NCBI GenBank assembly: GCA_026390695.1
Contig: JAPLFL010000047.1
Location: 1-34,825, forward strand
Direction of reading: 5' to 3'
DNA: 34,825 bases
DNA from: Candidatus Kapaibacterium sp.
Lineage (GTDB): Bacteria > Bacteroidota > Ignavibacteria > Kapaibacteriales > UBA2268
Shown here in pieces: positions 1 to 34,825 of the stretch; positions within the stretch are counted from its first letter, which is position 1, and every line of letters begins with the position of its first letter. The position numbers and the translations under genes were made by a program. The notes below the pieces were generated by a model. That model was given only the letters and a program-made list of their open reading frames with translations, searched no databases and was not told the DNA's origin.

Positions 1-1
1 T

Positions 2-313
2 TCATTCACAACAAAATCGAACATCAATAAATCTGTTCGGGACAATATCCCGGAAATCGGCAGCCTGAGCGCATATCCGAATCCGTTTGCAGGTGAACTG
101 AGAATCACCTTAAATCTTAAAAAAGCAGCGAGAGTGAATATGAGTATTGTTGATATTAGCGGCAATATAGTAGAAATAATCACAAATAATGCCCTCAACA
201 TTGGCAATAATGAACTGATCTGGAAGCCAGAGCATTTATCGCAAGGCAAATACTTCTTGAATGCCGAGATAGACGGAACGCTGCTGAGTAGAGAACTGAT
301 TTATTTAAAATAA
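2..313 (+). CDS. 3' end of a T9SS-secreted protein (C-terminal sorting domain), partial
   Basis: An open frame runs in from the left edge and ends at the TAA at 311-313, leaving 103 residues. About residue 30 has AYPNPF, followed by alternating hydrophobic strands, a VDISGNIV segment and an ending SRELIYLK. This is the layout of the type A sorting domain (TIGR04183 family) that directs proteins through the type IX secretion system of Bacteroidota relatives and is normally cleaved at the outer membrane. The functional part of the protein lies outside the window, so its activity cannot be judged. A 37-nt sequence shared with 2778-2814 starts ten bases after the stop. Confidence 0.85.
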   Translation, partial: SFTTKSNINKSVRDNIPEIGSLSAYPNPFAGELRITLNLKKAARVNMSIVDISGNIVEIITNNALNIGNNELIWKPEHLSQGKYFLNAEIDGTLLSRELIYLK

Positions 314-322
314 TGCTTGTTA

Positions 323-359
323 ATGCAGAATGGAAGAAATGGGAAATCGTCGGATAAAA
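323..359 (+). repeat. Short dispersed repeat, also at 2778-2814
   Basis: The segment contains ATGCAGAATGGAAGAAATGG, then GGAA and, after a few variable bases, GATAAAA. The same string with one internal change (GCAAAATGG) occurs at 2778-2814, at the end of a heptamer tandem array. Here it follows a stop codon by ten bases, as the larger repeats of the window do. Confidence 0.55.
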
Positions 360-408
360 CTTTTTTACCATTATTCCGTATTTCTACAAATTATTTGAAT
401 GATTTAGT

Positions 409-963
409 ATGAAAAAGGCACTCCTTGTAATTGATGTACAAAACGAATATTTTTCTGGGAAATTACCAGTTTCTTATCCACAGGATAGTATTGATAATAT
501 TTTGAAAGTGATTGATTCAGCACACAAAGCTGGAATATTTACAATTTTTGTCCAACATTTTTCATCTGCAACTAATGCAAAAGCTTTTGTAAAAGAATCG
601 GATGAGTGGGAGCTTCATCCAGAAATTAAAAAAAGAAAATGTCAAGCATTAATTGAGAAAAATTATCCTGGGAGTTTTACTGGCACAAATCTTGACGAAA
701 TTCTGAAAGGCAAGGGAATAGATACAGTCGTAATTTGCGGATATATGACACAAACTTGCTGCGATACAACTTCACGGCAAGCATTTCATTTGTTCTATAA
801 TGTTGAGTTTTTGTCAGATGCTACAGGAACCCTTGACATTGATAATTATGCTGGCTCGGTAAAAGCAGAAACCTTACATAATACGATTTTAGTAATTCAG
901 GCATCTCGTTTTTCAAGAGTGTTGACTACTGAAGAGTGGATAAATGATATTGCGAAGTGCTAA
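409..963 (+). CDS. Isochorismatase-family cysteine hydrolase
   Basis: This is a 184-residue single-domain protein of the isochorismatase-like fold, which covers nicotinamidases, isochorismatases and related amide or ether hydrolases. The first strand, ALLVIDVQNEYF, gives the catalytic Asp9. Lys84 lies in IEKNYPGSF, and GYMTQTCCDT gives the nucleophile, most likely Cys117 (Cys118 is adjacent). That completes the Asp-Lys-Cys triad. The length is normal for the family and there is no signal peptide, so the enzyme is cytosolic. The metal-binding DxHxxH of true nicotinamidases is not evident, so a nicotinamidase call is not supported and the substrate is unknown. The gene is monocistronic and convergent with the decarboxylase at 1221-2630. 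Confidence 0.88.
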   Translation: MKKALLVIDVQNEYFSGKLPVSYPQDSIDNILKVIDSAHKAGIFTIFVQHFSSATNAKAFVKESDEWELHPEIKKRKCQALIEKNYPGSFTGTNLDEILKGKGIDTVVICGYMTQTCCDTTSRQAFHLFYNVEFLSDATGTLDIDNYAGSVKAETLHNTILVIQASRFSRVLTTEEWINDIAKC

Positions 964-1220
964 ATAGTAAGCTTACAGATCATATAAGGTCAATTCATCG
1001 AGTAATGGTCTCGTCTATTATTTTTCGGAAATGAAATTGTGAGTGTTATCTTTCGATTTTCATTCAACCTATATGAATCAGTTTAATAGCTTTATCAACT
1101 GTCTTAACTTGCTGTTCACATTCACTTTCACTGCAATTATTAATCCATAACTCAGGATCCTGAATTTTGAATTTTCATATTTTTAATGAACTTTAAACTT
1201 GGACTTATATAACGCAAGAT

Positions 1221-2630
1221 TTAAATTTCAATTTGCTCAAATATAAGATTTTGCAGCTTCTCAACATGCGTTAATTCAAGGTTTGTTTGTGCAAAAACTG
1301 CTCGCAATGTGTATTTACCATCCAATTTTGTATGAGTTAGAAATACTTTCCCGCTATCATTTAATTTGTTTAGCAGATTATTGTTAATATCACTAAGCTT
1401 ACTCTCATCATCAATACCGACTGGATGCAGCCGGAAGCAAATAAGATTCATGGTCACGGGGGCAAGTATTTCAATACGCGTATCCTGACTCAGCCTTGCC
1501 TTAAATATTTGTGCATATTCAATATGTTTTCTGAGGGTCTGCCTCAATCCTTCCATTCCATAAGAGCGTATCACAAACCAAAGTTTAAGCGCCCTGAAAC
1601 GTCGTCCTAATTGAATACCCCAATCTCGGTAATTATTTACAAGTTTATCGACTCCGGTTTTTAAGTATTCGGGCATTATTTCAAAAGTTCTTGTCAAACA
1701 TTCCTTGTCACTGACAAAATATGCGGAACAATCAAAATTTGTAAAAAGCCATTTATGAGGATTAAATACAAAAGAGTCAATACCATCAATTCCATCAATC
1801 AAATAACGATACTCCTCCAGGATAAAAGCAGATCCGGCATGGGCAGCATCCACATGTACCCAAATATTTTTCTGTTTGGATATTCTGTTAATTTCAGCAA
1901 TATTATCAAAAGCCAAGGAACTTGTTGTACCCAGTACCCCAATCACGGCAAGCGGAATATAACCCTTTGAAACATCAGTATCAATTTGCAAACTCAGAGC
2001 TACGGTATCCATTGAAAAATCGCTTCTAACGGGAATTTTACGAAGACAATTCGAGCCTAATCCGGCAATTTTAACAGCTTTTTCTATTGATGAATGTGCC
2101 TCAACTGAACAATAGACAGTATATTTATTATTAGAAATTCCATGAATATTGGTTTGGTAATCCGAGTGACGTTCACGAGCACTGAGAATAGCGCATAGTG
2201 TAGCCGTTGATGCAGTGTCCTGAATCACACCGGAAAAATAGTTTGGCAGTCCAATGGCATCGCGTAACCAGTTCATCACTGTTTCTTCGAGTTCAGCGGC
2301 AGCAGGAGATGTTGCCCAAACCATACATTGCAGTCCCAAGCCAGAACTTAGAAGTTCAGCTAAAATTGATGGAAAACTATTATTTGCCGGGAAATATGCA
2401 TGAAACGAAGGACTCTGCCAATGAGTTATTCCAGGAAGAATAATCTTTTCAAAATCAGCAAGAATATCATCGAAATTCTCACCCATTTCAGGTGCATTTT
2501 GCGGAAGTTGTGCTTTAATATCTCCGGGGCTTAGATTGGATTTGACAGGATAATTCTCAATTTCATCAAAATATTGGGCGAGCCTGTCAATCATTTGGTA
2601 GCCATACTTTTTAAATTCAGTATTAGTCAT
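1221..2630 (-). CDS. PLP-dependent group II decarboxylase, aromatic-L-amino-acid type
   Basis: The 469 residues match the aromatic-L-amino-acid decarboxylase layout along their length: HAYFPANNSFPSIL near 77, YCSVEAHSSIEKA with the cofactor-stacking His179, HVDAAHAGSAF with the PLP-pyridine Asp261, and NPHKWLFTNFDCSA with the Schiff-base Lys293. The flexible loop PEYLKT keeps Tyr321. In animal and plant homologues this Tyr separates true decarboxylases from aldehyde synthases, which carry Phe, so amine formation with CO2 release is expected. Tyrosine, tryptophan, phenylalanine or DOPA are plausible substrates; which one is used cannot be read from the sequence. An AGGA lies about 7 nt before the ATG. 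No transporter is adjacent. The 5' side faces the repeat-filled gap 2631-3064. Confidence 0.9.
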   Translation of the reverse strand: MTNTEFKKYGYQMIDRLAQYFDEIENYPVKSNLSPGDIKAQLPQNAPEMGENFDDILADFEKIILPGITHWQSPSFHAYFPANNSFPSILAELLSSGLGLQCMVWATSPAAAELEETVMNWLRDAIGLPNYFSGVIQDTASTATLCAILSARERHSDYQTNIHGISNNKYTVYCSVEAHSSIEKAVKIAGLGSNCLRKIPVRSDFSMDTVALSLQIDTDVSKGYIPLAVIGVLGTTSSLAFDNIAEINRISKQKNIWVHVDAAHAGSAFILEEYRYLIDGIDGIDSFVFNPHKWLFTNFDCSAYFVSDKECLTRTFEIMPEYLKTGVDKLVNNYRDWGIQLGRRFRALKLWFVIRSYGMEGLRQTLRKHIEYAQIFKARLSQDTRIEILAPVTMNLICFRLHPVGIDDESKLSDINNNLLNKLNDSGKVFLTHTKLDGKYTLRAVFAQTNLELTHVEKLQNLIFEQIEI

Positions 2631-2735
2631 AAAGAAATCCTAATAAACAATTAATTGATTAAATTATTGTTTTTGTTATTGTATTTTAAAATATCTATTC
2701 ATAATTTGCATTAATGATTTTGTGAAACATTCAAA

Positions 2736-2784
2736 ATGCAGAATGCAGAATGCAAAATGCAGAATGCAGAATGCAGAATGCAAA
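2736..2784. repeat. Heptamer tandem array, seven units
   Basis: Seven contiguous 7-bp units run without gaps: ATGCAGA, ATGCAGA, ATGCAAA, ATGCAGA, ATGCAGA, ATGCAGA, ATGCAAA. The array then runs into ATGGAAGAAATGGGAA, which also occurs alone at 323-359. It resembles short tandemly repeated heptanucleotides known from other bacteria and is a likely site of copy-number variation. It lies upstream of the decarboxylase start at 2630, so it could sit in that gene's promoter region. Confidence 0.85.
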
Positions 2785-2837
2785 ATGGAAGAAATGGGAA
2801 CACGTTAGATAAAATATCCGACGGGAGAAAAAGCGCT

Positions 2838-3060
2838 GTCATTTGTGCGCATGAGACTGTGTGAAAACTACCTTTTCTTGTCATTTGTGCGAATGCAGGA
2901 ATGCCCTGATTGGTACTGGAATGAGATTCCTGCATGCGCGGGAATCTCATTCCATTGGAATTTCCTCGTTTTCACACAGTCTCGTATGCAGGAATCCCCA
3001 AATGAAAGAAGTACATATTTTCGATTTTCTTCTTCAACTTTACAAACTTTATGAACTCAG
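2838..3060. repeat. Dispersed palindromic repeat, copy A
   Basis: This copy fills most of the gene-free stretch 2631-3064 together with the heptamer array. Outer arms at 2853-2868 and 2968-2983 are a perfect 16-bp inverted pair (GAGACTGTGTGAAAAC). Inside them, 2918-2930 and 2941-2953 form a perfect 13-bp pair (GGAATGAGATTCC) around a 10-nt loop. The right flank, 3003-3060, is AT-rich. Read on the minus strand it follows the butyrate kinase stop codon, and it is related to 34587-34650. A 22-nt stretch at 3031-3052 is identical to 32774-32795. Short open frames here on both strands come from the palindromes and are not genes. Confidence 0.85.
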
Positions 3061-3064
3061 ATAC

Positions 3065-4135
3065 TTATTCGTAAGTTTGAACTTTTAATTCGCCAGTCAG
3101 GGCATAATAGCAGCCTTCAGCGAGTGCCTGCATTTCATCTTCGCCCGGATATATTTTTATAGGTGCAATAAATCCAACCCGGTCTTGAACCCAATTGACT
3201 AACATTTCTGAATAAGCTAAACCACCGGTAATCAGTATAGCATCAACCCGGCCTGACAACACGGTTGCTGCTCCTCCGATTTCCTTAGCTATCTGATAAG
3301 CCATTGCTTCGTAAACCTGGCGGGCATAATAATCACCTTCTTCAATTCTCTTTTCTACTTCGGTGGCGTTATTTGTTCCAAGATATGCAACTAAACCGCC
3401 GTTTCCAGTGATCATCTTCTTAAATTGGAATAATTGGAACTGTCCCGAAAAAGCTAATTTGACTAATGGCCCCACTGGCAGTGTCCCTGATCTTTCGGGA
3501 GAAAAGGGTCCATCACCATCCAAGCCGTTATTTACATCTACAACGTGACCTTTGCGGTGAACTCCAACAGTAATACCACCACCAAGATGCACTACTATCA
3601 ATCTAAGGTCTTCATATTTGGAGTCAATGTCGTGGGCATAGCGTCTGGCAACGGCTTTTTGGTTAAGAGCATGGAAAATACTTGTCCTCGGCAATTGAGG
3701 ATAGCCGGAGAAGCGGGCAATATTATCCATTTCATCAACAACTACAGGATCGACGATAAAAGCCGGAATTTCGTGATTAGCTTCTTTTACAATTGCACTT
3801 GCAATAATCCCGCCGAGATTCGAGGCATGCTCACCCAAAACTCCGCGGTGCAAATCACGGATCATATTGTCGCAAACTTTATAAACACCACCCGGAATAG
3901 GCTTAACAAGGCCTCCGCGGCCAACAACTGCATCGAGAGAATCAAGTGAAATTTCAGAATTTTTCAGGAAATCAAGAATAACCTGTTTGCGAAACTCGTA
4001 TTGTTCGCTGATATAATTGAACTTTGAAAGTAGGTCGATACTATGTCGTAAATTTTGAGTTAAATCTTGATTTAAGTCATTATAAATCGCAATCTTTGTA
4101 GAAGTTGAACCCGGATTAATAACTAAAATTCGCAT
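3065..4135 (-). CDS. buk: Butyrate kinase
   Basis: This is a 356-residue acetokinase-fold enzyme that transfers phosphate between butyryl phosphate and ADP, giving butyrate and ATP. The N-terminus VINPGSTSTKIAIY is the family phosphate-binding strand. GRGGLVKPIPGGVY near 90 and VHLGGGITVGVHRKG followed by VDVNNGLDGDGPFSPERSG are the butyrate-kinase forms of the motifs, rather than the acetate-kinase ones. ILITGGLAYS near 307 is the adenosine-side motif. The length is normal. It starts 24 nt after ptb on the same strand, an operon. The partner gene supports butyrate or branched short-chain acid metabolism; isobutyrate and isovalerate kinases of the same family are possible alternatives. A dispersed repeat begins directly after its stop. 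Confidence 0.95.
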   Translation of the reverse strand: MRILVINPGSTSTKIAIYNDLNQDLTQNLRHSIDLLSKFNYISEQYEFRKQVILDFLKNSEISLDSLDAVVGRGGLVKPIPGGVYKVCDNMIRDLHRGVLGEHASNLGGIIASAIVKEANHEIPAFIVDPVVVDEMDNIARFSGYPQLPRTSIFHALNQKAVARRYAHDIDSKYEDLRLIVVHLGGGITVGVHRKGHVVDVNNGLDGDGPFSPERSGTLPVGPLVKLAFSGQFQLFQFKKMITGNGGLVAYLGTNNATEVEKRIEEGDYYARQVYEAMAYQIAKEIGGAATVLSGRVDAILITGGLAYSEMLVNWVQDRVGFIAPIKIYPGEDEMQALAEGCYYALTGELKVQTYE

Positions 4136-4159
4136 TTTGATCTAATTTATATTTTAAAA

Positions 4160-5056
4160 TTAAAAAGCACTTGCAAGTGCAATAGACATTAATTTGCTAC
4201 GGTCAGAATCGGAACGCGATGTCAGAACAATCGGAGCAGGTGAACCTAATATCACTGCGGCAACAACAGCACCGCCGAAATATGTCAGGGCTTTATAGAT
4301 TACGTTACCGACTTCAATATTTGGAGCTAAAATCAGATCCGTATCTCCTGCAACATCGCTGTCAATCCCTTTATGCTTTGCTGCTTCTTTCGAGACAGCA
4401 TTATCGAATCCGAGAGGTCCGTCAATAATGCAGCCTTTAATTTGTTTACGCCGATTCATCATGGTTAGGATTGCGGCATGAACAGTTGCTTCCATCTTTG
4501 TATTGATAGTTTCGACAGCGGCAATAGCAGCAATCTTAGGTTTGCTCACACCAATTCTGTGGAAGAAATCAACAGAATTCTTAATAATGTTTATTTTATC
4601 TTCGAGAGTTGGAGCAATATTCTGTGCAGCATCCGTCAGAGCAATAAGTTTATGGTAATACTTTGTTTCAAAAAAAGCAATATGGCTCAGAATGCCGGTC
4701 TTAGGCAATCCCTTTTCTTTATCAAGTAAAGCACGAAGAAAGTCTGCCGTATTAATCAGACCTTTCATAAGAATCTGGGCTTCATCATCTCGAACAAGAC
4801 TTACTGCAGTAGCAGCGGATTTACGTTCATCGGACTGGCTGATGATTTTTATTTTGCTCAAATCAAATTTGATAGAATCGGCAATGAAGCGGATTTTGTC
4901 GCTATCACCAACAAGAATAGGCTCAATTATGCCAAAAGAATAAGCTTCTTTGATTGATTGCAGCACTGGCTCGTCTTCAGCACATACGACTGCAATTTTC
5001 TTTATCGGTTTTATTTTTGCTTTGTGAATGAAAGCATCTAAAGTTTTTATAGCCAT
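4160..5056 (-). CDS. ptb: Phosphate butyryltransferase
   Basis: The 298-residue enzyme exchanges CoA for phosphate on butyryl-CoA, making the butyryl phosphate used by the next gene. The sequence is the phosphate acetyl/butyryltransferase fold. It has an N-terminal strand IAVVCAEDEPVLQSI, the middle segment QILMKGLINTADFLRALLD, and the late motif DSDVAGDTDLILAPNIEVGN, followed by a hydrophobic GGAVVAAVILGSPAPIVLTS. The length fits Ptb (about 300), and the downstream buk settles the call over phosphate acetyltransferase. It is first in a two-gene operon. A TAnnTTTG match at 5097-5104 on this strand, 40 nt before the ATG, is a candidate promoter. There is no SD sequence. Confidence 0.94.
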   Translation of the reverse strand: MAIKTLDAFIHKAKIKPIKKIAVVCAEDEPVLQSIKEAYSFGIIEPILVGDSDKIRFIADSIKFDLSKIKIISQSDERKSAATAVSLVRDDEAQILMKGLINTADFLRALLDKEKGLPKTGILSHIAFFETKYYHKLIALTDAAQNIAPTLEDKINIIKNSVDFFHRIGVSKPKIAAIAAVETINTKMEATVHAAILTMMNRRKQIKGCIIDGPLGFDNAVSKEAAKHKGIDSDVAGDTDLILAPNIEVGNVIYKALTYFGGAVVAAVILGSPAPIVLTSRSDSDRSKLMSIALASAF

Positions 5057-5096
5057 AATTTTATATATTAGTCATCAAAAAAGCAATTAAAAAATA

Positions 5097-5104
5097 CAAA
5101 TTTA
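5097..5104 (-). promoter_or_regulatory. Candidate -7 promoter box for ptb-buk
   Basis: Read on the minus strand this is TAAATTTG, an exact match to the Bacteroidota -7 consensus TAnnTTTG, 40 nt upstream of the ptb start codon. I see no clear TTTG -33 element at the usual distance. In such AT-rich DNA single matches occur by chance, so this rests on its position and on similar matches before other genes here. Confidence 0.45.
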
Positions 5105-5247
5105 AGCAAAAAAAGTGAATTTATATTCACTCAGATAAAAATATTTCATTTCATTTCATTAATATCAGACTAATATTTTTATTTTGTAACTTGCTGAAAA
5201 TATCGTAATTTTCATTTTAACTAATTGAAAATATTTTTAAATATCAA

Positions 5248-7695
5248 ATGGACTCAATAAATAAAACAAAAGAAGAGCTTTTACTTGAATTGGAGGAGTT
5301 GAAGCGCGATTTAAATGAATTAGAAGTCCGAAACAGTATTTTGGAATCCGAAAAGCATGTAAATATTATTTCAGAGTCTGTTCAAAATGAAATGGAGTTA
5401 CGCCGAGCTGAGGAATTTGCAAAGTTCGGATATTGGAATTTATATATTGATGAGAAAATAATAAGAGCATCTGATGGTGCAAAAAATATATATGGTTTGG
5501 AAAAAAACGAAAATTCACTTGAAATGATTCAAGGATTAGCTTTACCCGAATATAGACCGATGTTAGATAAAGCACTAAAAGATCTATTAGAAAATAATAT
5601 TCCTTATGAAGTCGAATTTAAAATACGAAGACAATCAGATGGCAGAATTGTTGACATATATTCTAAGAAAGAATATGATCCGATTCAAAAAATTGCTTTT
5701 GGTGTAATTCAGGATATTACTGAAAAGAAAAAGTCGGATGAAGAAATTCTAAAATTCAAAAGAGCTGTTGAAACATCAGGGGATGCAATTTTTCTTGCTG
5801 ATATTACCGGAATTATTACATATATCAATCCTGAGTTCACAAATTTATACGGATATTCGTCAGAAGAAATAATTGGAAAAACTACACCAAGGATCCTTAA
5901 AAGTGGATTAATTGACCAAGAAACTTATAAAAATTTCTGGATAACAATACTTAATAAACAAGTTGTCAAAGGTGAATTAGTAAATAAAACTAAAGATGGA
6001 TCATTTATTACTATTGAAAGCTCTGCTAATCCCATATTAGATGATAATAGTGATATAATCGGTTTTTTATCTGTTCAAAGAGATATAAGCGAGAGAAAAA
6101 AGCTTGAACAGCTTAATCTTTTACACCGTGAACAACTACAAACTATCATAGATAAATTACCTAATTACATTTTCGTAAAAGATATTGACGGATTTTTCCT
6201 CATGGCAAATAAAGCCTTTGCAGAACTATTTTATTTAAGCCCAAGCGAAATACTTAATAAAACAGATGTAGAACTTAATTTAAATCAAGAGCATATTGAA
6301 GATTATAGAATTGAAGATTTAGAGGTGATTAATTCAAACAAACCGAAAATCATTAATGAGGAAATTTTTACTTTAGATACACATGAAAAAATTTACATTC
6401 AAACAATTAAATTACCGTACAAATATCCGGGTTGGGATAAACCCTGCATTCTTGGAATATCCACAGATATGACCGAAATTAGAAGAGTTGAGGATGAACT
6501 TATTTCTGCCAGAAATGAGTGGGAACTTACTTTTAATACAATTACCGATATGATAACTGTTCACGATAACGAATTTAATATTATAAGATCAAACCAGGCT
6601 GCGCAGAAAATATTAAAACTTCCAATTGACTCACTGGCTAAAGTAAAATGCTTCCATTATTTTCATGGCACCGACGTTCCACATCAGGATTGTGCATCCT
6701 GCAAATCTTATGAAAGCGGTGATGCTTGTACTATTGAATTATATGAAAAATATCTGGATATGTATATTGAAATAAGGGCAATTCCAAGATATGATAAATT
6801 TGGCAATATTTCTGGGATAATTCATGTTGTCCGAGATATATCGGATCGAAAAAAAGCAGAAGACGAAAAGGAAGAATTACTTGAACAACTTAGAATATCA
6901 AATGAGATTATTGAAAGTGAGTTGTTTGAAAAAAATTCACTTATTGATGAGCTAACCAAGACCAAAGAAAGTCTTGAAATAATTAATTCCCAGAAGGATA
7001 AGTTCTTTTCAATTATCGCACATGATATAAAAGGTCCATTCTCAGGATTTTTAGGTTTATCCAGAATTATTGCCGAAGAGTATCAGGATCTTACAATGAA
7101 GGAACTTCAGGAATTTGGTAAGAGTTTGCAGGAATCTGCCAATAATTTGTACAAGCTACTTGATAACTTACTTGAATGGTCACGTATGCAGCGGGGAGTT
7201 ACCGAATTCAATCCTGAAACATGTAATTTAAAGTATCTCTTGGAACAAAATTTAGGAATCGTCAACGAATTTGCTAAACAAAAAAATATTGAACTTACTT
7301 GTTATATAAATGAAGATGAAATAGTTACGGCTGATGTTCGAATGCTGAACACTGTAATTAGGAATCTGATTTCAAATGCTATCAAATTTACACCGAGAGG
7401 AGGAAAAATTGAAATCGGTTTGTTAAAAACTGAAAATTCTCTAAATCAACTGAAGTCAATTTATATTAAGGATAGTGGAATTGGAATGAGTGATGATATA
7501 ATAGGTAAATTATTTAAACTTGACCAGAAAGTATCCCGACCGGGCACGGAGAACGAACCAAGTACGGGTTTAGGATTATTACTGTGTAAAGAATTTATTG
7601 AAAGACATGGAGGAAAAATTTGGGTAGAAAGCGAAATTGGCAAAGGAAGTACATTTATTTTTTCGTTACCAAATATAGATGAAGAGAGAAATTAA
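5248..7695 (+). CDS. Soluble multi-PAS sensor histidine kinase
   Basis: The 815-residue protein has no signal peptide or membrane segment and should be cytosolic. An N-terminal coiled coil (about 4-40) is followed by four PAS domains at roughly 55-155, 170-285, 290-410 and 420-540. Three of them end in typical PAC tails such as DITEKKK, DISERKK and DISDRKK. A second coiled coil (540-583) leads to the HisKA domain with the phospho-acceptor His592 in FSIIAHDIKGPF. The ATPase domain has the N-box LISNAIKF (Asn710), DSGIGMSD and STGLGLLLCKEF. PAS4 carries an unusual Cys/His cluster (Cys468, His470, His473, His479, Cys482, Cys485, Cys494) that could bind a metal or sense redox state. No receiver domain or regulator gene is adjacent. 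Repeat copy B starts 24 nt after the stop. Confidence 0.93.
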   Translation: MDSINKTKEELLLELEELKRDLNELEVRNSILESEKHVNIISESVQNEMELRRAEEFAKFGYWNLYIDEKIIRASDGAKNIYGLEKNENSLEMIQGLALPEYRPMLDKALKDLLENNIPYEVEFKIRRQSDGRIVDIYSKKEYDPIQKIAFGVIQDITEKKKSDEEILKFKRAVETSGDAIFLADITGIITYINPEFTNLYGYSSEEIIGKTTPRILKSGLIDQETYKNFWITILNKQVVKGELVNKTKDGSFITIESSANPILDDNSDIIGFLSVQRDISERKKLEQLNLLHREQLQTIIDKLPNYIFVKDIDGFFLMANKAFAELFYLSPSEILNKTDVELNLNQEHIEDYRIEDLEVINSNKPKIINEEIFTLDTHEKIYIQTIKLPYKYPGWDKPCILGISTDMTEIRRVEDELISARNEWELTFNTITDMITVHDNEFNIIRSNQAAQKILKLPIDSLAKVKCFHYFHGTDVPHQDCASCKSYESGDACTIELYEKYLDMYIEIRAIPRYDKFGNISGIIHVVRDISDRKKAEDEKEELLEQLRISNEIIESELFEKNSLIDELTKTKESLEIINSQKDKFFSIIAHDIKGPFSGFLGLSRIIAEEYQDLTMKELQEFGKSLQESANNLYKLLDNLLEWSRMQRGVTEFNPETCNLKYLLEQNLGIVNEFAKQKNIELTCYINEDEIVTADVRMLNTVIRNLISNAIKFTPRGGKIEIGLLKTENSLNQLKSIYIKDSGIGMSDDIIGKLFKLDQKVSRPGTENEPSTGLGLLLCKEFIERHGGKIWVESEIGKGSTFIFSLPNIDEERN

Positions 7696-7718
7696 AATTA
7701 TTTGGGGATAAATTAGAT

Positions 7719-7977
7719 TAATATCATTTCCTTAATGAATTAGGAATTATTGTCATTCCCGCGCATGAGGCCGTCTCAAAAGCCTCATTTCTGTCATTTG
7801 TGCGAATGCAGGAATCCCCAATTGCGCCATGGAAGGGGATTCCTGCATTCGCACAAATGACAGATACGTTAATATTTCGTGTGTTCACACAGGCTCGCAT
7901 GCAGGCATCCCCTACCAGACACACTTTAGGAGATTCCTGCATACGCACAAATGACAGCCTTCAAGTAGGAAACGATA
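7719..7977. repeat. Dispersed palindromic repeat, copy B
   Basis: It occupies most of the gene-free stretch 7696-8092. Its first 36 nt (7719-7754) are the exact reverse complement of 25470-25505. At its centre 7791-7819 and 7835-7863 form a perfect 29-bp inverted repeat with a 15-nt loop. Its right part, 7907-7937, is identical over 31 nt to 11729-11759 in copy C, and both copies end with CTTCAAGTAGGAAACGA. Open frames inside it encode reading-frame translations of the palindrome only. The remaining bases to 8092 are AT-rich and hold the promoter candidate for the next gene. Confidence 0.9.
7791..7863. repeat. Perfect 29-bp inverted repeat (hairpin)
   Basis: The left arm 7791-7819 begins CTGTCATTTGTGCG and ends AGGAATCCCC. 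The right arm 7835-7863 begins GGGGATTCCT and ends CGCACAAATGACAG. All 29 positions pair around a 15-nt loop. As RNA this would be a very stable stem downstream of the PAS kinase gene. Confidence 0.95.
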
Positions 7978-8038
7978 TAATAACTATTATTTGTGAAACT
8001 TTTTTGATTTTGTATTGTTTTTATTGTTTAATCAAGAA

Positions 8039-8046
8039 TAATTTTG
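8039..8046 (+). promoter_or_regulatory. Candidate -7 promoter box for the SBBP surface protein
   Basis: TAATTTTG matches TAnnTTTG exactly, 46 nt before the ATG at 8093. An ATTG at 8014-8017, 21 nt upstream, could serve as the -33 element. It lies outside the repeat, so the repeat ends before the likely transcription start. Confidence 0.45.
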
Positions 8047-8092
8047 AAAAAGTTATAACTTGAATTATTGATAAATTATTAATTTAATTAAA

Positions 8093-11000
8093 ATGAAAGC
8101 TCTTTATTATTCTTGTTATCTTATATTTCTGATCCTAATAAGCGTTAGTCTGCTTCAGGGGCAGGCTCCGCAGATTGTGTGGTCAACTTTTTTGGGAAGT
8201 ACCGGTTATGATGCCCTTTTTAGAATGGAATTAGATAAAAATGATAACCCTGTGATTTGTGGCTATTCACCATCAAATACATATCCGATAACTAACGGTG
8301 CATATAATAAAAATCTTAATGGTAATCTTGATGCAGTAATAAGCAAAATATCAAATGATGGTTCTGCTCTCATTTATTCAACTTTTATCGGTGGATCAAT
8401 CTCTGAGTCAGCTTACGGATTAAAGTTAGATGCTTTTGATAATATTTATCTGAGTGGGACCACATATTCGGATGATTTCCCTTTATCAAAGTTCCCATAT
8501 CAAAAAATATATTCAGGTAATGGAGATGCATTTTTGTTGTCTTTAAATGCAAAAGGAAATCAATTAATTTTTTCAACTTTTATCGGTGGATCCGGAACAG
8601 ATAACTATACAGGCTTGATTTTAGATAAAAGTGACCAGCCAATAATTACCGGAATTACATATTCCAATGATTTTCCTACAACTGCCGGTGCATATTTATC
8701 AAAATATAACGATAAAAATTTAAAGGATTCTGGAGATTTTTTTATTTCTAAATTGAGTAAAGACGCAAGTAGTCTGATATTTTCGACTTATATGGGCGGT
8801 GCAAACCGTGATCAAATTACCGGAATAATACTTGATCCCGATGAAAATTTTTTATTTACTGCTCAAACATGGTCAGATAATTATCCTGTAACTTCAAAAA
8901 CTTATATTAAACCAGTGAATGCTGCAGTAGGAGCATATTCAAAGTTAGATAGCACGGGATCCAAATTAATTTATTCCTCATATTATTGCGACAACAGCTG
9001 GAGCAGTTGCTTTTCTCCAATGTTGGGTGAATTAAATAACTTTTATATAAGTGGTCAGACAGATATAAGCACATTTCCACTTGCGAGCGGGTCTTATAAT
9101 AATAAATATTCCGGTGGATTAAATGACTGCTATATTAGTTCAATAAAAATTACCGATTATCAGCCTATTGTTTCAACTTTTATCGGCGGGAACGATCAAG
9201 AAGGAATTTCAAGTCTTGATATTGATGATAATGGAAATATTGTTGCTGCGGGTTGGACAATGTCTTATGATTTTCCAATTACAAAGAATGCTATATCGAC
9301 CATGAATAAATTTTCTGATAATTTCTTTTTCTTGATGACTCCAAACTTAACATTATTAAATTATTCAACTTATATTGGCGGAAATTCATCAGAATGGGCA
9401 TGTGATGTCATATATCGAAATAGTGCTTATTATGGCTTGAGTCAGACTGCTTCAAGCAATTTCCCAACTACTCCGGGTTCATTCGATATAACTGCTAACG
9501 GAAGTTTAGATGCTGCGATCTTCTGCTTATCAACCAATCAAACTCCAAGAACTTCTATTACTACAAGTGTCTATGGCAGCTTCTGTCCTGGCTCCTTGAT
9601 CAGTATTGCCTTTACGGCAAAAGGTACTTTTAATAAAGGCAATGTTTTTACCGCTCAACTTTCCGATGCAAATGGGAAATTTAATAGCCCTGTCCCAATT
9701 GGTTCGATTAACTCAACTGGATCAGGTAAAATAAACGGGCAAATCCCTACAGTTTCAGCAGCCGGAAAAAAATACAGAATACGTATTGTTTCAACTGATA
9801 CCGCAATCACCGGCACGGATAATGGAGTTGATATTGAAATATATCCTTCTCCAAAAGTCAATCTGGGATCTACGAAAAGAATATGCGTAGGTGAATCTGT
9901 TCACATTGGGGCTTTACCCATAAATGGCACTCCTCCGTTTACTTATAATTGGACTCCATCATCTTACCTGAATGATCCAAGTTCACCGGATCCAATAGCA
10001 AAGCCAGATAAAGATATAACTTACTTTTTAAGTTTACGTGATTCCAACGGTTGCTCATATATTGATTCTTTGAAGGTTACTGTCAGTTACTTAACATCTC
10101 CAACTATTCTTACTGCTCGATATCCAAGACGCTGTGATTATGATTCAGTCATTGTTGGTATTGGAATGACTCCGGGTGGAATTTATAAATATTATGAATG
10201 GTCTGATTCAAGCGGTAAATTACTTGACACATTGATTGTGTTCAACCCTAAAAAGTCGGGCACTTACCTATTAGTTGTTAAAGATGGAAGTGGCTGCACA
10301 TCTCTTCCTATTCCTTTTGTGGTTGATATTGAACGGGGAATTAAAAGTCCGGTTCCTCAGCTGAATCTTGGCTCCGAGAGAACAATTTGCTTCGGTGATT
10401 CGGTTCTGATCGGTGATACAGCTATGGGTGGACGCATGCCTTACTTTTATATGTGGTCAACCAAATACGGAATCAGTAATGATGATATTCCATTTAACTA
10501 TGCCCATCCTGACACAACAACGACTTATACTCTTAATGTAGTTGATGGTTCTGGCTGCATTAGTTCATCCTCTGTTAAAGTTAATGTTAATCATGTCACT
10601 AAGCCGGTTTTAACGGAAAACAGGTATAAACGAGTTTGTACTTCTGATTCCGTAATTATTTCAACATACAATCAATATTCTAATTATTTCTGGTATGATT
10701 CCACCGGAACGCAGATCAGTAGCTCGATTAAAGATTTTCCGGTGACATTCGGAGGGAAATATTTCCTGAAAGTAGTGGATAAAAACGGCTGCTCCGCTTT
10801 TTCTGATACGATAAATATTATTATGAATCAGAGCGGCTCCAGCTCTAATCTAACTGCGGGGCCACTGACAAGTTCCGGTGAATTTACTTTCGATACATTA
10901 TTTTATTCTGACCAAAATTGCAGGGATTTAATTTTAAATAATCATGGATTTTCCGATGAATTGATTGAAGATGCATATTTCTATCATAATACAGCATTTT

Positions 11001-11509
11001 CTGTGCCTCAGAGCCAATTCCCACTTATCGTGCACCGAGAAGATTCTCTGAAATTAAATATTTGCGTTAAGTCCACTTTGCTCGGTATTGTCGTAGATAC
11101 TCTTGAATTTAAGGGTGCTTGTAAACTGATTGTACCTTTTAAAGTATTAATAACGCCACAAACAAAAATGGGAGAAGGCTCATGTAGTCTGCCTTTGAAC
11201 TTTGATATTCCTGAATCATTTTATGAATTGGGATTGATGATCATGCAGGTATATCCTAATCCACCCAATGATGTGCTAAATATTTCATTCGTAGCACCTG
11301 TTGCCAGTGAAAATATTCTTTCCGAGTTTTCAATTTATAATTCTTATGGAGAAAAAGAGAATATTTCGGCAAACGCAAATCTTTTGATAAAAGAAAGAAA
11401 ATCTAATTATTTAACAGGTATAATTTCGCTCAATACAAGTGGAATGAGCAGTGGAATATATATGATACACAGCCGCAGCAGCAGTATCTATAAGTTTATA
11501 AAGTTATAA
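8093..11509 (+). CDS. Secreted SBBP-repeat / Ig-like protein with T9SS sorting domain
   Basis: The 1138-residue protein begins with a signal peptide (about 1-25, hydrophobic core ending LLQGQA). Residues about 28-480 hold seven beta-propeller-type SBBP repeats, recognised by STFLGS, STFIGGS (twice), STYMGGA, a degenerate SSYYCDN, STFIGGN and STYIGGN at roughly 60-residue spacing. Each is followed by a DFP(I/T)T segment. After a linker domain rich in Gly and Ser come two related Ig/PKD-like modules starting NLGSTKRICVGESVHIG and NLGSERTICFGDSV. The end, from about 1053 (VYPNPPNDVL) to YKFIKL, is a type A T9SS sorting domain. It is therefore predicted to be secreted and attached to the cell surface; ligand or function is unknown. 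Same-orientation repeat copies B and C flank it. Confidence 0.9.
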   Translation: MKALYYSCYLIFLILISVSLLQGQAPQIVWSTFLGSTGYDALFRMELDKNDNPVICGYSPSNTYPITNGAYNKNLNGNLDAVISKISNDGSALIYSTFIGGSISESAYGLKLDAFDNIYLSGTTYSDDFPLSKFPYQKIYSGNGDAFLLSLNAKGNQLIFSTFIGGSGTDNYTGLILDKSDQPIITGITYSNDFPTTAGAYLSKYNDKNLKDSGDFFISKLSKDASSLIFSTYMGGANRDQITGIILDPDENFLFTAQTWSDNYPVTSKTYIKPVNAAVGAYSKLDSTGSKLIYSSYYCDNSWSSCFSPMLGELNNFYISGQTDISTFPLASGSYNNKYSGGLNDCYISSIKITDYQPIVSTFIGGNDQEGISSLDIDDNGNIVAAGWTMSYDFPITKNAISTMNKFSDNFFFLMTPNLTLLNYSTYIGGNSSEWACDVIYRNSAYYGLSQTASSNFPTTPGSFDITANGSLDAAIFCLSTNQTPRTSITTSVYGSFCPGSLISIAFTAKGTFNKGNVFTAQLSDANGKFNSPVPIGSINSTGSGKINGQIPTVSAAGKKYRIRIVSTDTAITGTDNGVDIEIYPSPKVNLGSTKRICVGESVHIGALPINGTPPFTYNWTPSSYLNDPSSPDPIAKPDKDITYFLSLRDSNGCSYIDSLKVTVSYLTSPTILTARYPRRCDYDSVIVGIGMTPGGIYKYYEWSDSSGKLLDTLIVFNPKKSGTYLLVVKDGSGCTSLPIPFVVDIERGIKSPVPQLNLGSERTICFGDSVLIGDTAMGGRMPYFYMWSTKYGISNDDIPFNYAHPDTTTTYTLNVVDGSGCISSSSVKVNVNHVTKPVLTENRYKRVCTSDSVIISTYNQYSNYFWYDSTGTQISSSIKDFPVTFGGKYFLKVVDKNGCSAFSDTINIIMNQSGSSSNLTAGPLTSSGEFTFDTLFYSDQNCRDLILNNHGFSDELIEDAYFYHNTAFSVPQSQFPLIVHREDSLKLNICVKSTLLGIVVDTLEFKGACKLIVPFKVLITPQTKMGEGSCSLPLNFDIPESFYELGLMIMQVYPNPPNDVLNISFVAPVASENILSEFSIYNSYGEKENISANANLLIKERKSNYLTGIISLNTSGMSSGIYMIHSRSSSIYKFIKL

Positions 11510-11803
11510 AGTTTGTAAAGTTCAAGAACCTTTCTGTTGAGGCTTTTTCAAAAGTAGAATATTTGCTTAAATTGTCATTCCCGCGATGAGACTGTGTGAA
11601 AACTACCTTTTCTTGTAATTCCTGCGAATGCAGGAATCCCCTGATTGGCACTGGAAGGAGATTCCCGCATGCGCGGGAATGACATTCCATTGGAATTTCC
11701 TCTTTTTCACACAGTCTCGAATGCGGGAATCCCCTACCAGACACACTTTAGGAGATTCCCACATGCGCAGGAATGACAGACTTCAAGTAGGAAACGAATA
11801 ACA
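11505..11803. repeat. Dispersed palindromic repeat, copy C
   Basis: It spans the gene-free gap 11510-11819 between two convergent genes. The AT-rich start (11505-11522) overlaps the stop of the upstream gene and is identical, inverted, to 32779-32796. Outer arms 11588-11602 and 11704-11718 pair perfectly over 15 bp. The core 11661-11680 is ATTCCCGC, ATGC, GCGGGAAT, the same pattern as the dRS3-type palindromes known from Neisseria. The right part, 11729-11759, equals copy B 7907-7937. Confidence 0.9.
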
Positions 11804-11819
11804 TATTTGGGATTAACCC

Positions 11820-12836
11820 TTATTCAATAATGTATCCTTTGCCAAATTCGGGCACAAAAAAGTTTTTCTTTCTTATTTTTTGCTGTTTGAGGGTTTGATT
11901 TAGTAAAATCGGACATTCATTCTGATAATCATCACCTTGACGAAAAGTACCAAAATGAACTGCCATACTGGTCTTTGAATTTACAATCTTATGAACTTGT
12001 ACAGCTTCCATTGGTGATATATGTACCCAGTGCATGATCCATGCCGGACGATAAGGGCCGATGGGAATTAATGAAAAACGCATATGTCCGAATTTATCAT
12101 TAATCATTTTGAAATGTCTTCCCATTCCCGTATCCCCGGTGTAATAGATGTTTCCACCGCTTGCCTGCACCACAAAACCACCCCATAGTGTTTCACCGGA
12201 ATCAAACAATCCGCGCATTGAATAATGACGTGCGGGAACGAAATAAATCGAAACTGAATCCTTGATCTTTGAATTGTGCCACCAGTCGAGCGGGACAATA
12301 TCTTTAGCTCCGGCTGATTCAAGTAAACTTTTCAGCCCCAAAGGTACAATAAACTTTGGATTATGTTTGGCTACAAGCATTTCAATAGTTGGGATGTCAA
12401 GATGATCAAAATGGTTATGACTAATCAGAACTATATCAATAGGCGGAAGATCTTCAAATTTTATACCAGGGAGATGATAACGTGCAGGGTTGAGCCATGA
12501 AACTGGCCCGATGGTTTCAGACCAAACCGGATCGGTAAGAATATTTAAACCATTCGTTTGTATCAGAACTGTTGCGTGGTTAATCCAAGTTGCACGAAGC
12601 TGGCTGCCAAACACCCTTTTAGGAGGTGCTGGCTGATATATAAAGTTATCATCTTTGAACCACAAGCCTTTGGGGCTTCCTTCAAGCTGCCACTTTAGAA
12701 AATCCCAAATTACAAATGACCCCGAATCAAGATTAAAAAATCCGTTGCCGTTATAGTGATCAGTTTGTGTAAAATTTTCAGCTTGTAGAAGAAAACATTT
12801 AATAAGTAATAATAAAATTAGAATATATTTTTTCAT
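11820..12836 (-). CDS. Exported metallo-beta-lactamase-fold hydrolase, NAPE-PLD/UlaG-like
   Basis: I place the start at the ATG at 12836, not 23 codons further upstream at 12905, because MKKYILILLLLIKCFLLQA then forms a clean signal peptide; this gives 338 residues. The MBL metal motif is SHNHFDHLD (His140, His142, Asp144, His145), followed by His204 in VPARHYSMRG, Asp235 in YYTGDTG and His294 in MAVHFGT. The segments WINHATVLIQ, LTDPVWSE and PAWIMHWVHISPMEA are typical of the branch that includes N-acyl-phosphatidylethanolamine phospholipase D. A dinuclear zinc hydrolase acting outside the cytoplasm, perhaps on a phospholipid or lactone, is likely; the substrate is not defined. It is convergent with the SBBP gene and divergent from the PAP2 gene. 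Confidence 0.87.
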   Translation of the reverse strand: MKKYILILLLLIKCFLLQAENFTQTDHYNGNGFFNLDSGSFVIWDFLKWQLEGSPKGLWFKDDNFIYQPAPPKRVFGSQLRATWINHATVLIQTNGLNILTDPVWSETIGPVSWLNPARYHLPGIKFEDLPPIDIVLISHNHFDHLDIPTIEMLVAKHNPKFIVPLGLKSLLESAGAKDIVPLDWWHNSKIKDSVSIYFVPARHYSMRGLFDSGETLWGGFVVQASGGNIYYTGDTGMGRHFKMINDKFGHMRFSLIPIGPYRPAWIMHWVHISPMEAVQVHKIVNSKTSMAVHFGTFRQGDDYQNECPILLNQTLKQQKIRKKNFFVPEFGKGYIIE

Positions 12837-13095
12837 AAAATTTTTCAAATTGTAATCAAGTATTATATAATTTAGTGAATTTTTCGATGTTTTTAAGTTG
12901 TACAATTAATGATTATTTTATGAACAATCATATTTATTGATAGACGTTTATTAATATCTCTAAAACTAATAATATACTTTCCTTTATGTAATGACAAAAA
13001 AAATCAACCGATAACTATATGAACATCAAACTTGGACTTATAAGTGGAACTGAGATGACAGGATTAAGCAGTATCACTAATTTTATAGAAAAAAT

Positions 13096-13647
13096 ATGTT
13101 AGACAATTTTATCGGGCTAATAGTTTCCTTTGATAAATCAGCTTTTTATTTTATTAATGTAACCTTAGCTAATTCTATAACTGATTTCATAATGCCTATA
13201 ATAACAAATGAGCATTACTGGATGCCGGTTTATGTACTATTGTTTGTTTATCTTTTAATTTTTAGCGGTAAAAAAGGTAGGATTGTTGCTTTAGGACTTG
13301 CTGTAACAATAATTATCACAGATCAATTTTGCAGTTCATTTTTAAAACAAGCTGTGGGAAGGCTCAGACCTTGCTTTACTTTAAATAATATTCATTTGCT
13401 TGTTTCATGTGGCCCAGGGAAATCATTCCCTTCCTCCCATGCTGCAAATAACTTCGCAGCAGCAGTATTTCTATTAAATTATTACTCAAAACAAAAATAT
13501 ATTTTTATCATAATTGCTTCATTGGTGGCACTGAGCCGGGTGTTTGTAGGCGTTCATTATCCTCTCGATATTATGGCAGGAGCTTTGATAGGTGCTCTGA
13601 TTGCGTATATCGTAGTTTTTAGTATAAAGAAAATTTTTAAGCTATAA
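13096..13647 (+). CDS. PAP2-family membrane phosphatase
   Basis: The 183-residue integral membrane protein has the three phosphatase signature motifs: KQAVGRLRP (Lys84 to Pro92), PSSH (112-115) and SRVFVGVHYPLD (Ser147, Arg148, His154, Asp158). The catalytic His pair are His115 and His154. About five or six hydrophobic helices surround them. The family dephosphorylates lipid phosphates or pyrophosphates such as undecaprenyl pyrophosphate, phosphatidylglycerol phosphate or lipid A. The neighbouring murD-ftsW pair, convergent with it, makes a role in recycling the undecaprenyl carrier attractive, but that is inference. No signal peptide is separate from the first helix. Confidence 0.9.
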   Translation: MLDNFIGLIVSFDKSAFYFINVTLANSITDFIMPIITNEHYWMPVYVLLFVYLLIFSGKKGRIVALGLAVTIIITDQFCSSFLKQAVGRLRPCFTLNNIHLLVSCGPGKSFPSSHAANNFAAAVFLLNYYSKQKYIFIIIASLVALSRVFVGVHYPLDIMAGALIGALIAYIVVFSIKKIFKL

Positions 13648-13713
13648 ATTTGGAAGAATGTTATTTCACAATTTTATAGAGATTAAGAATATTCCTGATA
13701 GCACAACTTTATA

Positions 13714-13735
13714 TAACCAAGTGGGTGCTTGGTTA
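13714..13735. terminator. Weak hairpin between convergent genes
   Basis: TAACCAAG (13714-13721) and CTTGGTTA (13728-13735) pair perfectly over 8 bp around a 6-nt loop. The hairpin lies between the PAP2 stop and the ftsW stop. No U-tract follows in either direction, so a Rho-independent terminator is only weakly supported. Confidence 0.3.
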
Positions 13736-13755
13736 CAAGAATAAATTGCAGAACA

Positions 13756-14880
13756 TTATTTTTTGGATTTCGGATAAACTCCAGCCTGTGCCGAGATGTT
13801 AAGCAATACACCAATAGCTGCGGCATAGAATAAAACGGCAGTTCCACCATAGCTGATAAAGGGCATTGGCAGACCCGTTGTGGGAAGTATTCCACAATTT
13901 ACACCAGCATTGACGAAAACATAAATCGAAAAAGTTATAATAATTCCGAATGCTAAAAAATAGCCTAAATCATCAGTTGCTTTTTTGGCTATAAGCATAC
14001 CACGCCAAAAGATAAATCCAAAAGCAAGTAATATTGCGATTGATCCCAACCAGCCATATTCTTCACCAATAATAGCAAAAATAAAATCACCGAATGACTC
14101 GGGTAAAAATAAATTACTTTGCCTGCTTTGTCCGGGTCCCAAACCAAAGAAACCACCGGTTCCGAGTGCTATCAGGGCTTGTTTTAACTGATAGTTTATA
14201 ACCACACCTTCATCACCTTTGGCTAATCCAAGATAAGATAATATCCTTTGCAATCTGTATTCCGCTGTGAGAGCGTATCCTAAGCCTCCAACCAGACAGA
14301 ATAATGCAATTGTTCCTAATTGAAATAAATTAGCGTTTCCAACAAACATGAGTGATAAAGAAATTAAAAAAATAACCAAAGCAGATGAAAAGTTAGGTTG
14401 AAGTCCGATTAAAAAACAAACGCTCAAACTCCAGAACAGAAGCGGTAATAGCCCTTCTTTAAAATCTTTTATTTTTTCTTGCTTTTGTGCTAATAAGGTT
14501 GAAAGATGTAGTATCAGAGTGAATTTAGCAAGTTCTGAAGGCTGGAAATTAATAATACCTAAATTAATCCAGCGGGAAGCACCGTGAATTGCTTGACCTG
14601 TGAGCAAAACATAGAACAGCAGTAGCATAGAGCCAATCAAAGCAATTTTTGAATATTTCACCCATTTATGATAATCAATTTTTGCGAAAATAATTATTAC
14701 AACGAGTCCTACAATGATTCTTGCTAAATGTTTAAGAAAAAAGTACTCACTGCTGCCGAATTTCATTTGAGCTCGTGTGGCACTTGCACTATAGACAAAC
14801 GCAAGTGAAAAAAGCATTAATCCTACAACCGGTAAAAGTATGTACCAGTCTATTCTCCCCTTTGATGATGATTCTTCCAT
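13756..14880 (-). CDS. ftsW: Peptidoglycan glycosyltransferase FtsW (SEDS family)
   Basis: The 374-residue polytopic protein has about ten hydrophobic helices. It carries the SEDS signature blocks: a short N-terminal YSASATRAQMKFG after helix 1, NFQPSELAKF, LQPNFSSALV, the catalytic-site ESFGDFIFAIIGEEYGWLG, and near the end GVNCGILPTTGLPMPFISYG. SEDS proteins polymerise lipid II into glycan strands with a class B PBP. I call FtsW (division) rather than RodA (elongation) because it follows murD directly, with a TAATG overlap of one base (14880), as in dcw clusters. The rest of the dcw cluster (murG, murC, ftsQ, ftsA, ftsZ) is not here. RodA cannot be fully excluded. Confidence 0.9.
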   Translation of the reverse strand: MEESSSKGRIDWYILLPVVGLMLFSLAFVYSASATRAQMKFGSSEYFFLKHLARIIVGLVVIIIFAKIDYHKWVKYSKIALIGSMLLLFYVLLTGQAIHGASRWINLGIINFQPSELAKFTLILHLSTLLAQKQEKIKDFKEGLLPLLFWSLSVCFLIGLQPNFSSALVIFLISLSLMFVGNANLFQLGTIALFCLVGGLGYALTAEYRLQRILSYLGLAKGDEGVVINYQLKQALIALGTGGFFGLGPGQSRQSNLFLPESFGDFIFAIIGEEYGWLGSIAILLAFGFIFWRGMLIAKKATDDLGYFLAFGIIITFSIYVFVNAGVNCGILPTTGLPMPFISYGGTAVLFYAAAIGVLLNISAQAGVYPKSKK

Positions 14881-16214
14881 TACAAATTCCGTACAATCTC
14901 CTTAAATGACTCGCCACGATGCTCGAAATTAACGAACATGTCAAATGATTTACATGATGGCGAAAATAGCACTACATCATCTTCGGATGCAAGTTCTACT
15001 GCGGTATTTACAGAATCCTCAAGATTTTCACTCCTTACACACCGAACCATTGATGCGAAATGATTGAAAATAGCGTCTTGCTCTTCACCTATTGCCACGA
15101 TTGCTTTAACATTTTCTTGGACAAATCCATTTAGTGAAGTATAATCATTATTATCTCCACGCCCGCCAGCAATCCATACTATCGGTCTATCGTAACTTGA
15201 AAGAGCATACCATGTGGAATTAACATTTGTTGCTTTGGAATCATTTATAAAATCTACACCATTTAGTGTGCGTACATGCTCTAAACGGTGCTCTACGCCT
15301 TGAAAAGCAATAAGAGAGTCACGGATATTTTCATTGGTGACTTCAAAAGCACGAGCTGCCAGAGCAGCACACATTGAATTGTAATAGTTATGAGTACCGG
15401 GAATCCCGATTTCAGAAGTGAGCATAATTTTTTCCTCTTCTTGCTGCGAAAAATAATTTATCATCATTTCACCATCACGCACAAAAGCCCCCTGAACGCG
15501 TGATTGGGTCGATACATAAGCAATTTTCGCCTGAATATTTCCCCTCCTCGGGCGAATTGCTTCATCATCGAAGTTTAAAATTAACAAATTATTTTCATTC
15601 TGATTCAAAGAAATTTTCCACTTAGCTTCGGAATATTGATCCATTGTCTGATGATAATATAAATGATCAGGGGTAATATTAAGTATCATAGCCACGTCCG
15701 GGTGAAATTTATCAATTCTGTCGAGCTGAAAACTACTCATTTCTACTACTAAAATTGTTTCATCATCAATATTACCAACTAATGAAGAAAGTGGCAAGCC
15801 AATATTTCCGCATGCAATGGCTTTTTTACCTGAATTATTTAATATAAATGTTATGATTGTTGTTGTTGTTGTTTTACCATTCGTGCCTGTGATAGCGATG
15901 ATCGGATTCTTTAGGAAAAGTGATGCAAATTCCGGTTCACTTATTACCGGAATACCTCTTTTATCTGCCTGGCTGATTATCCAAGTTGAAGGGAGTACTC
16001 CGGGGCAAGTTATAAAGCAATCGCAGCTACTGAAGGCTTGTTCGGTATTACCACCGAATTCGTATGCAATTTCAGCTTTTTCCAACTCAATGATTTCATT
16101 AATATAATCTTCAGCTGGTTTTGATTCTGTTAAAAAGACATTATTGTTTAATGACTTTGCTAATAAAGCGGCTGCTATTCCACTTTTACCTGCACCTATA
16201 ACTGTATAATTCAT
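14880..16214 (-). CDS. murD: UDP-N-acetylmuramoyl-L-alanine--D-glutamate ligase
   Basis: This 444-residue Mur ligase adds D-Glu to UDP-MurNAc-L-Ala in cytosolic peptidoglycan precursor synthesis. The N-terminal Rossmann-like part starts YTVIGAGKSGIAAA. The ATP-binding loop AITGTNGKTTTTT lies at about 107-119. The Mg and substrate region HRLEHVRTLNGVDFINDSKATN is near 312, and domain 3 has WIAGGRGDNNDY and LFSPSCKSFDMF. The VDFINDSKATN block and the end HRGESFKEIV are characteristic of MurD. Length is normal. It is the first gene of a two-gene unit with ftsW, whose ATG overlaps the murD stop by one base. A TAnnTTTG match lies 35 nt before the ATG, with no SD. Confidence 0.96.
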   Translation of the reverse strand: MNYTVIGAGKSGIAAALLAKSLNNNVFLTESKPAEDYINEIIELEKAEIAYEFGGNTEQAFSSCDCFITCPGVLPSTWIISQADKRGIPVISEPEFASLFLKNPIIAITGTNGKTTTTTIITFILNNSGKKAIACGNIGLPLSSLVGNIDDETILVVEMSSFQLDRIDKFHPDVAMILNITPDHLYYHQTMDQYSEAKWKISLNQNENNLLILNFDDEAIRPRRGNIQAKIAYVSTQSRVQGAFVRDGEMMINYFSQQEEEKIMLTSEIGIPGTHNYYNSMCAALAARAFEVTNENIRDSLIAFQGVEHRLEHVRTLNGVDFINDSKATNVNSTWYALSSYDRPIVWIAGGRGDNNDYTSLNGFVQENVKAIVAIGEEQDAIFNHFASMVRCVRSENLEDSVNTAVELASEDDVVLFSPSCKSFDMFVNFEHRGESFKEIVRNL

Positions 16215-16249
16215 TTTTATTTATTTATTTTTTAATAATTTCATTTGTA

Positions 16250-16257
16250 CAAAATTA
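16250..16257 (-). promoter_or_regulatory. Candidate -7 promoter box for murD-ftsW
   Basis: On the minus strand this is TAATTTTG, an exact TAnnTTTG, 35 nt upstream of the murD ATG. GTTG (16282-16279 on the minus strand), about 21-22 nt further upstream, is close to the TTTG -33 consensus. Confidence 0.45.
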
Positions 16258-16365
16258 TCATTATTTTAATAGCTAAATACAACAGATTATTTCTAATAGC
16301 GTCAATAATTAACTTTAAATGCAATTATTTTTCTCTCTTTGATAATTTATTATTATTGCTCAAAC

Positions 16366-16962
16366 ATGATTCTTCCTATATATAATTGTTTCCATCCGGT
16401 TTTGAAAAAGTCAACAGAACCAATAACCGAGATTAATGACGAACTGATCACACTCATAGATAATATGTTCGATACACTTCAACGAACGGATTCCGGTGTA
16501 GGATTGGCTGCAAATCAAGTTGGAGTTTCAAAATCCATAATTGTTATCGATTTAAAAAAAGATGATGATAATCCCAATTTTGTGCCAATAGCACTGATTA
16601 ATCCAGTAATTGAGTTTTTTTCTGATGATCAAAATGAATACAACGAAGGCTGTCTGAGTGTGCCTGAAATATATGAAAAGGTTTATCGGCCTAAGGGGAT
16701 TCAGCTTAGTTATTTCGATCGGAATATGAAGGAGCATAAGATAGAAGACGATGATTTTCTTTCAAGGGTTATCCAGCATGAAATTGATCATTTACATGGA
16801 ATCTTATTTTTCGAAAGAGTCAGTGCCATACGCAGAACTCTGCTGAAAAACAAATTAAGAGGTATTAAAAAAGGTGATTATGAAGCAGAATATGATATGA
16901 TTCTGCCTGATGGAAAAAAATTTAGAGGTATTACAAAAAAGAAAAAAAAGAATCGGGATTAG
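16366..16962 (+). CDS. def: Peptide deformylase
   Basis: The ATG at 16366 (MILPIYNCFHPVLKK) is the natural family start; an upstream TTG at 16339 would add nine unlikely residues. The protein has 198 residues. All three deformylase motifs are intact: GVGLAANQ (44-51), EGCLSVP with the metal ligand Cys96, and QHEIDH with His138, the catalytic Glu139 and His142. It removes the formyl group from the N-terminal Met of new proteins. The basic tail ending KKKKKNRD is longer than in many homologues but within family variation. No fmt gene, its common neighbour, follows; the next gene is a methyltransferase. Confidence 0.95.
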   Translation: MILPIYNCFHPVLKKSTEPITEINDELITLIDNMFDTLQRTDSGVGLAANQVGVSKSIIVIDLKKDDDNPNFVPIALINPVIEFFSDDQNEYNEGCLSVPEIYEKVYRPKGIQLSYFDRNMKEHKIEDDDFLSRVIQHEIDHLHGILFFERVSAIRRTLLKNKLRGIKKGDYEAEYDMILPDGKKFRGITKKKKKNRD

Positions 16963-17037
16963 ATTTGAATTTTTCTTTTTTATTTGTAATTTGCTGACGT
17001 GTTATATAATGTTTACTCAATTAAGAGTGGTGAAATT

Positions 17038-18036
17038 ATGTCGTCTGATTTTAATCCTTATTACAATTACGATTCCGATGCTCTGATGAACCTTATTACC
17101 GCTTTTCAAAAAAGCCGGATAATTCTCACCGCTTGTGAATTGGATATTTTTAACGCTCTGGGCAAAGACTCAAAAACAGCCGGTCAGGTAGCTTCCGATA
17201 TTCAGACTGATGAAAGGGCTACTGGTAGGCTTCTTAATGCACTTGTAGCGCTCAATATACTTGAAAAGAATAAAAATCTTTATTCCAACAACAAATCGGC
17301 TCAAAAGTATTTGGTAAACGGTGCTTCGGAATATTTTGGCAATGTAAAGCATTTGAACCACCTTTGGGATATTTGGAACAACCTTACCGATGTCATTAAA
17401 CAAGGAAAACCGTCGGAAATTGATTTTGAAAAAAACAGTACTAATCTTGAGAATTTTGTTTCGTCAATGCACTTTAGGGCTAAACAGCACGTTGTAGAAT
17501 TGACAGACCTTATTGATTTCAGCGATATTATACATGTATTGGATTTAGGAGGCTGTTCAGGTGCATATTCTATGGAATTTTCGAGGGCAAAACCACTTCT
17601 TAAATGTACAATTTTTGATTTGCCAGAGGTGATACCTCATACGAGAAAAATCCTTGAAGATGCGGGCTTTTCATATAAAATCGAGCTTTTATCCGGTGAT
17701 ATGTTCACTGATGATATTGGGAAAGGCTATGATATGATTTTTGCTTCTAATATCTTACATAGTTATTCGCTTTGGGAAAATATAAAATTGTTGGAACGCT
17801 GCTATGATGCCTTAAAGTATAACGGTAAATTAATTATACATGATATGATGCTCAATGAAGATAAGGTAACTCCGCCTGCAAATGCGGTTTTTAATATCAA
17901 CATGCTTGTAAATACTACTCATGGCGAAACTTATACATTGTTAGACTTATTTTTCATGTTGAAGGAAGCATGGTTTTCAATTGATTCAACTCAACATACG
18001 GCTTTTGGCAGTGATTTAATTTTTGCACATAAATAG
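17038..18036 (+). CDS. SAM-dependent O-methyltransferase with dimerisation domain
   Basis: I choose the ATG at 17038 over the GTG at 16999; an AGAGTGG lies upstream of it. The product has 332 residues. The N-terminal winged-helix dimerisation domain includes ILTACELDIFNALG and RATGRLLNALVALNILEK. The Rossmann domain has motif I VLDLGGCSGAYS and the acidic FDLPEV. NILHSYSLWENIKLLERCY corresponds to the plant-type OMT block in which His241 would be the catalytic base. Relatives include acetylserotonin, caffeate and bacterial polyketide or tetrapyrrole-side-chain methyltransferases; the acceptor cannot be inferred. The stop is separated by one base from the start of a GT9 glycosyltransferase, so the two are translationally coupled and may modify the same envelope or secondary-metabolite molecule. 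Confidence 0.85.
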   Translation: MSSDFNPYYNYDSDALMNLITAFQKSRIILTACELDIFNALGKDSKTAGQVASDIQTDERATGRLLNALVALNILEKNKNLYSNNKSAQKYLVNGASEYFGNVKHLNHLWDIWNNLTDVIKQGKPSEIDFEKNSTNLENFVSSMHFRAKQHVVELTDLIDFSDIIHVLDLGGCSGAYSMEFSRAKPLLKCTIFDLPEVIPHTRKILEDAGFSYKIELLSGDMFTDDIGKGYDMIFASNILHSYSLWENIKLLERCYDALKYNGKLIIHDMMLNEDKVTPPANAVFNINMLVNTTHGETYTLLDLFFMLKEAWFSIDSTQHTAFGSDLIFAHK

Positions 18037-18037
18037 T

Positions 18038-18979
18038 TTGAAAATATTATTTATTCAATTGGGCAGAATAGGTGATATGATTCTGGCTTCACCGAGTTTC
18101 GGATTGCTTAAAAATAAGTTTCCCGATATTCAAATTGATGTTCTTGCAAGCCGCCACAATAGCGGAATAATAAAGAATAATCCTAATATTGACAATATTA
18201 TCATTTTACAAAAATCACCAAAAAAAATTATCAATTTTATTTTCAGATTGCGTAAGCAGTATTATGATTATTATTTGGATCCAAAAGATCATTATTCACG
18301 GGAAGGCGCTCTGATTGCATGTTTAGTCAGAGCAAAAAATAAAATTTATTATAATCATAATCTGATTGAAACAGAAACAAGGCATTATTCGGATATTTAC
18401 ACATCTGCCCTGAGTATTTTTAATATTCATCTTGACAAAATGCTAATTCCCGAACTTTTTACAGAGCTGGCTTCGGATATATACGTTGATAATTTTTTTA
18501 AGGAGAACAATTTGCAGAAGCCGATTGTTTTAAATATATCTGCTGGTGAGCCTTACCGAATGTTAGATTCTGAGAAGTGGTCAGAATTTTTGAACCGGAA
18601 TAAAGATTTTAGGTTTGTTATTAGTTTTTCGCCTGAGCATAAAGTTCTTGCCGAAACAATAATAAATTCAACTCAGAATAGCCTTAGCTTTCTTTCACGA
18701 TCTTTTGATGATGCTATCTCCCTTATTAAAAGTGCAAGGATGCTTATCAGCCCTGACACTTCACTTGTACACGTTGCGGCGGCTTTTAATATTGATTTAT
18801 TGGGCTTATATTCCGGGCTTGAAGAAAATTACTTACGTTTTGAACCAAGATCTGATAGAAAGGAAATAATTAGGTCAAGTCCGGGAAGCTGGGGTATTGC
18901 ATCTATCACGGTTGATGAGATTGATGCTGGGTTCAGGAGGCTGCTAAATGCTGATAAAGTTACCCTATATCAAGTTTAG
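18038..18979 (+). CDS. Glycosyltransferase family 9 (heptosyltransferase-like)
   Basis: The start is probably the TTG at 18038 (read as MKILFIQLGRIGDMILASP), the typical N-terminus of GT9 enzymes; a second TTG at 18023 would overlap the preceding gene. This gives 313 residues. GT9 enzymes transfer ADP-heptose or related sugars to lipopolysaccharide core. The N-terminal QLGRIGDMILASPSF and the C-terminal ISPDTSLVHVAAAF, which contacts the donor nucleotide, are both present. The middle segment VLNISAGEPYRMLDSEKW resembles the usual acceptor-side region. It is slightly shorter than WaaC/WaaF (about 320-350). The last 20 bases overlap, tail to tail, the convergent histidine kinase gene. Which sugar it adds is unknown. 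Confidence 0.83.
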   Translation: MKILFIQLGRIGDMILASPSFGLLKNKFPDIQIDVLASRHNSGIIKNNPNIDNIIILQKSPKKIINFIFRLRKQYYDYYLDPKDHYSREGALIACLVRAKNKIYYNHNLIETETRHYSDIYTSALSIFNIHLDKMLIPELFTELASDIYVDNFFKENNLQKPIVLNISAGEPYRMLDSEKWSEFLNRNKDFRFVISFSPEHKVLAETIINSTQNSLSFLSRSFDDAISLIKSARMLISPDTSLVHVAAAFNIDLLGLYSGLEENYLRFEPRSDRKEIIRSSPGSWGIASITVDEIDAGFRRLLNADKVTLYQV

Positions 18980-20468
18980 GAAATATGGTTACGAAACTTG
19001 TTCCTACATTTAATTGGCTCTCAACGTGTATTTCCCCTTTTAATGATGCAATACAGTCCTTTACAATCGACATTCCTACACCTGTGCCTTGTATCTGCCC
19101 TACATTTTCACCTCGGTAAAATGGCTCGAATATGCTACCTAATGACTCTTCGGGTATTCCAATTCCATGATCACTAACCTTTATTATAAAAACCGTCTCT
19201 TTATCATATAATTCCACCATTATGTCGGTCTTTTGAGGTGAAAACTTTATACCATTGGTTAAGAGATTTAAAATGATGTGATTGAAAAGTGTTTTCTGGA
19301 TATATACTTCAAGGTCAGGATTTTCAGTCTCGAAAATAATTTTGTGGCTATAGTTATTAATTGCTTCTATTTCTTTGATAGTTTCAGAAATAATGATATT
19401 CGGATTAATGTGCTCTTTCTTTGTTTCAAGTTTATTTAAATCTTTTTTATTTAGAAATAAAACATCCTCCAGAAGAGCTGTCATATTGTGAACAGAGATT
19501 CTGATTTTATCTATTTGTTTAATAAATTCGGTTTCAGCATTTTTTTTGAAAAAAAGCTCTAAGAGATATGTTGAAGATAAAATTACTGTTAAAGGTGTTC
19601 TGTATTCATGCGAAACCATTGAAACGAATTTGGACTTCAGTTTATTTAGTTCTTTTTCGTTAATAAAAGCAAATTCCATTTCGTCGCGGGCTTGTTTGAG
19701 TGCGATTTCCGTATCCCTTCGCATTTTGATTTCTTCCTTTAAACTTTTGTGCGAGGTTTCAAGTCTTTTTATCATTTTATTAAAAGCTCTTGCAAGTTGG
19801 CCGATTTCATTATTACTTTTTATTTTAAGTCTCAATGACAGATCACCTTCTCTGATTTTATCAACTGACACTTTAAATCTCTTTAATGGAGCTATTAGTA
19901 GATAACTTATTAAAAAAACAAACAATAACCCTATCAGAAAAATGATTACACTTATTGAGGCGATTGTTTTCTTTGATTGTTTGGATTGAATAATCATTTC
20001 ATCAACTGAAATCCCGATATACAAATATCCTATAACCTTCAAATTTGAATGCACTTCGTGTCGTGTTTTGTAAACATTATTTATCAACGTTTTACTATCT
20101 TCAAAAATATCTTTGTATTGACATTCGTTTGCTAACTTTAAATTATGCTTTCCTAATATATGACCTTGATTGTCAGTAATTACAATATAGGATATATCAT
20201 GAAGTAATAACAAACCATGCATCTCATCGTCAATTGCAGAATTATCTTGAAAATAAAGAGCAGAAGACATGCTAAACGCTGAAATTTCACCGATACTTTT
20301 AGCTTTATCCTGCAAAGAATCAAAGTAAACTTCTTCAAATTTCTGAGGGAAATAGAAATAAATTACAATTGAAAGAATAAACACAAGAAATGAAAAAGGT
20401 AAAATTAATTTATATGATAAGGATAAGTCATCAAATTTGATAATAAGTTTTTTAATGCTTTCTTTCAT
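18960..20468 (-). CDS. Membrane sensor histidine kinase with CHASE8-like periplasmic domain
   Basis: The 502 residues run: helix 1 (20-40), a periplasmic domain (about 41-165), helix 2 (168-192), HAMP (193-245) and a coiled coil. HisKA follows with His287 in FVSMVSHEYRTPL. The ATPase domain has the N-box NLLTNGIKFS (Asn405), DHGIGIPE and GTGVGMSIVKD. The periplasmic SAFSMSSALYFQDNSAID, then an LLLLHDISYIVITDNQGHI strand pair, resembles CHASE8, the sensor fold of the diguanylate cyclase YfiN/DgcN. The upstream gene encodes a YfiR-like protein, the family that represses YfiN in the periplasm. That supports the same partnership with a kinase output in place of GGDEF; it is inference. It is the last gene of a three-gene operon (5-nt gap) with no adjacent response regulator. 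Confidence 0.9.
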   Translation of the reverse strand: MKESIKKLIIKFDDLSLSYKLILPFSFLVFILSIVIYFYFPQKFEEVYFDSLQDKAKSIGEISAFSMSSALYFQDNSAIDDEMHGLLLLHDISYIVITDNQGHILGKHNLKLANECQYKDIFEDSKTLINNVYKTRHEVHSNLKVIGYLYIGISVDEMIIQSKQSKKTIASISVIIFLIGLLFVFLISYLLIAPLKRFKVSVDKIREGDLSLRLKIKSNNEIGQLARAFNKMIKRLETSHKSLKEEIKMRRDTEIALKQARDEMEFAFINEKELNKLKSKFVSMVSHEYRTPLTVILSSTYLLELFFKKNAETEFIKQIDKIRISVHNMTALLEDVLFLNKKDLNKLETKKEHINPNIIISETIKEIEAINNYSHKIIFETENPDLEVYIQKTLFNHIILNLLTNGIKFSPQKTDIMVELYDKETVFIIKVSDHGIGIPEESLGSIFEPFYRGENVGQIQGTGVGMSIVKDCIASLKGEIHVESQLNVGTSFVTIFPKLDIG

Positions 20469-20473
20469 TTATG

Positions 20474-21046
20474 TTATTCTAATATTTTTGAAATCTTTAA
20501 TAATTGTGAACTAAACTCAATATTTGTTCTCTTGGCTGCTTTCAGGTTAATAACTATCAATGGCTTGCCTCCCCGATTCCAGCATGTTACTATGGTACCT
20601 TCTTCCGAATAAGCATTAGAAGCGCTGAATGAGAGAATCCCGTTGTCAATGAACAAATCATTTATTTCTTTCACACTTATTGATTTAATTGATGAAAGAT
20701 AAGCAAATTGGACATTATTTGAATGAATATATTTTTCAATTTCCTTGATATTATCAAAACAAAATTCTTTAATAAATACATTTTTCCCTTCAAAATTAGT
20801 AAGATTATTTTCATTAAAATAATTAACAACGTCGTTTTTTATCACTAAGGAACTCTTATTATTTTTTTGATAAATCAGATGTAAAACAATTCCGTCTTTA
20901 GTTTTTTCGGAATATTTTTTATCAAAAGTAATTACTTTTAAAAAAATTGGGATGTGAATATCGGGTGCTGTTGCGATATCATCTGCATCAATAAAATTAA
21001 ATAATAAGCACAGTAAAAAAATATATGTAAGAAATTTATAAATCAT
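20474..21046 (-). CDS. YfiR-like periplasmic protein (DUF4154)
   Basis: This 190-residue protein begins with a signal peptide (hydrophobic FLTYIFLLCLLFNFIDA, cleavage near 21). The C-terminal block GKPLIVINLKAAKRTNIEFS followed by SQLLKISKIL is the DUF4154/YfiR hallmark (INL.AA...I..S..LL). In Pseudomonas, YfiR binds and silences the periplasmic part of YfiN. Pseudomonas YfiR has disulfides; here the mature part has only Cys96 and Cys155, so at most one could form. The ATG overlaps the stop of the TonB-dependent receptor gene (ATGA at 21046-21043), and the kinase starts five bases after its stop, so expression is tightly coupled. The likely role is a periplasmic modulator of that kinase. Confidence 0.8.
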   Translation of the reverse strand: MIYKFLTYIFLLCLLFNFIDADDIATAPDIHIPIFLKVITFDKKYSEKTKDGIVLHLIYQKNNKSSLVIKNDVVNYFNENNLTNFEGKNVFIKEFCFDNIKEIEKYIHSNNVQFAYLSSIKSISVKEINDLFIDNGILSFSASNAYSEEGTIVTCWNRGGKPLIVINLKAAKRTNIEFSSQLLKISKILE

Positions 21047-23091
21047 ATAGTGAAAGTAATTTTTAAATACCAGCGACGGCCGTATTGAGATAATAGAATT
21101 TGCTGCATGTTAGGATCTGCAGGCAGACTCATTTTATTATCAAGTAGATTCTTTATTATTAATGAAAATTCGGTATTATTTATAAAATTAGCATTAGCTC
21201 CGGTTCCTTTGAGATTTGGTTTATAAGCGAATGTAAAATCAGTTTGAATAATTGATTTTGACTTAGTAGTATAATCAAGACATAATCGTGGAGATTCATA
21301 TCTGAATTCAGCAGACATTAAAAATGATTCCCAGATAAACTGGGATGCTCCGAATTTAAAAATTAAATCGGGATAATAGTCTATTTTTATTTTATCAGAA
21401 TCATTTCGTGAGTCAGTATAAGCAAAGTTTGTGTAAGTGATCAGGCCGAAAGGAAATTTGGCGAATAAATCCATTTCAACTCCATAAGAGGTCATTTTAT
21501 TAACATTTCTATATGAATAAATAGGCATGTTAAGAGAATCAGAGCCAACCTGAGTTAAGTCAATAAAATCATTAAGTCTATTATAAAAAATAGAAAATGA
21601 TCCGTAATAATATTTAAGAAAAGATTGCTCATATGCTAATTCACAGGATTTTATTAATTCCGGCTTCAGGGATAAATCTCCGAGATGAAATTTAGGATTG
21701 AAAGATGTTTCCTCATAAATACTTGGAGCTCTGAAAGATTGACTGTACAAAAGTTTGATAACGGATTTTTCAAAAGGATTAAATAGTAAAGCAAATCTTG
21801 GAGAGAAATGATTCACTATTTCCAAATAATCATCGTACCTTAATCCTGCCATAATGTTCAAATTTTCTAATAATTGCCATGCATCCGAAATGTAAATAGA
21901 ATAGATATTAAAAGGAACATTATAATAATTCGAGCTTGTGCGATCCCAGCTCTTATATGATGATTCGACATTATCAGTAAATGACAAAATCAATGATGCT
22001 CTATTTGAAGGCAAAATATCCCAATTGAAATTAATTTCTGAACCGAACCATATTCCTTTAGAGTCATCGAAAGTTAGATAATGCCCTTGAAGGCTGTCGA
22101 AGGCTGTTAAAGGTGAATAAGGGTAAGTGCCAGTATAATAATATTTATCGAAACTAACTTTGGCATTCAAATCAAGTGAAGGAGTTAATTTTCCTTTCCA
22201 CAATAACTCTGTAAAGTTACGCACATCGGTATTTTGTGCAGCTTTATCATTAAATAACATACCCCAGCTCGCTGTAGGAATGCCATGTGATCTTGAATTA
22301 TAATATGAATGGAAATTAAATCCTTTGTAAACAGCATTCAGATAGAATCCATGATACTTTTCCCAGTCAAGTTTATTTGTAACTCCATAATTGGTTTTCG
22401 GTTTATCAAACTCCTTGAAATATTGATCTGAACCGCTTATATTTGCAATTTCGGAACTGAAAGTAACATTTAAACCATTATCAAACTCCCGCCCGTATTT
22501 AAAACTCGTCGATATGGTTTCCATGCTGCCGACTTTTGATGATAATCGTGCACCATTAATCTTCATCCCATCTTTAGTGATAATATTGATAACACCAAAC
22601 AAGGCTCCTGATCCGTACAAGGCAGCACCGGGACCACGAACAATTTCTATTTTATCAATTATATCAACTGAAATATTCAGTTCATTCTCGTAATAAACCT
22701 GTCCATAATAATTATCACTCATCTGATGACCATTTATCAAAACAATGATGCCGCAGGAATAACTTGCAGGACGCAGGAATCCTCTTGTACCCATAAAAGT
22801 ATAGTCCATATCAAAATTCTGAAAAAATCCACGAACAGAATTAACTGCTTCTCCGACTGTCTGCCAACTGAAGCGCTTGATTTCATCACTGCTAATTAGG
22901 GTAACGGACGCTGGAGCATCAATTATCTGCTGATCATATTTTGAGGCAGAACTTATTTTGGTGTTCATCAATTCTTCAAACAAGGAATCAGATTGTTCAA
23001 TATTTGACTTTATATCTTCTGCAACTAATTTGTTGAATTGAAAAAAGAAAAGGAAAACAATAATAAATGATTTCCAATATATTGTAAACAT
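21043..23091 (-). CDS. TonB-dependent outer-membrane receptor
   Basis: The 682 residues begin with a signal peptide (to about A24). The plug domain, about 45-175, contains ISSASKYDQQIIDAPASVTLISSDEI, split here as ISSASKYDQQ and IDAPASVTLI, then IDKIEIVRGPGAALYGSGA with FGVINIITKDG. The remaining 500 residues are alternating beta strands with aromatic residues, ending in RRWYLKITFTI, a barrel terminus. It lacks the N-terminal carboxypeptidase-like domain of SusC proteins and is shorter, closer to siderophore/cobalamin-type or small-molecule receptors. It is first in an operon with the YfiR-like protein and the CHASE8-like kinase, so its ligand may be what the kinase reports. The substrate is not identifiable; no SusD partner is present. 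Confidence 0.93.
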   Translation of the reverse strand: MFTIYWKSFIIVFLFFFQFNKLVAEDIKSNIEQSDSLFEELMNTKISSASKYDQQIIDAPASVTLISSDEIKRFSWQTVGEAVNSVRGFFQNFDMDYTFMGTRGFLRPASYSCGIIVLINGHQMSDNYYGQVYYENELNISVDIIDKIEIVRGPGAALYGSGALFGVINIITKDGMKINGARLSSKVGSMETISTSFKYGREFDNGLNVTFSSEIANISGSDQYFKEFDKPKTNYGVTNKLDWEKYHGFYLNAVYKGFNFHSYYNSRSHGIPTASWGMLFNDKAAQNTDVRNFTELLWKGKLTPSLDLNAKVSFDKYYYTGTYPYSPLTAFDSLQGHYLTFDDSKGIWFGSEINFNWDILPSNRASLILSFTDNVESSYKSWDRTSSNYYNVPFNIYSIYISDAWQLLENLNIMAGLRYDDYLEIVNHFSPRFALLFNPFEKSVIKLLYSQSFRAPSIYEETSFNPKFHLGDLSLKPELIKSCELAYEQSFLKYYYGSFSIFYNRLNDFIDLTQVGSDSLNMPIYSYRNVNKMTSYGVEMDLFAKFPFGLITYTNFAYTDSRNDSDKIKIDYYPDLIFKFGASQFIWESFLMSAEFRYESPRLCLDYTTKSKSIIQTDFTFAYKPNLKGTGANANFINNTEFSLIIKNLLDNKMSLPADPNMQQILLSQYGRRWYLKITFTI

Positions 23092-23150
23092 ATTTTTTAT
23101 AAGCTCTCCATTTTAGTAAAAGATTACTTAGTTATTCGATATTAATTTAA

Positions 23151-23158
23151 TAATTTTG
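23151..23158 (+). promoter_or_regulatory. Possible -7 box for the prolyl oligopeptidase gene
   Basis: TAATTTTG is an exact TAnnTTTG, but 73 nt before the ATG and without a clear -33 TTTG. A near match, TAGTTTTA, lies closer at 23176-23183. The 140-bp region is shared with the divergent receptor operon. Confidence 0.3.
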
Positions 23159-23231
23159 AATTAAATTTATAGCATAGTTTTAATCTTTTTTATATGAAAC
23201 CAATTAATTTATAAATACATCGGAGTAAGCC

Positions 23232-25313
23232 ATGAAAGGCAGTTCCATAATTTTGCTTTTTTCCTTTATTATTTTTACAAACTCTAAAATGCACTCTCAA
23301 GCTGATTTTACACCTCCGTCAAGTCCTAAGATGCCGGTAACAGATACTGAACATGGTTTTAAAATAACCGATGATTATCGCTGGCTTGAAAATAAGGATG
23401 ATCCTAAAACCAAGGATTGGTCTCATTTACAACATAATTTCACTTTGAATTACATTAAATCCCATTATCCGGAAATAAAAGGCTTAAAAGATGAAATTCG
23501 TCAATATTTGGATAGGGATATTATAAGTTCCCCATTTTACAAAGCCAAAAGAGAATTTTTTTATGCAAAAAAGAAAGGTGAGCAACAGAGTAAGCTTTAT
23601 ACAAGAATCAATGGTAAAGAAATAAAAATATTCGATCCTGAAGAGATTGATCCAAGCGGAAAAACATCAATATCGGCATTCGATCTTAACAAGGATGGAT
23701 CAAAAGCTGCTGTTGGAGTGCAATTCAAGGGGAATGAAATTAATGACTTCAGAATAATAGATACCGAGACTGGAAAAGTATTGGGAGATATTATGAAAAA
23801 TGTTTATGGTTTTTCATGGTGCAGAGATGAAAATTATGCCTACATAAGCATACGAAGTAAAGAGATAATAGAAAAGCAAGTGCCAATCCCGACATATTTG
23901 CATAAAATCGGTGATAATATGAAAAATGATCAATTCCTGTTTGCACCCGCCGATGCCAAGGATCATTCCGGTATTTGGGATGATGAAGATACGGATTTAA
24001 CTTATTTCTCAGAAGGAGATTTTTATTCCAATACCCTTAAACTTAAAAAATCCGGTTCTAATGCTGATTTCAAAACAATTTTTACAAGTAAAAAATTTAC
24101 AGCCTCAGCAAATTATGAGAAAGGACGGCTTTACATCTATACAAATTATGAAGCACCTAATTATAAATTGATGATTGCCGATCCTAATAAACCTGAATTT
24201 GAGCACTGGAAGACCTTTTATCCCGAAGCCAAAAGTTTTCTGCAATCTTATGCAGTAACGAGTGACTTTGTTATAATTCAAGATAAAGCTGACGTTTTGA
24301 GCAGACTTTCAGCATACTCCATGGATGGGAAATTCATACGTGAGATTAAACTACCGGAACTTGCATCTGTTGCAGGTATAGGATACAGGAAGGAAGATAA
24401 TTGCGTCTATGTATCTTTAAATAGTTTTTCAGCAACAACTAAAATCTATAAATTAAATGGCAAAACACTTGAATGGGAGTTCTTCTATCAGGATAAATCT
24501 CCATTAGATACAAAGGATATTATTGGAGATATTCGCTTCTATTATTCTAAAGATTCAACAAAAATCCCAATTTTTATTATTCATAAAAAAGATGTGTCCC
24601 CCGATGGAAATAACCCGACAATCCTCTATGGCTATGGCGGATTTAATATTGCAATGTCACCGGGTTATGTTGGATTAAATGCCACCTTCATCAATAGGGG
24701 CGGTGTTTACGCCATTGCCTGTCTTCGCGGTGGAAATGAATATGGCGAGAACTGGCATTTAAACGGCATGTTATTAAAAAAGCAAAATGTTTTTGACGAT
24801 TTTATAGCAGCCGCAGAATATCTGATAAATGAGAAATTTACAAATCCGAATAAGCTTGCAATTAAAGGTGGCTCCAATGGAGGTTTGTTAGTCGGAGCAG
24901 TTGAAGTTCAGCGCCCAGATCTTTTTAAAGCAGTATTCTGTGCTGTTCCGCTCCTTGATATGCTGCGGTACCATAAATTTCTAATTGCTCGCTTCTGGAT
25001 TCCAGAATACGGTGATCCTGATAAAAAATCAGACTTTTTAAATATAATGAAATACTCGCCATACAACAATATCCGACAAGGTATTAATTATCCGACAACA
25101 CTGGTGAAAGCCGGAGAAAATGATGCAAGGGTCGATCCTTTACATGCTAAAAAATTTGTAGCAGCCATGCAAAATAATCCAAGTCAGAAAAATCCTTTTT
25201 TATTATTTATTGACTTTGATAGCGGTCACGGTAGCGGCCAATCAATTGATCAGCAAGTTGAGAATATCTCCCTTGATTGGCGCTTTCTGATGGGAGAACT
25301 TGGAGTTCAATAA
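23232..25313 (+). CDS. Secreted prolyl oligopeptidase (S9A family)
   Basis: The 693-residue serine peptidase has a signal peptide (to about 24, ending MHSQA). The N-terminal seven-bladed propeller region (about 85-410) is preceded by VTDTEHGFKITDDYRWLEN, the usual family opening. The alpha/beta hydrolase domain holds the triad Ser548 in GGSNGGLLVG, Asp631 in GENDARVDP (with the substrate-side Arg633) and His666 in SGHGSG. ILYGYGGFNIAMSPGY and LRGGNEYGENWH are characteristic S9A blocks. Length is normal (about 700). It cleaves short peptides after proline. GGAG six bases before the ATG is one of the few good Shine-Dalgarno sequences here. Repeat copy D begins right after the stop. Confidence 0.94.
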   Translation: MKGSSIILLFSFIIFTNSKMHSQADFTPPSSPKMPVTDTEHGFKITDDYRWLENKDDPKTKDWSHLQHNFTLNYIKSHYPEIKGLKDEIRQYLDRDIISSPFYKAKREFFYAKKKGEQQSKLYTRINGKEIKIFDPEEIDPSGKTSISAFDLNKDGSKAAVGVQFKGNEINDFRIIDTETGKVLGDIMKNVYGFSWCRDENYAYISIRSKEIIEKQVPIPTYLHKIGDNMKNDQFLFAPADAKDHSGIWDDEDTDLTYFSEGDFYSNTLKLKKSGSNADFKTIFTSKKFTASANYEKGRLYIYTNYEAPNYKLMIADPNKPEFEHWKTFYPEAKSFLQSYAVTSDFVIIQDKADVLSRLSAYSMDGKFIREIKLPELASVAGIGYRKEDNCVYVSLNSFSATTKIYKLNGKTLEWEFFYQDKSPLDTKDIIGDIRFYYSKDSTKIPIFIIHKKDVSPDGNNPTILYGYGGFNIAMSPGYVGLNATFINRGGVYAIACLRGGNEYGENWHLNGMLLKKQNVFDDFIAAAEYLINEKFTNPNKLAIKGGSNGGLLVGAVEVQRPDLFKAVFCAVPLLDMLRYHKFLIARFWIPEYGDPDKKSDFLNIMKYSPYNNIRQGINYPTTLVKAGENDARVDPLHAKKFVAAMQNNPSQKNPFLLFIDFDSGHGSGQSIDQQVENISLDWRFLMGELGVQ

Positions 25314-25319
25314 TGGTTA

Positions 25320-25505
25320 ATTTTGGAGACCTCGTGAAGCTGCCACAAAAGCCTCATTTCTGTCATTCCTGCGAATGAGACCGTGTGACAACTTCAATTT
25401 CTTGTCATTTGTGCGCATGCAGGAATCTCCTGATTAGTACTGGAATGGGATTCCCGCATGCGCACAAATGACAATAATTCCTAATTCATTAAGGAAATGA
25501 TATTA
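25320..25505. repeat. Dispersed palindromic repeat, copy D
   Basis: It fills the gap between two convergent genes. Arms at 25402-25420 and 25456-25474 form a perfect 19-bp inverted repeat (TTGTCATTTGTGCGCATGC). The end 25470-25505 is the exact reverse complement of the 36-nt start of copy B (7719-7754). The segment AAAAGCCTCATTTCTGTCATT is shared with copy B at 7779-7799 apart from the flanks. Its last three bases (25503-25505) are the stop codon of the cysteine-desulfurase-like gene on the minus strand. Confidence 0.9.
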
Positions 25506-26648
25506 TACCTCTTTAAAAAAGCTAACTGCTGCCTTCAGAGCTTCTATAAATAAATCTATTTCCTCATCCTTTGTGAAGTAACCCGGACTGGCACGAACCG
25601 TTCCCCATGGCATCACTCCGAGCGGCTCTCTCATTAATGAAGCACAATGCAGACCTGCTCTGAGTTTGAAGCCAAAAGAACTTTCTAATAAATATGTGAC
25701 TTCGTTTGGAACAATATTTGTGATATTAAAACAAAAATTTGTAAAACTATTCATTTTCGGATGATGATAACTTGTAATTTCTGGCATCTGCTCTGCCGAT
25801 TGCATGATCTTTAAAATATGATTTTTCTTTTTTTCTATTATTTTATCAAGTCCCGTTTCAAGAATAAACCCTAAACCTGCGTTCAGAGCCACTATCCCTG
25901 TATAATTTTGAGTTCCAGCTTCATAAAGTTGAGGAATTTCCGATGGATGTGTCAGTAAATCGCTAAGAATGCCTGTACCACCGACTTTAAGAGGTTTTAC
26001 ATCTAAGCCCTCTTTAATATATATTCCACCTGTTCCACTCAATCCGAATAGTGATTTATGTCCGGTGAAAGCCATTATATCAATATCCCAGTCGCTTATA
26101 TCAATCGGAACGGCACCGGCAGATTGAGATGCATCAACAATCACAATAGTGCCATGATCATGCGCAATTTTGCATATTTCTTTGATGTCCTGCACTGTTC
26201 CGTTTACATTTGAACAATGATTAATAACAATGGCTTTAGTTGTGCTTTTGATCGTGTTTTTAATAATGTCAGGGTCAACATATCCACGATAATCGCAATC
26301 AACGAATGAAAAATCAGTATTAGATTCTTCTTTTAGCCTCATCAAAGGTCTGATTACCGAGTTATGTTCTGTTTTTGTTGAAACTATATGAGAATTTCTA
26401 AAATCAAGTCCGCGTAAAGCAAGATTCAAGGATTCGGTACTGCCTGAGCTAAAAAATATTCTATTTGGTTCAGGAGCCTTGAACAGCTCAGCCAATCTGG
26501 ATCTGCAAGAATAAAATACATCTTTTAAATCCCTCTCATTTCCTGAATTGGGATTATAAATAGCTGGCTCGGATAGTGAACTTAAAACTGAATTTGCAAC
26601 GATTTCAGGTTTTGGAAAGCTCGATGCGCCATTATTAAAATAAATCAT
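25503..26648 (-). CDS. Cysteine-desulfurase-like aminotransferase class V enzyme
   Basis: The 381-residue PLP enzyme starts MIYFNNGASSFPKP, the opening of the cysteine desulfurase family typified by TIGR01977. SSGSTESLNLALRGL binds the cofactor phosphate, HNSVIRPL gives the PLP-stacking His95, VDASQSAGAVPID has the pyridine Asp172, and FTGHKSLFG gives the Schiff-base Lys198. YEAGTQNY and GLHCASLMREPLG supply the persulfide-forming Cys335, followed by GTVRASPGYFTKDEEID. It should release sulfur from cysteine as an enzyme-bound persulfide; selenocysteine lyase activity is an alternative. No IscU or SufU scaffold is adjacent. Its stop codon lies inside repeat copy D, with the last coding bases abutting the repeat. 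It is divergent from the HAD gene with only 35 bp between starts. Confidence 0.9.
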   Translation of the reverse strand: MIYFNNGASSFPKPEIVANSVLSSLSEPAIYNPNSGNERDLKDVFYSCRSRLAELFKAPEPNRIFFSSGSTESLNLALRGLDFRNSHIVSTKTEHNSVIRPLMRLKEESNTDFSFVDCDYRGYVDPDIIKNTIKSTTKAIVINHCSNVNGTVQDIKEICKIAHDHGTIVIVDASQSAGAVPIDISDWDIDIMAFTGHKSLFGLSGTGGIYIKEGLDVKPLKVGGTGILSDLLTHPSEIPQLYEAGTQNYTGIVALNAGLGFILETGLDKIIEKKKNHILKIMQSAEQMPEITSYHHPKMNSFTNFCFNITNIVPNEVTYLLESSFGFKLRAGLHCASLMREPLGVMPWGTVRASPGYFTKDEEIDLFIEALKAAVSFFKEV

Positions 26649-26678
26649 AGATTTTCAAAAAATTAAAAAGAACGTATT

Positions 26679-26686
26679 TACTTTTG
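26679..26686 (+). promoter_or_regulatory. TAnnTTTG match overlapping the presumed HAD start
   Basis: TACTTTTG matches the -7 consensus exactly, but its last three bases are the TTG that I use as start codon of the HAD gene. Both roles cannot hold for the same transcript, so this is either chance or a sign that the start is wrong. Confidence 0.25.
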
Positions 26687-27460
26687 AAATATTTCCGTAA
26701 TTTAGTAAGTTTAGATAAAATAAAGGCTAAAGTAACGAAAACAGATTCAGGTAAAATCATAGTTTTTACTGATTTTGACGGCACAATTACTATAAAAGAT
26801 ATCGGAGATGAACTATTCATTGAAATGGGGCAGTTTGAGCCATTCCACAGCGATTTGATTAATGGGAAAATAAACATACAGGAATATTGGAAGTCTTTAT
26901 GCAGTTCATTAGGATCAAAAATAACGAAGGAAATTATTGAACGGTATGCGTTAAATCAGGCAATAGATCCATATTTTGCTAATTTTGCAGATTTTTGTTC
27001 AACAAGTGGGATTAATTTAGTTATTCTCAGTGATGGCTTTGATTCATATATAAAACCAATAATTAAATCTATTTCAAAAAATGGAATTAAAATAGTCTCA
27101 AATAAAATGATATTTCAACCAAATACGGCTCCTGTTCCTATTTTTCCATTATCAAGCGAAAGCTGTCATTGTTTATGTGCTTCGTGTAAAAGGAACGGAA
27201 TGTTGAATGAAGCCGATTTGGAATCGATTTTTGTTTATATCGGTGATGGATATTCTGATTTTTGTGCCGCCGAACATGCCGATATAATATTTGCAAAAGA
27301 TAGATTAGCTGCACATTGTACAAAAAATAAAATTCCCTATCATAATTTTCGTAATTTTGACGATATATTACAAAAGTTCAAGACAATTACTGTGAAAAAG
27401 AGAATAAAAATCAGAAACCAAGCATATTTAAACAGAACAAAGGCAATAATATTTGAATAA
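26684..27460 (+). CDS. MtnX-like HAD-IB phosphatase
   Basis: This 258-residue HAD phosphatase has motif I VFTDFDGTIT (nucleophile Asp30, acid/base Asp32), motif II ILSDGFD (Ser116), a basic FAKDRLAAHC segment as motif III and motif IV YIGDGYSDF (188-193). The C2-type cap contains a Cys cluster CHCLCASCKRNG (Cys161, 163, 165, 168), a form of the Cys-rich element seen in MtnX and related 2-hydroxy-3-keto-5-methylthiopentenyl-1-phosphate phosphatases; it may bind zinc. The methionine salvage role is not supported by neighbours, so the substrate stays open. No in-frame ATG precedes motif I, and the TTG at 26684 is the only usual alternative. The downstream kinase begins 19 nt after the stop. Confidence 0.82.
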   Translation: MKYFRNLVSLDKIKAKVTKTDSGKIIVFTDFDGTITIKDIGDELFIEMGQFEPFHSDLINGKINIQEYWKSLCSSLGSKITKEIIERYALNQAIDPYFANFADFCSTSGINLVILSDGFDSYIKPIIKSISKNGIKIVSNKMIFQPNTAPVPIFPLSSESCHCLCASCKRNGMLNEADLESIFVYIGDGYSDFCAAEHADIIFAKDRLAAHCTKNKIPYHNFRNFDDILQKFKTITVKKRIKIRNQAYLNRTKAIIFE

Positions 27461-27479
27461 TTTTATTTTAATTGAACTT

Positions 27480-29066
27480 ATGGAAAAAATAAAACAATTT
27501 TACAACAAAATCATTATCTCAACGAAAACATCGATTGTATGCGATATTACGCTTTTTCCATTAAAAAAAGTATTCTTCATTTTGATATCTGCTATTGTAA
27601 TCTCATCAACTGCTTCTGCTACGGATGAATTTATCACAAAGCTCGATGGAATCAAGATAAATGGTAAATCCATAGATACAAACAAAAAAGAAATCATCAT
27701 CCGAGATAATGATTCATTAACCATATTTTATTCATTACTCGCTCCTAAAGACCGTCGTGATAATTTTTTGTTTAAATACAATCTTAAAAATTCGAGGAAT
27801 GATTCTACTTATGGAACAAAGAATGAGCCCTTGCTAATCTATAAAAGTCTTTTCGAAGAGAAATGGACTTTGATAGTTCAAGCATTTGATCCCCGCGGAA
27901 AGTGGCTTGCCGAGCCACTAAAAGTAAAATTCACAGTCAATAATCATGAAGCAAATTTATTGGCACATATTGATAGTCTGGAAAAAAAAATAATAGCAAA
28001 AGATTCAATCATAGTTGATGTAAATAAAAAATTAAAAAGTTCAAAAACTTTCGATATTGTATTGCCGATAATTATTATCGGAGCCTTAATAATCTTTGCA
28101 ATCATTATTATATTGATTATATTTGGCAGACTGAAAAAAATGAAATCAAATAAACCTAAAGATAAAATGGATAATAATGTGACTCTTTCAAAAAATGAAT
28201 ACGATAAAATTCAGATTGAAGTTGGCAATTTAAGAGCAGAAATAGCAGCTCTCCGTGGTCAGATAGACGCGATGCAGAACAGAGCCAATGAAATGCGTAA
28301 TCAGAATAAAGAGCTTGAAGAGCGGATAAACAGGCTTTCTATAAGTAAGCGTGAACTTGAAGAACTCCAGAAACAGAAAGATGAACTTTTTGCAATTATT
28401 ATTCATGATATTAAAAATCCCGCTTCCTTAATAAAAAGTCTTGTTGAGCTACTTCGCTCTTATGATTTAACCGCAAACGAGCAGCAGGACATTATCCATG
28501 ATATTGTCGAAACAACTTCCAAGATTGTTTCTCTGTCACAGGAAGTATCTCGTGTTCTCGCTTTAGAAGGCAGCCGGATGAAACTTGACATGGAGCCAAT
28601 AAATGTGAATGAGCTGATTACAAGTATATTTACTCGAAATAATGTAGCTGCAAAAAATAAAAATATCTCCATGACCTGTGAGCTGTTCGAAGATTTGCCG
28701 GATTGCCAGTGTGATCCCCAAAAGATTGAAGATGTTATTGATAATCTTATTTCAAATGCCATTAAATTTACCCATCAAAACGGAGCGGTTAAATTGCGTT
28801 CTCGTTTTGAAAATGAAAGAGTTATTATTGAAATTAGTGATACCGGACTTGGTCTGTCAATTGATGATGTGCAACGTGCCTTCCAGCGCGGAGCAAGATT
28901 ATCAGCAGCTCCTACAGCCGGAGAAACATCATCGGGACTGGGTCTGTGGATTGTTAAGAAATTAGTTGAAGCTCATAAGGGCAAAGTTTGGGTAAAGAGT
29001 ACTTTAGGTAGAGGTTCAACGTTTGCATTCGAGCTACCACTCGAACAATACGCAGATACAGAGTAA
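27480..29066 (+). CDS. Membrane sensor histidine kinase with extracytoplasmic Y_Y_Y-like domain
   Basis: From the ATG at 27480 (a TTG at 27453 is less likely) the product has 528 residues. Helix 1 (about 31-48) acts as signal or anchor. A periplasmic beta domain of about 145 residues follows (50-192); its stretch IFYSLLAPK, FLFKYNLKN and WTLIVQAFDPRGKW resembles the Y_Y_Y domain of hybrid sensors. Helix 2 is 193-216. A long coiled coil (235-300) with heptad-like ELEERINRL and RELEELQKQKD leads to His309 in FAIIIHDIKNPASL. The ATPase part has NLISNAIKFT, DTGLGLSI and SSGLGLWIVKKL. It has no receiver domain or adjacent regulator. It is co-directional with the HAD gene, and a strong terminator at 29088-29127 ends the unit. 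Confidence 0.88.
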   Translation: MEKIKQFYNKIIISTKTSIVCDITLFPLKKVFFILISAIVISSTASATDEFITKLDGIKINGKSIDTNKKEIIIRDNDSLTIFYSLLAPKDRRDNFLFKYNLKNSRNDSTYGTKNEPLLIYKSLFEEKWTLIVQAFDPRGKWLAEPLKVKFTVNNHEANLLAHIDSLEKKIIAKDSIIVDVNKKLKSSKTFDIVLPIIIIGALIIFAIIIILIIFGRLKKMKSNKPKDKMDNNVTLSKNEYDKIQIEVGNLRAEIAALRGQIDAMQNRANEMRNQNKELEERINRLSISKRELEELQKQKDELFAIIIHDIKNPASLIKSLVELLRSYDLTANEQQDIIHDIVETTSKIVSLSQEVSRVLALEGSRMKLDMEPINVNELITSIFTRNNVAAKNKNISMTCELFEDLPDCQCDPQKIEDVIDNLISNAIKFTHQNGAVKLRSRFENERVIIEISDTGLGLSIDDVQRAFQRGARLSAAPTAGETSSGLGLWIVKKLVEAHKGKVWVKSTLGRGSTFAFELPLEQYADTE

Positions 29067-29087
29067 ATTATAAATCTTTTTATTTTA

Positions 29088-29127
29088 TTTATAGAGAATA
29101 TGGCATCGTATTCTCTATAAATTTTTT
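29088..29127 (+). terminator. Rho-independent terminator
   Basis: A perfect 13-bp stem (29088-29100 with 29109-29121: TTTATAGAGAATA and its complement) encloses an 8-nt loop and is followed by six T at 29122-29127. It starts 21 nt after the stop of the kinase gene. Confidence 0.82.
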
Positions 29128-29174
29128 ATTTAAACACAACGGAATTTTAATTATTCAGTAATAAATTTAATAAA

Positions 29175-30719
29175 ATGTACTCCCAGCTTAACTCTGCAGC
29201 CGTTTTTGGTATAGATGCTTTTTTGGTAGAAATTGAAACACATCTTGATTCCCAACTTCCTTCGTTTACAATCGTAGGACTTCCGGATGCAGCAGTAAAA
29301 GAGTCTCGTGAACGAGTGAGTGCTGCTATAAAAAATTCAGAATATCCGTTCCCCATTAAAAAAATTACTGTGAATCTGGCTCCTGCTGATGTTCGCAAAG
29401 AAGGATCAGCCTTTGATTTACCGATAGCAGTTGGAATATTAGTTGCAACTGATATTATTAAGCCGGAATCCTGTGAAAAAACAATATTTCTTGGAGAATT
29501 AGCTTTAGACGGCACTTTAAGACCAATTCACGGTGCTCTTTCAATATCGTTTGAAGTTAGGAAAAAAGGATTTAATAGAATCCTTCTCCCTCGTATTAAT
29601 GCAGACGAAGCCGCACTGACCGGTGATTTAGAGGTTATTCCGATTGATAATTTGTCGCAAGCAATAAAATATTTGAACAATGAAATTAATATTGATCCTA
29701 AAGTAGTTAATGTAAAAAATCTGTTTGAAAGCGCCGATCACGATAATATTTATAATTTTTCGGATGTTAAAGGACAGGAAAATGTTAAAAGAGCATTGGA
29801 AATAGCTGCCGCTGGTGGTCATAATGTGCTGATGATCGGCCCTCCCGGCTCTGGTAAAACAATGCTTGCAAAGCGAATTCCTACAATTTTACCGCCAATG
29901 AATATTGAAGAATCCTTAGAAACAACAAAAATTCATTCAGTAGCTGGTACATTGCCCAGTGGCTTGGCTCTTCTGACAACAAGACCATTTCGTGCACCAC
30001 ATCATACAATCTCCGATGCAGCGCTTGTAGGTGGAGGAATGAGTAAAATTCGCCCCGGAGAAATTTCTTTGTCTCACCATGGCGTCTTATTCTTAGACGA
30101 GTTGCCTGAATTTGACAGGAATGTCCTTGAAGTGCTTAGGCAGCCACTCGAAGATAAGCATATCACAATTTCCCGAACGAAAATGTCAATTGATTATCCT
30201 GCAAATTTTATGCTTGTGTGCTCAATGAACCCCTGCCCATGCGGTAATTTCGGGAATCCTGTTACTGCTTGTATTTGTACACCTGCTCAAATTCAAAAAT
30301 ATCTCGGTCGAATCTCCGCTCCATTACTCGATAGAATTGATATTCATGTTGAAGTTCCGGCTGTAAAATATTCTGAAATTACTTCGCAGAAACAGACTGA
30401 GAGCTCTGATACCATTCGTTCCAGGGTGTTAAAAGCAAGGAATATTCAGGTTGAGCGTTATAGTACCGCTAAAGGTGTTTTTAAAAATGCTGATATGGGG
30501 CCACGGCAGATAAGAAAGTTTTCTGTACTTGATCAGGCATCTCAGGATTTAATGAAAATGGCGATGAATAAGCTCGGGTTTTCTGCTCGTGCTTTCGATA
30601 GAATTCAAAAAGTTGCGCGCACAATTGCTGATATGGTGGAAAGTGAAACTATTCAGGCAGAACATTTGAGCGAAGCTATTCAGTATCGTAGCCTTGATCG
30701 CCAATATTGGAAGAATTAA
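29175..30719 (+). CDS. comM: ComM/YifB-family Mg-chelatase-like AAA+ ATPase
   Basis: The 514-residue protein opens MYSQLNSAAVFGIDAFLVEIE and has an N-terminal S5/Lon-protease-like domain (about 20-170). In the ATPase, Walker A is GPPGSGKT (222-229) and Walker B VLFLDE (304-309). Then come LEDKHITISRTKMSIDYPA and the Cys-containing MNPCPCGNFG near 351-360, and the C-terminal Mg-chelatase domain carries SARAFDRIQKVARTIADM. This is the YifB/ComM family. In naturally transformable species ComM is a helicase that promotes branch migration during integration of incoming DNA, but the family is found in many bacteria whose competence is not shown. The gene stands alone after a terminator. Confidence 0.94.
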   Translation: MYSQLNSAAVFGIDAFLVEIETHLDSQLPSFTIVGLPDAAVKESRERVSAAIKNSEYPFPIKKITVNLAPADVRKEGSAFDLPIAVGILVATDIIKPESCEKTIFLGELALDGTLRPIHGALSISFEVRKKGFNRILLPRINADEAALTGDLEVIPIDNLSQAIKYLNNEINIDPKVVNVKNLFESADHDNIYNFSDVKGQENVKRALEIAAAGGHNVLMIGPPGSGKTMLAKRIPTILPPMNIEESLETTKIHSVAGTLPSGLALLTTRPFRAPHHTISDAALVGGGMSKIRPGEISLSHHGVLFLDELPEFDRNVLEVLRQPLEDKHITISRTKMSIDYPANFMLVCSMNPCPCGNFGNPVTACICTPAQIQKYLGRISAPLLDRIDIHVEVPAVKYSEITSQKQTESSDTIRSRVLKARNIQVERYSTAKGVFKNADMGPRQIRKFSVLDQASQDLMKMAMNKLGFSARAFDRIQKVARTIADMVESETIQAEHLSEAIQYRSLDRQYWKN

Positions 30720-30772
30720 TAATTGCAAATAATAAAAAATATAATTTAAAATCATTATAAAAAGCTAATAAT

Positions 30773-31687
30773 ATGAAAAAAGATTTTCTTTGTACTCTTG
30801 ATTTCACAAAAGATGAACTTGTGAAAATGTTCGATATCGCTAAAGATATGAAATTAAATAATGAGCCCTATTCAACTTCGTTAAAAGGTAAGACAATGGC
30901 TCTGATTCTTGAGAAACCTTCTCTTCGCACCAGAACTACTTTTGATGTTGGTATTCAGCAATTAGGTGGGTTTTCTGTTTATCTGTCACCTGCTGAAATT
31001 AGCTTTGGAAAGCGTGAATCAGTGCATGATATTGCAAAAAATCTTGAGAGAATGGTTCAGGGAATTATGCTCCGTACATTTAGTCATAAAAATGCTGTTG
31101 ATCTTGCAAAATACGCATCAATCAGCATAATTAATGGCTTGACAGATTATTCGCATCCATGCCAGGCAATGGCAGATTATCTAACTATCAATGAGCTAAA
31201 AGGCGATTTTAAAGGGCTGAAGCTTTGTTATGTCGGAGATGGAAATAATGTTGCTCATTCTTTGATGTTTGCCGGAGCTCAATTAGGTGTTGATGTTACA
31301 GTTGCATGTCCGTCAGGGTTTGAACCGAATCTGCGAGCTTATCTCGATGCTTGTGAAGCCGCTAAAGCGACCGGAGCTAAAATTGAAGTTGTAAATGATC
31401 CGAATGAAGGTGTAAAAAATGCTGATGCTGTTTATACTGACGTTTGGGCTTCGATGGGACAGGAAGCCGAAACTGCTGCACGTAAAATTATTTTTGCTCC
31501 TTTTCAGGTGAACTCTGATTTAATGGCAAAAGCAAAATCAGATGCGATTTTCATGCACTGCCTTCCTGCTCACCGCGGAGATGAAGTAACCGACGAAGTG
31601 ATTGATTCCAAGCAGTCAGTCGTATTCCACGAAGCTGGAAACCGGCTTCATGCACAGAAAGCAGTAATGTATTCTTTGATGAAATAA
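30773..31687 (+). CDS. argF: Ornithine carbamoyltransferase
   Basis: The 304-residue enzyme has the carbamoyl-phosphate motif SLRTRT (50-55), HPCQ (128-131) and the ornithine-side HCLPAHRGDEVTDEV (from 262) with DVWASMGQE (223-231). These separate OTC from aspartate and N-acetylornithine transcarbamylases. Length is normal. It can run towards citrulline (arginine synthesis) or phosphorolyse citrulline in arginine breakdown. Carbamate kinase follows 22 nt later, which favours the catabolic direction (arcB-like). No arginine deiminase or other arg gene is in the window, so symbol argF versus arcB is not settled. Confidence 0.93.
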   Translation: MKKDFLCTLDFTKDELVKMFDIAKDMKLNNEPYSTSLKGKTMALILEKPSLRTRTTFDVGIQQLGGFSVYLSPAEISFGKRESVHDIAKNLERMVQGIMLRTFSHKNAVDLAKYASISIINGLTDYSHPCQAMADYLTINELKGDFKGLKLCYVGDGNNVAHSLMFAGAQLGVDVTVACPSGFEPNLRAYLDACEAAKATGAKIEVVNDPNEGVKNADAVYTDVWASMGQEAETAARKIIFAPFQVNSDLMAKAKSDAIFMHCLPAHRGDEVTDEVIDSKQSVVFHEAGNRLHAQKAVMYSLMK

Positions 31688-31709
31688 AAGCTATAAACAA
31701 GGATTTTTT

Positions 31710-32648
31710 ATGTCTTTAAGTGCACTGATTGCGATTGGTGGAAATTCTTTGATTCAAGCTGGGCAACGCGGTACAATTGATGAACAATACCAAAATGCAA
31801 GAGCTACTGCTAATTCCATTGTGAAAATGATTGCCTCAGGTTGGAACGTTATTATCACACACGGAAACGGCCCTCAGGTCGGAGCAGCGCTTCTTCGCTC
31901 TGAACGTGCTTCTACGGAGGTTTATACTCATCCTCTTGATATGTGTGTGGCAACGACTCAGGGTGAAATCGGATATATCATTCAAAGAGCAATGCAATTT
32001 GAACTTCAGGCGGCCGGACTTATCAGACAAGTCGTTACACTTCCCACTATGGTTAGAGTGAATGCAGATGATCGTGCTTTTAAAAATCCGAGTAAGCCTA
32101 TTGGCCCTTTTTATGAGAAGAAAGTTGCCGAACAGAGAAAACGTCAATTAGGATGGGACATTATTGAGGACGCTGCTCGCGGCTATAGGAGAGTAGTTGC
32201 GTCTCCTGAACCGGTGGAAGTTCTTGAGCTTGAATTAATAAAAACAATTTCCGAGATGGGAATAATAACAATAGCTTTAGGTGGTGGCGGAATACCGGTG
32301 ATTTCGGATGGCAAATTTTTCAAGGGTTGTGAAGCCGTTATTGATAAAGATCGTTCTTCTGCATTGCTGGCTTCTTCTGCGAAGGTTGATCTGTTTGTAA
32401 TTTGCACTGAAGTTGATCAGGTTTACTTGAATTACAAGAAAAATAATCAGAAGGGTTTAACCGTTGCAACAATAGATGAATTAGAACAATATGCTGCTGA
32501 TGGACAATTCCCTGCTGGCTCTATGGGGCCGAAGATTGAATCTGTTATTAAGTTTATTGGCAATGGTGGCAAGAAAGCTATTATAACATCTTTCGATAAA
32601 TTGATGGAAGCTCTGTCTGGCAGTGCTGGAACTCTTATTGAGTTATAA
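31710..32648 (+). CDS. arcC: Carbamate kinase
   Basis: The 312-residue amino-acid-kinase-fold enzyme has ALIAIGGNSLIQ at the N-terminus, the family motif ITHGNGPQVG near 49-58, MCVATTQGEIGYIIQ, and GGGGIPV in the middle. GCEAVIDKDRSSALLA and FPAGSMGPKIESVI complete the kinase core. It makes ATP from carbamoyl phosphate and ADP, releasing ammonia and CO2. AAGGA six bases before the ATG is a good Shine-Dalgarno. It forms an operon with OTC, whose product side supplies the carbamoyl phosphate. The stop codon TAA runs into AT-rich DNA related to the dispersed repeat. Confidence 0.94.
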   Translation: MSLSALIAIGGNSLIQAGQRGTIDEQYQNARATANSIVKMIASGWNVIITHGNGPQVGAALLRSERASTEVYTHPLDMCVATTQGEIGYIIQRAMQFELQAAGLIRQVVTLPTMVRVNADDRAFKNPSKPIGPFYEKKVAEQRKRQLGWDIIEDAARGYRRVVASPEPVEVLELELIKTISEMGIITIALGGGGIPVISDGKFFKGCEAVIDKDRSSALLASSAKVDLFVICTEVDQVYLNYKKNNQKGLTVATIDELEQYAADGQFPAGSMGPKIESVIKFIGNGGKKAIITSFDKLMEALSGSAGTLIEL

Positions 32649-32820
32649 AGTTATAATGTCAAAAGTTATTAAGTTGTGAAAATTGGGATTAATTCTAATT
32701 GAGCTTGTCTCAAAATTAGAGTATTTACCAAAAATGTCATTTGTTTTACTTAAAAGCGAAACGTATATCGAACTCTTCAACTTTACAAACTTTATAAAAT
32801 TTAAGAACCTTATAAACTCA
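32649..32820. repeat. Degenerate dispersed repeat, copy F
   Basis: This copy lies in the 219-bp gap between carbamate kinase and the GH57 gene. Around 32698-32745 it matches, with scattered changes, 11538-11578 of copy C (TTGAG, CAAAA, TAGA, TATTT, ending TGTCATT). Its right end, 32774-32795, is identical over 22 nt to 3031-3052 in copy A. The GC-rich palindromic core is missing. Confidence 0.6.
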
Positions 32821-32827
32821 ATTCACG

Positions 32828-32835
32828 TATCTTTG
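32828..32835 (+). promoter_or_regulatory. Candidate -7 promoter box for the GH57 gene
   Basis: TATCTTTG is an exact TAnnTTTG, 32 nt before the ATG at 32868. No clear -33 TTTG is seen at the usual distance. Confidence 0.4.
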
Positions 32836-32867
32836 TAGTATGTTAAATTGAAAAATATAATTATATA

Positions 32868-34586
32868 ATGCTTAGTGGAAATTACGTCCTTATTCTTCAT
32901 ACTCATCTTCCATGGGTTCTCCATCACGGAGCTTGGCCGCATGGTGAAGACTGGCTTTGCGAAGCCGCAGCCGAATGCTATATCCCTCTTTTAAACGTCT
33001 TCAATGATTTAAAAGATAAAGGGATTAACCCAAATGTGTCTATAGCACTATCTCCCGTACTTTGTGAGCAATTGGCGCACCCTGATTTTATCGCGGTGTT
33101 CAAACATTATATGAAGCAAAAAATTGAAGCTGCCCGGCGCGATGAAACCGATTTTAAAAAATGGGGCTATGACGAACATCATCAATATTTAACAAGGTTT
33201 TGGCAGTGGTGGTACTCGGAACGACTTAGCGATTTTGAAAATAAATACAATGAATCTATTGTCCAATCATTCCGCAAACTTCAAGACATAGGAGCCATCG
33301 AGATTATGACCTGTGGTGCTACTCACGGCTATTCTCCTCTCTTAGGTTATGATGAATCAGTGAATTTACAATTCAAGGCTGCAACCGAAAATTATAAAAA
33401 GCATTTTGGTGTCAGTCCCCGTGGGTCATGGTTACCAGAGTGCGCTTACCGCCCTGCCTATAATTGGAAATCACTTATTCCTGTTTATCCGTTTAATCAA
33501 GAAAGATTGAGACCGGGTACCGAAGAAATTTTAGCCCGCAATGGCATTTTATATTTTGTGACTGATCAAAGTTTAACAGAAAGAGCTGATCCAATCGGTA
33601 TATTCACAGATAATTCCAAAGATGCCTTTGTTGAGAAATACTTTTTCCCGCAAAATAATATTGCAGAACTGGGCGGAGCATCGGAATATAGTATTTTCAA
33701 TGTAGCATCCGGCACACAGGTAGGCCATGGAACTGCCGTAGCATTCACACGTCATAAAGAAATTGCCATGCAGGTTTGGAGCGGAGAAGTCGGCTACCCC
33801 GGTGAACCGGATTATCTTGATTTTCATAAAAAGCATCTCGGTTCAATGCTCAGGTACTGGCGAGTTACTGATACCAAAGCCGATATGATGTATAAATCTC
33901 TCTATCATCCTGACTGGACTCAAAAGAAATATGATTTACAAGCTAATCATTTTATTCATCATATTGAAAATTCTTTGAACTGGAACCAAAATCATAATGG
34001 GAAATTCGGAACTCTTTGCACTCCTTTCGATACTGAATTATTTGGTCATTGGTGGTTTGAGGGACCGGAATTTTTAAGAGCCGTCATTGAAGGAATTTCT
34101 CATTCACCGTATATTAAATCCGCAACGGCTTTTATGCAATTTCTGAAAATGCAACCAAAAGAAATTTACAGGCTGCCCGAAGGTTCCTGGGGTGAAAATA
34201 ATAATCACGACGTATGGAGTAATGAGCAAAATAAATGGACATGGGAATGTATTTATAATGATGAACAGCGTTTGAAATTGATTTATGAAAAAAATAATTC
34301 AAATTTTGAAAATCCGCAATTTCGCAGGATTCTTACTCAGGGGTTGAGGCAATTAATGTTATTGCAATCTTCGGACTGGCAGTTTCTTATACATACCGAA
34401 TCAGCCAAAGATTATGCCGAGCAGCGTTTCATGTTTCATCATTCGGATTTTAACAGACATTGTGATCTTGCTGAAAAATGTGCCGAGGGTAATGAAATTT
34501 CAAATGAAGAGCTATTATTCTTGGAAGAAGATGAACGCAGAAATTGTATATTCCCGGAACTGCAATTAGAATGGTGGAGCTTGTAA
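32868..34586 (+). CDS. GH57 glycoside hydrolase, probable 1,4-alpha-glucan branching enzyme
   Basis: This 572-residue cytosolic enzyme has all the GH57 regions of the branching-enzyme subgroup: HTHLPWV at the start (residues 11-17), CGATHGYSPL near 149, GSWLPECAYRP with the nucleophile Glu191, and TPFDTELFGHWWFEGP with the acid/base Asp388. Aromatic-rich segments WSGEVGYPG and RLPEGSWGENN also fit. The family makes alpha-1,6 branches in glycogen-like glucan; an alpha-amylase role is the main alternative. Length is within the family range (about 520-570). No glycogen synthase is adjacent. Repeat E starts directly after its stop and F before its start. Confidence 0.88.
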   Translation: MLSGNYVLILHTHLPWVLHHGAWPHGEDWLCEAAAECYIPLLNVFNDLKDKGINPNVSIALSPVLCEQLAHPDFIAVFKHYMKQKIEAARRDETDFKKWGYDEHHQYLTRFWQWWYSERLSDFENKYNESIVQSFRKLQDIGAIEIMTCGATHGYSPLLGYDESVNLQFKAATENYKKHFGVSPRGSWLPECAYRPAYNWKSLIPVYPFNQERLRPGTEEILARNGILYFVTDQSLTERADPIGIFTDNSKDAFVEKYFFPQNNIAELGGASEYSIFNVASGTQVGHGTAVAFTRHKEIAMQVWSGEVGYPGEPDYLDFHKKHLGSMLRYWRVTDTKADMMYKSLYHPDWTQKKYDLQANHFIHHIENSLNWNQNHNGKFGTLCTPFDTELFGHWWFEGPEFLRAVIEGISHSPYIKSATAFMQFLKMQPKEIYRLPEGSWGENNNHDVWSNEQNKWTWECIYNDEQRLKLIYEKNNSNFENPQFRRILTQGLRQLMLLQSSDWQFLIHTESAKDYAEQRFMFHHSDFNRHCDLAEKCAEGNEISNEELLFLEEDERRNCIFPELQLEWWSL

Positions 34587-34697
34587 GTTCATAAAGTTAA
34601 AGAAGAAAATCGAAATTTTATACTTCTTTCATCAGGGGATTCCCGTATGGGAGACTGTTTGAAAACGAGGAAATTCCAATGGAATGTCATTCTTCCG
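34587..34697. repeat. Dispersed palindromic repeat, copy E (partial)
   Basis: It begins directly after the GH57 stop. Read forward it aligns with the reverse complement of copy A, 2940-3055: an AT-rich GTTCATAAAGTT segment, AGAAGAAAATCG, ACTTCTTTCAT, GGGGATTCC and GAAAACGAGGAAATTCCAAT appear in the same order. The palindromic partner arm is truncated. Confidence 0.8.
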
Positions 34698-34767
34698 AAA
34701 ATAATCAATTGAGGTTGTCTTTTATGTTGAATTCCAAGCTTTTTTTCACCTGAGACAGTTTTTTTTT

Positions 34768-34815
34768 AGCTTTTAAAAATTCAGGGTTCGGAATTTTTAA
34801 AAGCTCCATTTTTTT
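34768..34815 (+). terminator. Perfect 15-bp hairpin near the right edge, possible terminator
   Basis: AGCTTTTAAAAATTC (34768-34782) and its exact complement (34791-34805) enclose an 8-nt loop. Seven T at 34809-34815 follow after three bases, and eight or nine T precede the stem. The stem is AT-rich, so its strength as a terminator is uncertain. What lies beyond the window is not visible. Confidence 0.4.
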
Positions 34816-34825
34816 AGCTTCTCAA

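Follow-up and report, generated by a model that had tools for sequence, protein, structure and literature searches.

A TonB-dependent receptor, a YfiR-like protein and a CHASE8 histidine kinase encoded together in Candidatus Kapaibacterium: a candidate trans-envelope signalling operon

The closest described counterpart of the locus is YfiBNR of Pseudomonas aeruginosa and E. coli, in which a YfiR-family protein is encoded beside the CHASE8-HAMP membrane protein YfiN (also TpbB or DgcN), with a GGDEF output and the lipoprotein YfiB as third gene product. As described in the available text of PMC4887326, the hydrophobic pocket of YfiR that accepts L-Trp and vitamin B6 is also where outer-membrane-bound YfiB binds, small-molecule binding by YfiR being very weak (35.2 and 76.9 mM). 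Exchanged outputs are likewise described: in the available parts of Malone 2012 (PMC3375315), YfiN relatives with histidine kinases replacing GGDEF are already reported or proposed, the outputs found with YfiR and a YfiN-type sensor comprise histidine kinases, GGDEF-EAL pairs, HPT or MCP, and YfiB is missing from almost all more distant operons. So far as those parts go, a kinase output for YfiR is an idea already in print and not new (PMC3375315). The terms ‘TonB’ and ‘Bacteroid’ have no match in the main text of that paper, and documentation is thinner for a receptor in the role of third partner, on which we found no paper in the literature. The NCBIfam models TOL_0243 and TOL_0244 (NF053591 and NF053590) describe one YfiR-like and one TonB-dependent receptor family, and from their numbering the two genes would seem to be neighbours. 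In TonB-dependent transducers of the FecA-FecR-FecI type, an outer-membrane receptor is coupled to regulation. Finally, RmSBP, a single-domain substrate-binding protein of Rhodothermus marinus (PDB IDs: 5z6v and 6k1x), had its structure solved without a known function (PMC10805632).

Within the window, the whole 34,825-nucleotide stretch that was analysed, the ORF list and Pfam place three genes on the reverse strand, encoding a TonB-dependent outer-membrane receptor (21043–23091, 682 aa), a YfiR/HmsC-like periplasmic protein (20474–21046, 190 aa) and a sensor histidine kinase (18960–20468, 502 aa). The receptor stop and the YfiR-like start overlap by four bases on that strand (ATGA, 21043–21046), and a 5-base spacer (20469–20473) separates the YfiR-like and kinase genes, in agreement with the compact cluster of the original prediction. 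Neighbouring genes are close or overlapping elsewhere in the window too (e.g. 16999–18036 and 18023–18979), and a promoter scan near the operon was uninformative (30 sites, against an expected mean of 23.7, sd 5.7). The locus has in common with YfiBNR a YfiR-family protein beside a CHASE8-HAMP membrane protein, a phenylalanine at the contact position of the AAVVF motif and an outer-membrane third partner, whereas its output is a histidine kinase (HisKA and HATPase_c) instead of GGDEF, its third gene encodes a TonB-dependent receptor instead of YfiB, and its YfiR-like protein lacks the YfiR cysteines and has I at the F162 position. The exchanged-output core in the available parts of Malone 2012 (PMC3375315) combines the same YfiR and YfiN-type sensor, histidine kinase output included. 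The window proteins score far under the cut-offs of NF053591 (22.6 of 125) and NF053590 (109.9 of 645) and are therefore distant relatives of the TOL_0243/TOL_0244 pair.

The kinase has the Pfam architecture CHASE8 (residues 51–151), HAMP (187–237), HisKA (7.9e-10, with the phospho-acceptor His287) and HATPase_c (3.8e-24). The CHASE8 periplasmic sensor domain, located at 20016–20318 on the reverse strand by six-frame profile search and alignment, matched PF17152 (cut-off 27 bits) over residues 51–151, with a borderline 25.7 bits (1.4e-5) in the protein scan but 29.2 bits when all six frames of the genome were searched. No other CHASE8 match in the 4.63 Mb genome reached E ≤ 0.001 in that search. 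A weaker CHASE5 match (0.0014) is also present, and the kinase of the genome's second YfiR pair reached 17.7 bits for CHASE8 (E 0.0044). The periplasmic domain was modelled with a pLDDT of about 90, but 62 at residues 121–130; in a comparison of the whole-kinase fold, matches were taken up by the kinase core (265–501) and were silent on the sensor domain. The YfiR-like protein matched PF13689 (1.5e-9, 38.5 bits, cut-off 24.9) over profile positions 36–142 of 143. The YfiR/DUF4154 signature noted in the original prediction is clear, and the predicted fold matches solved YfiR; the CHASE8-like sensor assigned there by eye lies close to the profile cut-off, under it in one scan and over it in the other.

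The AlphaFold2 model of the YfiR-like protein (pLDDT 94.1) superposed on YfiR (4zhu_B) with Z 14.3 and an rmsd of 2.7 across 142 residues (Foldseek 2.7e-6), and on RmSBP with Z 14.7 and an rmsd of 3.0 across 146 residues (Foldseek 1.3e-8). The protein is thus predicted to be a single α/β domain whose fold resembles YfiR and substrate-binding proteins alike. In PDB sequence searches, the wider family profile A7 matched the YfiR entry 4yn7 at 2.1e-6, while the window protein alone and profile A4 retrieved no YfiR entry, the YfiR proteins of L062 and L055 searched singly gave nothing relevant, and the hits of profile A9 were a designed protein (7.5e-5) and two weak ones, none a substrate-binding protein. 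Despite the similar fold, PF04392 (ABC substrate-binding protein) had no match in the YfiR-like protein up to E 1, and RmSBP was absent from the sequence matches of the protein and of its family profile; profile A7 against an RmSBP homologue gave E 0.016 and a probability of 2.8%, so that a sequence link is not supported.

Past the signal region, the only cysteines of the YfiR-like protein are Cys96 and Cys155, neither of which is kept in 13 aligned relatives; Cys155 falls one column off the Cys152 position (alignment A6). The disulfides of Pseudomonas YfiR (Cys71–Cys110 and Cys145–Cys152) are not kept, and because the cysteines are not conserved we rejected redox sensing by YfiR disulfides. 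Ile164 and Leu183 are the sole invariant columns among 14 operon-type YfiR proteins and align to F162 and L181 of Pseudomonas YfiR. The YfiN-binding position F162, which is F, I or L in eight aligned classical YfiR proteins, is thus occupied by a hydrophobic residue in the window, a conservative change and not an identity. On the kinase side, the SALYF motif (F73) aligns with AAVVF of YfiN/DgcN, and the YfiR–YfiN contact residues are kept in kind in the window pair.

We counted the phenylalanine at 49 of the 53 CHASE8 places surveyed below, the other four being among the five weakest CHASE8 matches; an earlier alignment had used 19 chosen YfiR-linked sensors (17 kinases, the L055 MCP and the unclassified L062, with L050 left out). 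All 29 YfiR-linked CHASE8 domains have it (28/28 with YfiR directly upstream, plus L068 with reversed order), as do 16 of 20 unlinked domains, the exceptions being L114 (L), L116 (Y), L128 (A) and L130 (A). Since unlinked domains also keep it, we do not take the F73 motif to prove that YfiR binds. It is largely a general CHASE8 feature, with a linked/unlinked difference that is small and favourable in direction among sequences that are related.

The receptor matched Plug (3.3e-14) and the TonB barrel (9.2e-34) in Pfam, and up to E 1 its only further match was one sub-threshold barrel model; it has no N-terminal STN signalling domain and no further recognised periplasmic domain. No second receptor copy was detected in the genome at E ≤ 1e-20. 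The receptor lacks STN, unlike the FecA-FecR-FecI type, and no FecR was present in the scanned proteins of the operon and its neighbourhood, on which grounds we rejected a FecA-type transducer. The Pfam scan of five neighbouring proteins revealed no YfiB-like protein. In another genus (L081), FecR is encoded close to both a receptor-like gene and a gene pair for YfiR and a CHASE8 kinase.

To survey gene order, 394 genomes spread evenly over the window's phylum were analysed, giving 53 CHASE8 places and 69 YfiR places; a 70th YfiR place (G425), outside this count, was found by hand to have a receptor on one side and a CHASE8 kinase on the other (L082). At 28 of the 53 CHASE8 places, a same-strand YfiR match ends 120–212 bases before the CHASE8 match begins, and because such places directly follow a YfiR gene so often, the CHASE8 match is not a chance one. 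A TonB-dependent receptor adjoins YfiR at 43/69 places against 3/265 background ORFs (Fisher p 2.5e-32), and is missing at 26/69, including the second YfiR-kinase pair of the same genome. The receptor-YfiR-kinase order that had been expected in relatives is conserved at 20 places in 19 genomes, with kinases confirmed by Pfam. Our own kinase profile also matches MCP and GGDEF proteins via the common sensor and HAMP part, and two of 22 places were removed (L055, an MCP, and L062, a CHASE8-HAMP-HAMP_2 protein cut by the contig end); the kinase count (39/69), the places with both partners (28) and the Fisher test for kinases are uncorrected for such matches, and our conclusions are independent of them. 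A regular-expression check of kinase boxes (22/41 with both) was too strict, and Pfam was used instead for the 22 places. CHASE8 is missing from the kinase at 3 of the 20 places in the six-frame search (L051, L052 and L053) and is rarer still in protein scans (none in L072 at 1e-3, nor in L050, L088 and L100 at 1e-5). Five YfiR-kinase fusions, three of them Pfam-confirmed, each lie directly behind a receptor gene. The trio's distribution is patchy among same-family relatives: 3 of 35 match the window YfiR, two of these with the trio. Across 23 operons, two with a non-kinase third gene, the three genes have correlated distance matrices (r 0.54–0.59; 0/2000 permutations as high), a correlation in which co-evolution and common species history are not separable. 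The named genome collection contained one locus.

The order recurs in Pseudomonadota, where all ten plasmids found carry receptor, YfiR and output genes in sequence, a proportion biased upward as the records came from receptor-linked YfiR queries; three operon-type YfiR queries returned zero plasmid matches. Sphingobium indicum B90A (L121), a soil bacterium that can be cultured, also carries the trio. The plasmid output is a hybrid kinase in three cases and a GGDEF-EAL protein in seven, and among relatives the kinase, GGDEF-EAL and MCP outputs are interchangeable. A parallel case occurs in one relative, where a porin-like barrel accompanies an RmSBP homologue encoded directly upstream of a CHASE8 chemoreceptor gene; this fits delivery from an outer-membrane channel to a binding protein.

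The original prediction, a YfiR–YfiN-type switch with a kinase output, is partly supported. Its CHASE8-type sensor and conserved gene order stand, and the contact residues are kept in kind; for its working we propose, as the reading we think reasonably probable, a trans-envelope signalling operon in which the receptor's ligand alters the grip of the YfiR-like protein on CHASE8 and thereby kinase autophosphorylation. The receptor would bring a ligand across the outer membrane and deliver it to the YfiR-like protein, which would sit on CHASE8 in the periplasm via a conserved hydrophobic patch (I164 and L183 against F73). There, the YfiR-like protein is most likely a brake on the kinase, with repression the default state, and the receptor the source of the grip-changing ligand; ligand arrival, or a transport-driven change in the receptor, would alter the grip, and the signal would be relayed by a response regulator encoded elsewhere. 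The three products probably act jointly to inform the cell's interior of something in its surroundings.

A different arrangement would dispense with ligand passage altogether: the receptor plug or N-terminal segment would bind the YfiR-like protein directly, replacing YfiB as the anchor. The available text of PMC4887326, with outer-membrane-bound YfiB at the L-Trp and vitamin B6 pocket of YfiR, offers a precedent, and both the adjoining receptor and YfiR genes (43/69) and the lack of a YfiB-like protein among the five scanned neighbours are in keeping with it. However, the receptor has no extra periplasmic domain recognised by Pfam and a porin-like barrel takes the same position in one relative, and we regard direct sequestration as rather unlikely.

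Genes for transport often share a transcript with their regulators, and the receptor might simply be an uptake gene under control of the kinase, with the YfiR-like protein independently sensing envelope stress or redox as proposed for YfiR/HmsC. Pairs of YfiR and kinase that occur without a receptor, such as L010, favour this co-regulation, but the link to a receptor extends beyond one phylum and is retained with c-di-GMP or chemotaxis outputs, for which uptake would less likely be autoregulated, and the disulfide cysteines are not conserved; we consider it distinctly improbable. That three unrelated genes merely adjoin in a compact stretch would accord with the overlap at 16999–18036/18023–18979, yet conservation of the order across 19 of the 394 genomes and the 10/10 plasmids of a biased sample, together with the existence of fused proteins, makes this hardly credible. 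The phylum survey (CHASE8–YfiR linkage, receptor adjacency and order) led us to reject chance clustering.

Beyond the trans-envelope operon itself, we tentatively suggest, as a possibility we would put below even, that an outer-membrane channel, a small protein of substrate-binding fold (YfiR or RmSBP type) and a CHASE8 receptor form an input module general to bacterial envelopes, which can be plugged into kinases, c-di-GMP enzymes or chemoreceptors. The TonB-dependent receptor would then act as the sensor and determine, through a relayed ligand or direct sequestration, how YfiR grips CHASE8, which would make a TonB-dependent signalling route without STN, FecR or an ECF sigma factor. Should these lineages generally use the receptor as their outer-membrane partner, the signal sensed via YfiR-family brakes is the receptor's substrate, and the question becomes a testable one of which substrate this is and whether it changes YfiR–kinase binding. 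Such a partnership would also suggest a role for RmSBP (PMC10805632), whose fold the window YfiR-like protein resembles without a sequence match. PF04392 matched in 5 of 27 chosen genomes, and next to a surveyed CHASE8 gene only in L115, which was counted as unlinked and has a partner of the substrate-binding protein type.

The three minus-strand genes of the operon, a TonB-dependent receptor (21043–23091, 682 aa), a YfiR-like protein (20474–21046, 190 aa) and a sensor histidine kinase (18960–20468, 502 aa), were recovered by ORF reading at their predicted coordinates. Receptor and YfiR-like genes share four bases at 21043–21046 (stop/start overlap, ATGA) and a spacer of 5 bases precedes the kinase gene, both as originally predicted; the kinase gene has its last 20 bases in common with the convergent gene at 18023–18979. 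Pfam assigns a plug and a barrel to the receptor, and HAMP, HisKA and HATPase_c domains to the kinase, and bears out the YfiR signature (PF13689, 38.5 bits, cut-off 24.9). The kinase sensor scored 25.7 bits against CHASE8 (PF17152) in the protein scan, just below the cut-off of 27, and 29.2 bits in a six-frame genome search, where it was the sole match of its own genome at E ≤ 0.001; the CHASE8 assignment, the weakest link of the original prediction, therefore stands at borderline strength. The operon contains no response-regulator gene. Outside it, at 27453–29066, lies a further histidine kinase, whose catalytic core is preceded by a long coiled coil.

We surveyed 394 genomes drawn evenly from the phylum of the window. 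PF13689 was found in 39 of these and our operon-type YfiR profile in 23, together giving 70 distinct YfiR places in 41 genomes; CHASE8 was found at 53 places in 39 genomes, and 28 of the 53 matches begin 120–212 bases past the end of a same-strand YfiR match. A TonB-dependent receptor directly adjoins YfiR on the same strand at 43 of the 69 places classifiable for neighbours (37 upstream, 6 downstream), against a background of 3 in 265 ORFs (≥150 aa, at least three ORFs away from YfiR, same loci). Our kinase profile placed the order receptor, YfiR, kinase at 22 places. At 20 of these places, which come from 19 genomes and include the window, Pfam confirmed a histidine kinase, so the predicted order is kept in relatives. 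The proposed YfiR–YfiN-type switch with a kinase output is partly supported as an interpretation, by the CHASE8-type sensor and the recurrent gene order; the kinase output is its less new part, and the receptor as a recurrent third partner the more interesting one.

Seventeen of the 20 confirmed kinases have a CHASE8 match in the six-frame search; of the three without (L051, L052 and L053), the L052 sensor is MCP-like_PDC_1/dCache and that of L053 is 7TMR-DISM. At the two remaining places, the receptor–YfiR pair is followed by a CHASE8 chemoreceptor (L055:4539–6428) and by a CHASE8-HAMP protein truncated at the contig end (L062:3089–4255). The order also occurs at L082, additional to the 22 places, and in two genomes outside the sample (L011 and L012); it is reversed at L068. 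YfiR is fused to the kinase in five genomes, each fusion gene lying directly after a TonB-dependent receptor gene (L103:5579–7909, L104:5612–7744, L105:5168–7549, L106:3732–6014 and L107:3024–4964). The three fusions scanned with Pfam (L103, L104 and L107) gave no CHASE8 match, and receiver domains were confirmed downstream of two (L103 and L107). Next after the kinase at L085, L087, L093 and L095 come a putative receiver-like protein of 126–135 aa and a putative hybrid kinase. In another family, a carboxypeptidase-regulatory and TonB_C protein (L064:7031–7951) sits between YfiR and a kinase–receiver pair, with a gene of similar size at this position at L065 and L070.

Within the window's own family, just 3 of 35 relatives had a match to the window YfiR, two of these with all three genes. 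In one same-family relative (L011:5635–9777), the receptor and kinase frames are each split in two beside an intact YfiR-like gene, through either decay or sequencing error. A second locus of the window's own genome (L010:6354–8566, contig C80) holds a classical-type YfiR and kinase pair without a receptor; this YfiR is nearer classical YfiR (136.7 bits), and the kinase sensor scores 17.7 bits for CHASE8.

Beyond the phylum, a search with receptor-linked YfiR proteins found YfiR on ten Pseudomonadota replicons (plasmid records), all ten with a receptor upstream, a figure that is not a rate because the queries were receptor-linked. The receptor is annotated as a single gene in seven and in two pieces on CuT4-3; on HL-AS1 it is a 403 aa piece recognised by our profile and separated from YfiR by an IS30 gene, and in the unannotated Indioceanicola record it was likewise recognised by profile. 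Directly downstream of YfiR lies a hybrid kinase in three replicons and a GGDEF-EAL protein in seven. The domain scan covered nine replicons and placed CHASE8 in each, on HL-AS1 below the cut-off (25.7 bits); in the tenth, Caballeronia sp. M1242, the third gene is annotated as an EAL protein and shows a GGDEF motif. Across the phylum and plasmid loci, therefore, the sensor and its proposed brake, YfiR, are kept, and the outputs (kinase, hybrid kinase, GGDEF-EAL, chemoreceptor) are exchanged. Distant YfiR–YfiN cores with kinase, HPT, GGDEF-EAL or MCP outputs, mostly without YfiB, have been published (PMC3375315), and 'TonB' is absent from the main text of that paper (Table S4 aside). NCBIfam has named families for a receptor (TOL_0244) and a YfiR-like protein (TOL_0243); we found no description of the pair in the open-access literature, judged mostly at record level.

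The AlphaFold2 model of the YfiR-like protein, built from 33 relatives, has a mean pLDDT of 94.1 and matches solved YfiR (Foldseek, 4zhu_B at 2.7e-6; VIA-align, Z 14.3, rmsd 2.7, 142 residues). Substrate-binding proteins rank equal to or above the YfiR entries: 3lkv, CD0873 and 3lft gave Z 16.0–16.7 with rmsd 4.5 to 6.3, and RmSBP, a single-domain substrate-binding protein of Rhodothermus marinus, gave Z 14.7 and rmsd 3.0 over 146 residues. An earlier paper describes the likeness of YfiR to a single lobe of substrate-binding proteins (PMC4655355), and Pseudomonas YfiR is reported to bind L-Trp and vitamin B6 weakly, in its YfiB-binding pocket (PMC4887326). In one genome, an Alginate_exp-type outer-membrane barrel, an RmSBP homologue and a CHASE8 chemoreceptor stand in a row (L115:3856–8124). 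The middle protein (207 aa; PF04392 at 26.1 bits, cut-off 25.9; RmSBP at 8.2e-11) lies directly upstream of the chemoreceptor gene, with the barrel ~420 bases farther upstream on the same strand. Outer-membrane channel, small SBP-fold protein and CHASE8 receptor therefore co-occur, in this single case, with families other than receptor and YfiR in the first two positions. This one arrangement favours a channel supplying a binding protein rather than an anchor with a structural role alone. The row also suggests a function for the orphan RmSBP, whose authors note that genes of this kind are often near chemoreceptor genes (PMC10805632).

According to the mapping of Malone et al., YfiR binding involves the YfiN AAVVF motif and the YfiR F162 region (PMC3375315). 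EAAVVFAD of E. coli DgcN (YfiN) aligns with SSALYFQD of the window kinase, placing F73 at the last residue of AAVVF. Among the 49 of 53 CHASE8 domains of the survey that were compared, every one of the 28 directly following YfiR carries this phenylalanine, as do the single domain at the reverse-order locus and 16 of the 20 that lack a neighbouring YfiR; it is therefore mostly a general CHASE8 feature, with loss confined to unlinked domains. Pseudomonas YfiR F162 and L181, placed via alignments, fall on window I164 and L183, the sole invariant columns among 14 operon-type YfiR proteins. One CHASE8 kinase (L114:3901–5412) lacks an adjoining YfiR, though its genus-mates have one, and carries Leu at the F73 position.
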